Shown here: positions 1 through 64,000 of the stretch, one piece after another
Numbering within the stretch: the first letter of the stretch is position 1
Layout of the letters: the number at the start of each line of letters is the position of its first letter
From: Bacteroidota bacterium
Lineage (GTDB): Bacteria > Bacteroidota > Bacteroidia > Bacteroidales > Prolixibacteraceae
NCBI GenBank assembly: GCA_023251455.1
Contig: JAHEYT010000034.1
Span: forward strand, 1,659 to 65,658
DNA length: 64,000 nt
Direction: 5' to 3'
The notes under the pieces: generated by a model
Seen by the model: only the letters and a program-made list of their open reading frames with translations
Told to the model about the DNA's origin: nothing
The model's database searches: none
Position numbers and translations under genes: made by a program

Positions 1-736
1 CTTTGTGCGAAAATTTTTCGCGCTTTTTAATCTTTCCTGAAATGAATTCTTGAGTCAGAATATGGGAATTGCTTTTGGTTTGATTGATGGCTTCGGGATG
101 TAACCCGATGGGCAGAACTGTCCATTCTCCGACGAATGGACAGTTTTCAGGAAAAAGAAAGCTCAGTTTCGGAAATTGGAAGGTAAGAGTGTGGCTGGCT
201 TTGATTATTGCTGAAAGATCATTACCCGAGTTGTCTTCTCCGAATAATCCGCTTGGAATATCGATTGAAATGACTTCAGCTCTGTACTGATTAATTTTTT
301 CAACGATCTTTTTCGCAAGTCCGTCCAATGGTTTATTCAGGCCTGAACCAAATAGTCCGTCGATGACAATTGCCTCAGCCGGTATTTCAGGAATTGAATC
401 TTCAGAATTTATTCTCTTCAGGATAACTTTGTTCTGTTCGTCCAGTCGTTCCCAGTTGGTTGCCGGATCGCCTTTGAGTTTGCGACCAAAATCTGCCAAA
501 TAAACTTTGCATTTCAGATTGCTCCAAGCCAACATCCGAGCAACAGCCAAGGCATCCCCTCCATTGTTCCCGGGGCCGGCAAACAGATAAACCTGCCGGT
601 CGTGATTTATGTTCTGGATTAACCAATCGGCTATTTTAAACGAAGCCCGCTCCATCAGGTCAATAGACGAAATGGGCTCCATTGTCATGGTCAATTGGTC
701 AATTCCGGCGATTTGTTTACAAGTGAAGAGTTTCAT
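1..736 (-). CDS. nnr: NAD(P)H-hydrate epimerase (YjeF N-terminal domain), 3' part cut by window edge
   Basis: The reading frame is open from an ATG at 734-736 to the left edge of the window, giving the first 245 residues. It repairs damaged NAD(P)HX; in most bacteria an epimerase domain is followed by an ADP-dependent dehydratase domain. Seen here is the epimerase part: GPGNNGGDALAVAR (54-67), IDGLFGSGLNKP (125-136) and SIDIPSG (157-163), which are the nucleotide-binding and catalytic motifs of the YjeF_N family. The position usually written GGDG reads GGDA. The dehydratase half, if present, lies left of base 1. The neighbour on the other side is divergent, so it is the first gene of its transcript here. 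Confidence 0.9.
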   Translation of the reverse strand, partial: MKLFTCKQIAGIDQLTMTMEPISSIDLMERASFKIADWLIQNINHDRQVYLFAGPGNNGGDALAVARMLAWSNLKCKVYLADFGRKLKGDPATNWERLDEQNKVILKRINSEDSIPEIPAEAIVIDGLFGSGLNKPLDGLAKKIVEKINQYRAEVISIDIPSGLFGEDNSGNDLSAIIKASHTLTFQFPKLSFLFPENCPFVGEWTVLPIGLHPEAINQTKSNSHILTQEFISGKIKKREKFSHK

Positions 737-946
737 CGGAGTCAAGTTTAAAGTCAAAAGTACGAAGTTTAAAGTGAAAAACTTCGGAAATGATGGATTC
801 GTTGATGTCTTTCGTAGCGTATATTTCGCTGGAATAATTTACTTTACGAATAAAAATAACTGATAAATTTTATCTGAATGTGGTAATAAGCCATAAATAT
901 TAAGGATTGCTGATAATAGTCAAATTTTATTCTTTAAAAACTTAGC

Positions 947-954
947 TATATTTG
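947..954 (+). promoter_or_regulatory. Bacteroidota -7 promoter element for the POT transporter
   Basis: TATATTTG fits the Bacteroidota housekeeping -7 consensus TAnnTTTG and lies about 50 bases before the ATG of the transporter gene. No clear TTTG -33 element is seen at the usual spacing, only an AT-rich stretch. Confidence 0.5.
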
Positions 955-1007
955 TCACTATTGCAAAAACTTACAACAAAATATTCACTTACTAAAAACA
1001 ATCGATT

Positions 1008-2819
1008 ATGCTGAAAGGACATCCCAGAGGGCTTTTAGTGGCATTTTTTGCCAACATGGGCGAACGCTTTGGATTTTACACAATGATGGCCATCCTGGTT
1101 CTGTTTCTTCAGGCCAGATTTGGATTGACTGAACAAGCTGCTGGTGATATTTACAGCTGGTTTTACTTCGGGATTTATGCGCTTGCCCTTATTGGCGGTA
1201 TATTAGCTGATTATACCAAAAAGTACAAGCTGGTTATATTCGCCGGAATCGCGATAATGCTTGCGGGTTATGCGTCGCTGGCAATTCCTGGGATGACGCT
1301 GACAGTTACCGTTATAAGCTTGTTTGTAATTGCTTTTGGGAATGGACTTTTCAAAGGAAACCTTCAGGCGGTGGTTGGTCAGTTATACGATGATCCGAAG
1401 TACTCGAAGATGCGGGATTCGGCATTTATGATCTTCTACATGGGGATAAATGTGGGCGCTTTCTTTGCTCCGTTTGCCGCAACCGGAGTTCGTAACTGGT
1501 GGTTGGGCAAAAATGGGTTGTTGCACGATGGTAGTCTTCCGTCACTTTGCCATCAATACATCAATGGAACTTTAACCGATACAACCCAGTTTACTGAACT
1601 GGCTACAAAAGCCAATGTCGCCGGTCCGGTGACTGACCTGGGAGCTTTTGCACAGAATTATCTTGATGTTTTCTCACGCGGATATAATTACGCTTTTGGC
1701 ATTGCTGCCGGTGCCATGATTATTTCCATGCTAGTCTATATTTTCTTCCAGAAATACCTTCCAAACAAAGAAAAACCAGTTGCAACAACTGATGCAAAAA
1801 CGGTTAAGACTGCTGAAGAAGCTAAAAGTTCGCAGACCAATCCGGTTGCTATTTTTGCTTCGTTGGCGGCCGCTACTGTTGTAACCGTTTTAACCGGATT
1901 AGTTCTCGACTATAAAACTGGGATGGCCTTTGGTTTATTCGCTGCTTTTGTGACGTGGATTACCATGATTTCGACTAAGGAAGAAAAACCAAAAGTTACC
2001 TCGTTGATCCTGGTTTTCTTTGTGGTGATTTTCTTCTGGATGTCGTTCCATCAAAATGGGCTGGCACTTACATTCTTTGCCCGTGACTACATTGTGAAAG
2101 AAGTTAGTGCGTTTACCTATTTGTTTTTCGATATGTGGTCAATTTTGGCCGTTATTGCTACCATTGCAGGTTTGTTTGTGATGATTGGTAAAGAAAAAAG
2201 CATAAATACCCGCCTGATTGGGGGAGGAATGACTCTTGTTGGCGGCGGCGTTGCTTATTATTTTATGAGTGGAAACGGAGCCTCAAATGCAATTGCTCCT
2301 GAAGTTTTCCAGTCGTTCAATCCGCTTTTTATTGTCGCTTTAACTACTTTGGTGATGGGTGTTTTTGCCATGCTGAACAAAGCTGGTAAAGAACCTTCAA
2401 CTCCGAAAAAAATCGGAATCGGGATGATTATCGCTGCGGGCGGATTTTTGCTGGTTTTGATTGCTTCCATCGGCTTGGTCTCGCCTCACGAATTGGCAGG
2501 GCAGGCTGTTCCTGATAGTTCAAGGGTTTCGCCATATTGGTTGGTAAATAGCTACCTCATTTTAACTGTTGCCGAATTATTCCTGAGCCCAATGGGACTT
2601 TCGTTTGTATCGAAAGTTGCTCCACAACGCTTCCAGGGATTGATGCAGGGAGGTTGGCTGCTGGCAACTGCGGTCGGAAACAAGCTGCTATTTGTTGGTA
2701 GTTTCTTCTGGGGAAAACTGGAACTGTGGCAATTATGGCTCATTTTCATCGTTTGCTGCCTGGTTTCAGCTGCGTTTATCTTCTCAATCATGAAAAAACT
2801 GGAATCGGCTACCAAATAG
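1008..2819 (+). CDS. POT/PTR family proton-coupled oligopeptide transporter
   Basis: A 603-residue inner-membrane protein with about 12-14 hydrophobic segments, of the proton-dependent oligopeptide transporter branch of the MFS, which imports di- and tripeptides. Family marks are the TM1 motif at 14-22, the PTR2 signature FYMGINVGAFFAP (143-155) and, near the C-terminus, AELFLSPMGLSFV. The canonical ExxERF of TM1 reads NMGERF (16-21): E19 and R20 are kept but the first Glu is Asn. In characterised POTs these charges take part in proton coupling, so coupling or substrate may differ. A charged loop of about 40 residues near 250-285 separates the two halves. It is followed by a good terminator, so it is probably monocistronic. 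Confidence 0.88.
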   Translation: MLKGHPRGLLVAFFANMGERFGFYTMMAILVLFLQARFGLTEQAAGDIYSWFYFGIYALALIGGILADYTKKYKLVIFAGIAIMLAGYASLAIPGMTLTVTVISLFVIAFGNGLFKGNLQAVVGQLYDDPKYSKMRDSAFMIFYMGINVGAFFAPFAATGVRNWWLGKNGLLHDGSLPSLCHQYINGTLTDTTQFTELATKANVAGPVTDLGAFAQNYLDVFSRGYNYAFGIAAGAMIISMLVYIFFQKYLPNKEKPVATTDAKTVKTAEEAKSSQTNPVAIFASLAAATVVTVLTGLVLDYKTGMAFGLFAAFVTWITMISTKEEKPKVTSLILVFFVVIFFWMSFHQNGLALTFFARDYIVKEVSAFTYLFFDMWSILAVIATIAGLFVMIGKEKSINTRLIGGGMTLVGGGVAYYFMSGNGASNAIAPEVFQSFNPLFIVALTTLVMGVFAMLNKAGKEPSTPKKIGIGMIIAAGGFLLVLIASIGLVSPHELAGQAVPDSSRVSPYWLVNSYLILTVAELFLSPMGLSFVSKVAPQRFQGLMQGGWLLATAVGNKLLFVGSFFWGKLELWQLWLIFIVCCLVSAAFIFSIMKKLESATK

Positions 2820-2886
2820 ATGCAATTCTTTTTTGGATAGATTTGATTTGGAAATTTTCAATCCAGAGATAAAAAACATACTTTTG

Positions 2887-2914
2887 AAGGAGCGGCTTTT
2901 GCTGCTCCTTTTTT
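2887..2914 (+). terminator. Intrinsic terminator after the POT gene
   Basis: A GGAGCGGC/GCTGCTCC stem with a short T-rich loop is followed by six T residues, 68 bases after the transporter stop codon. Confidence 0.8.
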
Positions 2915-2942
2915 ATGTCTTTCCAAATTCGAAAACACAGTT

Positions 2943-3761
2943 ATGCAGGCGAAACTTCTCAAAATGTGGATTGTTCTGGCCGTTTTTATTGGCTTGAATT
3001 CGTGCACGGTAAAAACAGTAAAGGATGTTCCGCCAAACTTTCAACCTTTTTTTGAAGAATATGGAGTGAAAGGTTGCTTCCTGATCTATGATGTGAAAAA
3101 CGACATTTACCAGATTTATAATTCGGCCCGCTGCGAACAAGGATATCTGCCCGCTTCTACTTTCAAAATACTGAATTCATTAATTGGCCTCGAAACTGGT
3201 GTGGTTACTGATGAGAATATGGTTATTCCGTGGAATGGAGTTGCAAGCTCGGTTGAAGAATGGAACCGGGATCATACCCTTGCCAGCGCTATTCAATATT
3301 CGGTTGTGCCCTATTTTCAGGAAGTAGCCAGACGGATTGGACCTGAGCGAATGAAGGAGTTTGTTGACGATTCGGACTACGGAAAAATGGACATTTCAAA
3401 AGAAACGATCGACCGCTTCTGGCTTTGGGGCGATTCGCGGATTACTCCATGGGAGCAGATGAATTTCATTCTTCATTTTTATACCAATAAGTTGCCGTTT
3501 TCTCAGGAAAATATTGATCTGGTTAAAAAACTCATAGTTCTGAAAAAGACAGACAACTGGACGTTTAGTGGAAAAACCGGTATGACTGTTCAGGATAACA
3601 ACAATGTTGGCTGGCTGGTCGGGTACCTGGAAGAAAATGGAAATACCTGGATCTATGTCTGCAATGTTGAGTCAGGACAAGACAATACCGAAAAATTCAA
3701 AGAAAGCCGTCGCGGTGTTGTTGAAAAGGTTTTTAAATCGATGGGATTGATGGAAGAATAA
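2943..3761 (+). CDS. Class D (OXA-type) serine beta-lactamase, lipoprotein
   Basis: A 272-residue protein with an N-terminal lipoprotein signal (hydrophobic 8-19, Cys21). The class D motifs are in order: STFK (72-75) with nucleophile Ser72 and the lysine that is carboxylated in this class; SVV (120-122); a YGN-box variant YGK (146-148); the conserved Trp region FWLWG (159-163); and KTG (211-213). Length fits OXA enzymes. It should hydrolyse penicillin-type beta-lactams in the periplasm, anchored to a membrane. The YGN to YGK change is unusual but Tyr-Gly is kept. There is no integron or transposon nearby, so it looks like an intrinsic chromosomal gene. A penicillin-sensor role, as in BlaR-type domains, is less likely because no membrane signalling domain is present. 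Confidence 0.88.
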   Translation: MQAKLLKMWIVLAVFIGLNSCTVKTVKDVPPNFQPFFEEYGVKGCFLIYDVKNDIYQIYNSARCEQGYLPASTFKILNSLIGLETGVVTDENMVIPWNGVASSVEEWNRDHTLASAIQYSVVPYFQEVARRIGPERMKEFVDDSDYGKMDISKETIDRFWLWGDSRITPWEQMNFILHFYTNKLPFSQENIDLVKKLIVLKKTDNWTFSGKTGMTVQDNNNVGWLVGYLEENGNTWIYVCNVESGQDNTEKFKESRRGVVEKVFKSMGLMEE

Positions 3762-3764
3762 AAA

Positions 3765-3809
3765 GTGTTCAGTCACAGTATTCAGTTCCCATTTCTGAAT
3801 ACTGAACAC
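3765..3809. repeat. Intergenic hairpin with duplicated arm
   Basis: The right arm CTGAATACTGAACAC pairs with a left arm GTGTTCAGT...ATTCAG that is interrupted by a six-base partial duplication. It lies between convergent genes, so it may end transcripts from both sides. Motifs built on CAGTATTCAG look like a dispersed repeat. Confidence 0.5.
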
Positions 3810-3826
3810 TGCGACTGATAACTTCC

Positions 3827-5740
3827 TTATCGTTTCACTTCAACCAATGCTCCATCAATAATTTTTACCACAACATCTTCGTCGAGCAAAGTGGTAATGT
3901 CGCCTAAATTGGTAGCATCGCCTTCGGCTACTTTCCGGAGTATCCGGCGCATAATTTTTCCTGAACGGGTTTTTGGTAATCCCGGAACAAGCTGGATTAA
4001 ATCGGGTCGTGCAAATGGGCCAATCATGTTGGTAACCGCCATTTTGATACTTTTCCGGATACCTTCTTCACCGCCGGTTGAAAGTTCGCCACAAACCACA
4101 AACGCATAAATTCCCTGTCCTTTGATCGAATGCGGGTAACCAACCACAGCCGATTCGTTTACCAGTGGGTGAGCATTGATGGCATTTTCAATTTCAGCAG
4201 TTCCAAGTCGGTGTCCTGAAACATTAATCACATCGTCAACACGGCCAAGTATGCGGTAATATCCGTCTTCGTCGCGCTGGGCGCCATCACCGGTAAAATA
4301 CATGTTTTTGAATGTGGCAAAGTATGTAAGCCTGAAACGTTCGTGATCGCCCCAAATGGTGCGCGCAATTCCTGGCCATGGAAATTTCAGGCAAAGGTTT
4401 CCTTTTACGCTATTCCCTGTCAGTTCTTTTCCAACTTCATTTACAATTACCGGCTGAATTCCAGGTAGTGGCAAAGTTGCAAACGAGGGTTTGGTCGGAA
4501 TAATCCCCGGTAACGGACTGATCATTACCCCACCGGTTTCGGTTTGCCACCAGGTATCTACAATCGGGCAGCGGTTGCGCCCAATGTGGTCGTGGTACCA
4601 ATGCCAGGCTTCTTCATTGATTGGTTCGCCAACGGTTCCCAATACTTTCAGCGATGATAAATCTTTATTGATAACAAAATCGTTACCCATGGCCAGCAGT
4701 GAACGGATGGCGGTTGGTGCCGTGTAGAACTGGTTGACTTTATATTTGTCAACAATATCCCAAAAACGTCCGGCATCGGGCCATGTTGGAATTCCTTCGA
4801 ACATCAGTGTTTGTGCACCATTCAGGAGCGGGCCGTAAACGATGTACGAGTGACCGGTAACCCAGCCAATGTCGGCCGTACAGAAATAAATATCACCGGC
4901 ATTATATTGAAATACATTGTGGAAAGTATAGGCCGAATAAACCATGTATCCGCCTGTTGAATGCACAATTCCTTTGGGTTTGCCTGTCGATCCTGAAGTG
5001 TAAAGAATGAACAGATTATCTTCAGCATCCATCTCCTCAGCTACACATTCATCCGATTGCCCCTCGATGGCTGCGTGCCACCAGATGTCGCGGCCTTCAA
5101 CCATTTTGATATTCGATTTGGTCCGTTCGTAAACGATTACCGTTTCAACGGTTGTGCAACTGTCCAAAGCTTCGTCAACGATATTTTTGAGTGGGGTAAT
5201 TTTTTCGCCACGGAAACCTCCATCGGCTGTAAGTACAATTTTGGCTTCAGCGTCAATAATTCGGTCGGCCAGTGAAGCAGCCGAAAATCCGGCAAAAACG
5301 ACTGAGTGAATGGCACCTATTCGGGCACATGCCAACATGGCAATAGTCAGTTCAGGGATCATAGGCATATAGATAGCCACCCGATCGCCCTTTTTAACGT
5401 CCATTTTTTTGAGTGTATTGGCGAATCGATTGACTTCTCTGTATAATTCGGTATAAGTTAATGTTCTTGATTGTTCCGCCGGATTGTTTGGTTCCCAGAT
5501 AATGGCAGGTTGGTTCCCGATCGTGTACAGGTTGCGTTCGAAAATATTTTCAGTAATGTTTAATTTTCCTCCTGAAAACCATTTGATTGACGGGCCTTCG
5601 AAGTCCCATTCCAGAACTTTATCGCAGCGTTTGTGCCAATAGAACCCTTCGGCCACTTCAGCCCAGAAAGCTTCCGGATTTGCAAGGCTTTTCTGATATT
5701 CGTGAATGTAACCCCCTAAACTGTGAATTTTTGCGGTCAT
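3827..5740 (-). CDS. acs: Acetyl-CoA synthetase (AMP-forming)
   Basis: A 637-residue cytosolic enzyme that activates acetate to acetyl-CoA through acetyl-AMP. Full length for Acs (usually about 640-660). It has the N-terminal ACAS_N region, the P-loop-like YTSGSTGKPKG (247-257), the DTWWQTETGG substrate/adenylate motif, the YFTGDGA hinge region and the C-terminal PKTRSGKIMRRIL with Lys595, the residue acetylated by protein acetyltransferases in other bacteria. The start ATG at 5740 gives the expected N-terminus. It is a single gene between a convergent beta-lactamase gene and a divergent TIM-barrel gene, and no sirtuin or acetyltransferase gene adjoins it. Confidence 0.96.
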   Translation of the reverse strand: MTAKIHSLGGYIHEYQKSLANPEAFWAEVAEGFYWHKRCDKVLEWDFEGPSIKWFSGGKLNITENIFERNLYTIGNQPAIIWEPNNPAEQSRTLTYTELYREVNRFANTLKKMDVKKGDRVAIYMPMIPELTIAMLACARIGAIHSVVFAGFSAASLADRIIDAEAKIVLTADGGFRGEKITPLKNIVDEALDSCTTVETVIVYERTKSNIKMVEGRDIWWHAAIEGQSDECVAEEMDAEDNLFILYTSGSTGKPKGIVHSTGGYMVYSAYTFHNVFQYNAGDIYFCTADIGWVTGHSYIVYGPLLNGAQTLMFEGIPTWPDAGRFWDIVDKYKVNQFYTAPTAIRSLLAMGNDFVINKDLSSLKVLGTVGEPINEEAWHWYHDHIGRNRCPIVDTWWQTETGGVMISPLPGIIPTKPSFATLPLPGIQPVIVNEVGKELTGNSVKGNLCLKFPWPGIARTIWGDHERFRLTYFATFKNMYFTGDGAQRDEDGYYRILGRVDDVINVSGHRLGTAEIENAINAHPLVNESAVVGYPHSIKGQGIYAFVVCGELSTGGEEGIRKSIKMAVTNMIGPFARPDLIQLVPGLPKTRSGKIMRRILRKVAEGDATNLGDITTLLDEDVVVKIIDGALVEVKR

Positions 5741-5935
5741 TGTTTATTTAATTAGGTTTATAAAGATGCTTGTATCCGAAACAATTAGAGTAGTAAACAA
5801 GTCAAACAAAATTTGGTTGACCAACAGTCGATTAGAATTTTATAGCTTGTTAAGCTTTTCGACACTTTTCTGTCAGATGTTGTATCAGATATGAAAAATT
5901 GTTATTTTCAACGGTGTTTACTAAACTACCTAACC

Positions 5936-6934
5936 ATGAGAACTAAACTGAATTTCTGCCTGTTGATTTCTTTTTTTCTGTTATCGGCACAATTGGTGGC
6001 ACAAAAACTTCCTACCGGAAATCCAAAAGATTTTAAAGTAAAAACCTGTCTGCATTCGGTGAGTTACATGGGCGTATGGCGTGGTCAGCCACAACTTACT
6101 GTTGATCAGTTTTTAGTTAAGGCAAAGGAATTGGGATACCAGGGAGTGATGCTGGCAGCCAAGCGGCCACATCTTTCGCCTCACGATTACGACAAGGCTG
6201 CACGGGTAAAACTTAAAGCTAAAATTGATTCGCTGGGACTGACACTGGTTGGGCTGGCCGGATATACCGATTTTACTGCCGGAATTGATAGGCCCGGAAT
6301 CCCGAATGCTGAAATTCAGGCTGCATGGGTTGGCGAATTGGCTGAGCTTGCCAATGACCTCGGTACTAAAGTGGTTCGCGTATTTACCGGATATGAACGC
6401 CCCGGAATTGCCTACGACAAACAATATGCTGAAGTGGTGAACGGTTTGAGAATGGCAGGGAAGCTGGCTGCCAAATATGATGTTACTTTGGTTGTACAAA
6501 ACCATCATGACATAGCTTTGCACCACGATGCCATGTACTGGCTGCTGAAAGAAGTGAATATGCCCAATGTCTTGGCTGGCTGGGATGCCTGGTCGCCAAC
6601 ACTCGAAGGGCTCAGCACGGAAGAAATTCGTCAGTCGATCCTGAAAATGAAACCTTTTCTGGCGCAAACCATCGCCGCCGATTATGTGCGGCAACCACGT
6701 TTAAGTTACGTGAACGATTTGACCAATTATTCGCCGCAGCAACCCGTTATGCGCGCCACCCAGATGGGAAAAGGAATCATCGACTACAAAGCATGGTTCA
6801 ACACCCTGAAAGAAATTGGTTATCAGGGCTGGGTAATTTACGAAATGTGCGAAGTGCTCGAAGGTGGCGGCTCAATGGAAAATATGGATCGCACCGCTAA
6901 AGTCTTCCTGGAATATATGAAACAATTTGAATAA
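5936..6934 (+). CDS. Secreted sugar phosphate isomerase/epimerase-like TIM-barrel protein
   Basis: Chosen from the internal ATG at 5936 because the following residues form a clear Sec signal peptide (hydrophobic core, then AQLVAQ); an upstream ATG at 5891 would put 15 extra residues before it. The mature part is an AP-endonuclease-2/xylose-isomerase-type TIM barrel, with strand-end motifs KVVRVFTGYE, VVQNHHD, AGWDAWSP and a C-terminal YQGWVIYEMCE that supply probable metal ligands (Glu, His, Asp). Such periplasmic proteins in Bacteroidota commonly accompany sugar-degrading enzymes, and the convergent neighbour is a DUF4038 glycosidase. The substrate cannot be told from sequence. Confidence 0.8.
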   Translation: MRTKLNFCLLISFFLLSAQLVAQKLPTGNPKDFKVKTCLHSVSYMGVWRGQPQLTVDQFLVKAKELGYQGVMLAAKRPHLSPHDYDKAARVKLKAKIDSLGLTLVGLAGYTDFTAGIDRPGIPNAEIQAAWVGELAELANDLGTKVVRVFTGYERPGIAYDKQYAEVVNGLRMAGKLAAKYDVTLVVQNHHDIALHHDAMYWLLKEVNMPNVLAGWDAWSPTLEGLSTEEIRQSILKMKPFLAQTIAADYVRQPRLSYVNDLTNYSPQQPVMRATQMGKGIIDYKAWFNTLKEIGYQGWVIYEMCEVLEGGGSMENMDRTAKVFLEYMKQFE

Positions 6935-6988
6935 TCTATAAATCATCCGAATGCCTCAAATGTGTTCATGTGTTCTGATAACAAGTTT

Positions 6989-8383
6989 TTATTTCCCCGG
7001 CGCTGCAAATCCGGCCTCTTTATTGTCGATTACGAGTACCCAATCGTTTCCGCGTCCACCGGTTGTTGGTTTGAACTCTTGTTTACCCACATTGATGACT
7101 TCTTTCAATTTAGTTGCTTCGCCAGTCCGCGGATTGAACCACCAAATGACAGATTGTTCCCAGCCCAGTCTTTCGAGATCGATATTTGCACCCCAACCTG
7201 TCGGTAGATAAACGAAAGCGTAGTTTTTACCTTTCGTAGCCACAACATAATCGGTCTCGGGCATGTAATCGTTGGAAACTATTTCCTGAAATGGAATTCT
7301 TTCTGTCATTGGCCGGCTTTCCATCAGGCGGCGAACATTGAGCATATCTACGGCACCGGGCAAATCCAAATCATCGTACCAGGTGTGGCGGGCAAATCCA
7401 ACAGGCTGACGATCGGGCGTAAGCATTTGCCAGATGGCATGACAGCCGTACGTATGACCAAATCCTCCTGAGAATAAATTCCAATAGGCAGCCTGACGAA
7501 CGTCAGCATCGTCGAACCAACCCAAAATTTCAGGTTTCCAATCGTGCGGATGGTCTTCGTAACGGGGCTCTCCGTCGAATGTTGGTTTTGTTGGTTTTAG
7601 CTGATAGTCTGGAATCAGTAGTTTTTTGTAGGCTGCATATGAGCGTTCGCCATGACCAGTTTGCATCATGTTAAAATCGAGCCAATCCTGATTTTGAAAC
7701 CATTTTGACGAACTTGATCCTCCTGAAGGATGGAAGGTCATCAAGTGGTTTTTGTCCACCGATTTTATTCCGGTAGCCAGCTCATTCCAAATTTCAAAAT
7801 TGGCATCGCCACCCTGTCGGTCTCCACCATTGATCCAGATGATGTTCGGAAAGTCTTTGTAGCGATTGCCAATCCATTTTCCGTAGGCGAAAGCATTTTC
7901 TTTATTAAAGATTATCGGTCCAACGCCCCATTGTTTGTCCACTTTGTCGCCCCAGGTGGGTAGCAGCCCAATGAAAATACCTTTCTCTTCCGCTTTCCTG
8001 ATGACCCAATCGACATGAGCAAAATACTTTTCGTTAGGTTGAGTCGGATCATTTCCGATTAGCGGTTTTTCGCCTTCCATATTGGGTGTGTTCAATCCAT
8101 CAAGCTCAGCCAGCGCAACTGCCTGAATTACTGTAAAACCTTTCTCACGGCGGTTCTCCAGATATCTTTCCGCATCAGTCTTGGTTAGCCGGTGAAACAA
8201 TTCCCAGGCGGTGTCGCCGAGGTAAAAGAAAGGTTTTCCGTTTTCAAATTCGAGGTTTCGGTGGTTTGACGAGACTTTGAGTTTGCCATTTTTGAAATTT
8301 ACTGATGGGCCTTGCCATTTGATTTCCTGAGCAAGGGCAGTAAAAATGACGAAGAACAGGAGAATAAATGCAATTGGTTTCAT
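6989..8383 (-). CDS. Secreted DUF4038 glycoside hydrolase (apiosidase/GH140-like) with C-terminal beta domain
   Basis: The start is set at 8383, where MKPIAFILLFFVIFTALAQ makes a signal peptide; an in-frame ATG at 8410 adds nine residues before it. The 464-residue product matches the DUF4038 TIM-barrel family, which includes apiosidases: FFYLGDTAWELFHRLT near the N-terminus, the WINGGDRQGGD and FDGEPRYEDHP segments holding likely acidic catalytic residues, and a C-terminal region (WWFNPRTGEATKL to the end) like the putative collagen-binding domain usually attached to these enzymes. It probably cleaves plant-type polysaccharide side chains in the periplasm or outside the cell. No SusC/SusD pair is nearby, so it is not in a canonical polysaccharide utilisation locus. 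Confidence 0.82.
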   Translation of the reverse strand: MKPIAFILLFFVIFTALAQEIKWQGPSVNFKNGKLKVSSNHRNLEFENGKPFFYLGDTAWELFHRLTKTDAERYLENRREKGFTVIQAVALAELDGLNTPNMEGEKPLIGNDPTQPNEKYFAHVDWVIRKAEEKGIFIGLLPTWGDKVDKQWGVGPIIFNKENAFAYGKWIGNRYKDFPNIIWINGGDRQGGDANFEIWNELATGIKSVDKNHLMTFHPSGGSSSSKWFQNQDWLDFNMMQTGHGERSYAAYKKLLIPDYQLKPTKPTFDGEPRYEDHPHDWKPEILGWFDDADVRQAAYWNLFSGGFGHTYGCHAIWQMLTPDRQPVGFARHTWYDDLDLPGAVDMLNVRRLMESRPMTERIPFQEIVSNDYMPETDYVVATKGKNYAFVYLPTGWGANIDLERLGWEQSVIWWFNPRTGEATKLKEVINVGKQEFKPTTGGRGNDWVLVIDNKEAGFAAPGK

Positions 8384-8493
8384 AGGTTTGTGTAGGTTTG
8401 GTACACTCAAAAATAGACTTTCTGATTAGCTTTGACAGTATTGCAGCACTATGTTATAGAATACCTTCAATCTTGATTTGTAAAAATAGCATC

Positions 8494-9138
8494 ATGGGAA
8501 AAATAGCTTTGATTATTGGAGCAACAGGCTTGGTTGGCCATCAGTTGCTGATTCAGCTACTCGATCATCCTGAATTTGAGAAAGTTCGGATTTTTGGTCG
8601 CAGGCCAATTGGAATGACTCATTCCAAGGTGGAAGAACAAATCATCGAATTTGATCAACCGGAAAGCTGGAAGTCATTGATTCAGGGCGATGTTCTGTTT
8701 TCATCTTTGGGAACAACCATAAAAACGGCGAAGACCAAAGAAAATCAGTATCGGGTTGATTTTACCTACCAATACGAATTCGCTAAAGCGGCTGCGGAGA
8801 ATGGTATTCCAACCTATCTTTTGGTTTCGTCGATGGGCGCTAACCCAAAATCTTCGGTGTTTTATTCCCGAATAAAGGGTGAGTTGGAAGATGCTGTTGC
8901 CAAACTACCGTTTCAGAAATTGTTTATTATCCGACCATCGATATTGGATGGCGACCGTCAGGAGAAAAGAGCAGGAGAGAAGGTTGGCCTGATCTTGAGC
9001 CGGTTCCTGACTAAATTTATCCTTAAGGCTTACCGGCCAACACCTGTAGATTTACTTGCATCAAAAATGATCCGTTTGTCGTTGGAGAAAGTGCCCGGAA
9101 TACGGACAATTGGAGGACTTGAATTGTTCCAGAATTAA
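8494..9138 (+). CDS. NAD(P)-binding Rossmann protein, HTATIP2/NmrA-like
   Basis: The start is the ATG at 8494, directly before the dinucleotide-binding strand; the longer in-frame GTG-type extension from 8398 would overlap the divergent glycosidase start. The 214-residue product begins MGKIALIIGATGLVG, whose GATGLVG (9-15) is the Rossmann glycine motif of extended or atypical SDRs. Later it has LLVSSMGANP and YSRIKGELE, with a Tyr and Lys at the SDR active-site spacing, then an IRPSIL strand. This matches the small TIP30/HTATIP2-type oxidoreductase family common in Bacteroidota. The substrate is unknown. Confidence 0.82.
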   Translation: MGKIALIIGATGLVGHQLLIQLLDHPEFEKVRIFGRRPIGMTHSKVEEQIIEFDQPESWKSLIQGDVLFSSLGTTIKTAKTKENQYRVDFTYQYEFAKAAAENGIPTYLLVSSMGANPKSSVFYSRIKGELEDAVAKLPFQKLFIIRPSILDGDRQEKRAGEKVGLILSRFLTKFILKAYRPTPVDLLASKMIRLSLEKVPGIRTIGGLELFQN

Positions 9139-9199
9139 ATTTTCTCAACCAAAACAGCTTTCATTCGTTTAGTATCGAAACAATAAAATTTCAGAAAAC

Positions 9200-9634
9200 A
9201 TGTACACAGGTTTTTTACATTTACACGATGCCTTACGATGGCTGGTTTTGCTCAGTTTGGTTATTACTTTGATTAAATATACAGTGGGTTGGCTGGGCAG
9301 TCAGCGCTGGCAAAAAACTGATAACCTTTTGGGCATCGTTTTTACTTCGCTCATGGACTTACAGCTTTTAACCGGCTTGGTACTTTATTTTTTCCTGAGT
9401 CCGATCACTAAATTAGCAATGTCTGATTTTGGTGCAGCAATGAAAAACGCTGATTTACGTTTTTACGCTGTCGAACATTTTGCAATGATGTTAATTGCTG
9501 TGGTTTTGGTACACATCGGGCGTGCAAAATCGAAGAAGGCCAAAACCGACACGGCTAAGTTTAAAACAGCAACCATTTTCTTCCTAATCGCTCTGGTTGT
9601 TATATTGGCGGCCATTCCGTGGAATAGATTGTAG
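9200..9634 (+). CDS. Small four-helix membrane protein, cytochrome b-like
   Basis: A 144-residue protein with four predicted membrane helices (about 10-30, 45-67, 90-108, 122-141). Histidines sit near helix ends: H7 and H9 in the GFLHLHDALRW start, and H94 and H104 in AVEHFAMMLIAVVLVHIGR. The pattern resembles small Bacteroidota proteins generally labelled cytochrome b, and haem binding by these histidines is an inference. It follows the Rossmann protein by about 60 bases and is closed by a strong terminator. Nothing in the neighbourhood identifies a redox partner. Confidence 0.65.
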   Translation: MYTGFLHLHDALRWLVLLSLVITLIKYTVGWLGSQRWQKTDNLLGIVFTSLMDLQLLTGLVLYFFLSPITKLAMSDFGAAMKNADLRFYAVEHFAMMLIAVVLVHIGRAKSKKAKTDTAKFKTATIFFLIALVVILAAIPWNRL

Positions 9635-9650
9635 AAACGAATTCCTGATT

Positions 9651-9697
9651 AAAAATCGCCATTATTGGAAAAGAATCCGATAGTGGCGATTTTTTTA
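9651..9697 (+). terminator. Intrinsic terminator after the four-helix membrane protein
   Basis: Arms AAAAATCGCCATTAT and ATAGTGGCGATTTTTT pair around a 13-base loop and end in a run of T. Confidence 0.8.
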
Positions 9698-9701
9698 AGT
9701 G

Positions 9702-9848
9702 ATCATGTCATCCCTTCGGGATTGAAACCTGTTATGTTCTGATATTCTACAATCATGACATCCCTTTGGGATTAATCTGCAAACGCCGAAGGTGTGATAA
9801 GATTATAGCTTTGTGTATGAACAAAAGAAATGAAACCCCGAAGGGGGT
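9702..9848. repeat. REP-like intergenic repeat block
   Basis: Two near-identical direct copies of ATCATGTCATCCCTTCGGGA-type sequence (9702-9723 and 9752-9773, two differences), each with a CCC...GGG mini-hairpin, are followed by CGCCGAAGGTGTGATAAGATT and by CCCCGAAGGGGG at 9836-9847. The layout resembles the short repeats mobilised by single-strand (REP-associated) transposases in Bacteroidota. No transposase is in the window. Confidence 0.6.
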
Positions 9849-9925
9849 GGTATTCTTATTCTGATGAAAAACTTTTGACTTTATCTGAACCTTTTGTTTT
9901 TGGCGTGTACAGAAACAAAAAAAAC

Positions 9926-10138
9926 ATGATCTTTACAAAAAAGAAATACCTGATTTTGATGCTGATCCTCAGTTTATTAATTTTGGGATTTATACTGATG
10001 AGCGGAGGCGGTTCCAACGATCATAATGTTTTCAATCCTGAAATGTTCAGTTTTCGTAGGATTACGCTCGCCCCTTTGATCATAATTGGTTCATATGCTA
10101 CCCTGATGTGGCTAATACTTAAAAGGTCGGTGAATTGA
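9926..10138 (+). CDS. DUF3098 small membrane protein
   Basis: A 70-residue protein from the ATG at 9926. An in-frame ATG at 9830 would add 32 residues encoded by the REP-like repeat, which is almost certainly not coding. It has two helices (about 7-27 and 48-66) with the family-typical GFILMSGGGSNDHNVFNPEM and FSFRRITLAP between them, as in DUF3098 proteins found across Bacteroidota, often beside cell division or undecaprenyl phosphate genes. Here it instead overlaps the start of an ECF sigma factor gene by four bases, so the two are translationally linked. Its function is unknown. Confidence 0.78.
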   Translation: MIFTKKKYLILMLILSLLILGFILMSGGGSNDHNVFNPEMFSFRRITLAPLIIIGSYATLMWLILKRSVN

Positions 10139-10713
10139 TTTTCCGGAGAAAAAATAAAACTTTTAGCGACAGCGAACTGATGCAGCAAATCGTTTTGGGC
10201 GATCAGGCGGCATTCAGCGAACTTTACCTTCGGTATAAAAGCCGGATGTACTATTATTTTTATCGGATGCTGGGAAATTCGGCCGATACAGCCAACGATT
10301 TTTTGCAGGAACTTTTCCTGAAACTGATTGAAAAGCCTGAATGCTATAATCCGGCATATTCGTTTTCTACCTGGCTGTATTCGGTTGCCAACAACATGTG
10401 CAAAAACGAATACCGCAAGCGAGGCATACGCAAGGAATATCAGGAAGCTGAAGCATTGAAGCCTCAAATCGATTATTTGCCGGATTCGACCATCGAACAT
10501 GAGCAGGTTGTTGAGGAAATATTTGCAACACTTGATTCTTTGGGAGAAGAACATCGCTCCGCTTTTTTGTTGCGTCACCGCGAGGGATTTTCGATTAAAG
10601 AAGTAGCCGAAATACTGGAGCTTCCGGAAGGAACAGTCAAATCGCGGCTGTTTTATGCCAGAAAGCTGCTGGCTGAAAAGCTGGAATATTTAAAAGATCA
10701 AATTGAATTTTAA
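10135..10713 (+). CDS. ECF-type RNA polymerase sigma factor
   Basis: A 192-residue sigma-70 family protein. Region 2 runs from about residue 12 to 90 (SDSELMQQIVLGDQAAFSEL, FLQELFLKL, FSTWLYSVANNMCKNEYRKR) and region 4 from about 130 to 185, with a helix-turn-helix in FSIKEVAEILELPEGTVKSR. The frame opens with TTG at 10135, overlapping the DUF3098 stop codon in TTGA; the next ATG at codon 16 would cut into region 2, so TTG is preferred. It directs transcription of a specific regulon. The next gene encodes a small membrane protein, as expected for an anti-sigma partner. Confidence 0.9.
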   Translation: MIFRRKNKTFSDSELMQQIVLGDQAAFSELYLRYKSRMYYYFYRMLGNSADTANDFLQELFLKLIEKPECYNPAYSFSTWLYSVANNMCKNEYRKRGIRKEYQEAEALKPQIDYLPDSTIEHEQVVEEIFATLDSLGEEHRSAFLLRHREGFSIKEVAEILELPEGTVKSRLFYARKLLAEKLEYLKDQIEF

Positions 10714-10724
10714 GACTCAAAGCC

Positions 10725-11084
10725 ATGGATAAGAATTCAGAACAATTGCTTGCAAAAGCGCTTCGTAACGATCGTATTGGCGAGCCTGACAAGGCCATTG
10801 AAGATCGCCTGATGTATGCCTTTTTGTTGAAAAACAGCAGCGCGAAGGTGAAACAAAATTCGTTTTCGAGTTTCGCCGGATGGTTATTTTCAGGACAAAG
10901 TTTTGCTCTAAAAACAGTCATGGTATCGATGGTACTCTTCTTTTCAATTTTCAATAACCAATTTACTTTCGACTCAGGAAAGATCAGCGCAAGTGATTCG
11001 ATTGCCAGTCAGCGGGTTTTGGTTGCCGATAGTGCTCATTTTATTCAACTGGTCGATTCCTTGCGTGTTGATAGCCTGAATTGA
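10725..11084 (+). CDS. Small single-pass membrane protein, putative anti-sigma factor
   Basis: A 119-residue protein starting 11 bases after the sigma gene. A charged cytoplasmic part (1-52) is followed by one membrane helix (about 58-78) and a 40-residue periplasmic tail. No HxxxCxxC zinc anti-sigma motif is present and I do not recognise a domain. The anti-sigma call rests on position, size and topology only; it could instead be an unrelated regulator or small envelope protein. The operon ends in two strong hairpins right after it. Confidence 0.55.
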   Translation: MDKNSEQLLAKALRNDRIGEPDKAIEDRLMYAFLLKNSSAKVKQNSFSSFAGWLFSGQSFALKTVMVSMVLFFSIFNNQFTFDSGKISASDSIASQRVLVADSAHFIQLVDSLRVDSLN

Positions 11085-11102
11085 ATCGGGAGTATCACTT
11101 GA

Positions 11103-11148
11103 AAAGCAAATGCCGTATAGAACGAAATTTCTATGCGGCATTTGCTTT
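11103..11148. terminator. Hairpin terminator after the sigma operon
   Basis: Arms AAAGCAAATGCCG and CGGCATTTGCTTT match perfectly, and the stem can extend further with minor mismatches. It sits 18 bases after the putative anti-sigma stop codon. Confidence 0.7.
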
Positions 11149-11151
11149 AGC

Positions 11152-11194
11152 GAAGTACTCATCCGATGACTCAAAGTTATCGGATGAGTACTTC
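11152..11194. terminator. Second hairpin, probable bidirectional terminator between convergent genes
   Basis: Sixteen-base arms GAAGTACTCATCCGAT and ATCGGATGAGTACTTC pair perfectly around an 11-base loop. It lies 9 bases beyond the stop codon of the DUF2723 gene on the minus strand. Confidence 0.7.
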
Positions 11195-11203
11195 GAGCTT
11201 ACT

Positions 11204-14191
11204 TTATTCCAGTTTTCCGGCAAAAGCCATTAGCTTTTCTTTCATATTCTTTAGTTCTGATTCTGAAAGTGTATCTGCAGCTAGTTTAATCAGTTCGTTG
11301 TACAACGAGAGCTGGTAACCGGCTTCCTCCTGAATAGTTTCCTTTTGATTGGCCGGGAAGATGGAAAAATATGCCAATCCTTCTTCCAGCGAGTTGGCCA
11401 ATTCCTGAAATTTGGTTTGTCCGAGTTGTTTTTGCCCGATTCTGTTGTATAGCGCGGCCTGCAGGATACTTTGGTAATCGACCGGCCAATTTCTCAGCGG
11501 CATTACCAATTCCGATTTTTTCAGCACTTCGAGCGCTTTGGCATTCTGTTTATCGTTGGTGAGTTGTCCAGCCAGCCTGTAAAAAGCATTACGAATTTGC
11601 ATCGTCGCAAACATGCGGCGGTGATGCCAGTCGAAATACACATTCGGATCGGCCAGGTTGTCCCAATTGCAACGTTTCATCAATTTGTTGTAAAGACTTT
11701 CAGTTTCAATTTTCCCCATATCGAGTACCGAGTTGCTATCCGTTTTCTGATCGGTGAGGCGATAAACCAGACCTTCAAAAATCAGGTTGTTTCGCAAGCC
11801 GTGTTCTTCGGCATCAACCCACGACGAAAAGCAAATCGGACGTTTTCCTTGATTTGAAGTAATAATGTCGTAAAAAGCCAGGTCACCCTTGGTAATTCCT
11901 CTTTTATTGAGCTCGATGTGAATGGGTTCCTGGTTTGTATTTTCGAGCCTGATTTTATTGACCGGAATGTAACTGATTTGCTCTCCACTTTCAACCGTCA
12001 GTTTAGTTTGCGACGAGTCGCTCGCTAAAAAATCAAGCACGTCAGTCATGCGCTGTTCAGTTTCAATTTTGGGAACCACATACACGTAATTGAGTTGCCC
12101 CGATTCGTATTTCTCGAGCGGAATCGACATTTTCAGCGGTTCATTCTGATAGATTTTGCGCTGTACTTGGCCGATGTACCATTCGGCTGATAAATAGGGC
12201 ATAACCACCACGCGAACATCGCGGCGGATACCTTCAACTTCCTGGCAATACCAAAGCGGATAGGTATCGTTGTCTGCATGTGTGAACAGAATGGCATTCG
12301 GCTCGCACGATTCAAGGTAGTTGCGCGCCAGGTTGCGTGCCGAATATCTTCCGGATCGATCGTGATCGTCATAGTTTTGGTCAAGTAAAAGGATGGGTGA
12401 AATCATCAGGCACAATGAAAGAGTGGCAATTGCAGCCGCTTTTTCGTTCATTAATTTCAGAAGTTGGCTGAACAGGAATAAAGCGCCAAATCCAATCCAG
12501 ATGCAGAAGACATAGAATGAACCCACATAAACATAGTCGCGTTCGCGGGGTGTGTTGGGTACTTCGTTGAGGTAAACTACCAGCGCAAAACTCATCAGGA
12601 AAAAGAGCAGTCCTGTGGTCAGGAAATTTTGCCGGTCATTTTTATACTGAAAAACAAGTCCTAAAATCCCCAGAATAAGCGGCAAAAAATAATACGAATT
12701 CCGCCCTTTGTTTGCTCTGGCCAACTCCGGAAGATTCTTCTGCGGTCCGGCAACCAATTTGTCAATAAACGGAATTCCCGATTGCCAGCTCCCGTTCAGC
12801 AATCCGCCGGTGCCCTGAATGTCGTTTTGGCGCCCGGCAAAATTCCACATAAAATAGCGGATGTACATGTACCCCAACTGATAATTCATGAAGAATGACA
12901 GATTATCCTGAAAAGTTGGTATTGTTACTTCCGACTGTTTCCCGTCTTCGTCGGTGACGTTTACTTTTCGGCCTTTAAAGTCGAATTGTTTTTTGTAGGC
13001 TTCAATGTGTTCATGTTCGTTGCTGTGCATGCGAGGGAAGAACCCAATGGTATTCGGGTCGTACTCAATTTTGGCATTCAGTTGGCTTTTGATGTATTTC
13101 TCATCTTTGGCGATCCAGGTTTCACGTTCTTTAAATCCGGTAACAACAGAACCAAAATTTTCGCCGTACAAAATGGGGCGGGTGCCGTATTGTTCACGAT
13201 TTAGGTAATTCAGAAGGCTGAATGTCGTTTCCGGATTTCCTTGATTAACCGGAACATTGGCCGATGCCCTGATGATTGTGGCAACATATGATGTGTACCC
13301 CACTAGCAAAAAGGTAATGCAGAGCAAAGCCAGATTAAGTTTTGGCAATTGTTTGCGGTGGCTATAAATTATTCCTCCGGAAAGGGCTGCAATGAGCACA
13401 ATGACATAAGTAATTAATCCTGAATGAATAGGGAAATGCAAGCTGTTTACGAAAAGCAGTTCCAGATTTTTTGATAAATCTAGTAAACCCGGAATGAAAA
13501 GCTGGAGTAAAGCGACGATTCCAATTCCACTGATCAGGATGGCAGCGATTAAACCTTTCAGTGAATATGTATATTTCCGGAAGTAAATAATCAGTCCAAC
13601 CGATGGAATGACCAGTAAATTCAGCAGATGTACTCCTATAGAAAGGCCAATCAGGAAGAAGATGAGTATAATCCATTTGGAAGAATCTGGCTGATCGGCT
13701 TCACGTTCCCAACGCGTGGCAGCCCAAAGCACGACTGCACTAAAAAGTGATGATAAAGCGTAAACTTCGGCTTCGACTGCCGAAAACCAAAATGAATCGG
13801 TAAAAGCAAACGATAATGCTCCAACAGCCGCAGCACCGAATTTCAGGAGTAAAGGGTAGGATTTGCTTTGTTTTTGCTCAACTTTTGAAATTAACCAAAT
13901 AATGGTCCAGAATAGGAAAAGGATTGTTGCCGCGCTGGAAACCGCCGAAACTAAATTAATGGCATAAGCTGCATGTTGGGGATTTCCGAAGCTGAAAAGG
14001 GAAAAAACACGCCCCAAAAGCATAAATAGCGGGGCGCCTGGCGAATGGTTGATTTCTAGTTTGTAGGCCGAAGTTAAAAATTCGCCGCAATCCCACAGGC
14101 TGAGCGTGGGTTCAAGTGTTAATACGTAGATGATAAGCGAGATGGCCGAAACGCCCCATCCGGTCAGGTTATTTACCTTTTGGTGATTCAT
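11204..14191 (-). CDS. DUF2723 polytopic membrane protein (GT-C glycosyltransferase-like)
   Basis: A 995-residue protein with an N-terminal DUF2723 domain. Its first helix is followed by an acidic loop EPTLSLWDCGEF (27-38) and by INHSPGAPLFMLLGR (47-61), the pattern shared with lipid-phosphate-sugar-dependent GT-C transferases such as protein O-mannosyltransferases. Roughly a dozen membrane helices fill residues 10-600, then a large soluble C-terminal region (about 620-995) ends in helical, TPR-like repeats. The family is nearly universal in Bacteroidota, often in paralogues. Transfer of a sugar from a lipid carrier to periplasmic proteins is an inference from the fold. The gene is alone on its strand, 103 bases after the DUF1080 gene with a hairpin between them. 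Confidence 0.82.
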   Translation of the reverse strand: MNHQKVNNLTGWGVSAISLIIYVLTLEPTLSLWDCGEFLTSAYKLEINHSPGAPLFMLLGRVFSLFSFGNPQHAAYAINLVSAVSSAATILFLFWTIIWLISKVEQKQSKSYPLLLKFGAAAVGALSFAFTDSFWFSAVEAEVYALSSLFSAVVLWAATRWEREADQPDSSKWIILIFFLIGLSIGVHLLNLLVIPSVGLIIYFRKYTYSLKGLIAAILISGIGIVALLQLFIPGLLDLSKNLELLFVNSLHFPIHSGLITYVIVLIAALSGGIIYSHRKQLPKLNLALLCITFLLVGYTSYVATIIRASANVPVNQGNPETTFSLLNYLNREQYGTRPILYGENFGSVVTGFKERETWIAKDEKYIKSQLNAKIEYDPNTIGFFPRMHSNEHEHIEAYKKQFDFKGRKVNVTDEDGKQSEVTIPTFQDNLSFFMNYQLGYMYIRYFMWNFAGRQNDIQGTGGLLNGSWQSGIPFIDKLVAGPQKNLPELARANKGRNSYYFLPLILGILGLVFQYKNDRQNFLTTGLLFFLMSFALVVYLNEVPNTPRERDYVYVGSFYVFCIWIGFGALFLFSQLLKLMNEKAAAIATLSLCLMISPILLLDQNYDDHDRSGRYSARNLARNYLESCEPNAILFTHADNDTYPLWYCQEVEGIRRDVRVVVMPYLSAEWYIGQVQRKIYQNEPLKMSIPLEKYESGQLNYVYVVPKIETEQRMTDVLDFLASDSSQTKLTVESGEQISYIPVNKIRLENTNQEPIHIELNKRGITKGDLAFYDIITSNQGKRPICFSSWVDAEEHGLRNNLIFEGLVYRLTDQKTDSNSVLDMGKIETESLYNKLMKRCNWDNLADPNVYFDWHHRRMFATMQIRNAFYRLAGQLTNDKQNAKALEVLKKSELVMPLRNWPVDYQSILQAALYNRIGQKQLGQTKFQELANSLEEGLAYFSIFPANQKETIQEEAGYQLSLYNELIKLAADTLSESELKNMKEKLMAFAGKLE

Positions 14192-14252
14192 GTGAATTGT
14201 TTTTCACACGGTACACACAAAAATGAAAAAGTTCAGCGAAATGGGTGGTTTT

Positions 14253-14287
14253 TATCCCTGGCAGGGTTCAAAATCCTGACAGGGATA
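14253..14287. repeat. CCTGACAGG-type hairpin repeat, copy 1
   Basis: Arms TATCCCTGGCAGGGTT and AATCCTGACAGGGATA pair with two mismatches around a three-base loop. It is downstream of the DUF1080 stop codon. It is related to the perfect copies at 43743-43775 and 51083-51115. Confidence 0.6.
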
Positions 14288-14294
14288 AAAAATC

Positions 14295-15083
14295 TTATTT
14301 CAGATATTGAGCAGGAATGCCTTTAATCTTTTCAATTTCAACCTTCCGGATAAAAAACTCGCCACCTTCCGATTGCAACTGGATTTTTCCTTTGGTAAGT
14401 GGAACTTTTTGTCCGTTTTCAATTTTGCTGCAATTGGTGTTGATCATCACTACTTGTCCATTCACCACATGAACAGCTGTTTGCCCGAAGCAATACAAAT
14501 CAACGGTGTTCCATTCGCCAAGTGGTTTTTCTGCATCTTTTGCTTTCTTAACAGAGCGGCCATTGTCTTTTTCGCTAAACAAGGTTGACTGGCCTTCAGG
14601 AGAAAAATTGAAGTTTTTCCCGTCGCTACTTTTTACTGTTTTGGCTTCGCAATAGGTATTGGCCATTAGGTGAGTGTCGCCAAGGCTTTCGTGCTTCAAC
14701 TGATGTTCAATGCTAGCCATCCAGGTTCCGTATGCCGCGCCAAACGGACCAAAGCTGTGGTAAAGTAAGCCACTGTTGCGTGTGCCATATACCTTTTCTC
14801 CCCATTTAAATTCAAGGCGGAGGTGATAATTTCCGTATTCGGCTTTGGTGGCCAGCGATGCAAAAATGTCGCCCGAAATATGAATAACTTTTTGTCCGTC
14901 TATTTCTGTGATGCTATATGTTGATGCTGGCGTCGCTTTTTTAGCGAGGTCTTCGAATCCGGTGATCGGAGTTCCGAGGGAAATATCCCAGTTTTTCAGG
15001 TTTTTTCCGTTAAAAAGCGGCTTCTGGGAATAGCCGACACTTGTTAGAAAACAGAGAGCTAATACGATGAGTAGGTTTTTCAT
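14295..15083 (-). CDS. Secreted DUF1080 / 3-keto-disaccharide hydrolase-family protein
   Basis: A 262-residue protein with a Sec signal peptide (1-19). The rest is a single DUF1080 jelly-roll domain: FNGKNLKNWD at the start of the mature protein, LRLEFKWGEKVYGTRNSGLLYH, the Trp/Asn-rich EWNTVDLYCFGQTAVHVVNGQVV, and the closing GKIQLQSEGGEFFIRKVEIEKI. Members of this family have been shown to hydrolyse 3-keto-glucosides, and others are carbohydrate binders. The mature protein is probably periplasmic. It shares a theme of sugar metabolism with the isomerase-like and DUF4038 genes further left but not an operon. Confidence 0.85.
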   Translation of the reverse strand: MKNLLIVLALCFLTSVGYSQKPLFNGKNLKNWDISLGTPITGFEDLAKKATPASTYSITEIDGQKVIHISGDIFASLATKAEYGNYHLRLEFKWGEKVYGTRNSGLLYHSFGPFGAAYGTWMASIEHQLKHESLGDTHLMANTYCEAKTVKSSDGKNFNFSPEGQSTLFSEKDNGRSVKKAKDAEKPLGEWNTVDLYCFGQTAVHVVNGQVVMINTNCSKIENGQKVPLTKGKIQLQSEGGEFFIRKVEIEKIKGIPAQYLK

Positions 15084-15109
15084 GATTGTTGGTTTTGATT
15101 AAATGAGCA

Positions 15110-15142
15110 AAAAAAAACTGCCCCATAAAGATAGGGCAGTCT
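15110..15142 (-). terminator. Intrinsic terminator after the small HTH protein
   Basis: On the minus strand GACTGCCC pairs with GGGCAGT(T) around a 10-base loop and is followed by eight or more T residues, 23 bases past the stop codon. Confidence 0.8.
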
Positions 15143-15165
15143 ATTGAAATAATAAAATGTAATTT

Positions 15166-15420
15166 TTAGTTTGAATGTGATGCAAGTAACTGTTGAGCTC
15201 TGTCCAAAATAGCAGTATCATCAAGAAGCACTACACCGCCGTCTGGTCCTGGTTCAATGTGTAATCCAACAGATTTACCTTTCACATAGTTTGCGCCTCC
15301 AAAATAATTCCTGACGGTTTCAACTTCTAGACCAAATTCCTGCGCAATTTGACTGATAGAACCGGCAGGTAAACTGTCTTTGATGTGACGAAGCTCGTTA
15401 AAAGTGATTTTTCTTTCCAT
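15166..15420 (-). CDS. Small helix-turn-helix DNA-binding protein
   Basis: An 84-residue protein whose segment SISQIAQEFGLEVETVRNYF (21-40) is a compact helix-turn-helix. The C-terminal half (GLHIEPGPDGGVVLLDDTAILDRAQQLL) is a short beta-plus-helix extension ending in a polar tail. Small Bacteroidota proteins of this build are common but uncharacterised. It is monocistronic with its own terminator, and about 240 AT-rich bases separate it from the gene behind it. Its target is unknown; autoregulation would be usual for a protein of this type. Confidence 0.72.
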   Translation of the reverse strand: MERKITFNELRHIKDSLPAGSISQIAQEFGLEVETVRNYFGGANYVKGKSVGLHIEPGPDGGVVLLDDTAILDRAQQLLASHSN

Positions 15421-15664
15421 GACATTTAGTTTTTATGGTTGTACACTCTTTTTATTTTCAAACACACTTTAAAGTTAGAATTAATATAGAAATAACAATG
15501 AGGTAACCCTTATGTTTTAGTGGCAGGTTTGGAAAATTGTTGGTTGAAATGCTATTGAATAATTGGTTTTCAACATGCTAAATGTTGTCCCATAAGGTGT
15601 TTTGTCGTATCGATCTGTCACAAATCGATGAGGAATCTATTAAAAATTTAACAATTTTTAATAA

Positions 15665-18604
15665 TTATTGGAGTCCTTTCTTAATCGCATCGTAAATCGC
15701 CTGATGCATGGCAGGTCGGATATTTAAATCAGAAATAGCTGAGTGACTTCGGCTTGGATAAACTCTGTTGGAAAGGAAGATAAACAGAAGCTGGTTTTGA
15801 GGATCTACCCAGGTGAAGGTGCCGGTGAATCCGGTATGTCCGTAACTTTCGGGACTTGCATCGGCAGCCGGAAACTTGTTTTTCTGTCCGTTGATGCCCG
15901 GGTTCGGCTTGTCAAATCCAAGAGCACGGTGGTTGCTGGTTTGCGGAAATTGAACTTTTGTGAATTCTTTGATTGTTGCCGACTGGATATACTGCTTTCC
16001 CCCATAATAACCCGATTGAAGGTACATCTGCATCACTTTTGCCAAGTCGTTGGCTGTGCTGAAAAGTCCAGCATTTCCAGAAACACCGCCTAGCACGGCT
16101 GCCATTTCATCGTGTACATATCCTTGTAAAAGTTCTTTCCTGAATGTCTGATCGTCTTCGGTTGGGGCTATTTGCGGAATTGGGAATCGTTCGTATGGTT
16201 TGAATCCGGTTGAACTTGCTCCCAACGGTTTGTAAAATTCCTGATTCAAATATTCCTGAAAGGATTGCCCCGTCAGCCTTTCTGTTATAAAACGTAAAAG
16301 TCCGAATCCAAGATCAGAATAAACGAATTCTTTTTTCTGAAGAAGTGGTGATTTGACGATGTCGTTGATTACGTGTTTTTCAAAATCGTTTTTAACATAC
16401 ATGTCTTTCGAAATGCGCACCTGAAACTGTTCGGATGGCTGATTTTTGAAAACGTTCTTTCGTATCGTGGATTTGGTTCCGGGTTCGAGATAGAATGGAA
16501 TGAAGGGTTGAAGGCGGGCTTGGTGCGTTAATATATCGCGGACAATTAGATCGGCCTTGTTCGAATTCTTAAATTCAGTAAAATAGTTTGAAAAAGATGC
16601 ATCCAGATCTATCTTTTTTTCGTCGTAAAGTTTCATTATCGCCGGAAGTGGAGCTGTTATTTTTGTGATCGACGCCAGATCGTAAAGCACATCGTTTTGC
16701 ACCGGAAGCCTATTTTCATAAGTTAAAAAGCCATAGCTTTTGTTATAGATAACTTTCCCTTCTTTGGCAATTAAAACCTGGCATCCGGGAAAAGCTTTCT
16801 TCTCTATTCCCAGTTCAGCAATAGAATCAATTAAATGACTAAGGTAACCGGAGTTGATTTTGACTTCTTCAGGAAGAGTATATTTTAGCCGTTTGATGTT
16901 TTTGATGTCGATTCCCGAATTGATCGGGTGAAAATTTTTCACAGTTACAGGCAATTTGCCATTCGCATTGATCGCACCAAAAATGAGTTGTGCAGCCAGT
17001 TCCTCGACATCTTTATCGTCCTGATAGGCAACAATGAGACTTTCCGCATTTTTGATCTGTGGAAAATTTGAAAGGGCGTAAGGATTACCAAAGAACGCAA
17101 AAATAGTATGCCTACTATCCAGTCTCTCTGTTATGCGAATTTGTTGATCTGTTATGCCATAACGCCGTGATGGATAAAGCCCCATGCCGTGAATACTTGA
17201 GATAATCAGGTTGTATGGTTTTAGTTGATTCAACAGTTTGGTAATTTCTTCTTCAGAAGGGTTTTTGGAAATGTTAAAATGATCAACCTGAGTGTAATTA
17301 TCCATCATCTTCTGAAATGGTGCGATTTGCTCTGATCCAATGACCAGGCTTGCAATTTTCAAAGTGTCAAGTCTTTGGATTGGAAGCAGGTTGTTCTTGT
17401 TTTCAAGAACAGTAAGCGATTTTTCGAATAGTTGTCTTTTGGTCAGGAGATACTTGTTTTGATTTAAATCGCTGGCAAGATTTCTGGTTTCTATAGGTCT
17501 TTGCCGATCAAGAGCTAGCCATTTTTTTACTGCCAAAATCTTACGGCATTTCGAATCAATATCTTCTTTTGTAATTACTCCTGATTTTACTGCAAGCTTT
17601 ACTGCTGCTATGGCTCGTTCGAGATTTGGAACAATTTCTACCATGTCGTTGCCCGCTTTTAGTGCCCGAACCACTAATTCGGCTGACGAAACTTTGCCAA
17701 CGCCATTCATATTCATGGCATCAGTTATAATTAATCCATCGAAACCCAAATCTCTTTTTAATTTGTTTTTGATAATTCTCGATGATAGCGTAGCCGGAGT
17801 TTTTGTGTTTGGTTCGAGTGCCGGAACTTGCAAATGCCCTGTCATAATAGAGCCAATACCTTTATCGATGAGGTAAGAAAATGGGAATAATTCGAGTGAA
17901 TCTAGCTCGCTTTTGGTTTGATTGATAATGGGAAGACGAAGATGCGAATCGGTCTGAGTATCGCCGTGTCCGGGAAAGTGTTTGGCGGTGGCCAATACTC
18001 CGGCATCCTGCATTCCACTCGCATACAGCCAAGATTTTCTGGCTACCTGCATTTTGTATTCCCCAAACGAACGGTAATTAATGACCGGGTTGGAAGGGTT
18101 AATATTAATGTCGCAAACGGGCGCCATGTTCATGTGGATGCCAAGCCGTCGGAATTGCTGGCCGATTTCGAATCCCATCCTGTAAATCAGTGTGTCATCG
18201 GCAATAGCTCCCAAAGCCATTTGCACTGGATAACTGAGTGTTGAATCCAGCCTGAATCCAAGTCCGGTTTCTCCGTCAATAGCAATGAGAAGTGGTACTT
18301 TTGAAGATTGCTGAAAGCTGTTGCATATTCTGGATTGAGCAAGAGGTCCGCCTTGCATGAATATCACCCCACCAACCTGAAATTGATTAATCTGCTTGAT
18401 TAGTGCCTCTGTCTTTTGAGATTTTTGGGTTGAGTAGGCTTGAATCATAAAGAGTTGACCTATTTTTTGATCAAGCGTCAGGGTTTTCATTAAAGAATCG
18501 ACCCATTGGTCATTTGAATATTTCAGGAATCCCGGTTTTTCTTTTGCTGTTGTTGGTCCAGCTAAAAAAATCGCCAGGTATAATAAGATTATAAGCTTTC
18601 TCAT
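15665..18604 (-). CDS. Fusion of GH3 beta-N-acetylhexosaminidase and class C serine hydrolase
   Basis: A 979-residue secreted protein with a signal peptide (1-20). Residues about 35-370 form a GH3 domain of the NagZ type with KHFPGHGDTQTDSH (208-221) and nucleophile Asp295 in ITDAMNM. About 390-570 resembles the second alpha/beta domain of longer GH3 enzymes. Residues about 585-979 are a beta-lactamase/esterase-family serine hydrolase with SITK (645-648), YSD (762-764, in place of YxN) and HTG (923-925). It probably acts on peptidoglycan fragments: N-acetylglucosamine removal plus a peptidase or esterase step. This two-enzyme arrangement is known in Bacteroidota. The gene stands alone. Confidence 0.9.
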   Translation of the reverse strand: MRKLIILLYLAIFLAGPTTAKEKPGFLKYSNDQWVDSLMKTLTLDQKIGQLFMIQAYSTQKSQKTEALIKQINQFQVGGVIFMQGGPLAQSRICNSFQQSSKVPLLIAIDGETGLGFRLDSTLSYPVQMALGAIADDTLIYRMGFEIGQQFRRLGIHMNMAPVCDININPSNPVINYRSFGEYKMQVARKSWLYASGMQDAGVLATAKHFPGHGDTQTDSHLRLPIINQTKSELDSLELFPFSYLIDKGIGSIMTGHLQVPALEPNTKTPATLSSRIIKNKLKRDLGFDGLIITDAMNMNGVGKVSSAELVVRALKAGNDMVEIVPNLERAIAAVKLAVKSGVITKEDIDSKCRKILAVKKWLALDRQRPIETRNLASDLNQNKYLLTKRQLFEKSLTVLENKNNLLPIQRLDTLKIASLVIGSEQIAPFQKMMDNYTQVDHFNISKNPSEEEITKLLNQLKPYNLIISSIHGMGLYPSRRYGITDQQIRITERLDSRHTIFAFFGNPYALSNFPQIKNAESLIVAYQDDKDVEELAAQLIFGAINANGKLPVTVKNFHPINSGIDIKNIKRLKYTLPEEVKINSGYLSHLIDSIAELGIEKKAFPGCQVLIAKEGKVIYNKSYGFLTYENRLPVQNDVLYDLASITKITAPLPAIMKLYDEKKIDLDASFSNYFTEFKNSNKADLIVRDILTHQARLQPFIPFYLEPGTKSTIRKNVFKNQPSEQFQVRISKDMYVKNDFEKHVINDIVKSPLLQKKEFVYSDLGFGLLRFITERLTGQSFQEYLNQEFYKPLGASSTGFKPYERFPIPQIAPTEDDQTFRKELLQGYVHDEMAAVLGGVSGNAGLFSTANDLAKVMQMYLQSGYYGGKQYIQSATIKEFTKVQFPQTSNHRALGFDKPNPGINGQKNKFPAADASPESYGHTGFTGTFTWVDPQNQLLFIFLSNRVYPSRSHSAISDLNIRPAMHQAIYDAIKKGLQ

Positions 18605-18860
18605 TCGTTGTAAAATCTGGTGGCAAAGTTAAAAAACTATGAGTGCTATACTACTTGCAAAATAAGCACTGTTTGAATTATTAAATATTGATTTGTTAAT
18701 GTTTCGTATTTTCATGGTTGTAATTTATAAATATCAGAATTTGAGTTAATTGATGAGCAGATTATTGTCATTTTCTAATATTTTCTGTCAAATCAGTATT
18801 TTGATGGTGTAATTTCTATACTTAATCGTATAAATGTTAAAAAATGTGAAAATCATTTAT

Positions 18861-18868
18861 TATTTTTG
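18861..18868 (+). promoter_or_regulatory. -7 promoter element before the beta-helix lipoprotein gene
   Basis: TATTTTTG fits TAnnTTTG. A start site about seven bases further on would leave the GTG at 18878 with almost no leader, which favours the TTG start at 18920. The whole gap 18605-18877 is AT-rich and shows no gene. Confidence 0.45.
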
Positions 18869-18919
18869 GCATAATAAGTGTATTTATCTGAACGTTATAC
18901 AATAAAACCTATTTGCTTG

Positions 18920-20353
18920 AAGAATCTCTACTACATATTGATTTTATTCCTGTCTCTTGGGTATTTGTTTTCGTGTGAGGATGAAAAGTATCTTTCTTCA
19001 GCTGATGTTAAACTCCGTTTTTCTGTTGATACTGTAATGTTTGACACTGTTTTTACCACCATAGGTTCAACCACTCAACATTTAAAAATATATAATCCTT
19101 ACGATCAAAAGGTTTTGATTTCTTCGGTTAAGCTTGCAAAAGGCGAAACCTCAAGTTTCCGGTTGAATATCAATGGAGTATCTTCCAATGAAGTTCAAAA
19201 TCTTGAAATAGCTCCGTTTGATAGTATGTATATATTTGTTGAAGTAACAGTGGATCCAAACGGTCAAAATCTACCTCTGGTTGTAAAAGATTCAATTGAA
19301 TTTGTGACTAACTCGAACCCGCAGGATGTCGATCTGGTAGCTTGGGGTCAGGACTTTAACCTAATCAAAAGGGAAATTTTGAAGAGCACAACATGGACCA
19401 GCGAGAAGCCTTATTTGGTCTACAATTATGCCTATGTTGATAGTAATGCCACTTTAACCATTAATCCCGGAACAAAGGTCTATTTTCATAAAGATGCCGG
19501 ATTGTATGTGAAAGGCAAGGTGGTTGCCAAGGGAACCGTTGAAAATCCAATAATTTTTCAGGGTGATCGGCTTGAAGATGTTTATGCCAATGTACCTGAT
19601 CAATGGAATGGTGTTTTGCTATACTCCGGAAGTTCCAATAACGATTTTTCAAATGTCGAAATAAAAAATGCCAACATTGGTCTGCAGGTTGGTAACATTG
19701 AAGATAAAGGTTCTGCAAAGGTGAAACTAAACAATGTGAAGATTCAAAATATGGCTTATGCCGGAATTTTTGCGATGAAATCTGATATTCAGGCAGTTAA
19801 TTGTTTAATTACTAATTGTGGATTCTATGCTGTTGCGTTGTTGGTAAGCGGAAACTATGAATTTAACCATTCAACCATTGCCAATTATTGGGGTGGCTAC
19901 GGTTTTAAAGCCAGAAGCACTCCGGCCGTCTTCATTTCAAATATTCTGAATATTTCAAAAGATAAACCCGATTATATTGGAGATATCGAAAAGGCTACCT
20001 TTGGAAATTGTATCATTACCGGAAATGCAATTGATGGCAATGAATTGATTTTAAGAAAAAGTTCTGAAGGAATTTCTAACTATATGTTTGACCGCTGTAT
20101 TCTTCAGGTTGCTGACACTTTCAAAACTACCAATACAGAACACTTCGTGAATATATTGAAAGGTATTGATCCAAAATTTGTTGATCCGTATAAAAAATAC
20201 AATTTTGAATTGGATACGCTGAGCAAAGCCAAAGATGTTGCAAATAGAACGATCAGCAAGTTATACCCATCTGATTTAAAAGGCCACGATCGTTTCCTGG
20301 ATAACGGGCCAGACATTGGTGCCATGGAACGTCAGGAAAAGAAAGCAAAATAA
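18920..20353 (+). CDS. Lipoprotein with right-handed parallel beta-helix repeats
   Basis: No ATG fits the N-terminus. The TTG at 18920 gives MKNLYYILILFLSLGYLFSC, a classical lipoprotein signal with Cys20; an in-frame GTG at 18878 adds 14 residues. The 477-residue product starts with a beta-sandwich-like region (about 30-150), then TLTINPGTKVYFHKDAGLYVKG (start of a beta-helix), followed by repeating strands with IGLQVGN, YAGIFAMKSD and FYAVALLVSG to about 400, and a closing DIGAMERQ typical of outer-surface beta-helix proteins. It is probably outer-membrane anchored. There is no catalytic motif that I can identify, so a role in polysaccharide binding or cleavage is only a possibility. Confidence 0.75.
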   Translation, partial: KNLYYILILFLSLGYLFSCEDEKYLSSADVKLRFSVDTVMFDTVFTTIGSTTQHLKIYNPYDQKVLISSVKLAKGETSSFRLNINGVSSNEVQNLEIAPFDSMYIFVEVTVDPNGQNLPLVVKDSIEFVTNSNPQDVDLVAWGQDFNLIKREILKSTTWTSEKPYLVYNYAYVDSNATLTINPGTKVYFHKDAGLYVKGKVVAKGTVENPIIFQGDRLEDVYANVPDQWNGVLLYSGSSNNDFSNVEIKNANIGLQVGNIEDKGSAKVKLNNVKIQNMAYAGIFAMKSDIQAVNCLITNCGFYAVALLVSGNYEFNHSTIANYWGGYGFKARSTPAVFISNILNISKDKPDYIGDIEKATFGNCIITGNAIDGNELILRKSSEGISNYMFDRCILQVADTFKTTNTEHFVNILKGIDPKFVDPYKKYNFELDTLSKAKDVANRTISKLYPSDLKGHDRFLDNGPDIGAMERQEKKAK

Positions 20354-20460
20354 TAGCTGAATACAAGCTAAACACCCTTCCTATTTGTGTTCTACTATTC
20401 ATAAATATATAAGAACAATTACTTCACTGGTGTTTTTAGTTCGCCAGATATTTTTCTCAT

Positions 20461-21498
20461 ATGAAATTTCTTCTAGTCCTTCTTAGCACGTTTTTGTTGA
20501 TGCTTCATCCATGTTTGTATGGACAGAAAACTTTAGCTGGGAATGAATTTACCTTCATGTTTTACAATACTGAAAACTTCTTCGATACCGAAAACGATTC
20601 ATTAACCAATGACGAAGAATTTACTTCTGAAGCTGATAGACGTTGGAATTCTGCGCGATTACATTCGAAGACTGAGCGATTGGCAAAAGTAATTCTGGCT
20701 GCCGGAAAATGGAATGCGCCTGTTGTTATTGGTTTATGCGAAGTTGAAGACCTGAAAGTTCTTGAATTGCTGACCAGAAACGAGCCATTGACTAAATTGC
20801 GCTATAAAATTGTTCATAAGGACTCTCCTGATTCAAGAGGAATAGATGTTGCATTACTTTACCGTTCCGATTTGTTTAGCCCTTTCGATTATCAGGCCAT
20901 TCCAGTCGTTGACTCAACGGATAAGTCATTTAGGACAAGGGATATTCTTCAGGTGAGCGGAGTGTTGAATGGTTGTGATACCATGCACATCTTTGTAAAT
21001 CACTGGCCATCGCGCTATGGTGGAATAATGGAAACTATACGATATCGCAGGCTGGCTGCCGAAACCCTCAAAAAATCGGTTCAAAGTCTGTTGTTGCGTT
21101 ATCCAAAAGCCAAGATAATTTGCATGGGTGATTTTAATGATACTCCAACAGATGATAGTTTAGCGAAAATTCTTGAAGCAAAAGAATCAGATAATCCTGT
21201 GTTAAAAGGTGAATTGATTAATCTTTCTGCCGGATGGGTTTCAAATGAAATTCAAACAATCAAAAGTAAATATAGCTGGGACGTATTTGACCAATTAATT
21301 GTTTCTGATTATTTTTTGGAGAAAAGCGAGTGCTTTGAGTTTCGGAATGCTGAAATATTTAATGCAGGATTTCTTCTGGAACCCGACATTAAATTTGGAG
21401 GTGTTAAACCCAAACGAACTTATGTCGGGTTTAAATATCAGGAAGGATTTTCAGATCACCTTCCTGTTTTACTTCGTTTAGAATTATTAAATTATTGA
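20461..21498 (+). CDS. Secreted endonuclease/exonuclease/phosphatase-fold protein
   Basis: A 345-residue protein with a signal peptide (1-21). The metal-dependent EEP fold is shown by NTENFFD (36-42), CEVE (93-96, metal-binding Glu), SRGIDVALLYR, NHWPSR, GDFND and SDHLPV near the C-terminus, which together supply the catalytic Glu, Asp, Asn and His. It may hydrolyse nucleic acids or phosphodiesters in the periplasm; DNA, sphingomyelin-like lipid and inositol phosphate are all substrates for relatives. Its last seven bases overlap the convergent CCA-transferase gene. Confidence 0.88.
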   Translation: MKFLLVLLSTFLLMLHPCLYGQKTLAGNEFTFMFYNTENFFDTENDSLTNDEEFTSEADRRWNSARLHSKTERLAKVILAAGKWNAPVVIGLCEVEDLKVLELLTRNEPLTKLRYKIVHKDSPDSRGIDVALLYRSDLFSPFDYQAIPVVDSTDKSFRTRDILQVSGVLNGCDTMHIFVNHWPSRYGGIMETIRYRRLAAETLKKSVQSLLLRYPKAKIICMGDFNDTPTDDSLAKILEAKESDNPVLKGELINLSAGWVSNEIQTIKSKYSWDVFDQLIVSDYFLEKSECFEFRNAEIFNAGFLLEPDIKFGGVKPKRTYVGFKYQEGFSDHLPVLLRLELLNY

Positions 21499-22907
21499 TT
21501 TGAAATAGGCGTCAGTCCCATTTCTGCTGCTATTTTAAGCATGTATTGAAAAGCCTGTTCGTGATCGTTTTGAATAATTCCATCCAGAATTGCATCTTTT
21601 ATCGCACTCTTAATCAATCCTATTTCGCGGCATGGACTTAGCCCGTAAACCTCCATGATGGTTTCACCCGTCACAGGAGGTTGGAAATTGCGGATATGAT
21701 CTTTTTCTTCCAGATCTTTTAACTTTTGGCGTACAAGCTGGAAATTACTATAGTATTTTTTTACCTTTTCCTGATTCTTAGATGTGATATCGGCTTCGCA
21801 TAGAGTCATCAAATCATCAATATCGTCGCCTGCTTCAAACAAAAGCCTTCGGATGGCCGAATCAGTTACTTCTTCTTCTGAAAGCACGATAGGCCGCATA
21901 TGAAGTTCTACAATCTTCTGAACATACTTCATCTTCTCGTTCAGTGGAAATTTCATCTTTTTAAATAAGGCTGGCACCATTTTCGCCCCGACAAAATTGT
22001 GTGAATGGAAAGTCCAGCCCAATTGAGGCGAGTACTTTTTTGTAGCAGGTTTGGCAATGTCATGCAACAGAGCCGACCATCGCAACCAAAGATTGTTGGT
22101 ATTTGGAGCAATACGATCGAGTACTTCCAGTGTATGGAAGAAATTATCTTTGTGCCCGATTCCATTCACTTCTTCCCGTCCTTTCATGCGATGCAATTCC
22201 GGGAAGATTATCTCAAGCAATCCTGTTTTATCCAATAATTTAAATCCGACCGAAGGTTTTGAAGAGAGTATGATTTTATTTAGCTCTTCTCCAATTCGTT
22301 CTTTCGAAATGATGTGGATTCGCTTTTTATTTAGCGAGATGGCTTCAAGCGTTTTTGCTTCGATTGTGAACCCCAATTGTGACGCAAACCGGATAGCCCG
22401 CATCATTCGTAAAGGATCGTCAGAAAATGTAATTCCAGGTTCAAGCGGTGTCCGTAGAATTTTATTTTCAATATCCTGAATTCCGCCAAATGGATCAATA
22501 AGTTCTCCAAATCGGTTGCTGTTCAAGCAAATAGCCAATGCATTGATGGTGAAATCGCGGCGGTTCTGATCTTCCTCAAGCGTTCCGTCTTCAACGATTG
22601 GGTTTCGGGAGTCCTCATTATATGATTCTTTTCGGGCCCCCACAAATTCCACTTCAAGCGATTGGTATTTCAGCATTGCTGTGCCAAAATTCTTAAATAC
22701 GCTGACTTGGATGTTTGGACCTAGTTTCTTTGCAACCATTTCGGCCAGATGTATTCCGCTGCCAATGGTAACTACATCAATATCAGGAGAAGGTCGATTT
22801 AAAATTAAGTCTCTGACAAAACCACCGATAACGTAGGTTTCCTGATTAATTTGGTCAGCTAATTCTGAAATAACCTGAAATATGGGATGTTGAAGATGTT
22901 GTTTCAT
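21492..22907 (-). CDS. cca: CCA tRNA nucleotidyltransferase / poly(A)-polymerase family with HD domain
   Basis: A 471-residue enzyme of the class II nucleotidyltransferase superfamily. The head has YVIGGFVRDLIL (25-36) and the catalytic PDIDVV (41-46), then the second acidic strand RRDFTINALA and the neck motifs PLRMMRAIRFA with Arg-rich helices. Residues about 250-380 carry an HD domain (LLHDIAKP, HSHNFVGA). It adds or repairs the 3' CCA of tRNA in the cytosol. A poly(A) polymerase role is excluded only by family habit, as both share these motifs. It faces the thioredoxin gene divergently. Confidence 0.93.
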   Translation of the reverse strand: MKQHLQHPIFQVISELADQINQETYVIGGFVRDLILNRPSPDIDVVTIGSGIHLAEMVAKKLGPNIQVSVFKNFGTAMLKYQSLEVEFVGARKESYNEDSRNPIVEDGTLEEDQNRRDFTINALAICLNSNRFGELIDPFGGIQDIENKILRTPLEPGITFSDDPLRMMRAIRFASQLGFTIEAKTLEAISLNKKRIHIISKERIGEELNKIILSSKPSVGFKLLDKTGLLEIIFPELHRMKGREEVNGIGHKDNFFHTLEVLDRIAPNTNNLWLRWSALLHDIAKPATKKYSPQLGWTFHSHNFVGAKMVPALFKKMKFPLNEKMKYVQKIVELHMRPIVLSEEEVTDSAIRRLLFEAGDDIDDLMTLCEADITSKNQEKVKKYYSNFQLVRQKLKDLEEKDHIRNFQPPVTGETIMEVYGLSPCREIGLIKSAIKDAILDGIIQNDHEQAFQYMLKIAAEMGLTPISNQ

Positions 22908-23034
22908 GAAATAAATTCCGATTGCAACGTATTAAGATAATTATATATGACAATTTGTGTTTAGATTGTGACAAAATTACAATTAATTGCAGTTTAGAGA
23001 TACAAACCAAGATTTTAATTTATTGGCATATCAA

Positions 23035-23068
23035 TTGATATGAATATATTAAAGAATGTGTATATTTG
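23035..23068 (+). promoter_or_regulatory. Promoter of the thioredoxin gene
   Basis: TATATTTG at 23061-23068 fits the -7 consensus, and a TTG at 23035-23037 stands at about the right distance for the -33 element. The transcript would start roughly 15 bases before the ATG. Confidence 0.55.
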
Positions 23069-23088
23069 TATAATTAAAATTTATTACC

Positions 23089-23460
23089 ATGTTAGAACAT
23101 TTAACGAAAGAGACTTTCAAAGAAAAAGTATTCAACTTTGATCTCAATAAAGAATGGAAATTTGAAGGAAAAACACCTTGTATGATTGATTTTTACGCTG
23201 ATTGGTGCGGCCCATGCAAAATGGTTGCCCCTGTTTTGGAAGAACTTCAGAAAGAATATGGGGAAAACCTTGTAATTTATAAAGTAAATACTGAAGACGA
23301 GCGGGAATTATCAGCCTTGTTTGGCATACAGAGTATCCCGTCGTTATTGTTTGTTCCGGTTGAGGGTCAGCCTCAGATGGCAATGGGCGCTTTGCCAAAA
23401 TCAACGTTTGAAAAGGCCATTGCCGATGTGTTGAACGTAAAGAAACCAGAACTTAATTAA
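23089..23460 (+). CDS. trxA: Thioredoxin
   Basis: A 123-residue cytosolic thioredoxin with no signal peptide. The active site is DWCGPCK (38-44), and the cis-proline segment is GIQSIPSLLFVP. About 20 N-terminal residues precede the thioredoxin fold core, as in other Bacteroidota thioredoxins. It reduces protein disulfides at the expense of thioredoxin reductase, which is not in the window. It has its own promoter and converges on murF after only six bases. Confidence 0.95.
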   Translation: MLEHLTKETFKEKVFNFDLNKEWKFEGKTPCMIDFYADWCGPCKMVAPVLEELQKEYGENLVIYKVNTEDERELSALFGIQSIPSLLFVPVEGQPQMAMGALPKSTFEKAIADVLNVKKPELN

Positions 23461-23466
23461 GCTGGA

Positions 23467-24759
23467 TTAAGGTAACAATTCAAGAATTTTCTCAAGGTGT
23501 ATTCCATGGGATCCCTTAATTAGAATTAGTTTATTTTCAATAGGTTGTGTTTTTAGGTAGATTGAAAGAAGTTCGACTTGATCGAACTTCTTTTTTTGTG
23601 TTCGGTCGATTGTATTTTTAAATTGAGGGCCAACAAGAAATACTTCCGTGAAAGTCTGTTCTTCAATAAAATCTGTAATTTTTTGGTGTTCTTCGGCTGA
23701 GGCATCACCCAACTCAAGCATATCTCCTAAAATGACACATTTATTTTCGTGTCGAATGGCCGCAAAATTGGTGAGTGCAGCCATCATACTTGTTGGATTC
23801 GCATTGTATGCGTCCATGATGATAGTGTTTTTTGTTTTTTGAATCAATTGCGACCTGTTGTTTGACGGCGAATATTCTGCTATTGCATTTTGTATTAGCA
23901 ACGGATCAACTTCGAAATATTTGCCTATGCAGGCTGCTGCCAATAGGTTTTCAAAATTGTAGTCGCCAACCAGTTTCGATTTCAAATAAAGCCAGCCTTT
24001 CGGAAAAAGTGCTTTTACAACCAAATAATTATCAGTACTGGCAAGTTCTCCGGCCATATAATAATCAGTCGATTCTCCATAACTAATCTGTTCAATGCCT
24101 TTGGCCTGTTGTGTCAAAAGTGAATTGTCGGCGTTCACAAAGCATTTTCCACCTTTATTCCGGATGAAATCATACAATTCAGATTTGGTCTTTATCACAC
24201 CTTCAAATGAACCAAATCCTTCCAGATGTGCTTTCCCAATGTTTGTTATGATGCCAAAATCCGGATTCGCAATCTCGCAGAGGATTTTGATTTCACCCGG
24301 GTGATTGGCACCCATTTCAACCACTCCGAACTCTGTTTCGCTATTCATTGAAAGAATTGTCAATGGAACGCCAATGTGATTGTTCAGATTACCCTTGGTA
24401 GAATCCACCTTGAATTTTTTCGAAAGTACTGCCGTGATAAGCTCTTTGGTTGTTGTTTTACCATTCGTACCAGTAATTGCAAGAATTGGCAATCCTAGCT
24501 GGTCGCGGTGATATTGAGCCAACAGCTGCAGACTTAATAATACGTCGTCAACCAAAATCATCTGGCCACTGGTCACAAATTTAGGCTCGTCAATTACCGC
24601 ATAAGCAGCTCCCTTCGATAAAGCCTCGGCAGCAAATCTATTGCCATTGAAATTGTCACCTTTTAAAGCGAAAAAAATACTGTTTACAGGTATGTTTCTC
24701 GAATCTGTGGTTACGGTCGGGTATTCCCGGAAAATAGCGTATAAACTGGTGATTTCCAT
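23467..24759 (-). CDS. murF: UDP-N-acetylmuramoyl-tripeptide--D-alanyl-D-alanine ligase
   Basis: A 430-residue Mur ligase. It has the N-terminal UDP-binding domain (TDSRNIPVNSIFFALKG, 18-34), the ATP P-loop ITGTNGKTTTKEL (95-107), FGVVEMGANHPGEI that distinguishes MurF from other Mur ligases, and the C-terminal rotating domain with IIMDAYNANPTSM and ILGDMLELG. It completes the cytoplasmic peptidoglycan precursor by adding D-Ala-D-Ala. It is outside the usual mur/fts cluster, as is often the case in Bacteroidota, and lies downstream of gldJ on the same strand with a terminator-like hairpin between. Confidence 0.95.
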   Translation of the reverse strand: MEITSLYAIFREYPTVTTDSRNIPVNSIFFALKGDNFNGNRFAAEALSKGAAYAVIDEPKFVTSGQMILVDDVLLSLQLLAQYHRDQLGLPILAITGTNGKTTTKELITAVLSKKFKVDSTKGNLNNHIGVPLTILSMNSETEFGVVEMGANHPGEIKILCEIANPDFGIITNIGKAHLEGFGSFEGVIKTKSELYDFIRNKGGKCFVNADNSLLTQQAKGIEQISYGESTDYYMAGELASTDNYLVVKALFPKGWLYLKSKLVGDYNFENLLAAACIGKYFEVDPLLIQNAIAEYSPSNNRSQLIQKTKNTIIMDAYNANPTSMMAALTNFAAIRHENKCVILGDMLELGDASAEEHQKITDFIEEQTFTEVFLVGPQFKNTIDRTQKKKFDQVELLSIYLKTQPIENKLILIKGSHGIHLEKILELLP

Positions 24760-24772
24760 TGTTGGTGTTTAA

Positions 24773-24805
24773 AAAAGAAAACCCCACTTTTTCAAATGAG
24801 GTTTT
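24773..24805 (-). terminator. Terminator between gldJ and murF
   Basis: Minus-strand AAAACCTCATTT pairs, with two G-T pairs, with AGTGGGGTTTT and runs into a T-rich stretch, 22 bases past the gldJ stop codon. A few bases remain before murF, so murF may need its own promoter or read-through. Confidence 0.6.
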
Positions 24806-24826
24806 ATATTGAATAAATCTAATTTC

Positions 24827-26275
24827 TTAAAATCCGTCAGGACTGCCGACTCGTGTCATTGCACAGCGGAAGCCTAAATCACTTGCCGATTCCGTTTCAG
24901 GACGATATCTGCGGGCGCCAGGACTTAACCAATAAGGTCTGTCTTTCCAGCTTCCTCCTTTGAAAATTCTGGAATGATCTGAAATCAGTGATGAGAACTG
25001 ACCTTCTTTGGTCGACTGAACGTACATGTTACTGGTTTTTGTTTTGTCTTTTTGTGCATTCCAGTCTTCTCCTTCGATAACCTGAGAACGATAGTCACCA
25101 TCATTGAAGTTTCTGTAATCGGCAATCGTATCTTTTACTAATTCGCCAAATTCATTACGAACCAATTTCCCATCGGCGTCAGTTTTGTATTTGGTAAATG
25201 TATTTCCACGGAATGGTTGAAATTCAGCAACATCGTTTGACGACAGCGGACGATAAACGTCAGCAACCCATTCATTAACATTACCTGCCATACAGTAAAG
25301 GCCATAATCGTTAGGGTCGTATGATGTAACAGGAGCTGTAATGTCGGCATTATCGTTTAATGCACCAGCCATACCCATCAAGTCACCTCGGCCACGGGTA
25401 AAGTTAGCCATCATCCGACCTCTGGTTTTTTTATTGTCGTCACGTAAATAAGTTCCGTTCCATGGATAAAGTTTCCGGTTGGTCAAAAGTTCGTCTTCTG
25501 TATTTCCGACTAGACCCAACGCTGCATATTCCCATTCAGCTTCGGTAGGGAGACGATAATTTGGAAGTAACAGCCCGTCTTCCCAACGAACTTTCCGATT
25601 CGTTCCGGCAGCATCTTTTAATGGTTTTTTCCCTTCGGTGCCTTGATATAAACCTGCAAGGTATGATTCAGTAGTAAAGACATTTTGACCGCTTTGCGTG
25701 TTATCAATTGTAATTACACCCTTGTCTGCCAATATTTTTTCATTTACACGATCTGTTCTCCACTTGGAGTAGGCATCAGCCTGTTTCCATGAAACTCCCA
25801 CAACAGGATAGTTTCCGTAAGCAGGGTGACGTAAATAATTGGTAATATAGGGTTCGTTAAAAGCTAATTCTTCTCTCCAAACCAAAGTGTCAGGAAGAGC
25901 CGATCCATATTTTTCAGGATTGGAAGGATAAACCCTTCTCAGCCAAAATAAATATTCCCGATAATCGAGATTTGAAACTTCGGTTTCATCCATATAAAAG
26001 GAGGCGACTGTAACTCGCTTTGGAATATTATTCCAATCGTACATTACGTCTTGTTCAACACGACCCATTGTGAATGTTCCACCCTGAATGAAAACTAATC
26101 CGGGACCAGTTTCCTGTTCGTAATTGTCATCAGACTGGAAACCACCATTTTTAGGATCTCCAAATTCCCATCCAGTTGCATGAGAACTACCTGAACTTCC
26201 TTTTCCTTTTCCAATCAATCCGCATCCAGCCATTAATGCGGCGAGACCAAATAATATTATGGATCTAAATTTCAT
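24827..26275 (-). CDS. gldJ: Gliding motility lipoprotein GldJ (FGE-sulfatase domain)
   Basis: A 482-residue lipoprotein with lipobox LMAGC (Cys18) and a Gly/Ser-rich linker. Residues about 50-475 form a formylglycine-generating-enzyme-like (SUMF1) domain: FIQGGTFTMGRVEQD, VASFYMDETEVSNLDYREYLFWL, NYPVVGVSWKQADAYSKWR, LPTEAEWEYAALG, YGLYCMAGNVNEWVADVY and FKGGSWKD. This length and the long insertions match GldJ rather than GldK. GldJ is needed for gliding and for type IX secretion, and is an outer-membrane lipoprotein facing the periplasm. Its position opposite porU, another type IX gene, supports the call. It is not expected to be an enzyme, as in the wider family only some members are catalytic. 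Confidence 0.92.
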   Translation of the reverse strand: MKFRSIILFGLAALMAGCGLIGKGKGSSGSSHATGWEFGDPKNGGFQSDDNYEQETGPGLVFIQGGTFTMGRVEQDVMYDWNNIPKRVTVASFYMDETEVSNLDYREYLFWLRRVYPSNPEKYGSALPDTLVWREELAFNEPYITNYLRHPAYGNYPVVGVSWKQADAYSKWRTDRVNEKILADKGVITIDNTQSGQNVFTTESYLAGLYQGTEGKKPLKDAAGTNRKVRWEDGLLLPNYRLPTEAEWEYAALGLVGNTEDELLTNRKLYPWNGTYLRDDNKKTRGRMMANFTRGRGDLMGMAGALNDNADITAPVTSYDPNDYGLYCMAGNVNEWVADVYRPLSSNDVAEFQPFRGNTFTKYKTDADGKLVRNEFGELVKDTIADYRNFNDGDYRSQVIEGEDWNAQKDKTKTSNMYVQSTKEGQFSSLISDHSRIFKGGSWKDRPYWLSPGARRYRPETESASDLGFRCAMTRVGSPDGF

Positions 26276-26400
26276 GTGTTTATGATTTGTTTTTTAATGC
26301 CACATGCAACTTGCCAGGTAAAGCCTTCATCGTACATGAGTAACTTTTGATCCTGACTTGTTTCATCGTATATTTTCTTTTCTGTTATTTAAAAGACTCA

Positions 26401-26408
26401 CAAATATA
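26401..26408 (-). promoter_or_regulatory. -7 element of the gldJ promoter
   Basis: On the minus strand the bases read TATATTTG, matching TAnnTTTG. The leader to the gldJ ATG would be about 120 bases. The gap 26276-26588 otherwise holds only the two divergent promoters. Confidence 0.5.
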
Positions 26409-26508
26409 ACTAAATTGTTGAATTGATATTGTTCAGGTATTCAATCTTTTTTTTACACTTGTTGTTCATACTGTATATCTTTACTGCTGATAATAAAGGC
26501 AGGTATTG

Positions 26509-26545
26509 TTTTGTTTAATGTAAATACATAATGTTATAATATTTG
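26509..26545 (+). promoter_or_regulatory. Promoter of porU
   Basis: TTTTG at 26509-26513 lies 21 bases before a TATAATATTTG element ending at 26545. The -7 box has one extra base compared with TAnnTTTG but also contains a TATAAT. The ATG follows 43 bases later. Confidence 0.5.
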
Positions 26546-26588
26546 CAGTTGTTAATCGTTTAATATTTTAGAAACAAATAAATATAGA

Positions 26589-29500
26589 ATGCTAAGATTA
26601 TTACTCTTTTGTGGACTTATTTTGGTTTATTTCAATGGTTCGTCAGCTGATTATCATCGAAAAATTAGCTGGACTCAAAAATCACAAAATATTGGTGCTA
26701 CTGAAACTTATGCTTTAGAATTTGAAGGCAGTGTGGTTCTAAATCAGTCACGATTGCCCTACTGGGTTGAAAGTTTTGTCTTAAACACTTCTGATATTGA
26801 CGTTTCTATAAACGATGCGATTTTCGAACCTATCCCCAATTCAGTAATTACGCTCAATGATTCTATCGGAAGTCAACTGCAATTTAATACTGAAATCGGC
26901 ACTTCAGGTGACCATTCGGTACTTCGATTAACAATTTTTCCTTTTGTCAGGCGAAATAATCAGATTGAAAAATTGGTTGAGTTTTCGGTTACGGTTAATG
27001 AGAACGCCAATTTCCTGAAATCTGCATCTTCTGCGTATCAATGGAAAACAACCTCAGTTCTTGGATCAAGGAAATGGATTAAAATAAAGACAAAAGAAAA
27101 GGGGATTTATAAAATTACAATCGATCAGCTTAAGTCGTGGGGATTTTCTAATCCAGATCAGGTTTCGATGTATGGAAATGGTGGCTATATGTTGCCTGTT
27201 TTGAATAAAGACAATCGTTTTGACGACCTGAATTCTTATCCTGTTTTAAAGGGGAAAGACAATGCCAGCAAGGATTGCCTGTTTTTCTATTCAACTGGAA
27301 ACATACGCGTCGATGAAAATCCGACAACTGGAATTTTAACACATAAGCAAAACTACTATTCTACTGAAACATACTTTTATCTTTCTGATCAGGGAACTCC
27401 TAAAATTATATTGAAAGCTGCTGAACTGACAGACAATCCGGGTAAAACGGTTAATTCTTTTACCAATTATACATTTTACGAAAAGGAAGCTGCGAATCTT
27501 ATCTCTTCCGGAAGTCAATGGTTTGGCGAGGAATTTAATCCTGGTCAATCGCAAACAGTCAGTTTGACGCTCGATAATCCTGATTTGACAAAATCTGCCC
27601 AGTTTGTCGTTTCTGCCGTAGCACGATCATCTGCATCTAGTTCTATGAATGTTACTGTGAACGGAGTATCAATGAATACTATTTCATTTAATGCACTTAC
27701 GGTGAGCGATCCTACTTCTGATTTTGCTGACCAAAAGATATCTGCATTTTCAGGATTGGCTCCGTCAAAAAATCTTCAGGTGAAGATGACTTACAGCGCC
27801 TTTAATGGTTCTTCAAATGCCTGGCTCGATTATGTTTCTGTTAATTATCAAAGTTTACTGAATATGACAGCGGCAGATGTTTATTCATTCAGGGGAAAAG
27901 GTGCCGACGGAACAATTTTGGTTTCCGAATTTGTTTTGAGTGGAGCTTCGGCAACAACCAAAATATTTGACGTAACCGACATAGACAACACTTTCGAGGT
28001 GCCTGCTGTTTATTTGGACGGTCAGTTAAAATTTAAATCAAATTCAGCAGTAACGCGACAGTATATTGCATTTAATCCTGGTGGAACAATCCCTGTTCCT
28101 GAATTGGTGGGAACGATTGCCAACCCAACGATTGCCAACCAAAATTTGCATGCTGCCGATCTTTCGGAAATGATTATCGTTTCAAATTCCGAATTATTAA
28201 GCGCTGCCAACGAATTGGCTGAATTTCATCGAACTACCGATGGGATGACTGTGCAAGTGGTAACTCCGGATGAAATATATAACGAATTCTCGGGGGGGCT
28301 TCCCGATCCTTCAGGCTTCAGGAATTATTTCAGGATGTGCTATGACATGGGTAAACTAAATGGAAAAAATACGCTGAAATATATTTTGCTGATGGGCGAC
28401 GGATCGTATGATAACCGCAATATTCTGGGTAAAAATCTGAACCTGCTACCAACTTATCAGTCAGAAAATTCACTCTCACCTACTGAATCGTTTGTAACCG
28501 ATGATTTTTTTGTTTTTCTCGATGAAAATGAAGGTGGTTCTCAGGGAATCGTCGATCTTGGAATTGGTCGGATATCTGCAAATACCTTGGATGATGCTGA
28601 AACAGTAATCCGTAAAATTAAGAATTACTATCAGCAGGAATCCTTTGGAAACTGGCGAAATGTGGTGACTTTTATTGGCGACGATGGTGATTATAATACG
28701 CATATGAGTCAGGCTGAAAATTTGGCAACCTCTTTAAATAAAACATATCCGGCTTTCTTCGCCGATAAAATATACTTTGACGCCTTTAATCAGCTTTCAA
28801 CATCGGGTGGAGAAAAATATCCTGATGTAACAGCAGCTATCAACAGTCGGGTAAAACAAGGGACCTTGGTGATGAACTACACCGGACATGCCAACGAAAA
28901 GAGTTTAGCCGATGAAGGCGTACTCGATATCGGTATTATCAATTCATGGAGCAATTATAACCGGCTCCCGATATTTGTTACAGCAACCTGCGAATTTAGC
29001 CGTTTCGACGCAGATATTACATCTGCCGGAGAAGCCATCCTTTTTAATCCTCAAGGTGGCGGTGTTGGTCTGTTTTCGACAACCAGGTTGGTGTATTCGG
29101 GGGCGAATTTTGTTTTGAACAACAAATTTTTTCAATATATTTTTGAGAAGGATGAGCAGGGAAATAACCTGCGTTTAGGCGATGTGATGCAAAAAGCAAA
29201 AGCTGCTGCCAATACCGGAACCAATCAGTTGAATTTTACCTTACTAGCCGATCCGGCTATGCGGTTGGCGAATCCTAATTATCAGGTAAAGACAACCAGT
29301 ATCGATGGCAAGAATGTCGGAACAGAAGTTGATACCATCCGGACACTTTCGGTTGTTACCGTTAAAGGATATGTGGCCGATAATAAAGGCGCAAAACTTA
29401 CTACGTTTAATGGCGAAATAATTCCAACTGTGTATGATAAGGCTTTGCAGGTAGAAACTCTGGGAAATGCGGGTGAGACTCCGATGGGTTACAACGTGCA

Positions 29501-30350
29501 GAATAATATTATTTATAAAGGTTTAGCCAGCGTCAAGAACGGTGAATTTGAGTTTTCGTTCTTTGTCCCAAAAGATATTTCGTACAAAGTCGACAAAGGC
29601 AAAATTCTCTATTACGCCTACAATGAGACCGTTGATGCCCAAGGTTATTTCGATGGATTTTATGTTGGCGGAGCGTCGAATAATACCATTTCGGATTCTA
29701 ACGGACCTGATGTTGAACTGTTCCTTAATTCCGATACGTTTAAAGATGGGGGAGAGGTGAGTGCAAGTTCTGTATTGATTGCGAATATTAGCGATGCGAC
29801 AGGAATCAATACTTCAGGAACCGGGATTGGACACGACATTACGGCAGTTCTGGATGGCGATTATTCAAATATCATGGTTTTGAATGATTATTTTCAGGCG
29901 GATAAGGATAAATATACCAGCGGGAAAATCATTTTCCCGCTCACTGATTTAGCAGAAGGCGAGCATATTATCAAATTGAAAGTATGGGATGTGCTGAATA
30001 ATTCTTCGGAAGTGGAAATCCGATTTACGGTGAAAGATGATTTCAGGATTGAAACGGTTAGTTGTTATCCTAATCCGATGCAGGAACAAACCAAGTTTAT
30101 TTTTACACATAATCAGCCTGATGAATCGTTTGATGTAAGTCTTGAGGTATTTTCAAGTTCAGGTACCCGGGTTGATTTGTTTCAAACAACAGTGGGCTCA
30201 TCTGGAACTGAAAGTTTGCCATTTACCTGGACTCCGGCTGACAGACAGGTAAAAATGACAACAGGAGTTTATGTTTACAGGCTCACTTTAACAACCAACG
30301 ATGGGAAGATTGGCAGTGGTTCGGGCCGGCTTGTTTTTGTTTACCGCTAA
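26589..30350 (+). CDS. porU: Type IX secretion system sortase PorU
   Basis: A 1253-residue protein with a signal peptide (1-20) and a gingipain (C25) peptidase domain at about 530-910. The catalytic pair is His767 in MNYTGHANEKS and Cys801 in TATCEFSRFD. The long N-terminal beta-rich region and Ig-like part follow the PorU plan. The C-terminus (SCYPNPMQEQTKF to the end) is a type A C-terminal signal domain, which PorU is known to carry. PorU removes the C-terminal signal from type IX cargo at the outer membrane and attaches the cargo to a lipopolysaccharide anchor or releases it. The next gene is its partner porV. Confidence 0.94.
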   Translation: MLRLLLFCGLILVYFNGSSADYHRKISWTQKSQNIGATETYALEFEGSVVLNQSRLPYWVESFVLNTSDIDVSINDAIFEPIPNSVITLNDSIGSQLQFNTEIGTSGDHSVLRLTIFPFVRRNNQIEKLVEFSVTVNENANFLKSASSAYQWKTTSVLGSRKWIKIKTKEKGIYKITIDQLKSWGFSNPDQVSMYGNGGYMLPVLNKDNRFDDLNSYPVLKGKDNASKDCLFFYSTGNIRVDENPTTGILTHKQNYYSTETYFYLSDQGTPKIILKAAELTDNPGKTVNSFTNYTFYEKEAANLISSGSQWFGEEFNPGQSQTVSLTLDNPDLTKSAQFVVSAVARSSASSSMNVTVNGVSMNTISFNALTVSDPTSDFADQKISAFSGLAPSKNLQVKMTYSAFNGSSNAWLDYVSVNYQSLLNMTAADVYSFRGKGADGTILVSEFVLSGASATTKIFDVTDIDNTFEVPAVYLDGQLKFKSNSAVTRQYIAFNPGGTIPVPELVGTIANPTIANQNLHAADLSEMIIVSNSELLSAANELAEFHRTTDGMTVQVVTPDEIYNEFSGGLPDPSGFRNYFRMCYDMGKLNGKNTLKYILLMGDGSYDNRNILGKNLNLLPTYQSENSLSPTESFVTDDFFVFLDENEGGSQGIVDLGIGRISANTLDDAETVIRKIKNYYQQESFGNWRNVVTFIGDDGDYNTHMSQAENLATSLNKTYPAFFADKIYFDAFNQLSTSGGEKYPDVTAAINSRVKQGTLVMNYTGHANEKSLADEGVLDIGIINSWSNYNRLPIFVTATCEFSRFDADITSAGEAILFNPQGGGVGLFSTTRLVYSGANFVLNNKFFQYIFEKDEQGNNLRLGDVMQKAKAAANTGTNQLNFTLLADPAMRLANPNYQVKTTSIDGKNVGTEVDTIRTLSVVTVKGYVADNKGAKLTTFNGEIIPTVYDKALQVETLGNAGETPMGYNVQNNIIYKGLASVKNGEFEFSFFVPKDISYKVDKGKILYYAYNETVDAQGYFDGFYVGGASNNTISDSNGPDVELFLNSDTFKDGGEVSASSVLIANISDATGINTSGTGIGHDITAVLDGDYSNIMVLNDYFQADKDKYTSGKIIFPLTDLAEGEHIIKLKVWDVLNNSSEVEIRFTVKDDFRIETVSCYPNPMQEQTKFIFTHNQPDESFDVSLEVFSSSGTRVDLFQTTVGSSGTESLPFTWTPADRQVKMTTGVYVYRLTLTTNDGKIGSGSGRLVFVYR

Positions 30351-30446
30351 AAAAAGATCTAATTATTCCTGATGTTATACTATTTGGGAAGGATATCCGT
30401 TTATTATTTTTGTTTATCAAGTGATAGTTCACCTGCGACAAACATC

Positions 30447-30454
30447 TATATTTG
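30447..30454 (+). promoter_or_regulatory. -7 element before porV
   Basis: TATATTTG lies 28 bases before the porV ATG, so porV may be transcribed separately as well as with porU. No good -33 match is seen. Confidence 0.45.
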
Positions 30455-30482
30455 CAAATTCAAAAATATTGAATGAATTAAA

Positions 30483-31643
30483 ATGAAGAAGATAACATTA
30501 ATATTGACAGCTATTCTTTGTTTAGGAATAATTATACCTCAGACAAAAGCACAAACAACTTCAACTACCGGTGCCAATACAATTACTACCGGTGTCCCAT
30601 TTTTAACCATCGCGCCCGATTCGCGTGCCGGAGCAATGGGTGATGCTGGTGTCGCAACTTCTCCTGATGTGAATTCACAACACTGGAATCCGGCTAAGTA
30701 TGCATTTGCTGAAAGTGAAATGGGAATTGCTTTGTCATATACACCATGGTTGCGAAATTTAGTTTCTGACATCAATTTGGCTTACTTGGTCGGCTATAAA
30801 CGTCTGGATGAAAACCAGACAATGAGCGCGTCGTTGCGCTATTTTTCTCTGGGCGACATTTCATTTATGAGCGAATATGGCGATCCAACCGGGCAGCAAA
30901 GTCCAAACGAATTTGCTGTTGATATGGGTTATACACGACTCCTTTCTGATAATTTTTCAGGAGCTGTAGCCTTACGATACATTCGCTCCGACCTCACGGG
31001 AGGACAGATGGTTGGCTCAACTGAAACCCATGCCGGAAGTTCTTATGCTGCTGATGTGGCTTTCTATTATCAGAATCAGATCCGGATGAACCGGAAAAAT
31101 TCGACAATTTCTGCGGGTATCAATATCTCGAACATTGGTAGCAAGATTTCTTATACCGATGGTGAAACCAAAGATTTTATACCCACAAACCTGAAATTGG
31201 GAGTTGCCTATAAAACCGAAATGGATAAGTACAATACCGTTACTTTTGCTTTTGATATCAATAAGTTGTTGGTACCGACTCCTACCACTGCCAGTACGGA
31301 TATTGTTACCGGATCAACTTCTTCCAAATCGCCAATTGCCGGTATTTTTAGTTCGTTTAGCGATGCCCCCGGTGGTATGTCTGAAGAATTTAAAGAAATA
31401 AATTTTTCGGCTGGTGCCGAATATTGGTATAACAAACAATTTGCCTTACGTGCAGGATATTATTACGAAGATGCATCGAAAGGAAACCGTAAATTTTTCA
31501 CGGCTGGAGCTGGTTTGAAAATGAATGTTTTTGCACTCGACTTCTCGTACCTTTTGCCGGTAGCACAAAATAATCCGTTGGCCAATACCCTTCGGTTTAC
31601 CTTATCGTTCGATTTGGAAGCTTTCAACAAGCAACGTAAGTAG
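30483..31643 (+). CDS. porV: Type IX secretion outer-membrane protein PorV (LptO)
   Basis: A 386-residue FadL-like beta-barrel protein with a signal peptide (about 1-23). The conserved start of the mature barrel is TGVPFLTIAPDSRAGAMGDAGVATSPD, followed by HWNPAKYAF and alternating beta strands (NQTMSASLRYFSLGDISF, AVALRYIRSDLTGG) ending in ANTLRFTLSFDLEAFN. PorV shuttles cargo from the translocon to PorU on the outer membrane. The porU-porV order is the standard one in Bacteroidota, which makes the call secure. A second PorV-type paralogue cannot be excluded elsewhere in the genome. Confidence 0.93.
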   Translation: MKKITLILTAILCLGIIIPQTKAQTTSTTGANTITTGVPFLTIAPDSRAGAMGDAGVATSPDVNSQHWNPAKYAFAESEMGIALSYTPWLRNLVSDINLAYLVGYKRLDENQTMSASLRYFSLGDISFMSEYGDPTGQQSPNEFAVDMGYTRLLSDNFSGAVALRYIRSDLTGGQMVGSTETHAGSSYAADVAFYYQNQIRMNRKNSTISAGINISNIGSKISYTDGETKDFIPTNLKLGVAYKTEMDKYNTVTFAFDINKLLVPTPTTASTDIVTGSTSSKSPIAGIFSSFSDAPGGMSEEFKEINFSAGAEYWYNKQFALRAGYYYEDASKGNRKFFTAGAGLKMNVFALDFSYLLPVAQNNPLANTLRFTLSFDLEAFNKQRK

Positions 31644-31718
31644 ACGGTTGGTTCGATTAAAACCCGGATGTCAAATGTCTTTTTATAGGATGTCTGAAAT
31701 CTAATATCTCAAAAAAAT

Positions 31719-32207
31719 ATGAATTTCCGGATTGGATACGGATACGATGTACACCGTTTAGCAGAAGGGGAAACCCTGTGGCTGGGCGGTGTTCTTGTTC
31801 CACACAGTAAAGGAACTGTTGCTCATTCTGATGGCGATGTGTTGATTCACGCGCTTTGCGATGCCATGTTGGGTGCCGCTAAAATGGGCGATATTGGCCG
31901 CCATTTTCCTGATACTTCTTCAGATTTCAAAAACATAGACAGCAAAATACTGTTGTTTCGAACCAATGAACTGATTGCCTCCAAAAACTACCGTGTAGGA
32001 AACCTTGATGTGACAGTTGCAGCACAGAATCCAAAGTTAAAACCGTTTATTCCTGAAATGGAAAAAACCATAGCTGAAATACTTGGTGTTGATGTTGATG
32101 CAGTTTCAATAAAGGCCACAACAACTGAAGAGTTGGGTTTTGAGGGCAGGGAAGAAGGAATTTCGGTTCATGTGGTTGTATTACTTGAAAAAATGAGTGA
32201 AAAATGA
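31719..32207 (+). CDS. ispF: 2-C-methyl-D-erythritol 2,4-cyclodiphosphate synthase
   Basis: A 162-residue trimeric metal-dependent enzyme of the MEP isoprenoid pathway. Key motifs are GYGYDVHRL (D10 and H12, metal ligands), GVLVPHSKGTVAHSDGDVLIHALCDA (third metal His), LGAAKMGDIGRHFPDT and the C-terminal ATTTEELGFEGREEGI. Its presence shows that the organism makes isoprenoid precursors by the MEP route, which is relevant to the isoprenoid gene group at 56-63 kb. It follows porV by 75 bases and overlaps the next gene by four bases (ATGA). Confidence 0.96.
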   Translation: MNFRIGYGYDVHRLAEGETLWLGGVLVPHSKGTVAHSDGDVLIHALCDAMLGAAKMGDIGRHFPDTSSDFKNIDSKILLFRTNELIASKNYRVGNLDVTVAAQNPKLKPFIPEMEKTIAEILGVDVDAVSIKATTTEELGFEGREEGISVHVVVLLEKMSEK

Positions 32208-32566
32208 AAAAAACTTTAGTTATAGGGGCAAGTGAAAACCCCGATAGGTATTCAAACAAGGCGGTAAAAGCATTGGTATCGCATAATCACGAGGTAGTCG
32301 CCATTGGCTTGCGCGAGGGAGAAGTTGCCGGAGTCTCTTTCAATTCAGAAAAGAAAGCGTTCGAAAATGTGGATACGGTTACTTTGTATGTTGGGCCACA
32401 GAATCAGCACGAATATTATAGTTATATCCTGAATCTGAAACCACAGCGAGTTATTTTTAATCCCGGAACCGAAAATCCTGAATTTATTAAAAAGCTTGAA
32501 TCGGCCGGTATTTATCCGGAAATAGCCTGCACGCTAGTTTTGTTAGCCACCGGACAATATGAATGA
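32204..32566 (+). CDS. CoA-binding domain protein (YccU-like)
   Basis: A 120-residue protein made of one CoA-binding Rossmann domain: KKTLVIGASENPDRYSNKA at the N-terminus, then DTVTLYVGPQNQHEYYSYIL and QRVIFNPGTENPEFIKKLE. This is the short stand-alone form seen next to many bacterial genes. It may bind CoA or a nucleotide; no enzyme activity is established for this family. Start and stop overlap the flanking genes by four bases each, so ispF, this gene and the thioredoxin-like gene form a translationally coupled operon. Confidence 0.85.
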   Translation: MKKTLVIGASENPDRYSNKAVKALVSHNHEVVAIGLREGEVAGVSFNSEKKAFENVDTVTLYVGPQNQHEYYSYILNLKPQRVIFNPGTENPEFIKKLESAGIYPEIACTLVLLATGQYE

Positions 32567-32895
32567 TGGAAACTATTCCTTCAATACCTGAATTTGATCT
32601 GATTCTGGCTGAGAACGATGCCGTTCTGGCCTATTTTTCTACGGAAACCTGTTCTGTTTGCCACGTGTTGAAGCCTAAGGTGATTGAGATGGTTACGGAG
32701 GCATTCCCAAAAATAAAAATGGTTTTTATTGAATCAGATAAACTGCCCGAATTGGCAGCGCAGTATCGTGTATTCACTGCTCCAACTGTTGTAGTTTTCT
32801 TTGCTGGTCGCGAAACCATCCGCAAAAGCCGTGCATTTGGAGTAGACGAACTTCGTTCCGAAATCCAGAGGACATATTCGCTCATGTTCGAATGA
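32563..32895 (+). CDS. Thioredoxin-like protein with CSVC active site
   Basis: A 110-residue thioredoxin-fold protein without signal peptide. The redox motif is ETCSVCHVLKPK (CSVC instead of CGPC) and the cis-proline loop is FTAPTVVVFF. A dithiol with an unusual Ser-Val dipeptide suggests a specialised thiol-disulfide exchanger rather than general thioredoxin. It is the last of three overlapping genes starting at ispF. The start at 32563 overlaps the previous stop codon in ATGA. Confidence 0.83.
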   Translation: MMETIPSIPEFDLILAENDAVLAYFSTETCSVCHVLKPKVIEMVTEAFPKIKMVFIESDKLPELAAQYRVFTAPTVVVFFAGRETIRKSRAFGVDELRSEIQRTYSLMFE

Positions 32896-32903
32896 TAAAA
32901 TTG

Positions 32904-32986
32904 TCATTCATGGTCATTTGTAGTCATTAATTGTTCATTTCTTACAACAAATGACTACCAAATGACGCAAAGCGAATGACCAAATG
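32904..32986. repeat. Imperfect hairpin built on AAATGAC repeats
   Basis: GTCATTTGTAGTCATT (32913-32928) pairs with AATGACTACCAAATGAC (32950-32966) with one bulge, and CAAATGAC or GAATGAC recurs several times further on. It is between convergent genes and may act as a terminator, although no T run follows. Confidence 0.45.
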
Positions 32987-33009
32987 ACTCATTGAAAACT
33001 GTACACAGA

Positions 33010-35022
33010 TCATTCGCTTAATCCAAACAATTCATTAATCAACCTCTCATCCGTCAGATTTGGAATTGTGACTACCAGGTTTGGATTTTCCTTCATGGCG
33101 CGTTTAATGGCAAACAATGCTGATTCGTTCCGTGCCCAGCTGCGGCGCGCTATTCCATTGTTTACATCCCAATGAAGCATTTGCTTTAATCGCCGGTCGG
33201 CATCTTCAGAACCGTCGAGAGTCATCCCAAAGCCACCATTGATCACTTCGCCCCAGCCCACGCCACCACCGTTATGGATAGAAACCCAGGTGGCACCTCG
33301 GAACGAATCTCCAATTACGTTCTGAATAGCCATGTCGGCTGTAAAGGCCGATCCGTCGTAAATGTTTGAGGTTTCACGGAAAGGAGAGTCAGTTCCCGAA
33401 ACATCATGATGATCTCGGCCGAGCACAATCGGTGCGCTAATAAATCCATCACGAACTGCATTGTTGAAGGCTTCCGCAATTTTCATCCGTCCTTCGCAAT
33501 CGGCATAAAGAATACGAGCTTGCGAGCCAACTACTAATTTATTTTTTCCGGCTTCGGCAATCCAGTGAATATTGTCGTTCAACTGATTTGTTATTTCTGA
33601 AGGGGCGTCTTTTGCTATCTCAGTTAAAATCTGAAACGCAATTTCGTCAGTTTTAAGCAGGTCTTCCGGATCGCATGAGCAACAAACCCAGCGGAAGGGT
33701 CCAAATCCGTAATCGAAGAACAGTGGCCCCATAATGTCCTGAACGTAAGACGGAAAGGCGAAACTGCCATCCGGTTTTGTTACTTCCGCGTTAGCTCGTT
33801 TAGCTTCCAGAAGAAAGGCATTACCATAATCCCAGAAATACATTCCGTTCCCGGAGAGTTTGTTGATTGCATTCACTTGCCGGCGAAGGCTTTCGTAAAC
33901 TTTCTCCTGAAAGAGCTCCGGATTTTCAGCTATTAAATGGTTCGATTCGTCCAACGTTAATCCGGCAGGATAATATCCTCCGGCGAACGGATTGTGTAAG
34001 GAGGTCTGATCCGAACCCAGATCAATCGAAATGTTTTCTTCGGCCAGTTTTTCCCACAAATCAACCACATTGCCCTGGTAAGCCAGCGAAACTGCTTCTT
34101 TATTTGAACTAGCATCAAGCATTCTTTTGATTAGTTTGTCCAAGTCTTCATAAACCTCGTCAACCCAACCTTGCTCGTGGCGAATGGCAACTACTTTTGG
34201 ATTTATTTCAGCTATAATAGCAACCATTCCGGCAATTACCGTGGCTTTTGGTTGTGCCCCCGACATGCCGCCTAATCCTGATGAAACAAATATTTTTCCA
34301 GCAATTTCACCGTTCCCATTCATTCGGGCTGCATTCATCAAAGTAATGGTTGTGCCATGTACAATTCCTTGCGGCCCGATGTACATGAACGAACCGGCAG
34401 TCATTTGTCCGTATTGCGAAACTCCGAGGGCATTCATCCGTTCGTAATCATCCCTTCCGGAGTAATTTGGAATAACCATGCCGTTGGTTACCACCACACG
34501 CGGCGCATCTTTGTGAGAAGGGAAAAGTCCCATCGGATGACCCGAATACATCACCAGCGTTTGTTCGTCGGTCATTTCCGACAGGTATTTCATGCAAAGC
34601 AAGTATTGGGCCCAATTCTGAAAAACAGCGCCGTTTCCGCCGTAAGTAATTAATTCGTGCGGATGTTGGGCCACCGCAACATCCAGATTGTTCTGGACCA
34701 TCATCATGATGGACGCTGCCTGAACTGATTTATGCGGATAATCTTCCAATGGCCGGGCTTTCATTTCATAATCCGGGCGAAGCCGAAACATGTAAATTCG
34801 GCCATATTGTCGCAGTTCTTCCATAAATTCCGGTGCCAATAGGGCATGATGTTCCGGTGCAAAATACCTTAGCGCATTTTGGACTGCCAGTCGTTTTTCG
34901 GCTTTAGAAAGTATATCTTTACGTTTCGGGGCGTGGTTTACAGCGGTATTGTAAGGCTTGAGCTTTGGAAGACTCGCTGGAATTCCTTCTGTGATGGCTG
35001 ATTTGAATTCGGCAGTATTCAT
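33010..35022 (-). CDS. hutU: Urocanate hydratase
   Basis: The start is set at 35022 (MNTAEFKSAITEGIP), since an in-frame ATG at 35070 adds 16 residues not expected for the family. The 670-residue product is the long urocanase form common in Bacteroidota. It holds the NAD-binding ITYGGNGAVFQNWAQ, SGLGGMSGAQPKA and the urocanase signature region FDYGFGPFRWVCCSCDPEDL, in which a Cys lies near bound NAD. It converts urocanate to imidazolone propionate in histidine degradation. No hutH, hutI or hutG is adjacent, so the pathway genes are scattered. Confidence 0.95.
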   Translation of the reverse strand: MNTAEFKSAITEGIPASLPKLKPYNTAVNHAPKRKDILSKAEKRLAVQNALRYFAPEHHALLAPEFMEELRQYGRIYMFRLRPDYEMKARPLEDYPHKSVQAASIMMMVQNNLDVAVAQHPHELITYGGNGAVFQNWAQYLLCMKYLSEMTDEQTLVMYSGHPMGLFPSHKDAPRVVVTNGMVIPNYSGRDDYERMNALGVSQYGQMTAGSFMYIGPQGIVHGTTITLMNAARMNGNGEIAGKIFVSSGLGGMSGAQPKATVIAGMVAIIAEINPKVVAIRHEQGWVDEVYEDLDKLIKRMLDASSNKEAVSLAYQGNVVDLWEKLAEENISIDLGSDQTSLHNPFAGGYYPAGLTLDESNHLIAENPELFQEKVYESLRRQVNAINKLSGNGMYFWDYGNAFLLEAKRANAEVTKPDGSFAFPSYVQDIMGPLFFDYGFGPFRWVCCSCDPEDLLKTDEIAFQILTEIAKDAPSEITNQLNDNIHWIAEAGKNKLVVGSQARILYADCEGRMKIAEAFNNAVRDGFISAPIVLGRDHHDVSGTDSPFRETSNIYDGSAFTADMAIQNVIGDSFRGATWVSIHNGGGVGWGEVINGGFGMTLDGSEDADRRLKQMLHWDVNNGIARRSWARNESALFAIKRAMKENPNLVVTIPNLTDERLINELFGLSE

Positions 35023-35112
35023 AGTCGTTGAATTGTGGTTCACCTTTTGAAGTAGGAGGTATAACGGCAAAATTGCGACATTCCCCGATAATTTGATGTA
35101 TCAAGTCAGGAG

Positions 35113-35141
35113 TTTTGCAACATTTGTCAAACTTACATTTG
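35113..35141 (+). promoter_or_regulatory. Promoter of the lemA gene
   Basis: TTTTG at 35113-35117 and TACATTTG (TAnnTTTG) at 35134-35141 stand 16 bases apart. The ATG follows 55 bases later. Confidence 0.5.
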
Positions 35142-35196
35142 TCATATATTGTAATGGTTTTATTAAATTTGAAATTAAACATTAAAGGAAAATAAG

Positions 35197-35787
35197 ATGA
35201 AAAAAACATGGATTATTCTGGCCGTAGTTGCCGTTTTGCTTTTGGTGGCGTACTCGTCGATAAAAGGTTCATACAACAACATGGTAACCATGCAGGAAGG
35301 TGTGACCGCTCAATGGTCGCAGGTTGAAAACGTTTATCAGCGTCGTTCCGACCTGATCCCGAATTTAGTGAGTACAGTAAAAGGTTATGCCGATTTTGAA
35401 AAAGAAACCCTGACTCAGGTGATTGAAGCCCGTGCAAAAGCAACGGCAGTAAATATTAATCCGGACAAACTGGATGCACAATCATTGCAGAATTTTCAAA
35501 ATGCTCAGTCCGGATTATCCTCGGCATTAAGCAAATTGATGGTTGTGGTTGAAAAATATCCTGAACTGAAAGCCAACCAGGGGTTTCTTGATTTGCAGGC
35601 TCAGCTGGAAGGAACAGAAAACCGGATTACAGTTGAGCGTCAGAAGTTCAATCAAACGGCTCAAACGTACAATACGTTTATTCGCACCTTCCCGAAAAAT
35701 ATCTTTGCCGGAATGTTTGGCTTCGAAAAGAAAGCCTATTTCGAAGCTGAAAAAGGAGCTGAAAAAGCGCCTCAGGTTCAATTCTAA
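35197..35787 (+). CDS. lemA: LemA family protein
   Basis: A 196-residue protein with one N-terminal membrane helix (about 5-21) and a long helical periplasmic domain. The LemA marks are YNNMVTMQEGVTAQWSQVENVYQRRSDLIPNLVSTVKGYA and TYNTFIRTFPKNIFAGMFGF. The function of the family is not settled; it is often next to TPM-domain (YgcG-like) proteins, exactly as here. It ends in a good terminator, so the following TPM genes are likely transcribed separately. Confidence 0.9.
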   Translation: MKKTWIILAVVAVLLLVAYSSIKGSYNNMVTMQEGVTAQWSQVENVYQRRSDLIPNLVSTVKGYADFEKETLTQVIEARAKATAVNINPDKLDAQSLQNFQNAQSGLSSALSKLMVVVEKYPELKANQGFLDLQAQLEGTENRITVERQKFNQTAQTYNTFIRTFPKNIFAGMFGFEKKAYFEAEKGAEKAPQVQF

Positions 35788-35799
35788 AATACTCGCATA

Positions 35800-35841
35800 A
35801 ATAAAAGCTTTCGGCGATGTCTGCCGGAAGCTTTTATTCTG
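35800..35841 (+). terminator. Terminator after lemA
   Basis: Arms AATAAAAGCTTTCGGC and GCCGGAAGCTTTTATT pair with one mismatch around a seven-base loop, 13 bases past the stop codon. Confidence 0.7.
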
Positions 35842-35975
35842 AAACGCATGTTCGTTTTATACAAATAGGAATGAAAAATCACATAATTGAGTTTAAGTTG
35901 GCAAATAAAAAACAAATTAGATTCGGATGAATAAAATGTGAATTCATTCATGAAAGAAACCTAAAAACCGCAAAA

Positions 35976-36419
35976 ATGTCAGTCGAAAATTTTTTCAGTA
36001 AAGAAGAAAAGAAACAAATAACCGACGCTATCGCTGAAGCAGAATTGAATACTTCAGGAGAAATAAGGTTACACATGGAAGCCCATTGCAAAATTGACGT
36101 TTTGGACCGCGCTGCCTATATTTTTGAAAAGCTTAAAATGCATGAAACGGCACAGCGAAACGGAGTTTTGTTCTATCTGGCCGTGCATGATCATAAATTT
36201 GCTATTTTGGGCGATGGTGGAATTAATCACGTTGTTCCAGCCAATTTCTGGGACGAAATCAAGGAAACGATGTTGGGATTTTTTAAAGAAGGAAAATTTA
36301 CCGATGGACTGTCCAAAGGAATCCTGATGGCCGGAGAACAATTAAAAGCCAACTTTCCATATCACCATGAAGATGTTAACGAACTTTCGGATGAAATATC
36401 CTTCGATAAAAATTTATAA
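35976..36419 (+). CDS. TPM domain protein, cytosolic form
   Basis: A 147-residue protein of the TPM (TLP18.3/Psb32/MOLO-1) fold without signal peptide or membrane helix. It runs from FFSKEEKKQITDAIAEAELNTSGEIRLHME to the family-typical NGVLFYLAVHDHKFAILGDGGINHVVP and FTDGLSKGILMAGEQL. The function is unknown; plant and animal relatives act in photosystem repair or receptor assembly, which does not transfer. One base separates its stop codon from the next ATG, so it is in an operon with the secreted TPM protein that follows. Confidence 0.82.
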   Translation: MSVENFFSKEEKKQITDAIAEAELNTSGEIRLHMEAHCKIDVLDRAAYIFEKLKMHETAQRNGVLFYLAVHDHKFAILGDGGINHVVPANFWDEIKETMLGFFKEGKFTDGLSKGILMAGEQLKANFPYHHEDVNELSDEISFDKNL

Positions 36420-36420
36420 G

Positions 36421-37215
36421 ATGAAGCAAATACTACTGATTTTATTCCTTTCGGTATTTACCATTTCTGTTTATGCGCAGGATATCCCAGAACGTCCGAA
36501 TCCGCCGCGATTGGTAAACGATATGGCGAATGTTTTATCCGACCAGGAAGAGATGCAACTGGAATCGGAACTGGTTCAGTTTAGTGATCAGACTAACACT
36601 CAGATTTGTATAGTCACACTCCCAACTTTAAACGGTATGGAAATTTCGGACCTTTCATTTAAGATTGGCGAAAAATGGGGAGTTGGACAAAAAGGCAAAA
36701 ACAATGGAATCGTGGTCGTTTATAAACCAAAAAGTGGAAATGAAAAGGGTCAGGTTTTCGTTGCGGTAGGTTATGGTTTAGAAGGAGTTATTCCTGATGC
36801 CGTTGCCAACCGGAATGTTGTTGACTACGCTATGATTCCTTATTTCAAGCAAAATGATACTTATGGCGGATTGTCTGCCGGAACAAAAGTTTTGATGAGT
36901 CTGGCTGCAGGCGAATTTACTGCGGCAGATTATCAGAAAGCTACCAGTGGAAAAAAGTCGGGAAAGGATAAGGATAGTGGAGGAGGATTTATTCTCGTTA
37001 TTCTGATCATTATAGTGATCGTTTCGCTTTTCAAAGGTGGACGCGGTGGTGGTTATAGCAGCAGAGGTAGTCTGCCATTCTGGTTAGCTATGGGTTTGCT
37101 TGGAAGCGGTAATCGTGGCGGCGGCTCGTTTGGCGGATTCTCCGGCGGAAGCGGTGGTTTCGGTGGCTTTGGTGGTGGAAGTTTTGGTGGAGGCGGTGCC
37201 GGCGGAAGCTGGTAG
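36421..37215 (+). CDS. Secreted, membrane-anchored TPM domain protein (YgcG-like) with Gly-rich tail
   Basis: The ATG at 36421 gives MKQILLILFLSVFTISVYAQ, a signal peptide; a longer frame from 36367 would overlap the previous gene. The 264-residue product has a TPM domain (about 30-160: VNDMANVLSDQEEM, NTQICIVTLPTLNG, NNGIVVVYKPKSG, VAVGYGLEGVIPDAVANR), a membrane helix near 190-203, then a 60-residue tail of Gly with Ser and Phe ending GGGGAGGSW. This layout is the YgcG family, commonly linked with LemA. A tail this rich in Gly should be disordered on the outer side of the inner membrane, but topology is inferred. Confidence 0.85.
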   Translation: MKQILLILFLSVFTISVYAQDIPERPNPPRLVNDMANVLSDQEEMQLESELVQFSDQTNTQICIVTLPTLNGMEISDLSFKIGEKWGVGQKGKNNGIVVVYKPKSGNEKGQVFVAVGYGLEGVIPDAVANRNVVDYAMIPYFKQNDTYGGLSAGTKVLMSLAAGEFTAADYQKATSGKKSGKDKDSGGGFILVILIIIVIVSLFKGGRGGGYSSRGSLPFWLAMGLLGSGNRGGGSFGGFSGGSGGFGGFGGGSFGGGGAGGSW

Positions 37216-37262
37216 CTTCGACAGGCTCAGCTACCGTTCGACAGGCGTTCGACAGAGCTCAC
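37215..37262. repeat. TTCGACAGG repeat cluster
   Basis: The motif TTCGACAGG occurs twice, followed by a TTCGACAGAG variant, within about 45 bases, starting right at the stop codon. It looks like a partial copy of a dispersed GACAGGCTCAG-type repeat. No gene is seen from here to 37408. Confidence 0.5.
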
Positions 37263-37354
37263 TCGAAAGTGTCAGTTGCCGTTTAGCAAACTAGGAACGT
37301 ATTATTCTTTGCCATCTGCTTCAGCTGACGGACCAGATGTAAAAGAACAAACAT

Positions 37355-37389
37355 AAAAAAACCTTCAGGAATATTCCTGAAGGTTTTTT
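37355..37389. terminator. Bidirectional terminator
   Basis: AAAAACCTTCAGGAAT and ATTCCTGAAGGTTTTT form a perfect palindrome flanked by A and T runs on either side, between two convergent transcripts. Confidence 0.85.
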
Positions 37390-37408
37390 GCTATAATGCA
37401 TTTGAGAA

Positions 37409-38185
37409 TTAATCTACAGTTTCAATCTGATCCAGAATGTCTTTATCAACCAGGATACGACCGCAATATTCGCAAACGATAACCTTTTTGCGAGAAGCGA
37501 TATCCATTTGACGTTGTGGCGGAATTTTGTTGAAACAACCACCGCAGGCATCACGCTGTACAGTTACAACAGCTAAGCCGTTACGGGCGTTTTTACGAAT
37601 GCGTTTGAATGCAGTCACCAAACGAACTTCGATGTTGCCTTCAATCTTTTCTGCTTTCGATTTCAGTCTTTCTTCTTCGATCTGAGTTTCAGCAGTAATT
37701 TCTTCCAACTCACGTTGTTTGCGATCCAAATCTTCCAAACGTTCTTTCAAAAGGGTTGAAGAGGTTGCAATCGCTTCTTTTTTGCTTGAAAGTTCTGCTG
37801 TAAATTCACGGATACGTTTTTCCGATAATTCCATTTCGAGTTTCTGAAACTCAATTTCTTTACTCAATGAATCGAATTCGCGGTTGTTACGAACGTTATT
37901 TTGCTGTTCGGTGTATTTTACAATCAGGCCTTCTGATTCTTTAATCGCAATTTTTTTGTTGTGGATAGCTGTTTCCATATCCTTGATATCGTCTTCGAAA
38001 TTGCTCACACGGGTTTTTAAACCAGTGATTTCATCTTCCAAATCCTGCACTTCCAAAGGTAGTTCTCCGCGAAGTGTTTTAAATTTATCAATTTCAGAAA
38101 CAACATTTTGCAGCTCATATAAGGCTCTAAGCTTTGAACTGATTGGCACACTTTTATTCTCGTCTCTAACGTACTGTGTATTCAT
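37409..38185 (-). CDS. Coiled-coil protein with C-terminal C4 zinc ribbon
   Basis: A 258-residue protein. Residues about 20-190 form a long antiparallel coiled coil rich in Glu, Lys and Leu. The C-terminus has a zinc ribbon with CGGCFNKIPPQ and CEYCGRIL, giving two CxxC pairs. This is the CT398/HP0958-type family, which in other bacteria contributes to flagellar or RNA/secretion functions; the role in non-flagellated Bacteroidota is not known. It lies 22 bases downstream of the Nif3-like gene, an arrangement seen widely, so the two probably work in the same context. Confidence 0.88.
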   Translation of the reverse strand: MNTQYVRDENKSVPISSKLRALYELQNVVSEIDKFKTLRGELPLEVQDLEDEITGLKTRVSNFEDDIKDMETAIHNKKIAIKESEGLIVKYTEQQNNVRNNREFDSLSKEIEFQKLEMELSEKRIREFTAELSSKKEAIATSSTLLKERLEDLDRKQRELEEITAETQIEEERLKSKAEKIEGNIEVRLVTAFKRIRKNARNGLAVVTVQRDACGGCFNKIPPQRQMDIASRKKVIVCEYCGRILVDKDILDQIETVD

Positions 38186-38207
38186 ACTTATAGTTGTTTT
38201 ACTTATC

Positions 38208-39305
38208 TCAAATGAGGTAATTTACCGGATTTGTATTGAAATCCGATAAATGGACTGCAAATTTAGGGAATTTTTTTGTAAGTAATTCATAAAAAACTTC
38301 TTTAGTGAACTGTTCACTTTCATAATGGCCTATATCTGCAATGATGATTTGGTTTTCAGCATCAAAAAACTGGTGATATTTAAAATCACCGGAAATGAAA
38401 ATGTCAGCTTTCTGAGCAATTGCCTTGCTGAGGTAAGTACTTCCTGAACCACCGCAAACGGCAACTTTTCGGATAGATTTTCCTAAAGGTTGAGTGTGTT
38501 TAACGACCTCACAATTAAATGCATCTTTAATCTTTCGAAGAAAATCCAATTCGTCAACCGGCTCCTGAAGTTCTCCAATCATTCCAATTCCGGCCTGTGT
38601 ATATTCATTGTCGAGAGGGTAAATATCGTAAGCCACTTCTTCGTAAGGATGAGCCTGCAAAAGTGCCTGAATGACCTTGGATTGAATGTGTTTTGGAAAA
38701 ATGGTTTCAATACGGGTTTCTTCTTCGGTGTGAAGCTGATTTCTTTCTCCAACATACGGATTGGTCAGGTCGTTTCCCCTGAAAGTGCCATTGCCAGTTT
38801 GGCTGAAACTGCAGGAATCGTAATTCCCGATGTGCCCGGCACCTGCTTCAAACATAGCTTTTCTAACTTTTTCCGCATCAGCAACAGGCACGAAGGTGAC
38901 CAGTTTCTTCAGAAAGTTTAATGCAGGATCCAAAATTCGACAATTCTTTAGATTAAGTTTTTCACAAATCTTACTGTTTACACCTCCAAATATGCTGTCG
39001 AGATTGGTGTGCGCAGCATAAATGGCAATGTCGTTTTTAATGGCTTTAGAAACGCAGCGTTCTATGTAGTTTTTGCCGTTCAGTTTTTTGATACCGCTAA
39101 AAACAATCGGGTGGTGACAAACAATCAGGTTCAGTTTTTTGCTAATGGCTTCGTCCAGAATTTCTTCAGTGATATCCAAGGTTATCAAAATCCCCGAAAT
39201 TTCATCATCTGGTTGGCCAATAGTCAATCCAGCATTGTCGTATGATTCCTGGAATGCCAATGGAGCTATTGATTCAATATATTGGGTAATCTGTTTTAAC
39301 TGCAT
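38208..39305 (-). CDS. Nif3-like dinuclear metal protein (YqfO type)
   Basis: A 365-residue protein made of a Nif3 domain split by an inserted PII-like CutA-type domain (about 125-225), as in YqfO. Metal-binding motifs are IVCHHPIVFSGIKK (His64, His65), AHTNLDS, ADIFISGDFKYH and IADIGHYESE. Members form toroidal hexamers with two metal ions. A GTP-cyclohydrolase-like label is sometimes given to this family but is not supported. It lies 69 bases after the MerR-type gene and is followed by the zinc-ribbon gene, all on the minus strand. Confidence 0.9.
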   Translation of the reverse strand: MQLKQITQYIESIAPLAFQESYDNAGLTIGQPDDEISGILITLDITEEILDEAISKKLNLIVCHHPIVFSGIKKLNGKNYIERCVSKAIKNDIAIYAAHTNLDSIFGGVNSKICEKLNLKNCRILDPALNFLKKLVTFVPVADAEKVRKAMFEAGAGHIGNYDSCSFSQTGNGTFRGNDLTNPYVGERNQLHTEEETRIETIFPKHIQSKVIQALLQAHPYEEVAYDIYPLDNEYTQAGIGMIGELQEPVDELDFLRKIKDAFNCEVVKHTQPLGKSIRKVAVCGGSGSTYLSKAIAQKADIFISGDFKYHQFFDAENQIIIADIGHYESEQFTKEVFYELLTKKFPKFAVHLSDFNTNPVNYLI

Positions 39306-39374
39306 GGAGTAATTATCTGTTTATTCTGGGATGAATCAAAACTTGGAATCTGAAACCTAGAATTTGGAACTGAA

Positions 39375-39710
39375 TTACATTTCGTCCTTGATTTCAATCA
39401 GCATTTTCCTGATTTCCTGAAGACGGTTAACCACCTCGAAGTTCTGAATCGTATCTTCTTTGTTGTCCTTCAGTTTCTTTTGCGCCCCTCTGATGGTCAT
39501 TCCCTTTTCTTTCAGGAGGTGGTAAATGATTTTCATGTTTTCGATGTCCTCTTTGGTGAACATTCGGTTGCCTTTCGCATTCTTATGTGGCTTCAGAATA
39601 TCAAATTCATTCTCCCAAAAACGGATGTTTGAGGCGTTCACACCAAACATTTCAGCTACTTCGCCGATTGAATAAAAGACTTTTTCTATTTTAGGTTTTT
39701 TGTATGGCAC
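39375..39710 (-). CDS. MerR family transcriptional regulator, short form
   Basis: A 111-residue protein with the winged helix-turn-helix of MerR: FYSIGEVAEMFGVNASNIRFWE, then PHKNAKGNRMFTKEDIENM and a recognition-like helix ending KGMTIRGAQKKL. The coil after it is short and there is no effector domain or metal-binding Cys, so ligand binding is not apparent. Such short MerR proteins follow an M23 peptidase gene in many Bacteroidota, as here with 11 bases between them. The target is unknown. Confidence 0.88.
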   Translation of the reverse strand: MPYKKPKIEKVFYSIGEVAEMFGVNASNIRFWENEFDILKPHKNAKGNRMFTKEDIENMKIIYHLLKEKGMTIRGAQKKLKDNKEDTIQNFEVVNRLQEIRKMLIEIKDEM

Positions 39711-39721
39711 GGTGCTTAAGT

Positions 39722-40693
39722 TTAATCGAATGTTTGACCAATATTGGATGAAATTTTTACCATTTTTTCGTATTCCTGAGCATTCAGATCTTTGAAATAA
39801 TAGTACTGCGGATTAACAGGTTCGCCGTTCTTGTGGACTTCGTAATGTACATGAGGTCCGGTTGACGTGCCTGAGTTACCTACAAATCCGATAGTGCTTC
39901 CGCGTTTTACACGATCACCAATCTTTACGTTGAATGCGTTCATATGCCCGTAAAGCGTTTCGTATCCGAATCCATGATCAATCAGAATCCACTTTCCATA
40001 GCCACCTCCGATTGATTGTACGTCTTTTACAACTCCATCGCCGGTAGCATATATTTTGGTGCCTATGCTGGCCGTAAAATCCATTCCGTAGTGAAATTGT
40101 TTGATCTTGTATATCGGGTGAATACGGTAGCCCCATCCTGAAGCTGTGCTTTTCAGCGACTTATTTGAAATCGGCATAATTGCAGGCATTCCCGCAACCA
40201 ATTCTTCTTTGTTCATGGCCATTTTCAATACCTCGTCATACGATTTGGCCTGAATGTAAGCTTGTTTCGATAGGACATCAATTTTTTGGGCAGTCTTAAT
40301 TACCAGTTCTGAATTATCAAACGATTCGAGTTTCGAATATCTGTTTACTCCGCCAAATCCAGCTCTCCGGATAGTCGAAGGTATTGGGTCGCTTTCGAAA
40401 ATCACCCGGTATAAATTATTGTCGCGCTGCTCAATGTCATCGAGTACTTTTTCAATTGTCGAAAGGTCTTTGTGCATCAGTTCGTATTGAGTCAAAAGTC
40501 GCTCGTTTTCTTTGTGAAGAATACGCATGCGCGGCGATTCATAGAATTGCAGAATGCCAAAAGCAATCAGTATCGACGTTGCCAATGTTGTGGAAGATAA
40601 GGCTAAAACCCGTTTTAATCGGGTCTTGAAGCTAATTACGATTTTATCGTAGCTAAGTGTGTGAGCGTTAAATCTGTACTTGACTTTCGCCAT
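39722..40693 (-). CDS. M23 family metallopeptidase, inner-membrane anchored
   Basis: A 323-residue protein with one membrane helix (about 30-50), a coiled-coil stretch (55-100) and a C-terminal LytM domain (about 190-290). The zinc site is complete: FHYGMDF (His and Asp), and GPHVHYEVH (HxH). Such a protein cleaves peptide cross-links in peptidoglycan or, if regulatory, activates an amidase; the intact HxH argues for activity. It is the first gene of a minus-strand series with the MerR gene, nif3-like gene and zinc-ribbon gene. The 312 bases upstream are shared with alaS. Confidence 0.9.
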   Translation of the reverse strand: MAKVKYRFNAHTLSYDKIVISFKTRLKRVLALSSTTLATSILIAFGILQFYESPRMRILHKENERLLTQYELMHKDLSTIEKVLDDIEQRDNNLYRVIFESDPIPSTIRRAGFGGVNRYSKLESFDNSELVIKTAQKIDVLSKQAYIQAKSYDEVLKMAMNKEELVAGMPAIMPISNKSLKSTASGWGYRIHPIYKIKQFHYGMDFTASIGTKIYATGDGVVKDVQSIGGGYGKWILIDHGFGYETLYGHMNAFNVKIGDRVKRGSTIGFVGNSGTSTGPHVHYEVHKNGEPVNPQYYYFKDLNAQEYEKMVKISSNIGQTFD

Positions 40694-41005
40694 AAAACAG
40701 GACTAATGGAATTTATTTTTCGACCTGTAACAAAATTAAGGATTTAATCTAACTTTGCAAGATTTCGAAAATTCCGGTTAATAATAGCCTGCAAAGCTAG
40801 TGTTTTAGGTGATAGTAAAGTTAGGAATGCCCACTGTTGGAGATTTTTAACAATTTATAATTCCTGAAAAGTTTGCTTACAGCGTTTTAAAATGACGGTT
40901 TTTTCATTCGTTTTGGGGCGATTTTAGGATGTGAATTGCCCGTTTTATTTGAGGTTCTGAACCTCAATTTTGATTCAGTAATTAATAGAAAAGTTAGATA
41001 TTGAT
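40694..41005. other. Divergent intergenic region of the M23 peptidase and alaS
   Basis: Holds no gene that I can see. It contains a short perfect inverted repeat TGAGGTTC-T-GAACCTCA at 40950-40966, 40 bases before the alaS ATG, which could be a regulator site or a weak hairpin in the leader. No convincing TAnnTTTG box was found for alaS. Confidence 0.4.
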
Positions 41006-43624
41006 ATGAATTCGAAGGAAATCAGAAAAGCGTTTATCGATTTTTTCGCCAGCAAAGGACACCAGATTGTCTCTTCGGCGCCAATGGTTGTAAAAAACGA
41101 CCCGACATTGATGTTTACCAATGCCGGAATGAATCAGTTTAAGGACATTTTTTTGGGTAATCAACCAGCGAAATATGTTCGTATTGCCGACACACAGAAG
41201 TGTTTGAGGGTTTCAGGAAAACACAACGATTTGGAGGAAGTGGGTCACGATACCTACCACCATACCATGTTCGAAATGTTGGGCAACTGGTCGTTTGGTG
41301 ACTATTTTAAGGAAGATGCCATCAATTGGGCATGGGAATTACTGCATGATGAACTGAAGATTCCGGCAGACCGTATGTATGCTTCAGTTTTTGAAGGCAG
41401 CACTGACGATAAGTTAGAACGCGACGACGAAGCCTTCAATTTATGGCGGAAATTTCTACCAGCCAACCAAATTATCAATGGAAGCAAAAAAGATAATTTC
41501 TGGGAAATGGGCGATACAGGTCCTTGCGGCCCTTGTTCCGAAATTCATGTTGATTTACGAGATGATGACGAAAGAGCTAAATCTCCTGGTAGCGACCATG
41601 TCAATAAAGACAATCCGCTGGTAATCGAAATCTGGAATCTCGTTTTCATCCAGTTCAACCGCAAAGCCGATGGCAAGCTGGAAGAACTTCCGGACAAACA
41701 TGTGGATACCGGAATGGGTTTCGAACGCTTGTGTATGGTTTTGCAAGGCAAAAAGTCGAACTACGATACCGACGTTTTCCAGAATACTATTTTGAAAATT
41801 GCTGAACTCAGCAACAAAAAATATGGCGATGACCAAAAGGCAGACATTGCCATGCGCGTGATTGCCGACCATTTACGTGCTATCTCATTCTCGATTGCCG
41901 ACGGACAGTTGCCATCGAACAACAAAGCTGGTTATGTAATCCGCCGGATTTTGCGCCGTGCAGTTCGCTACGGATATACGTTCCTCGATTTTCGCGAACC
42001 ATTCATCTGCAAATTGGTTGAGGTGCTGAAAGACAACATGGGCGATGCTTTCCCTGAATTGGTTTCGCAGCAGGTACTGATTGAAAAGGTGATCCACGAG
42101 GAAGAAGAATCGTTCCTGAGAACATTGGAAACCGGAATCCGTTTGCTCGATGAATTGGTTACTAAAGCCAAAGCTGCCGGAAAAACGGAGATCAGCGGTG
42201 AAAACATCTTCACTCTTTACGATACGTTTGGATTTCCATTCGATTTAACCAGCTTGATCCTTCGCGAAAAAGGCATGTCGGTTGACGAAGCCGGTTTTAA
42301 TGCTGAAATGGAGAAACAAAAGGAACGCTCTCGTAATGCAGCTGCCCAGGAAACTGACGATTGGGTTGAACTGAAGAAAATTGAACAGGTTGAATTCGTA
42401 GGTTACGATCATTTGGAAGCAGAAGTGCATATTTCGCGCTATCGCAAAGTGACTCAGAAAAACAAGGAATTCTATCACCTGGTTTTCGACAAAACACCGT
42501 TCTATGGCGAATCCGGAGGTCAGGTTGGCGACTCGGGCTATATTTTGGCTGATGGACACCGGACCAGAATTCTGGATACTCAAAAAGAGAATAACCTCAC
42601 GATTCATATTGCCAATAAACTTCCTGAAAATCCATCTGCCACTTTCATGGCGGTAGTTGACGCCGGAACGCGAACTTTGACGATGAATAATCACTCGGCT
42701 ACTCACTTGCTCGATCAGGCTTTGCGTGAAGTGCTGGGAACTCATGTTGAACAGAAGGGATCGTTGGTAAACAGCGAATACCTGCGTTTCGACTTTGCAC
42801 ATTTCCAGAAAGTGACGAAAGAAGAACTTGAAAAGATTCAAGCTCGCGTAAACGAATTGGTTCGCAAAAATCTTTCTCTGGAAGAAAACCGGTCGGTCGC
42901 TTTTGATGAAGCCAAAGAATTGGGTGCGATTGCTCTTTTTGGTGAAAAATACGGCGACTTTGTTCGCGTGATCAAATTTGGCGAATCGGTTGAGTTGTGC
43001 GGTGGAACACACGTTCCTTCAACCGGACAAATTGGTTCGTTTATCATTACTTCCGAAAGCGCCATTTCGGCCGGTGTTCGCCGTATTGAGGCGATTACTG
43101 CCGATCGCGCCGAAGAGTTTGTAAAGAAACACATGGACGAACTGGCTGAAGTAAAAGCTGTTCTCAACAATACCCAGAACCTGAAAAAATCGGTTGAAGA
43201 TTTGGTTGCTCAGAACAGCCGCCTGCAAAAACAAATTGAAGAATTTGAACGCAAAGCTGCTTCAGGAATCAAACAGGAACTGAAGAACAAAATTCAGGTG
43301 ATCAATGGCGTGAATGTCATCGCTGAGGTGATTCAGCTCGATTCGGCTCAGGCAGTGAAAGATTTGGCTTTCCAATTAAAAGGCGAAGTAGAAAACCTTT
43401 TCCTTGCATTAGGTTCGGCCATTGGCGGAAAACCATCGATTTCGGTGATGATTGCCGAAAACCTGGTTGCCGAGAAAGGCATGAATGCAGGCGCTGTAGT
43501 TCGCGAAGCTGCCAAAGAAATGCAGGGCGGCGGCGGCGGACAGGCGTTTTACGCAACTGCCGGTGGTAAAGACTTATCGGGCCTTGCCGCTGCTGTTGAA
43601 AAAGCAAAATCGTTTGTAAAATAA
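41006..43624 (+). CDS. alaS: Alanine--tRNA ligase
   Basis: An 872-residue class II synthetase of full length. It has the N-terminal aminoacylation domain with [29 protein letters not shown], the motif 2 region and the GMGFERL segment, then the editing domain with zinc ligands in [13 protein letters not shown] and [13 protein letters not shown], and the C-terminal DHHA1 domain closing with [16 protein letters not shown]. It charges tRNA-Ala and edits Ser and Gly. It is a single gene that ends in a strong hairpin. Confidence 0.97.
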
Positions 43625-43742
43625 AATAGAAAAGTGTCATTTGGCATTAGGAAAAAGAAAAAAGAAAAGAGGAAATCGAAAATGTAGGGTCAGCCCTGTG
43701 TGGCTGACAGAAAACACAGAATATATTATTCCGAAAAATATC

Positions 43743-43780
43743 AGGCCTGTCAGGTTTTTAAAACCTGACAGGCCTTTTTG
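43743..43780 (+). terminator. Terminator after alaS; CCTGACAGG hairpin repeat, copy 2
   Basis: Arms AGGCCTGTCAGGTTTT and AAAACCTGACAGGCCT are perfectly complementary with one base between and run into TTTTTG. It belongs to the same family as the hairpins at 14253 and 51083. Confidence 0.75.
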
Positions 43781-43802
43781 ATTCATATCGGGTCTTTTTG
43801 TG

Positions 43803-43810
43803 TAATTTTG
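43803..43810 (+). promoter_or_regulatory. -7 element of the mtgA promoter
   Basis: TAATTTTG fits TAnnTTTG, and a TTTTG at 43776-43780 lies 22 bases before it. It is 26 bases ahead of the ATG. Confidence 0.5.
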
Positions 43811-43835
43811 TCTTGTCAAAATCATATTCTAAAAA

Positions 43836-44534
43836 ATGAAAAGCGGTTTGGGTAAAACAATCTTTCGGTTTCTGTGGAAAGCCGCCCTTTGGTTCGTGGG
43901 GCTATCCATCTTTTCGGTTGTCGTTTTTCGGTTCATTCCTGTGCCAATTACCCCGCTGATGCTGATTCGTTGCGGTGAGCAAATGTTTTCTTCCGACGAA
44001 CTACGCCTGAAACACGACTGGGTTTCGATTGATGAAATTTCTAAAAACCTGCCATTGGCCGTGGTTTGCAGCGAAGATCAAAATTTCATGAATCATTCAG
44101 GATTCGACCTGGACGCTATTCAACGTTCGGTTGATGCTGCCAAAAGAGGCGCTAAACGGGTGAGGGGAGCCAGTACCATCTCGCAGCAAACAGCAAAAAA
44201 TGTATTCCTTTGGCCGGGCCGAAGCTGGATCCGAAAAGGATTTGAAGTTTATTTTACCGTTTTGATTGAGTTTGTTTGGAGCAAAGAGCGAATCATGGAA
44301 GTTTACCTCAACAGTATCGAAATGGGGAAAGGCGTTTATGGAGCCGAATCCGCTGCCCAATTTTACTGGCATACTTCAGCCAAAAATCTATCCCGGACAC
44401 AAGCGGCAACCCTTGCTGCGGTGTTGCCAAATCCACGTAAATACAGTGCAAATCCGCCCGGACCTTACGTTCAGGAACGTATTGGCTGGATTGTTGGACA
44501 GATGGGACAATGGGGAACTCTAAGGTTTAAATAG
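43836..44534 (+). CDS. mtgA: Monofunctional peptidoglycan glycosyltransferase
   Basis: A 232-residue protein with an N-terminal membrane helix (about 13-33) and one GT51 domain and no transpeptidase domain. Motifs are SEDQNFMNHSGFD (motif I, catalytic Glu), RGASTISQQTAKN (motif II), KERIMEVYLNSIEMG (with the second Glu region) and GVYGAESAAQFYW. It polymerises lipid II into glycan chains at the periplasmic face of the inner membrane. It has its own promoter and terminator. Confidence 0.95.
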   Translation: MKSGLGKTIFRFLWKAALWFVGLSIFSVVVFRFIPVPITPLMLIRCGEQMFSSDELRLKHDWVSIDEISKNLPLAVVCSEDQNFMNHSGFDLDAIQRSVDAAKRGAKRVRGASTISQQTAKNVFLWPGRSWIRKGFEVYFTVLIEFVWSKERIMEVYLNSIEMGKGVYGAESAAQFYWHTSAKNLSRTQAATLAAVLPNPRKYSANPPGPYVQERIGWIVGQMGQWGTLRFK

Positions 44535-44597
44535 AACAATTTGCTATTTAAGTCAATCTTAAGAAACCAAAGTCGTTGGAATCTGTTATACTATTTC

Positions 44598-44622
44598 GTC
44601 TGAATTTATTCGGACTTTTTTT
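44598..44622 (+). terminator. Terminator after mtgA
   Basis: GTCTGAA pairs with TTCGGAC (one G-T pair) and is followed by seven T residues. Confidence 0.75.
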
Positions 44623-44693
44623 ATGCCCAATATATTGATATTTAAAATTTGGTCGTTATTATTTAGATTGATTCCAAATAAATTTATGATATT

Positions 44694-47600
44694 ATGAACA
44701 AGGTCCTGAATTTTCTTTTCTCCTTCTCTTTTATGGGTTTTTTGTTGCTGGTTATGGCTTTCTCAATGGGCATTGCCACTTTCGTTGAAAACAGCTTTGG
44801 AACCGAAGCCGCTCAGGGGCTAATCTATAAATCGCTGTGGTTTAGTTTGGTTATGGTGCTTTTGGGGGTAAACCTTACAGTCAATTTCATACGGCATAAA
44901 ATGTACACCCGACAACGCATTGCTGTCGGGATATTCCATATTTCGTTTATCGTTATCCTGATTGGCGCCGGAATCACGCGGTACATTAGCTTTGAGGGAG
45001 TGATGCACATTCGCGAAGGACAATCATCCGACTATATTCTTTCTTCAGAAGATAATCTGACGGTAAAAAGTGGAAATCAGACGGTAAGCAATCCAGTTCT
45101 TTTTTCGGAGCTCACTGTTAACCAGTTCGATGAAAAAATTGCGGTTGAAGGACGAAAAATCAGGGTGAAATCGATAGGGTTCATTAAGAATGCAGTACGC
45201 ACGGTGAAGGAAGACCCTTCAGGAAAAGAAATGATCGACTTTGTTATTTCACAAGGTCAGGGCCGAGAGAATTACGTTTTTTCGAAAGGTAGTAATCTGA
45301 GCCTTGGAAACATTAAGCTGGGTTATGAGTTGACAGGTGCCAACCTTCAGTTTTTTAACCGCAACGACAGCTTGTTTCTGAGTTATGACCGTCAGATCGA
45401 GATCCGTTCGATGACCGGTGGCGAAACTCAGATTGTGGATGCAAATAAAGCAATTCCAGTTGAAACGATGCAGCTATATGCCTTTGATGGTTATATGATT
45501 CTGGTGAAAGAATATTATAAACACGCTATAGCGACAGTTGAAAAAGACAATTCAGGCAACGAAGGCTTAGATGCCGCAATTTTGGAAGTTACAGATGGCG
45601 CGAATAAGCAGATCGTGAACGTAATGGGGAAACATGGAATGCTGGGCGAACCGTTTGCCGTTAATGTTGGAAATTCAACTCTGGAAATTACGTATGGAGC
45701 CGACCCGATTTATTTGCCATTTGCCTTGCAGTTAAACGATTTCCAGATGGAAAAATATCCCGGATCGATGAGTCCGTCGTCGTATGCCAGCGAATTGGTT
45801 TTGCTTGATAAGGAGCGAAACGTGACCCGCAATGTCAGGGTTTTTATGAATAATACATTGAATTACAGAGGCTATAAATTCTTTCAGTCGTCATACGATC
45901 AGGATGAAGGCGGAACTGTTCTTTCGGTGAATGCTGACCAACTGGGAACTTCTGTTACTTACCTGGGTTATTTTCTGCTTGGACTTGGATTCGTATTGGC
46001 CTTGTTCAGCAAAACTTCCCGTTTCCATTCGCTAATTGTCCGCTTAAAACAATATTCTAAGCCAGTTGGTCTGGTTATGCTTTTATTTTTCCTGAAAGCA
46101 GGTTCGGGTTATGCTGAAAATGCTGAATTAACGCCAATTCCAAGAATTGATCAGGCCGTTCTGGATGATTTCTCGAAATTGTGGATTCAGGGACAGGATG
46201 AACGCATTGAGCCGGTTTCTACTTTGTCATCAGAAATACTCCGGAAAGTGGCCCGCAAATCTGATTTCGACGGTCGATCGCCCGAAGAAGTGATGCTCGG
46301 TCTGTATTTATATCCTGAATACTGGCGAAATGTTTCGCTGGTTTATATAACGAATGACCAGTTAAAAAGCTTGCTTGGAGTGACTGAAAGTCGTATTCCA
46401 CTCACATCATTTTTCGATGCCCAGGGGAATTATAAACTGATTGAACCGGTCAAGGCAGCATTCGCCAAAATGCCTGCTATGAGGAATGTTTTCGAGAAGG
46501 AACTCATCAATCTCGATGAGCGGGTTAATATTTGCTTTATGGTAGTGAATGGCGATATGTTTGCGCTTTTCCCCGGAGTAACGAAGGATGTCAAATGGTC
46601 ATTTCCGGGAAATAGCCCTGCCGGCTTATCTGCGGACGAATCGTTATTCGCCAACAAAGGATTTGAGCTTCTGAAAGAATCAGTGAATGGAAAAGGTGAG
46701 ATCGGTACTCGTCAGATTTTGGCCAGCATCGCATCGTTACAAACCAAATACAGCTCAAATTATTTGCCGTCAAATTCTAAAAAGGAAGTTGAGATATTCT
46801 ATAATTCGCTGAATCCGTTTAAACGGGTTTTCCCGCTTTACCTGATGGTTGGATTTGTGCTGCTTGTAGTCATTTTCGTTAATATTTTCAGGCAAAAAAC
46901 CTTAGGTGCAAAGGCGCGGATTGTCTTTTCCTCCTTAATTGTACTTGGCTTTTTGCTGCATACTGCTGGTTTAGCTCTGCGCTGGTATATTGCAGGTCAT
47001 GCGCCGTGGTCGAACGGATACGAATCGATGGTTTATGTGGCCTGGGCTTCCATGTTGGCTGGTATCATTTTTGGCCGGAAGTACCCGATGGTTATTGCCA
47101 CTTCGGCCATGCTTTCAGGAATTATACTGTTTGTGGCCCACCTCAACTGGATGAACCCCGAAATCACGCATTTGGTGCCGGTTTTGAATTCGTACTGGCT
47201 GATGATTCATGTGGCTATTATTACCGCAAGCTATGGTTTTTTGGGGATGAGCGCTTTTATTGGCCTGTTGGTTTTGGCGTTGTTCGGCATCAGTAATCCA
47301 AAAAATAGCGGCAATGTCAGAAACATGATTTTGCAACTTACTACCATCAGCGAAATGTCGGTAACGGTTGGTTTATATATGCTCACGATTGGTACTTTCC
47401 TCGGAGGCGTTTGGGCCAACGAAAGCTGGGGCCGCTACTGGGGTTGGGACTCGAAAGAGACCTGGGCGCTGGTTACGGTGGTGATTTATTCGTTTATTGC
47501 TCATATGCGTCTGATTCCTTCGCTGAAAGGTATTTACAATTACACGGTTGCCACGGTAATCGGATTTTCGTCGGTGCTGATGACTTATTTTGGCGTGAAT

Positions 47601-47747
47601 TATTACCTGAGTGGATTGCATTCATACGGTCGCGGAACGGCCGATTCGGTTCACTGGTCGGTGTATGTGATTATCATTACAATAACTGGACTTTTGATGG
47701 TCGCCAATTTCAAGCAGAAAAATTTGGATTTCGAAACTACAAAATAG
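44694..47747 (+). CDS. Fused ResB-CcsA cytochrome c biogenesis protein (CcsBA)
   Basis: A 1017-residue membrane protein. The N-terminal part (about 1-460) is ResB-like: three helices, then a large periplasmic domain, then a helix at about 420-437. The C-terminal part (about 710-1010) is CcsA-like with the tryptophan-rich haem-handling motif WGRYWGWDSKETWAL and flanking histidines (e.g. in IAHMRLIP). System II proteins carry haem across the membrane and attach it to CxxCH apocytochromes. The fused form is typical of Bacteroidota and some epsilonproteobacteria. Between the two halves lies a soluble region (about 470-690) of uncertain role. Confidence 0.92.
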   Translation: MNKVLNFLFSFSFMGFLLLVMAFSMGIATFVENSFGTEAAQGLIYKSLWFSLVMVLLGVNLTVNFIRHKMYTRQRIAVGIFHISFIVILIGAGITRYISFEGVMHIREGQSSDYILSSEDNLTVKSGNQTVSNPVLFSELTVNQFDEKIAVEGRKIRVKSIGFIKNAVRTVKEDPSGKEMIDFVISQGQGRENYVFSKGSNLSLGNIKLGYELTGANLQFFNRNDSLFLSYDRQIEIRSMTGGETQIVDANKAIPVETMQLYAFDGYMILVKEYYKHAIATVEKDNSGNEGLDAAILEVTDGANKQIVNVMGKHGMLGEPFAVNVGNSTLEITYGADPIYLPFALQLNDFQMEKYPGSMSPSSYASELVLLDKERNVTRNVRVFMNNTLNYRGYKFFQSSYDQDEGGTVLSVNADQLGTSVTYLGYFLLGLGFVLALFSKTSRFHSLIVRLKQYSKPVGLVMLLFFLKAGSGYAENAELTPIPRIDQAVLDDFSKLWIQGQDERIEPVSTLSSEILRKVARKSDFDGRSPEEVMLGLYLYPEYWRNVSLVYITNDQLKSLLGVTESRIPLTSFFDAQGNYKLIEPVKAAFAKMPAMRNVFEKELINLDERVNICFMVVNGDMFALFPGVTKDVKWSFPGNSPAGLSADESLFANKGFELLKESVNGKGEIGTRQILASIASLQTKYSSNYLPSNSKKEVEIFYNSLNPFKRVFPLYLMVGFVLLVVIFVNIFRQKTLGAKARIVFSSLIVLGFLLHTAGLALRWYIAGHAPWSNGYESMVYVAWASMLAGIIFGRKYPMVIATSAMLSGIILFVAHLNWMNPEITHLVPVLNSYWLMIHVAIITASYGFLGMSAFIGLLVLALFGISNPKNSGNVRNMILQLTTISEMSVTVGLYMLTIGTFLGGVWANESWGRYWGWDSKETWALVTVVIYSFIAHMRLIPSLKGIYNYTVATVIGFSSVLMTYFGVNYYLSGLHSYGRGTADSVHWSVYVIIITITGLLMVANFKQKNLDFETTK

Positions 47748-47791
47748 TACTATCTTTAATGTCTTATTGACCAAATTAAACGATAAGACTT

Positions 47792-49657
47792 ATGGCAATC
47801 GAGGTAAAGAGAACCTTTGACATTCTTGAATTTTGTCTCAGTAAGTTTTCGAGAAAAGATGCTTTGGGTGGAAAAAATGGCAACGACTGGTATGTGTACA
47901 GTACAGCCGAATATGTTGAGAAATCGCATCAGTTTGCATTAGGCTTAATGGCTTTGGGCCTGAAAAAAGGCGACAAAGTGGCTACCGTTACTACCAACCG
48001 GCCTGAATGGAATTTTGCCGACATGGGCTTGGCGATGACTGGAATTGTTCATGTGCCTATTTATCCGACCATTGGTGACGATGAATACAGTTACATTCTC
48101 GAACATGCCGAAATAAAACTTTTGCTTGTTGGCGACAAAAAACTGTACGAAAAACTAAGCCCGATTGCTGCTCAATTGACTGAAATTAAGCATATCTACT
48201 CTTTCGAAGATATTGAAGGAGTAAGTAATTTTGAAGAGATATTACAGTTTGGCAAAGATCATCAGGAGGAATTGGCTGCTCAGTTGGAAGAAATTAAGAA
48301 TGCAGTTGATCCTGAAGATTTGGCGACTATTATTTATACTTCAGGCACAACCGGAGTTCCCAAAGGCGTGATGCTGACACATACCAATTTGGTATCGAAT
48401 TTCCTGACTCATTCAAAGATGCACAATCTAGGGATAGATCACCGGGTGATTAGTTTTCTGCCTCTTTGCCACGTGTACGAACGCAGCGTGAATTATCATT
48501 TTCAGTACAAGGGAATGGGGATTTATTACGTCGGGAATCTTGGGCAAATTGTTTCAGCAATCAAGGAAATTAAGCCTCATATGTTTAATTCGGTTCCCCG
48601 TTTGCTCGAAAGGGTTTACGATGGTTTTGTGTCGAAGGGCAAGGAGCTTACCGGTTTGAAAAAGGTTATTTATTTCTGGGCACTAAGCCTGACGCGACAT
48701 TTCGAATACAACAAAAAGTATAATTTCTTCCTGAAAATCAGGATTAAACTGGCTGATAAACTGATTTATTCCAAGTGGCGCGAAGCGCTCGGCGGCAATA
48801 TTGTTTATGTAGTTTCGGGCGGTGCGGCTTTGCAACCTCGTATTGCACGGGTTCTGGGAATGGCCGGAATGCTAAATCTGGAAGGCTACGGGCTGACCGA
48901 AACGTCGCCGGTGATTGCAGTCAATAATCCGGCAACCCGCGAAATGAAAATTGGCACTGTTGGCGCCGTTCTGGAGAATGTAGAATTGAAATTTGCCGAA
49001 GATGGCGAAATCCTGGTGAAAGGTCCGGGCGTGATGAAGGGCTACTATAAAGCTCCTGAATTAACTGCTGAAGTGATTGATGAGGCGGGCTGGTTTCATA
49101 CCGGCGATATTGGTATTCTGGAAGATGGTAAATTTTTGAAAATTACCGACCGTAAAAAGGAAATGTTTAAGCTTTCCGGAGGAAAATACATTGCGCCACA
49201 GATGATCGAGAATAAGCTGAAAGCTTCGTTTTTTATTGAACAGGTAATGGTAATCGGAGCCGGCGAGAAGTTTGCCAGCGCCCTGATTTCGCCCAATTTT
49301 GTGTACCTGCACGACTGGTGCAGCCAGCGTAAAATACACTTCCAGAATAACGAAGAATTAATCCAGAAAACCGAAGTACTTGCCCAGTTCCAGCGCGAAG
49401 TGGTTGCTATAAATAAAACGCTGGGTGAACATGAGGAGATCAAACGTTTCCGTTTGGTGAACGATGAATGGACCCCTCAAAGCGGCGAACTTTCACCAAC
49501 CTTAAAACTTAAACGAAATTACGTGTCGGATAAATACAAGACTATTATCGATGAGATTTATTCGGTACAGAAAATTCAACCAGGAGGCCGCTTCCACTTA
49601 CCAAAAATCAAGCTCAATTTCGATATTAACGAGTTTATCAAGCGGCTGAAGCTATAA
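47792..49657 (+). CDS. Long-chain acyl-CoA synthetase (AMP-forming)
   Basis: A 621-residue adenylate-forming enzyme without signal peptide. The P-loop-like motif is IIYTSGTTGVPKGVMLTH, then YGLTETSPVIAVN and WFHTGDIGILEDGKFLKITDRKKEMFKLSGGKYIAP, the signature for long-chain ligases. It activates fatty acids with ATP and CoA in the cytosol. It lies 44 bases after ccsBA, which may be a shared transcript, though no functional link is evident. FadD-like is a fair family name, but the chain length cannot be told. Confidence 0.92.
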   Translation: MAIEVKRTFDILEFCLSKFSRKDALGGKNGNDWYVYSTAEYVEKSHQFALGLMALGLKKGDKVATVTTNRPEWNFADMGLAMTGIVHVPIYPTIGDDEYSYILEHAEIKLLLVGDKKLYEKLSPIAAQLTEIKHIYSFEDIEGVSNFEEILQFGKDHQEELAAQLEEIKNAVDPEDLATIIYTSGTTGVPKGVMLTHTNLVSNFLTHSKMHNLGIDHRVISFLPLCHVYERSVNYHFQYKGMGIYYVGNLGQIVSAIKEIKPHMFNSVPRLLERVYDGFVSKGKELTGLKKVIYFWALSLTRHFEYNKKYNFFLKIRIKLADKLIYSKWREALGGNIVYVVSGGAALQPRIARVLGMAGMLNLEGYGLTETSPVIAVNNPATREMKIGTVGAVLENVELKFAEDGEILVKGPGVMKGYYKAPELTAEVIDEAGWFHTGDIGILEDGKFLKITDRKKEMFKLSGGKYIAPQMIENKLKASFFIEQVMVIGAGEKFASALISPNFVYLHDWCSQRKIHFQNNEELIQKTEVLAQFQREVVAINKTLGEHEEIKRFRLVNDEWTPQSGELSPTLKLKRNYVSDKYKTIIDEIYSVQKIQPGGRFHLPKIKLNFDINEFIKRLKL

Positions 49658-49726
49658 AATAGTTTATTTCAATTGCATAAATTTGATATGCAGAGTGCTG
49701 AATGTTGAAATTTAAATCTAAGAAAA

Positions 49727-50566
49727 ATGAGACTATCCTATTTGTTTTCCATGTTTCTTGTCATTTTTATTGGATGCCATTCGTCTAACTCAAAAACCGA
49801 AAATACGATGAGCTCAAAAGTTAATATTATTTTCTTGCATCACAGTACTGGAATGAGTATATGGAAAGGTGGAGCCTCCCGTGTAGCTTATAAAATATTC
49901 AAAAGGGGCGATGTTCAAAAGTGGTTTTCCAAGTTTAATAAGAGCAATGGAACCGATTATCACATTGATCAGATGAACTTTCCGAATAATGAAGGTGGCT
50001 ATGGATGGAAAAACTATCCGTATGATTATTATAATATTTGGGTTAAAAATGAAGGAGATAAGACCTTCATGAATGAACCAACACTTGAATTACTAACAAA
50101 AAAATACAATGTTATTGTTTGGAAACATTGCTATCCCGTTAGTGATCTTTTGCCTGACACAGGTAAAGGTGATATGGATTCAGAAGAGAAACGCATTGAA
50201 AATTACAAGCTTCAATATGGTCTGCTAAAAGAAAAAATGAAATCTTTTCCGAAAACAACTTTTATTGTCTGGACCGGCGCTGCATTGACAAAAGAGAATA
50301 CGACCCCTGAAAAGGCCCAACTATCAAAGGATTTTTTCAGGTGGGTTAAAGAGCAATGGGATGAACCGGGAGACAATATCTTTTTGTGGGATTTTAACGA
50401 ACTTGAAACTGAAAATGGATTGTATTTGAAAGATGAATACGCTGCAAGCCCTACAGATGCTCATCCCAACAAAACCTTTGCGTCAAGAGTTGCGCCATTC
50501 ATGTGTCAACGAATTGTTGATGTTATTGAAGGCAGAGGAGACATTTCTTCTATAACAGGAGAATAA
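49727..50566 (+). CDS. SGNH-hydrolase-like lipoprotein
   Basis: A 279-residue protein with a lipoprotein signal (Cys17 in VIFIGC). VNIIFLHHSTG (32-42) resembles block I of the SGNH superfamily, with Ser40 as possible nucleophile. The C-terminal DAHPN (244-248) resembles the block V Asp-x-x-His, though spaced Asp-x-His. In between, WKHCYP and FIVWTGA could be blocks II and III. An esterase or deacylase role on the cell envelope is an inference. The family is not one I recognise by name. The start ATG at 49727 is supported by the lipobox. Confidence 0.6.
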   Translation: MRLSYLFSMFLVIFIGCHSSNSKTENTMSSKVNIIFLHHSTGMSIWKGGASRVAYKIFKRGDVQKWFSKFNKSNGTDYHIDQMNFPNNEGGYGWKNYPYDYYNIWVKNEGDKTFMNEPTLELLTKKYNVIVWKHCYPVSDLLPDTGKGDMDSEEKRIENYKLQYGLLKEKMKSFPKTTFIVWTGAALTKENTTPEKAQLSKDFFRWVKEQWDEPGDNIFLWDFNELETENGLYLKDEYAASPTDAHPNKTFASRVAPFMCQRIVDVIEGRGDISSITGE

Positions 50567-50597
50567 ATTACATTCAGGAACTAAATAACTGATTCAA

Positions 50598-50975
50598 ATG
50601 ATTTCAAAAGCACCAAATACAATTGATGAGTATATACTGGATTCCCCGGTGGATATTCAACCTCTCCTGAATCAAGTCCGATCAACCATTAAACAGGCCG
50701 CACCAGATGCGGAAGAATCGATAAGCTACGGTATACCAGCTTATAAAACTCATGGCAAGCCTTTGGTATACTTTGCTGCATTTAAAAATCACATAGGTTT
50801 TTATGCCACTCCAACCGGACATGAAGAGTTTGCAAAAGAACTTTCGAAGTATAAGCAGGGAAAAGGTTCTGTCCAGTTTCCGATTGACCAGCCCATGCCA
50901 TTAACGCTAATCGCACAGATCGTTGAGTTTAGGGTTATTGAAAACATGGAAAAGGCGAAAGCGAAGAAGAAATAG
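50598..50975 (+). CDS. DUF1801 / YdhG-like domain protein
   Basis: A 125-residue cytosolic protein with the DUF1801 marks TIDEYILDSPVDIQPLLNQVRSTIKQAAPDAEESISYGIPAYK, GKPLVYFAAFKNHIGFY and KGSVQFPIDQPMP. The fold is an uncharacterised alpha/beta domain; relatives are described as YdhG-like. Function unknown. It starts 31 bases after the SGNH-like lipoprotein gene and may share its transcript. Confidence 0.82.
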   Translation: MISKAPNTIDEYILDSPVDIQPLLNQVRSTIKQAAPDAEESISYGIPAYKTHGKPLVYFAAFKNHIGFYATPTGHEEFAKELSKYKQGKGSVQFPIDQPMPLTLIAQIVEFRVIENMEKAKAKKK

Positions 50976-51082
50976 GTGCAAAGCGAAAAGCTATTGTCAT
51001 GTTTAACATGGCGGCTTCCCAACCAACAGGACTGCAAAAATCTGAACAGGGCGAGTGGGGGCGGACTTTTCGTTGAGATTCT

Positions 51083-51115
51083 AATCCTGACAGGTTTTCA
51101 AAACCTGTCAGGATT
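51083..51115. repeat. CCTGACAGG hairpin repeat, copy 3
   Basis: AATCCTGACAGGTTTT and AAAACCTGTCAGGATT are perfect complements separated by one base. It lies between two plus-strand genes and is not followed by a T run. Confidence 0.65.
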
Positions 51116-51200
51116 TAAAACCCTAAAATAAAGCTGCTTAACAGAAGTAAACTTCGAAAAAATAGCATATATTTGGTAGTATTTACCAGTTAGGCACAAT

Positions 51201-51572
51201 ATGAAAAAACTGTACGCTATAGTTATAGTTCTGATTTTGATTTTGAGCTCGTGTGACTCGAATAAAGGAAAAGGAATTAAGTTCGAGATTAGAAACAATT
51301 CTGATCAACAAATTACCAAAGTAAAATTCTACACTTCAGAAAAATTGGCAATTGCAGAAATTGACAAAATTGAAACGAATGAATCTGTATCAGGTTTCTT
51401 AACGATGAAAAATAATCAATCTGACGGTGGATACGGTTTGGAATTCACACGTGCTGACGGAAAAAAAGAAATTATTGGTTGTGGATATTATACGAATGGT
51501 GCCCCTTTGGAAAACGTAGCTAAATTTGAAATAAAAAGGGACACAACTCTTTCATCGTTCAGTAGATATTAA
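51201..51572 (+). CDS. Small lipoprotein of unknown function
   Basis: A 123-residue protein with lipobox LILSSC (Cys18). The mature part alternates short strands (IKFEIRNNSDQQITKVKFYT, YGLEFTRADGKKEII) and reads like a small beta-sandwich. I do not recognise a family. Its convergent neighbour is the DEAD-box helicase, with a shared bidirectional terminator between them. Confidence 0.7.
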   Translation: MKKLYAIVIVLILILSSCDSNKGKGIKFEIRNNSDQQITKVKFYTSEKLAIAEIDKIETNESVSGFLTMKNNQSDGGYGLEFTRADGKKEIIGCGYYTNGAPLENVAKFEIKRDTTLSSFSRY

Positions 51573-51614
51573 AAAATACTATGCATATCTCTCCATATGA
51601 CACGCTACTGAATC

Positions 51615-51656
51615 AAAAATCCCGAATTTCAAGGTAACCTGAAATTCGGGATTTTT
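51615..51656. terminator. Bidirectional terminator between lipoprotein and helicase genes
   Basis: AAAAATCCCGAATTTCA and TGAAATTCGGGATTTTT form a perfect 17-base stem with an eight-base loop and A/T runs on both sides. Confidence 0.88.
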
Positions 51657-51676
51657 AAATCTGATACTATCGTATG

Positions 51677-53449
51677 TTAGTTTCTTCTGCGTCTTGGGCG
51701 GTCGCTACGGTCGTTAAAACCACCTTCGCGGCTGCGTCCTTCTCTTGGGCGTCCACCACCATATCCACCGCCGCTACCTTCTCTGCGGAACGATCCGCCT
51801 TCGCGCGACGATGCTGGCTGTCCTTCGATGGACTGCACTTTGCCAATGTTGATGACGTGGCCTTCAATCACCTGGTTGTTCAGTGCATTAACAAGGTCTT
51901 TCTCGAACGCGCTGTCAACCTCGAAGAACGAGAATTTGCGCTGAATGTCGATCTTGCCGATTTCAATGTTCCTGCGGTTCGAATATTCGTTAATCAGGCC
52001 AATTAAACCCGAAGCATTCAGGTTTTGTTTCTTTCCGGCGTTAATGAATAATTTGGTGAAACTCATTCGTTCGCTTCCACGATCGCCGCGGTCGTTACGT
52101 CCCATTGAATCGCGTCCAGCTTCAACCCTGATATTCAGGTCGCGTGCATTTTTATAATAGTCGAGCAATTCGTTGAATTCGAGCGATACAAAGTGTTTTA
52201 CGATGTCGCTATGGCTCATGCCCTCAAATTGTTCCAAAATCTGTGGAATGTATTTTTCAACCTGACCACTGCTGATGTCAACGTTTTTTACCCGTTCAAT
52301 CAGGTGGAACAATTGTTTCTCCACAATTTCTTCGCCACCCGGAACCATTTTGCGTTCAAATTTTTTGCGCGAAAGTTTTTCGATCTGTTTCAAACGACCG
52401 GTTTCCTTCATGTTGATGATGGTAACCGAAATTCCGCTTTTGCCGGCTCTGCCGGTACGTCCGCTACGGTGAATATACACTTCCGGATCGTCAGGCATCG
52501 AGTAGTTGATCACGTGACTTAATTCAGTTACGTCCAAACCTCGTGCTGCAACGTCGGTGGCAATCAGCATTTGCAGTTGCTTGCTCCGGAAACGTGCCAT
52601 TACCTGGTCGCGCTGAGCCTGCGAAAGATCTCCGTGCAGAGCGTCTGCATTGTATCCGTCAGCCATAAATTGTTCGGCAACATCGCGGGTTTCCATGCGG
52701 GTACGGCAAAATACAATGGCATAACAGTCGGGATAATTATCGGCAATACGTTTCAGCGTTGCATATTTGTCTTTGGCGTGAACCATGTAATAATGATGCT
52801 CAACGTTTTCGGCACCGGCATTACGTTTTCCAACCGACATTTCCAGAGCATTATTCAGGTATTTCGATTTGATTTCAGAAATACCTAAAGGCATGGTAGC
52901 CGAGAATAGTAAAGTTTGCTTTTCTGCGGGAGTTGTAGCGAGAATGGCATCCAGTTCTTCCTTGAATCCCATGGTCAGCATTTCGTCAGCTTCGTCCAGG
53001 ATCATCCAACGGATGGCCGAAATGTTGAGTAGTTTCCGGCGAATCAGGTCGTGAACACGTCCGGGAGTTCCCACAACGATTTGTCCGCCCGATTTTAATT
53101 CCCTGATTTGTTTGGTAATGTCGGCGCCACCATATACCGGAATGGTTTTAAACCCCGGAATGTAGGCCGAAAACTTGTCGAGGTCGCGGGTGATTTGCAG
53201 ACACAATTCGCGCGTTGGGCAAAGAATCAGCGACTGCACCTCTTTGATCTGCATCGAGATGTTGTTAATTACTGGTAGCCCGAATGCAGCAGTTTTACCT
53301 GTTCCGGTTTGTGCCAAGGCTACTAAATCTTGTGTTGAATTGATCAGGTGCTGAATAGTAACTTCCTGAATAGGCGTAGGGTTTTCGAATCCCATTTCTG
53401 CGATCGCCTTCAAAATTTCCGGTTTGAGGCCGGTTTCTTCAAATGTCAT
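51677..53449 (-). CDS. DEAD-box ATP-dependent RNA helicase with DbpA-type RNA-binding domain
   Basis: A 590-residue helicase. The conserved motifs appear in order: Q-motif region FENPTPIQE, AQTGTGKTAAF (motif I), PTRELCLQ, GTPGRVHDL, DEADEML (motif II), SATMP (III), VARGLDVTELSHVINYSMP and YIHRSGRTGRAG (VI). Residues about 460-545 resemble the DbpA RNA-binding domain, which directs the DeaD/CsdA class to RNA. The last 45 residues are an Arg/Gly-rich tail ending RPRRRRN. It should unwind RNA in ribosome assembly or mRNA decay, often under cold stress. The leader upstream is long and structured. Confidence 0.93.
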   Translation of the reverse strand: MTFEETGLKPEILKAIAEMGFENPTPIQEVTIQHLINSTQDLVALAQTGTGKTAAFGLPVINNISMQIKEVQSLILCPTRELCLQITRDLDKFSAYIPGFKTIPVYGGADITKQIRELKSGGQIVVGTPGRVHDLIRRKLLNISAIRWMILDEADEMLTMGFKEELDAILATTPAEKQTLLFSATMPLGISEIKSKYLNNALEMSVGKRNAGAENVEHHYYMVHAKDKYATLKRIADNYPDCYAIVFCRTRMETRDVAEQFMADGYNADALHGDLSQAQRDQVMARFRSKQLQMLIATDVAARGLDVTELSHVINYSMPDDPEVYIHRSGRTGRAGKSGISVTIINMKETGRLKQIEKLSRKKFERKMVPGGEEIVEKQLFHLIERVKNVDISSGQVEKYIPQILEQFEGMSHSDIVKHFVSLEFNELLDYYKNARDLNIRVEAGRDSMGRNDRGDRGSERMSFTKLFINAGKKQNLNASGLIGLINEYSNRRNIEIGKIDIQRKFSFFEVDSAFEKDLVNALNNQVIEGHVINIGKVQSIEGQPASSREGGSFRREGSGGGYGGGRPREGRSREGGFNDRSDRPRRRRN

Positions 53450-53574
53450 AAATTTCCTTTAAAATTGTGAATCAGTAATATACTGATCCTTGCCAATGGA
53501 AGGAGACGGGTAGATGCTCCTGCCTTAAACCAGGCAAAAAGGAAATCCGACCCCTAAAATCTGCCGCAAAAGTA
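53450..53574 (-). promoter_or_regulatory. Promoter and structured 5' leader of the DEAD-box helicase
   Basis: On the minus strand TACTTTTG (53567-53574) fits TAnnTTTG, so a transcript would carry a leader of about 110 bases. It contains GCCTGGTTTAAGGCAGG and CAGTATATTACTG, two hairpins, and a purine-rich segment AAAGGAAATTT just before the ATG. Leaders of cold-induced helicases in other phyla are long and regulatory; here that is inference. The remaining bases up to 53766 show no gene. Confidence 0.45.
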
Positions 53575-53766
53575 GTTTAATTTTTTGAAAGAATGTTGTA
53601 TGACATTTTTTGCATCTGGAAGATGTTTGGTTTTAACACAAAGAAAATATTGCGAGGACTCTCGAAAGGGCTTATTTTCAGTTAAGCTATTCTTATGCTT
53701 TGAAATATTAGGTCAGGGTTGTCTGTTTTAGGTTTATCTTTGAGTCCTGAAAAAAGCATAAATATC

Positions 53767-55653
53767 ATGACAGAAATAAAAGCTTGTAAATTGCTGAGGA
53801 TTTTACTCCTGGTTGTATTTTTTTCTGGAATATTGTCTTGCGGCAATCGGTCTGCGAGCGAAAAGAATCAGTCGGGCTCTGAAACTTCGGCTGCTTTGCC
53901 TGAAGATGTGAACGACGATGACGATGTGCAGGCAGTTGTCGCCTTATTGGTTTCTCCGGAAAATCCACGCCCGGGACAAGTTTTTCGGGTAATGGTCACT
54001 GGCAGTAAAAGTATCCTGAAAACAGAAATTAAGGTGAGCAGTCCTTCCGGAGAAATTGATGCGGAGAAAAGCAGAAACGGCGATGGATTGCCATTCTGGA
54101 GGATTGATGAATTTAAAGCCGGGGCAGAGGGCAAATATCATGTAGAGGTATCGGAGGGAAGTGCAAATGTCAGCCTCGATTTTTTTGTAACCGAAAAGCC
54201 CTCTCAATCTTCTTCGAATTCTGTTTGGAAAACATCACAAGGATGGGATGGCAAAATGGAGGCGCTTTATTCAGCTTGGGTAAATGCCCTGTTTTTTGAT
54301 GCTGATGAACGTTCGTCATGGACTGCGCTGCACGAAGTTACCCAGAATCAGGAGCTAAATTTTTTGCACAATCATTTGTCGCTGGGAGAAGATGATGCAG
54401 CCGGAAAAATCAGGGTATTGATGGAACCCGATTGCGCCGATAATCCATATTACCTTCGGGCTTACTTTGCCTGGAAACTTGGGCTTCCGTTTGGCTACCA
54501 TGAGTGCAACCGTGGATATTTAGGCAAAGCTCCCCAAACCGGACGATGGATTACAAATGAAACTGTCATCTCGAAAACGAATCCAACTCAGAAATTCAAT
54601 ACTTTCATGCGGATGGTGATGAACGGAGTTCATTCCGGATCGGCCAGGACTGCGCTAAACGACGAAAGTTCCGATTATTACCCGGTTCCGCTTACCCGCG
54701 AGGCTTTGCGCCCCGGTGTGGTTTATGCCGATCCTTATGGTCATACCCTCATTCTTGTTCGTCGTGTACAGCAAACCAGCAAAAGTCCGGGTGTGCTTCT
54801 TTCGGTTGATGCCCAGCCTGACGGAACGGTCGGAATCAAGCGATTCTGGAAGGGTAATTTTCTATTTAATACGAACGAAACAGAAGTAATTGGAGAACCC
54901 GGATTTAAAGCATTTCGCCCGATTGTGGTGAATGATGGCAATATCCGTTTGCTCAAAACGAATCAGATAACTGCCGAAGCTGGACTGATCCCATTTTCGC
55001 TTCAGCAAAAAGGATTGGAAAGTAATACCTTCTATCACACGATGGAGCAGATTATTAATTCCAAGCCTCTCGATCCGGAAATGGCGATGCTTGATTTGAT
55101 AAAGGCTTTGCACGAACAACTTACTGTTAGAGTAAACTCGGTTGCCAATGGAGAAGCGTATATGAAATCTCATCCGGGCACGGTTATTCCAATGCCGGGT
55201 GGAACTTCAGGGGTATTTCAGGCAGGTGGCTTATGGGAGGATTTTTCAACTCCGAACCGCGACTTGCGCCTCCTGATTGCGATGGATGCAGTTCTCGATT
55301 TTCCGGATAAGATTGTTCGTTCTCCTGATGATTTTAAACTACCCATGCTTCAATCTCCGGAAAAAGTAAAGAAAAATCTGGATGAATTATTGGCAGAGAA
55401 GTTGAATGAGCTTTCGATTACCTATACCCGCTCCAATGGGACGGAACAAACCCTTACAATTGCTGAAATTCTGAAACGAAAAGATGCGTTTGAAATGGCT
55501 TATAACCCGAACGATGGCGCCGAAATTCGCTGGGGAGCACCCGAAAACAGTGACGAGCGTTCAAGCTGCAAACGCCATGTTCCGGCAGGACAACTGAAAA
55601 CAATGCAAAAGGTCCGTGTGTGGTTTCAAAAGAGGCTTCATCCGCCAACTTAG
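53767..55653 (+). CDS. Large lipoprotein with putative transglutaminase/papain-like cysteine triad
   Basis: The start at 53767 gives a lipoprotein signal with Cys25 in GILSC; an in-frame ATG 48 bases earlier adds 16 unlikely residues. The 628-residue product has an Asp-rich linker (about 44-55) and an Ig-like beta domain (about 55-143). The rest is unrecognised. PDCADNPYYLRAYFAWKLGLPF (221-242) parallels the Cys-bearing helix of transglutaminase-like proteins, YGHTLILVRRV (324-334) the His strand, and LSVDAQPDG (345-353) the Asp, giving a possible Cys223-His326-Asp348 triad. That assignment is inference from spacing and motif shape only. It is probably anchored to a membrane facing the periplasm or outside. 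Confidence 0.65.
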   Translation: MTEIKACKLLRILLLVVFFSGILSCGNRSASEKNQSGSETSAALPEDVNDDDDVQAVVALLVSPENPRPGQVFRVMVTGSKSILKTEIKVSSPSGEIDAEKSRNGDGLPFWRIDEFKAGAEGKYHVEVSEGSANVSLDFFVTEKPSQSSSNSVWKTSQGWDGKMEALYSAWVNALFFDADERSSWTALHEVTQNQELNFLHNHLSLGEDDAAGKIRVLMEPDCADNPYYLRAYFAWKLGLPFGYHECNRGYLGKAPQTGRWITNETVISKTNPTQKFNTFMRMVMNGVHSGSARTALNDESSDYYPVPLTREALRPGVVYADPYGHTLILVRRVQQTSKSPGVLLSVDAQPDGTVGIKRFWKGNFLFNTNETEVIGEPGFKAFRPIVVNDGNIRLLKTNQITAEAGLIPFSLQQKGLESNTFYHTMEQIINSKPLDPEMAMLDLIKALHEQLTVRVNSVANGEAYMKSHPGTVIPMPGGTSGVFQAGGLWEDFSTPNRDLRLLIAMDAVLDFPDKIVRSPDDFKLPMLQSPEKVKKNLDELLAEKLNELSITYTRSNGTEQTLTIAEILKRKDAFEMAYNPNDGAEIRWGAPENSDERSSCKRHVPAGQLKTMQKVRVWFQKRLHPPT

Positions 55654-55762
55654 AAGTCTGCAGATTTATTCATTATTTATTCAACCATGTTGCCGAAAGT
55701 TCTATAATTACTTATGTAATTTTAGATGTAAGATAGATTAATGCAAAATAAATCCTCCAGAT

Positions 55763-56254
55763 ATGAGAATTTTATTCATGATCAATTTTTTATGCGTATT
55801 TATGTCTTTCGCCAGTTTTGCTCAAAGACCTGCAGAAACAATTCCTGATTTTACATTTTATAAACTTGACAATACTCCTTTCACAAATAAAAATGTACCA
55901 GATGGGAAACAAATATTTTTTGTGTTTTTTGATGTGACTTGCGATCATTGTCATCATACAATAAAAGCATTAAGCACTCATATAAATGAATTTGAAGGAA
56001 TATCCATATATCTGATTACTATGGATAAAAAGGAAAACTTAGACCGTTTTTTTAATGAATATGGCAAGAATCTTGTCACCAAAAAGAATGTTTTGATATT
56101 GCAGGATTTAAGAAATCTGTTTATCAAGCAATTTGGCCCCAGTAAATACCCTTCTGTTTTTCTGTATTCTTCTTCAAAAAAACTTATACTTTATAGCGAT
56201 GAAGATCAGTATCTTGAAAAATTCTTAAAACTAGTTAACGGTACTGATATATAG
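55763..56254 (+). CDS. Periplasmic thioredoxin-fold protein, TlpA/redoxin-like
   Basis: A 163-residue protein with a signal peptide (about 1-21). The redox motif is FDVTCDHCHHTIKAL with Cys60 and Cys63 (CDHC), and the cis-proline segment is KYPSVFLYS. This matches thiol-disulfide exchange proteins of the TlpA/redoxin superfamily in the periplasm. The His between the cysteines (CDHC) recalls oxidising DsbA-like sites (CPHC). Redox direction cannot be decided. It stands about 140 bases before the iron-sulfur protein gene but has its own composition and is not clearly part of that operon. Confidence 0.8.
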   Translation: MRILFMINFLCVFMSFASFAQRPAETIPDFTFYKLDNTPFTNKNVPDGKQIFFVFFDVTCDHCHHTIKALSTHINEFEGISIYLITMDKKENLDRFFNEYGKNLVTKKNVLILQDLRNLFIKQFGPSKYPSVFLYSSSKKLILYSDEDQYLEKFLKLVNGTDI

Positions 56255-56394
56255 AAAAAGGAACAATCTTCAGTTGTAATTTCAGGCATTTTATCTAATG
56301 TTTGTTAACAAGCTCATTTAAACTGGCCATCTTCTTTTCAGTAGGCACTTTTTTTGGTTTATTTATACTGAATTCATAAACCGGATTAAATTCT

Positions 56395-57159
56395 ATGAGC
56401 AAATCGTGTATTCTCTTCTGTAATTGTGGCGGTGGTGTAATTACTCCGGAAAAATTGCAACAAATCAAATCCAGTTTGGACGCGTTTGATGCTGACCTTT
56501 ATCAGCTCGATGATTTCTGCGGGATTGTTTTGGGCAGAAAGGATTTTATCAGGGCAATTGATCGGCAATACGAGCGAAAAATAATGGTTGCTTGTTATCC
56601 GCGGGCAATCAAGAACCTGTTGGCACAAAACGATCTGGAACTTTCGGGATTGGAAGTTTTGAATTTTAGGGAACTTTCTGTTGCTGACATTGAATCGAAA
56701 CTCCGGAATGATTATTCGTTTACTGAAGGTAAAGCTGCAGAAACTCTAATTGAAAGTGGTCTGGATGTTCCGGCCTGGTATCCGGTGATCGACCAGCCGT
56801 TGTGCATCGATTGTGGAAAGTGCTTCAAATTTTGTTTGTTCGGCGTTTATACATTTGGCGACAAACAGTTGAAAGTGGTGAATCCGCTGGCTTGCAAGAA
56901 TAATTGTCCGGCTTGCGGGCGGAATTGCCCAACTTCGGCCATTATTTTTCCGCGATTGAAAGAAGGTGGAGTTTTAGCTGGTGCAGAACCGGGAACAGAA
57001 GTAAAATCCAAAGGCCTGGCGGCTGACATAAATATGATCTCAACACTGAACCAGCGCTCGGCACTGCGCCGGAATATTTTTAGGGCTGGATTGGTTGAGC
57101 AGGCCGAAGCAGAACGAAGGAAGGCTCTGGAGGAATTAAAAAATTCAAATAAGGATTAA
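56395..57159 (+). CDS. Iron-sulfur protein: HdrA-like N-terminus plus two 4Fe-4S sites
   Basis: A 254-residue soluble protein. The N-terminal half (1-90) starts SCILFCNCGGGVI and continues to IMVACYPRAI, a pattern that resembles the Cys-rich N-terminal domain of HdrA-type electron bifurcation subunits (Cys5, 9, 11, 42, 67). The C-terminal half has CIDCGKCFKFC (137-147, CxxCxxCxxxC) and CKNNCPACGRNC (167-178, CxxxCxxCxxxC), enough for two 4Fe-4S clusters. It probably hands electrons to the radical SAM enzyme encoded 48 bases downstream, or takes part in a redox step of the same pathway. That role is inferred from position. Confidence 0.75.
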   Translation: MSKSCILFCNCGGGVITPEKLQQIKSSLDAFDADLYQLDDFCGIVLGRKDFIRAIDRQYERKIMVACYPRAIKNLLAQNDLELSGLEVLNFRELSVADIESKLRNDYSFTEGKAAETLIESGLDVPAWYPVIDQPLCIDCGKCFKFCLFGVYTFGDKQLKVVNPLACKNNCPACGRNCPTSAIIFPRLKEGGVLAGAEPGTEVKSKGLAADINMISTLNQRSALRRNIFRAGLVEQAEAERRKALEELKNSNKD

Positions 57160-57170
57160 CCAGAAATTTT

Positions 57171-57190
57171 AGACGCAATATATTGCGTCT
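57171..57190. repeat. Perfect 20-base palindrome in the leader of the radical SAM gene
   Basis: AGACGCAATATATTGCGTCT is fully self-complementary and followed by CTAC. It lies between the iron-sulfur and radical SAM genes, 18 bases before the ATG. It may be a dispersed palindromic repeat or a regulator site. Confidence 0.6.
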
Positions 57191-57207
57191 CTACAAAAAT
57201 GGAATAA

Positions 57208-58389
57208 ATGGGTTTATTAAAAAATATACTGATCCGGAGCGACAGGAAATGCCTGTACAAGTTCGTTGTGAACATGGGCATCAAAGGTTCCATGTCGTTT
57301 GCTAGGTTTCAGAAAAGGCAAAAGAAAGGCGAATTTTTTCCGGCTTTTAATTTTATTTCGGTTACCGACGACTGCAACCTGAATTGCCAGGGATGTTGGG
57401 TAATGGGAAAGGAAAAAAATAGCCGTTTGAAGCCGGACCAAGTTGATCGGATAATTGACGATACGAAAAAGATGGGCTCGTATTTCTTCGGAATTCTGGG
57501 TGGTGAACCATTGCTTTACAAACCACTTCCGGAGATCTTCAAAAAACATTCGGATTGCTACTTTCAACTGTTTACCAACGGAACGCTCATTACTCCTGAA
57601 GTGGCCGAAACGCTTCGGCAGTGCGCCAATGTGACTCCGCTCATCAGTTTTGAAGGTGATGAACAGGTTGCCGATGTACGCCGTGGAGGGAAAGATGTGT
57701 TTCAATCGGCGAATGTTGCTATCGATAATTGCGTCAAAGCCGGTTTGATCACCGGTGTAGCCATCAGCGTTTGCAAGTCGAACCTCGAAATGGCCATGTC
57801 GCCCAAGTTTATTCAATCACTGATCGACAAAGGAGTTGCATATTTGTGGTACTACATTTACCGCCCGGTTGGTCCGCATCCAAATTATGAACTGGCGCTC
57901 AGTTCCGACGAAATCCGGCAGCTTCGCCAACACATGGTTGATGCGCGCATGGAATACAGCATCGCCATTATCGATACCTATTGGGATGCCGATGGAAATG
58001 GCATGTGCCCGGCCGCTGAAGGCTTGAGCCACCACATCAATGCATCAGGATATGTTGAACCATGCCCGATTATTCAGTTTTCAGCCGATCATGTCGACGA
58101 CAAATCGTTGGATCGTTTATATGCCGAATCCGGATTTCTGAGCGATTTCCGGACGCAGATTCAACAAAAAACCAAAGGTTGTGTTGTGATGGAAGATCCG
58201 CACTGGCTGGCCGAATTTGTTAAAAAGCACGATGCAAAAAATACTTCCGGAAGAAAGGATGAACTCTATCGGTTGGCGACTGCTCCTGAGACCACCAGTC
58301 ACGGTTCGTGCAACGTGATTCCGGAGAAAAGCCGGATTTACCGCTTTGCCAAGAAACGGGCATTCTTTGGGCTGGGAGCTTATGGATGA
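57208..58389 (+). CDS. Radical SAM enzyme with C-terminal cysteines
   Basis: A 393-residue protein. The AdoMet-binding cluster motif is CNLNCQGC (Cys56, 60, 63; CxxxCxxC), with GGEPLL (98-103) as the AdoMet amino-group strand. The C-terminal region has Cys267 and Cys286 in NGMCPAAEGLSHHI and GYVEPCPII, plus Cys325 and Cys368, which could hold an auxiliary cluster as in SPASM-type enzymes. The radical SAM superfamily covers many reactions; here the neighbours point to isoprenoid or polycyclic substrates. A hopanoid-type HpnH function is possible but no sequence test was made. It is in an apparent operon with the genes at 56395, 58461 and 60043. Confidence 0.85.
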   Translation: MGLLKNILIRSDRKCLYKFVVNMGIKGSMSFARFQKRQKKGEFFPAFNFISVTDDCNLNCQGCWVMGKEKNSRLKPDQVDRIIDDTKKMGSYFFGILGGEPLLYKPLPEIFKKHSDCYFQLFTNGTLITPEVAETLRQCANVTPLISFEGDEQVADVRRGGKDVFQSANVAIDNCVKAGLITGVAISVCKSNLEMAMSPKFIQSLIDKGVAYLWYYIYRPVGPHPNYELALSSDEIRQLRQHMVDARMEYSIAIIDTYWDADGNGMCPAAEGLSHHINASGYVEPCPIIQFSADHVDDKSLDRLYAESGFLSDFRTQIQQKTKGCVVMEDPHWLAEFVKKHDAKNTSGRKDELYRLATAPETTSHGSCNVIPEKSRIYRFAKKRAFFGLGAYG

Positions 58390-58460
58390 TTAACAATTGA
58401 ACCCTTTACCATTTGAGGATAAATAAATGGTAAATCGTAAATAGATAAATCGTAAATAAT

Positions 58461-60032
58461 TTGAAGGTAAAAGAAAACATATTGGTTGTTCCGGAGAAAG
58501 CGCTGACGCGGAACCGGTTGAGGAAAGCGGCCCGCGAACTGGTTGCCGAACGGGGAATTGTGCCACCGGCAAGCTTCTTGTTTATTCAGCAAATGGCTGA
58601 TGAGATTATTGCCCAAACCGAAACCGATAATAGTTTTCGTGAATTTGCGATGGTGGTTTGCGGAAATGAAATCTGGCGCCCGGTGGTTGCTGCAACTCCA
58701 TATAATCGCCGTTTGCTGCTACTACCTCAATGCCTGAAAAACAACAGTTCGTGTCATGCTGAAATTGATGAATTAGGGCTGATTTGTGCCGGGTGTCAAA
58801 GCTGCCAGATTGATTCAATTTTGCAAAAGGCAGAGTCGCTTGGTTATTCCACGCTTGTTGCTGAAGGAACTACGGTTGCCATTAGTTTGGTTCAGGAAGG
58901 ATCGGTTGATGCGGTTGTTGGAGTCACTTGTATGTCTGTGCTTCAGAAATCGTTCGAGACCGTTTCAAAAGCAGCGGTGCCTGTCATAGGCGTTCCGCTT
59001 TTGTTCGAAGGTTGTGCAGAAACTGATGTAGACAACCGCTGGCTCGACGATGAACTATCCAATTTCAAGGAAAATGCAGAACTGAAACCAGTATCTGTTT
59101 CGGCGCTGAAAGAGCAGGTAAATGGCTTTTTTACTGAAGACAGACTGATCTCAATGATTGGCTCGGCGAACGATCGGACTACGCAATTGGCCATTCAGTC
59201 GATGCTTACCGGTGGGCAACGGATTCGCCCGCTGCTGACTGCTTTGGCTTATTCAGCTTATACTTCCGCTGTTTCCGAAGATTTGCTTACGGCGCTTTCT
59301 GTGGTCGTGGAATGTTTTCACAAGGCATCACTGATTCACGATGACATAGAAGATAACGACGATTTTCGCTACAATACCGAAACCATTCATAAACAAAATG
59401 GCATTCCGGTGGCCATCAATACCGGCGATTTTTTGCTCGGGAAAGGCTACGAATTATTGGGCAAATTGCCACTTGATGCATCAGCAATGGCTGCATGTTA
59501 TCAGTTGGTTGCCAACGGCCATGTGGGTTTGTCGCTTGGACAAGGAGCTGATTTATTGGCCAGCAAACACCATCAGATTCTTTCGCTCGAACAGCAACTC
59601 GAAATATTTGAACGTAAAACCGGTTCGGCCATTCGTGTAGCTTTGCTGCTTGGAGCGGTGGCTGCTGCAGCTTCCGAAGCTGATTTGACTATACTTAAGA
59701 CTTTCTCGGGTTACTTCGGAATGGCTTACCAGATTAAAGACGATCTGGATGAATATCGCGAGTCGAACGAGCATACCCAAGTTGCAGATTACCCATTGAT
59801 GCTTTCGTTGCTGGCAGAAAATGCTCCTGAATTGATGAACGAAGACTTGCGCATTGCCTATGCTGAAAATGACAAAATTCAAGTTGCGGAATGGTTCAAT
59901 TCACATTTCATCGTTCAAAAAGCTGATGAACTCCTTCAGGAATACACCTCGAAAGCTTACAACGAGCTTGACCAACTGGGAAACCTGAAAATGAAGTTAA
60001 GCTTGTACACAGTGTTAGGCAAAATATTCTGA
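58461..60032 (+). CDS. Fusion of DUF116 and trans-isoprenyl diphosphate synthase
   Basis: A 523-residue protein in one frame from TTG at 58461; no ATG is found before codon 46. Residues about 60-195 match DUF116: LLLLPQCLKNNSSCHAEIDE, ICAGCQSCQID (Cys109, 112, 115), AVVGVTCMSVL and VPLLFEGCAETDVD, with Cys91, 98, 157 and 185 also conserved-looking. Residues about 225-520 are a polyprenyl synthetase with GGQRIRPLLT (251-260), the first Asp-rich motif LIHDDIEDNDD (291-301) and the second YQIKDDLDEY (423-432), where the usual DDxxD reads DDLDE. It should condense isopentenyl diphosphate on an allylic starter. A DUF116 partner on the same chain is unusual. Confidence 0.88.
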   Translation: MKVKENILVVPEKALTRNRLRKAARELVAERGIVPPASFLFIQQMADEIIAQTETDNSFREFAMVVCGNEIWRPVVAATPYNRRLLLLPQCLKNNSSCHAEIDELGLICAGCQSCQIDSILQKAESLGYSTLVAEGTTVAISLVQEGSVDAVVGVTCMSVLQKSFETVSKAAVPVIGVPLLFEGCAETDVDNRWLDDELSNFKENAELKPVSVSALKEQVNGFFTEDRLISMIGSANDRTTQLAIQSMLTGGQRIRPLLTALAYSAYTSAVSEDLLTALSVVVECFHKASLIHDDIEDNDDFRYNTETIHKQNGIPVAINTGDFLLGKGYELLGKLPLDASAMAACYQLVANGHVGLSLGQGADLLASKHHQILSLEQQLEIFERKTGSAIRVALLLGAVAAAASEADLTILKTFSGYFGMAYQIKDDLDEYRESNEHTQVADYPLMLSLLAENAPELMNEDLRIAYAENDKIQVAEWFNSHFIVQKADELLQEYTSKAYNELDQLGNLKMKLSLYTVLGKIF

Positions 60033-60042
60033 CATTTAGCCG

Positions 60043-60939
60043 GTGAGTCAATCCACTTCCCATATTCGCTTTTACCAACAAATAATTGCTTTTCTTCGGG
60101 ATGCAATCGGTTTACTTGACGATCAGGGATGCGAAGAATTACTGCAATTTATTTTTAGTCAGCAAAATCCGGACGGTGGTTTTCATGATCGTGGAGGTCG
60201 GTCGGATTTGTATTATTCACTGTTCGGCGGGCTGATGATAAAAGCAATGGAGTCAGAAGTCCGAATGCCGCTCCCTGAGCGCGAAGCAGTCGAAGGGAGC
60301 AACCCACAGGGGGCAATCCTGAAATTAAAACAATTCATTGCTCAACAATCAAATTCCGAAGTGCCCGGATTTATTGAAAGATGTTGTTTGGTGTTGCTTC
60401 AGAAGGAATTGAACACTGGACGAAATTCACAAATCAAAGCTCTGATTTCGCTGGGAAAATCGTTTTGGAAAGAACGTCATTCCATTAATTTGTCTTACCG
60501 GAGTTTTGTATTGTTCCTGACACTGGATGCCGTTTTGCCCTTTCGCAAAATCCTGAAATTTGGAGCCAAAAAGATGTTGGGCCGAACAACGATTGATCAG
60601 CATTCGCCTTGCTCTGAAGTGGCTGCCAAAGTTTTCCTGCAAAAAATGATGAATCTTAATGGATCGGAGGATAAGGAATTGCTGAAGTCGTTTGTCTGCG
60701 AAACGGGCGGATTTAAAGCTTTTACGCATCTAAATAATGCAGACATGTTATCGACTGCAGTTGCTCTATTTGCATTTACTAATGCAGGCTACGACTTACG
60801 ATTACTTAAGCCTGCCTGCCTCGATTTCATCGGCCAAAATTTCTCGAATGGTGCTTTCCTATCCGGTGATGGCGATTTAACTACCGATGTAGAATATACC
60901 TTTTATGGGTTGCTGGCACTGGGAGTGTTAGCAGATTAA
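60043..60939 (+). CDS. Small terpene cyclase/prenyltransferase-repeat protein
   Basis: A 298-residue protein beginning with GTG, 10 bases after the fusion gene. It consists of alpha-alpha toroid repeats of the prenyltransferase-beta/squalene-cyclase kind: FSQQNPDGGFHDRGGRSDLYYSLFGGL near residue 45, ETGGFKAF at about 225, and NGAFLSGDGDLTTDVEYTFYGLLALG at the end. No DxDD acid motif is present. It is about half the length of a two-domain class II cyclase, so it may be a single-domain partner or scaffold, a lid for the synthase, or an inactive paralogue. The function is not known. Confidence 0.72.
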   Translation: MSQSTSHIRFYQQIIAFLRDAIGLLDDQGCEELLQFIFSQQNPDGGFHDRGGRSDLYYSLFGGLMIKAMESEVRMPLPEREAVEGSNPQGAILKLKQFIAQQSNSEVPGFIERCCLVLLQKELNTGRNSQIKALISLGKSFWKERHSINLSYRSFVLFLTLDAVLPFRKILKFGAKKMLGRTTIDQHSPCSEVAAKVFLQKMMNLNGSEDKELLKSFVCETGGFKAFTHLNNADMLSTAVALFAFTNAGYDLRLLKPACLDFIGQNFSNGAFLSGDGDLTTDVEYTFYGLLALGVLAD

Positions 60940-60959
60940 GTTCTCCGAATGTAATTGAT

Positions 60960-61247
60960 CTATTTATCCTCAGTATTTTGTCTGCTATCCCAAATCGATA
61001 ATACTATAATTTCTTTAGGGGTAATTTCGTAAATAATCAGATAGGCTTTCAGAATTTTCACTCTCACATTTTCTTTGTTTGTAGGCTTCCCAATAAACGG
61101 ATGACTGCTTATTAGTTTTAGCGACTTTGTGATCAATTCGTTGAGTTTTCTGCTATAGAATGATGATTTATTGTGTGCATTCCAGAAAGTAAAAATTTCT
61201 TTCCGCTCCTTTTGTGCTCTTTCCGTCCAGATTATTTGCCTAACCAT
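60960..61247 (-). CDS. RelE/ParE-type toxin
   Basis: A 95-residue basic protein with the ParE/RelE fold pattern: RQIIWTERAQKERKEIFTFWNAHN at the N-terminus, then LISSHPFIGKPT, VRVKILKAYLIIYEI and IIVLSIWDSRQN, which is the typical C-terminal strand. It is encoded downstream of its antitoxin with a 16-base overlap, so the two are translationally coupled. The target, either mRNA in ribosomes or DNA gyrase, cannot be told. It is inverted within the isoprenoid series at 56-63 kb. Confidence 0.85.
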   Translation of the reverse strand: MVRQIIWTERAQKERKEIFTFWNAHNKSSFYSRKLNELITKSLKLISSHPFIGKPTNKENVRVKILKAYLIIYEITPKEIIVLSIWDSRQNTEDK

Positions 61248-61468
61248 TCTTCTATATCTTTGTCGGCTTGTTCCTCTGTTAAAAACTCTCCATTTTTATA
61301 TTGAAGTTGCCCCTCCTCTACCGCTTTTATCTGTTCCTCAGAAAGCTCATAAATGCTGATGTCCGTTTCCTCATTTGCAATTAACCGGTACATTTCTTCC
61401 AACAACTCATTGTTTTCAATTTGGTTGATTTTTCCAATTAATCTCTTCTTTAATTCTGTTACTGTCAT
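61232..61468 (-). CDS. Antitoxin of the RelE/ParE-type pair
   Basis: A 78-residue acidic protein preceding the toxin. An N-terminal helical part (MTVTELKKRLIGKINQIENNELLEEMYRLI) may dimerise, and the C-terminal half is acidic and disordered-looking up to DIEEWLGK, which would wrap the toxin. No standard ribbon-helix-helix or Xre motif is evident, so its DNA-binding mode is uncertain, but an inverted repeat at the promoter suggests autoregulation. Annotation as antitoxin rests on the pairing. Confidence 0.78.
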   Translation of the reverse strand: MTVTELKKRLIGKINQIENNELLEEMYRLIANEETDISIYELSEEQIKAVEEGQLQYKNGEFLTEEQADKDIEEWLGK

Positions 61469-61482
61469 GACATTTCGTTTTT

Positions 61483-61505
61483 ACAAACTTACGAAATTAG
61501 TTTGT
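61483..61505 (-). promoter_or_regulatory. Promoter and candidate operator of the toxin-antitoxin pair
   Basis: ACAAACT and AGTTTGT form an inverted repeat with a nine-base spacer just upstream of the antitoxin start. On the minus strand it overlaps TAAGTTTG, a TAnnTTTG -7 box, which is where autorepression would act. Confidence 0.5.
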
Positions 61506-61564
61506 ATGAATTTTGAGAGGAATCTTCCTTCTTTTGTATCTTGCATCCTCATACTATAGTCCTC

Positions 61565-63388
61565 ATGAACAATCGCACCCAATCCCAGCTCTCCGAACTT
61601 ACCACCCTTTTACTGCAAAAGCGCAACGCTGCAGGTTATTGGGAAGGTCGACTTTCGTCAAGTGCGTTAGGTGTGGCAGTGGCCATTACGGCTTTGCATT
61701 TTTACGATGCTTCAGCAAATACTTCTGAAATTTCATCAGGCTTAAACTGGTTGGAAACAAACATCAATGATGATTGTGGATTTGGCGATTCGCCCACAAG
61801 CCAAAGCAATGTGAGTACCAGTTTGCTGTGTTATTCTGCAGTGAAAGCTTGCAGTGCGGATGGTCGGGACAGTTCGTTGCTCCTGAAAATTGGTGATTAC
61901 TTGCGCTCGCAAAATATTGATGTTAATTCAGAACAACTCATTCCGGCAATACTCGATTTTTACAAGACCGACCGCACTTTTTCAGTGCCAATCCTGACTA
62001 TGTGCGCATTGTGCGATGTTCCCGGAAAAGAAGCATTTGATTCTATTCCACAATTACCGTTCGAACTTTCGTTGTTACCGCGCTCATTTTACAGCATGCT
62101 AAATCTGAGTGTAGTGAGTTATGCTATACCGGCTTTAATCGCTGTTGGTATTGCCATATTCAGGCATAAACAACGAAAAAATCCGGCAATGAGGATGATT
62201 CGGGAAGCCTCAGTAAATAAATCTCTTGCTTTACTTCAGAAAATTCAGCCGGAAAGTGGCGGTTATCTGGAGGCTATTCCGTTGACAGCATTTGTTTGTT
62301 TGTGCCTTATTGAATCGGGTTACCGCGATCTGGAAGTGGTTCGCGATGGAATGAATTTTCTGAAACGCACTCAGCGTGAAGACGGCAGCTGGCCGATTGA
62401 CATTGATCTTTCGACATGGGTAACAACACTAGCAGTAAAATCACTGCGGACTAATTTAGATAAAGTCTTGTCCCAGGCAGAAAAGCAGCAAATTACCAAT
62501 CATTTGCTGGCGATTCAGAACAAGCAAATTCATCCGTTTAACGGAACGCAACCGGGTGGTTGGGGCTGGACATCGCATTCAGGCTCAGTGCCAGATGGTG
62601 ATGATACGCCAGGAACGATTCTGGCACTATTAGCGCTGAATCAGCAAAACCCGGAAGTTGTTTATGAGTCCGTTTTATCAGGAATTAATTGGTTAAGTCA
62701 ATTGCAGAACAGTGATGGAGGATTCCCCACATTTTCACGTGGTTGGGGTAAGTTGCCGTTTGATCAGAGTTGCTCTGATCTGTCGGGGCATGCGATTCTG
62801 GCCATGGCAAAAACGGCTCACGCTTATCGAAATATACTCAGCCAAAAACAGCTTTCAGCTATTAAGAAATCGTTTGTTCGCTCGGTTATTTATCTGGAAA
62901 AACATCAGAATAAATCGGGTTTCTGGCTGCCATTGTGGTTTGGAAATCAGCTCACTACCGATCATACCAACTCGGTTTATGGTACTGCGCGTGTGACTGC
63001 TTACCTGAATGAAACCCTTCAGACACAGCTCGGAAATGAATATTCAGTAATACTGAAACTGATGATAGATCGTGGATGTCATTATTTGACTTCAGTGCAA
63101 AATTGGGATGGAAGCTGGGGTGGAGCTAAAAATGTTCCCGGAACTATTGAAGAAACTGCACTTACTGTTACAGCACTTATTTCGAATGGATTTCAGGAAG
63201 AATGTACTTCAGGAATGAGCTGGCTGGCCGAAAAAACAAAATCCGACGGGATTGTTGCTTCACCCATCGGATTGTACTTTGCTTCTTTGTGGTATGATGA
63301 AGAGTTGTATCCTTTAACTGCGTATGTGGAATGTTTGTCAGTGACGATGGAGACTATTTCGTTACCACCACTGCCGGACTCACTTTAA
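61565..63388 (+). CDS. Squalene-hopene-cyclase-like class II terpene cyclase
   Basis: A 607-residue protein from ATG 61565 (an upstream TTG at 61541 is not needed). It is an alpha-alpha toroid of SHC length. The catalytic acid motif is in GGWGWTSHSGSVPDGDDTPG (331-350) with DGDD (344-347), matching DxDDT of squalene-hopene and class II diterpene cyclases. QW repeats appear at QREDGSW (270-276), QNSDGGF (381-387) and QNWDGSW (512-518). The segment LLPRSFYSMLNLSVVSYAIPALIAVGIAIF (170-199) is hydrophobic and fits the membrane channel helix. It should protonate and cyclise a linear isoprenoid, possibly the chain made by the fusion synthase. Product unknown. The 3' end overlaps the convergent gene by 35 bases. 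Confidence 0.85.
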   Translation: MNNRTQSQLSELTTLLLQKRNAAGYWEGRLSSSALGVAVAITALHFYDASANTSEISSGLNWLETNINDDCGFGDSPTSQSNVSTSLLCYSAVKACSADGRDSSLLLKIGDYLRSQNIDVNSEQLIPAILDFYKTDRTFSVPILTMCALCDVPGKEAFDSIPQLPFELSLLPRSFYSMLNLSVVSYAIPALIAVGIAIFRHKQRKNPAMRMIREASVNKSLALLQKIQPESGGYLEAIPLTAFVCLCLIESGYRDLEVVRDGMNFLKRTQREDGSWPIDIDLSTWVTTLAVKSLRTNLDKVLSQAEKQQITNHLLAIQNKQIHPFNGTQPGGWGWTSHSGSVPDGDDTPGTILALLALNQQNPEVVYESVLSGINWLSQLQNSDGGFPTFSRGWGKLPFDQSCSDLSGHAILAMAKTAHAYRNILSQKQLSAIKKSFVRSVIYLEKHQNKSGFWLPLWFGNQLTTDHTNSVYGTARVTAYLNETLQTQLGNEYSVILKLMIDRGCHYLTSVQNWDGSWGGAKNVPGTIEETALTVTALISNGFQEECTSGMSWLAEKTKSDGIVASPIGLYFASLWYDEELYPLTAYVECLSVTMETISLPPLPDSL

Positions 63389-63782
63389 TTTCCATCAAAT
63401 AACCTTTACAAATACCTTTGATAGTAACTGGGTTGCCGGTTTCAAGCGATTTAATAACCGGCTGATTGGCTGCCGCCCAAACACTATCGAGTTGGCAGCT
63501 GATTCCCTGCATTTCGTCTTCTAAAACTAAAAGATCGGTTCCGTTTGGAAGCTTGTTTTTAGTTACCAGTTTTCCGCTGATTTCAAGAACTTTTTCGCTG
63601 TATTTTGTCGTTGCCGCATTTTCTTCCTTCTGAAATTCATCCATTAATTGGATAGCCTCCAGTTTGAATTCGGCATCCAACTTATTTACATCAGCATGTG
63701 GCTTAAAAAACATTTTCAGGCCAATGCCTGCACCAACAACGAGTACAGCCAGAACCAAGATAATTGCATATTTGATTTTCAT
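63354..63782 (-). CDS. OB-fold tRNA_anti-like protein with N-terminal membrane segment
   Basis: A 142-residue protein with one N-terminal hydrophobic segment (about 5-24), then a helical part (40-70) and an OB-fold-like beta region: LEISGKLVTKNKLPNGTDLLVLEDE, ISCQLDS, GNPVTIKGICKGYLMEI. This is the tRNA_anti-like family found in Bacteroidota, of unknown function. It follows the YceI gene by 10 bases and probably shares its transcript. Its last 35 bases overlap the cyclase gene on the opposite strand. Confidence 0.75.
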   Translation of the reverse strand: MKIKYAIILVLAVLVVGAGIGLKMFFKPHADVNKLDAEFKLEAIQLMDEFQKEENAATTKYSEKVLEISGKLVTKNKLPNGTDLLVLEDEMQGISCQLDSVWAAANQPVIKSLETGNPVTIKGICKGYLMEIKVSPAVVVTK

Positions 63783-63792
63783 TTTTTTGCTT

Positions 63793-64000
63793 TTATTGCC
63801 CGTAAGGCAGATAGGTTGCTTTCACGGTAACTTCCATTTCCTTGCCGATTTTGTCGCGGACAAGCGATGGAATGGTAATGCCAAATTCTTCAGGAGTTAC
63901 TTTAAACTTTGAGGTTGCAATCATTTTGCCCCCTTCAGTCCCAATTGTTCCGGGAACTGTTATTTTTTTATCGACACCATGCACATTTAATACTCCTGTG
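63793..64000 (-). CDS. YceI-family protein, C-terminal part, 5' end outside the window
   Basis: The frame is open from the right window edge to its stop codon at 63793. The visible 69 residues include TGVLNVHGVDKKITVPGTI and TPEEFGITIPSLVRDKIGKEMEVTVKATYL, which match the C-terminal strands of the YceI lipocalin-like domain. Members bind isoprenoid chains such as polyprenyl groups inside a barrel; that is of interest next to an isoprenoid gene group but the gene is on the opposite strand. The start lies beyond base 64000. Confidence 0.85.
   Translation of the reverse strand, partial: TGVLNVHGVDKKITVPGTIGTEGGKMIATSKFKVTPEEFGITIPSLVRDKIGKEMEVTVKATYLPYGQ

What the first reader, a model, noticed from the sequence alone, without database searches (positions are those of the whole stretch)
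56395..63388. Candidate uncharacterised isoprenoid pathway: iron-sulfur protein, radical SAM, DUF116-isoprenyl synthase, two cyclase-fold proteins
Seen: five plus-strand genes, four of them with gaps of only 10-71 bases, coding for an HdrA-like iron-sulfur protein, a radical SAM enzyme with extra cysteines, a synthase fused to DUF116, a small toroid-repeat protein and a DGDDT-bearing class II cyclase. Known: isoprenyl synthases feed class II cyclases, and radical SAM enzymes (for example HpnH) modify hopanoids. Inferred: the group makes a cyclised, radical-modified isoprenoid, perhaps a membrane lipid. I recall no described pathway with this gene set.
Basis: partly seen in the sequence, partly recalled or inferred. 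Interest (0 to 1): 0.85.

Follow-up and report, generated by a model that had tools for sequence, protein, structure and literature searches.

The report
Squalene-free cyclic isoprenoid gene cassette
Five neighbouring genes that are kept together in several bacterial phyla likely form an undescribed pathway that would build a long isoprenoid chain, alter it by predicted radical chemistry and fold it into rings without using squalene, perhaps giving a membrane lipid of a kind not yet known.

Summary
The window carries five plus-strand genes: A, an iron-sulfur protein with two 4Fe-4S-type sites; B, a radical SAM protein with four extra invariant Cys; C, DUF116 fused to a polyprenyl diphosphate synthase; D, a single alpha/alpha toroid; E, a squalene-hopene-cyclase (SHC)-like class II cyclase. 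They are a real unit: in 148 genomes of the order, C, E and strong B matches occur in the same 8, and A-B-C-D-E stands in order in 29 of 33 well-covered Bacteroidota loci, less often (7 of 24) in Verrucomicrobia/Planctomycetes-type loci. It is not standard hopanoid synthesis: six cassette genomes listed as 96-100% complete lack the squalene/phytoene synthase domain, and the SHC and HpnH models are missed by far. The synthase has the invariant Ala-Ser pair of long-chain synthases; E keeps the SHC catalytic residues checked. Best reading: a squalene-independent route to a cyclised, radical-modified polyprenoid. Enzyme activities, product and order of steps are untested. The only earlier mention found is of the DUF116-synthase fusion (PMC5898192).

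The parts
56395..57159 (+). A: iron-sulfur protein, 254 aa; two four-Cys sites of 4Fe-4S type (residues 137-147 and 167-178 in L004 numbering)
   Evidence: Fer4 matches, all below their curated cut-offs; best NCBIfam match is the Fe-S part of HdrA, 42 bits against a cut-off of 1300; all eight Cys conserved at 92% or more in 59 sequences. In PVC-type loci it is often split into A1 and A2. That the N-terminal half resembles HdrA's N-terminus is recalled, not from a call.
57208..58389 (+). B: radical SAM protein, 393 aa, CxxxCxxC at C56/C60/C63 plus invariant C189, C267, C286, C325 (possible auxiliary cluster)
   Evidence: Radical_SAM 60 bits; invariant columns over 23 sequences; nearest solved sequence SkfB
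58461..60032 (+). C: DUF116-polyprenyl diphosphate synthase fusion, 523 aa
   Evidence: (1960 proteins with E<=0.001 among 8000 scored candidates; the 120 listed all carry both Pfam domains)
58608..59048 (+). DUF116 domain of C (residues 50-196); seven invariant Cys C91 C98 C109 C112 C115 C157 C185; predicted flavodoxin-like fold, likely Fe-S binding
59190..59774 (+). Polyprenyl synthase domain of C (residues 244-438); FARM DDIED, SARM DDxx[DE], invariant Ala289-Ser290 at -5/-4, RRG changed to RY[GDN]
   Evidence: PF00348 137 bits; residue counts over 30 sequences
60043..60939 (+). D: single-domain alpha/alpha toroid, 298 aa
61541..63388 (+). E: SHC-like class II cyclase, 615 aa (likely ATG start at 61565)
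   Evidence: SQHop_cyclase_C/N; profile match to SHC 1gsz, E 5.6e-36; D352xD354D355, W293, W343, F398, W466 each 26 of 26

Best explanation
The five genes form a conserved cassette that likely makes a cyclised polyprenoid by a route independent of squalene: the synthase half of C would make a long polyprenyl diphosphate, B would modify the isoprenoid by radical SAM chemistry with electrons passed through A and the DUF116 domain, and E, probably together with D, would cyclise it by protonation. Shown: gene order, co-occurrence, absence of the squalene/phytoene synthase domain from many cassette genomes, and conservation of the motif residues. Inferred: chain length (longer than C15, probably C25 or more, from the invariant Ala-Ser pair); that DUF116 carries an Fe-S cluster (seven invariant Cys, three just after predicted strands and four in the loop after the first of these); that B acts on the isoprenoid and not on a protein; and that D binds or cyclises a prenyl chain. 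The order of B relative to E is open: modification of the linear chain first, or of the cyclised product, as HpnH does to diploptene in hopanoid synthesis.
For: Unit: C in 8 of 148 order-level genomes, E in the same 8, B at 550 bits or more in the same 8, D in 7 of those 8. A-B-C-D-E order in 8 of 10 and 21 of 23 well-covered loci of two Bacteroidota groups and 7 of 24 PVC-type loci. An E-type cyclase in 26 of 26 cassette genomes examined, three of them in pieces, also where it is not beside C. Protein distances of the five genes correlate at r 0.82-0.96. Not squalene: 14 of 38 cassette genomes lack PF00494 (completeness not given there), and so do G004, G005, G024, G040, G154 and G166, listed as 96-100% complete. 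A second cyclase of 41-71 bits in an ORF of 662-943 aa occurs in 9 of the 26, and all nine have two PF00494 matches; none of the 14 without PF00494 has a second cyclase match above 24 bits. Long chain: A289-S290 in 30 of 30, no insertion in FARM; the same pair is given as the sign of a long-chain synthase for TgCoq1, which makes C35 (PMC9600589, passages). Cyclase: the DxDD Asp and the aromatic residues aligned with SHC W312, F365, Y420, W489 are 26 of 26. Toroid D. A radical enzyme seems needed: B in 16 of 18 PVC-type genomes, and the two without it carry a B12-type radical SAM gene in B's place.
Against: No enzyme or product has been tested. In C the second Arg of the RRG motif, which as I recall helps bind the diphosphates, is Tyr in 29 of 30, so the reaction may not be ordinary IPP elongation. 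In PVC-type loci the genes are often scattered (17 of 24 without the contiguous five). D was not found in G040 at E<=1e-20. A was not found beside C in L015 and L016 at 25 bits. Most cassette genomes do have PF00494 matches (24 of 38), the window's own genome two, so squalene is not excluded as substrate there. B is replaced in two genomes, and B paralogues (222-264 bits) occur in two genomes without C and E, so B's substrate is not settled by family. The GcvH-like and CobW-type neighbours could point to a protein or cofactor target instead of a lipid.
Confidence: 0.6

Rival explanations
1. Short-chain version: C makes GGPP (C20) and E cyclises it like a copalyl diphosphate synthase, giving a diterpenoid secondary metabolite.
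For: Class II cyclases of GGPP and FPP were matched by E and by D's fold; small residues at -4/-5 also occur in type II and III GGPP synthases (PMC9385802, passages).
Against: E matches SHC (E 5.6e-36) far better than ent-CPS 5bp8 (3.7e-7) or drimenyl diphosphate synthase 7xq4 (1.3e-12) (7xq4 named). FARM has no two-residue insertion, and the Ala-Ser pair is that of a long-chain synthase; type III GGPP synthases share both traits. The window's genome has a separate synthase with Phe at -5, as short-chain enzymes have (L002).
Confidence: 0.17
2. Radical or reductive coupling: DUF116, A and B replace squalene synthase, joining two prenyl diphosphates to a squalene-like hydrocarbon that E then cyclises as an SHC would.
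For: PF00494 is missing in many cassette genomes while an SHC-like cyclase is kept; DUF116 has invariant Cys and is fused to the synthase; the RRG to RYG change could mean a different acceptor.
Against: I recall no enzyme that couples prenyl diphosphates this way; cassette and PF00494 pairs coexist in several Verrucomicrobia-type genomes, so the cassette is not simply a substitute there.
Confidence: 0.12
3. Standard hopanoid synthesis: E is an SHC working on squalene and B an HpnH adding deoxyadenosine.
For: Domain-level likeness of E to SHC and of B to HpnH (37 bits); PF00494 matches in 24 of 38 cassette genomes.
Against: E scores 79 bits against a hopene cyclase cut-off of 431, B 37 bits against an HpnH cut-off of 225; no PF00494 match in six cassette genomes listed as 96-100% complete; a second, SHC-like cyclase gene is seen in 9 of 26, all with PF00494 pairs.
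Confidence: 0.05
4. The cassette prenylates or otherwise modifies a protein or cofactor: D acts like a prenyltransferase beta subunit on the GcvH-like lipoyl protein, with B as a maturase.
For: D is nearest to Rab geranylgeranyltransferase beta; a GcvH-like protein lies in 12 PVC-type loci, 11 of them with the EGFKA lysine motif; B's nearest solved relative is the peptide maturase SkfB.
Against: The residue aligned with the His of the DPFHT motif (a zinc ligand, recalled) is Tyr in D; Y57 and Y58 are invariant in 34 of 34. No GcvH-like ORF was found in the 43 Bacteroidota loci at E<=1e-4. The model leaves E unexplained.
Confidence: 0.06

Closest known systems
Squalene-hopene cyclase / hopanoid pathway (SHC, HpnH, HpnCDE)
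   Same: E has SHC-type domains, the DxDD acid and the aromatic residues checked; a radical SAM protein accompanies the cyclase
   Different: Own polyprenyl synthase fused to DUF116; squalene/phytoene synthase domain absent from many cassette genomes; E and B far below the SHC and HpnH model cut-offs; extra toroid and Fe-S proteins
Long-chain trans-polyprenyl diphosphate synthases (TgCoq1 type; HepT and IspB recalled)
   Same: FARM, SARM and the Ala-Ser pair before FARM (PMC9600589, passages)
   Different: Fused to DUF116; RY in place of RR after FARM; below the cut-off of each of the 16 NCBIfam models matched
DUF116 / COG1852 proteins
   Same: Pfam match 113 bits, conserved Cys, flavodoxin-like fold as predicted by PMC5898192, which also names a fusion to polyprenyl synthetase in Pirellula staleyi (Psta_0175)
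   Different: The section read (3.6) proposes electron transfer and mentions no cyclase, radical SAM protein or isoprenoid pathway
Prenyltransferase beta subunits and single-domain class II cyclases such as MstE
   Different: No conserved DxDD in D; His of DPFHT replaced by Tyr
Sporulene/tetraprenyl-curcumene route of Bacillus (recalled)
   Same: Also a cyclisation of a long polyprenyl chain with an SHC-type enzyme and without squalene (recalled)
   Different: Uses a different first cyclase; no radical SAM, DUF116 or Fe-S genes (recalled, not tested)

Membership tests
Squalene-hopene cyclase (equivalog) | Score above the NCBIfam TIGR01507 cut-off (431.1) | tested here: not met
   79.3 bits
Squalene-hopene cyclase (equivalog) | DxDD(T) acid motif and aromatic residues at W312, F365, Y420, W489 (their role recalled) | tested here: met
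   D352, D354, D355, W293, W343, F398, W466 each 26 of 26, aligned to SHC; F365 is Trp and Y420 is Phe here
Hopanoid pathway | Squalene synthase (PF00494 proteins) present in the genome | tested here: not met
   Missing in 14 of 38 and in G004, G005, G024, G040, G154, G166, 96-100% complete; matches are present in the other 24 of 38 and, twice, in the window's own genome, so not met for the cassette as a family
HpnH adenosylhopane synthase | Score above the TIGR03470 cut-off (225.05) | tested here: not met
   37.2 bits for B; 35.2 and 45.8 for two relatives
Radical SAM superfamily | CxxxCxxC and Pfam Radical_SAM above cut-off | tested here: met
   60 bits against 29.5; C56, C60, C63 invariant in 23 of 23
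SPASM/twitch radical SAM enzymes | Auxiliary cluster Cys after the core domain | tested here: inconclusive
   C267, C286, C325 (and C189) invariant, but no SPASM domain match in Pfam at E<=0.1
Trans-polyprenyl diphosphate synthases | Pfam PF00348, FARM and SARM | tested here: met
   136.9 bits against 27; D294, D295, D298, D427, D428 30 of 30
Trans-polyprenyl diphosphate synthases | RRG motif after FARM | tested here: not met
   RY in 29 of 30, RN in 1
DUF116 | Pfam PF01976 above cut-off with conserved Cys | tested here: met
   113.2 bits against 25; seven invariant Cys
Protein prenyltransferase beta subunit | Alpha/alpha toroid fold | tested here: met
Protein prenyltransferase beta subunit | Zinc ligands (Asp, Cys, His; recalled) | tested here: not met
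   His of DPFHT aligns to invariant Tyr58 in D; Asp and Cys positions not checked
Class II terpene cyclase (for D) | DxDD motif | tested here: not met
   Acids of D conserved at 90% or more are D55, D234, D278, D282, E284, none in DxDD spacing
All of these enzymes | Catalytic activity and product | not testable with these tools
   needs expression and lipid analysis

The most novel reading that the evidence does not exclude
A new class of bacterial polycyclic polyprenoid lipids, made from C25 or longer polyprenyl diphosphate without squalene by a radical SAM/DUF116/class II cyclase machine and spread over Bacteroidota, Verrucomicrobiota, Planctomycetota and Kiritimatiellae, which would be a candidate living source of the tricyclic and extended cyclised polyprenoid fossils (cheilanthanes, tricyclohexaprenol series) whose makers, as I recall, are unknown.
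Probability: 0.15. Interest if true: 0.95.

Novelty: new variant of a known kind. Interest (0 to 1): 0.75.

Why it matters
Polycyclic isoprenoids are the classic bacterial membrane regulators and molecular fossils, and, as I recall, nearly all described ones come through squalene. A widespread cassette that carries its own chain synthase, an SHC-type cyclase and a radical enzyme, and is kept in genomes without a squalene/phytoene synthase domain, would make an unknown lipid class directly testable. It also gives a new gene context for DUF116. Genome surveys that read any SHC-like gene as hopanoid production could miscount these organisms.

Tried and rejected

Literature. Searches for the gene set listed no paper that, from titles, abstract starts and the passages opened, describes it. 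Two papers hold all of radical SAM, polyprenyl synthetase and squalene; in one the words belong to separate contexts (PMC8692599, passages), in the other a radical SAM enzyme and an SHC are listed in a Leptospirillum hopanoid-type cluster and polyprenyl synthetase in another cluster (PMC12654047, passages). For DUF116, 24 papers were listed; only PMC5898192 was opened (one section read), the titles of the others look unrelated; one search listed the same paper alone. Of the papers listed on fossil tricyclics I opened passages of two and found no statement on their source, so that link is recalled. The library is open-access only, so absence in print is not proved.

Reading E's substrate length from sequence was given up: SHC-like residues are kept but do not tell chain length.
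Full report
OBSERVATION. The five ORFs are at the stated places, all on the plus strand. A-B, B-C and C-D are 48, 71 and 10 bases apart; D-E are 601 bases apart, and in that gap lies a ParE-type toxin gene on the minus strand (60960-61247, PF05016 46 bits). Pfam confirms the classes: Fer4-type sites in A (each below its cut-off), Radical_SAM in B, DUF116 plus polyprenyl_synt in C, a sub-threshold Prenyltrans match in D, SQHop_cyclase C and N in E. Against L004 the aligned proteins are 69-90% identical with dN 0.06-0.21 and dS 1.08-1.41, so all five are under purifying selection. The nearest relatives in named records are titled Prolixibacteraceae.

A CONSERVED UNIT. A scan of one genome per species with C found 309 relatives, of which the best 80 were kept as loci L004-L083. 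I split them by their order in that list into the window's own group (L004-L017, 14 loci), a second group that is Bacteroidota by title except L038 (titled Akkermansiaceae) (L018-L046, 29), and the rest, called PVC-type (L047-L083, 37: mostly Verrucomicrobia, with Planctomycetota, Kiritimatiellae, one Hydrogenedentota and two titled only 'bacterium'). Counting only loci with at least 2700 bases before and 3200 after C, the order A-B-C-D-E is found in 8 of 10, 21 of 23 and 7 of 24 (matches of 25 bits or more to the window's proteins, 200 for C; the alternative radical SAM B2 counted as B). So the order is firm in Bacteroidota and looser in PVC-type genomes. An E-type cyclase was nevertheless found in 26 of 26 cassette genomes searched, in G067, G074 and G076 in pieces (these are 26 of the 38, 12 Bacteroidota ones were left out).

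CO-OCCURRENCE. In 148 genomes drawn from the order, C (E<=1e-60) is in 8 and E (E<=1e-60) in the same 8: G000, G040, G084, G117, G154, G166, G208, G211. B at 550 bits or more is in the same 8; two further genomes, G129 and G168, and a second place in G166 hold B paralogues of 222-264 bits. D at E<=1e-20 is in 7 of the 8, not in G040. A was not searched this way. The patchy spread (8 of 148; 7 of 128 genera) with full co-occurrence of B, C and E is what a functional unit that is gained or lost whole would give. Protein distances of the five families correlate with r 0.82-0.96 over the loci that share the pair, and 0.74-0.91 within the second group; shared ancestry of hosts contributes to this.

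NOT SQUALENE. PF00494 (squalene/phytoene synthase; HpnC and HpnD belong to it, recalled) is missing in 14 of 38 cassette genomes (no completeness is given for these, and some are the same genomes as in the other calls under another handle, for example G050 and G166). Where completeness is listed, cassette genomes G004 (99%), G005 (100%), G024 (99%), G040 (96%), G154 (98%) and G166 (98%) have none, while G003, G007, G014, G084 and G211 have only one match, in an ORF of 279-287 aa. Conversely G020, G022 and G023 have PF00494 matches but no fused C. In the 26 genomes a second cyclase (41-71 bits in an ORF of 662-943 aa) is seen in nine, G062, G064, G066, G067, G068, G070, G071, G074 and G077, and all nine have two PF00494 matches; G048, G069 and G075 have two PF00494 matches but no such cyclase; none of the 14 genomes without PF00494 has a second cyclase match above 24 bits. 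So ordinary hopanoid-type genes, where present, are separate from the cassette. The window's own genome has two PF00494 matches (one near a contig end) but one cyclase match only, E, so for this genome alone squalene as substrate is not excluded.

C. Synthase half: FARM DDIED and SARM DDxx[DE] are intact; the residues at -5 and -4 before FARM are Ala and Ser in 30 of 30. For TgCoq1, a C35 synthase, the same pair is described as allowing long chains, against Phe-Phe in C15 synthases (PMC9600589, passages); small residues there also occur in some C20 synthases (PMC9385802, passages), so the length is a prediction. The second Arg of the RRG motif is Tyr in 29 of 30; the window genome's two other synthases keep RR (L002, L003). 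DUF116 half: seven Cys are invariant in all 42 and 30 aligned sequences. In the model (pLDDT 86) C91, C157 and C185 come just after strands 84-88, 151-156 and 175-180, and C98, C109, C112 and C115 sit in the loop after the first, which for a flavodoxin-like sheet would put them on one face (inferred; no coordinates were measured). This agrees with the fold and electron-transfer role proposed by PMC5898192 (section 3.6 read), which also notes the fusion to polyprenyl synthetase in Pirellula staleyi. No cluster was tested.

A AND B. A has two sets of four Cys, all conserved at 92% or more in 59 sequences; in many PVC-type loci its halves are separate genes A1 and A2. B keeps CxxxCxxC and C189, C267, C286, C325 in 23 of 23. 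It is not HpnH by score (37 against 225), nor any other of the 25 NCBIfam models listed of 60 matched. B is in 16 of 18 PVC-type genomes; the two without, G063 and G078, carry in their loci L050 and L082 a B12-type radical SAM gene (TIGR04013-like, 58-73 bits against 251) in B's place, as does L065. This suggests that a radical SAM step is needed but can be filled by another enzyme.

WIDER UNIT. A CobW-type GTPase was found in 10 of 29 second-group loci and 12 of 37 PVC-type loci, in most beside the cassette, and a GcvH-like protein in 12 of 37 PVC-type loci, 11 with the EGFKA lysine motif. In part of the second group an ArsP-type permease and PQQ-type propellers follow. Their role is not known; they could serve metal supply, electron transfer, or a protein target. 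None of these was found beside the cassette in the window's own group.

MECHANISM. C makes the chain (predicted), E and probably D cyclise it (predicted from fold and motif), B alters it with electrons from A and DUF116 (inferred). Hopanoid synthesis is the nearest working analogue: SHC makes diploptene and HpnH adds a deoxyadenosyl radical to it (PMC12583986, passages). The cassette works like that in outline but fails the SHC and HpnH membership tests, and its feedstock probably differs.

VERDICT. A real, conserved and, as far as the held open-access library shows, undescribed isoprenoid cassette. The enzyme kinds are known; the combination and the apparent squalene independence are new. The weakest points are the missing biochemistry, the unusual RY motif and the looseness in PVC-type genomes.

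Noticed in passing
window 60960-61247 (-): A ParE-type toxin gene (46 bits) lies between D and E, on the other strand, with a small ORF before it at about 61250-61468 that may be its antitoxin (no Pfam match). D-E spacing varies among close relatives, so it may be an insertion into the operon.
   Followed up: partly
L051, L053, L057, L059, L064, L066, L069, L070, L076, L077, L078, upstream of A; L048: A GcvH-like protein (EGFKA lysine motif in 11 of 12 loci) and, in all of these but L059, a CobW/COG0523-type GTPase accompany the cassette; the GTPase also lies downstream of the cassette in 10 second-group loci (far downstream in L032 and L040), six of them with a Cys-rich C-terminus.
   Followed up: partly
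L018, L019, L029, L030, L045, downstream of E: An ArsP-type permease, three or four PQQ-type propellers and an NHL-like propeller stand in line after E. Families were assigned on one member of each cluster only (the permease tested was that of L033, which lies upstream of A; best NCBIfam match SaoE, below its cut-off).
   Followed up: partly
L050:7849-9867, L065:2523-4079, L082:1-1785: A B12-type radical SAM gene (TIGR04013-like) stands where B is expected; B is missing from the two of these genomes that were searched.
   Followed up: yes
window 53719-55653 (+): A 644-aa ORF, lipoprotein-like by eye, without any Pfam match at E<=0.1; an ORF family of like length, strand and place lies upstream of the cassette in six loci of the window's group, not compared directly.
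   Followed up: no
G166 C18:64765-65847; G129 C47:6941-7999; G168 C45:221230-222300: Paralogues of B (222-264 bits, ORFs of 459-466 aa) exist outside the cassette in a few genomes of the order.
   Followed up: no
L006, L010, L038, L062: Record titles that fit poorly: Odoribacter and Chitinophaga pinensis for cassettes close to the Prolixibacteraceae ones, Akkermansiaceae for one inside the second Bacteroidota group, and Akkermansia muciniphila for a genome of 7.9 Mb (G067); probably misnamed or mixed MAGs.
   Followed up: no
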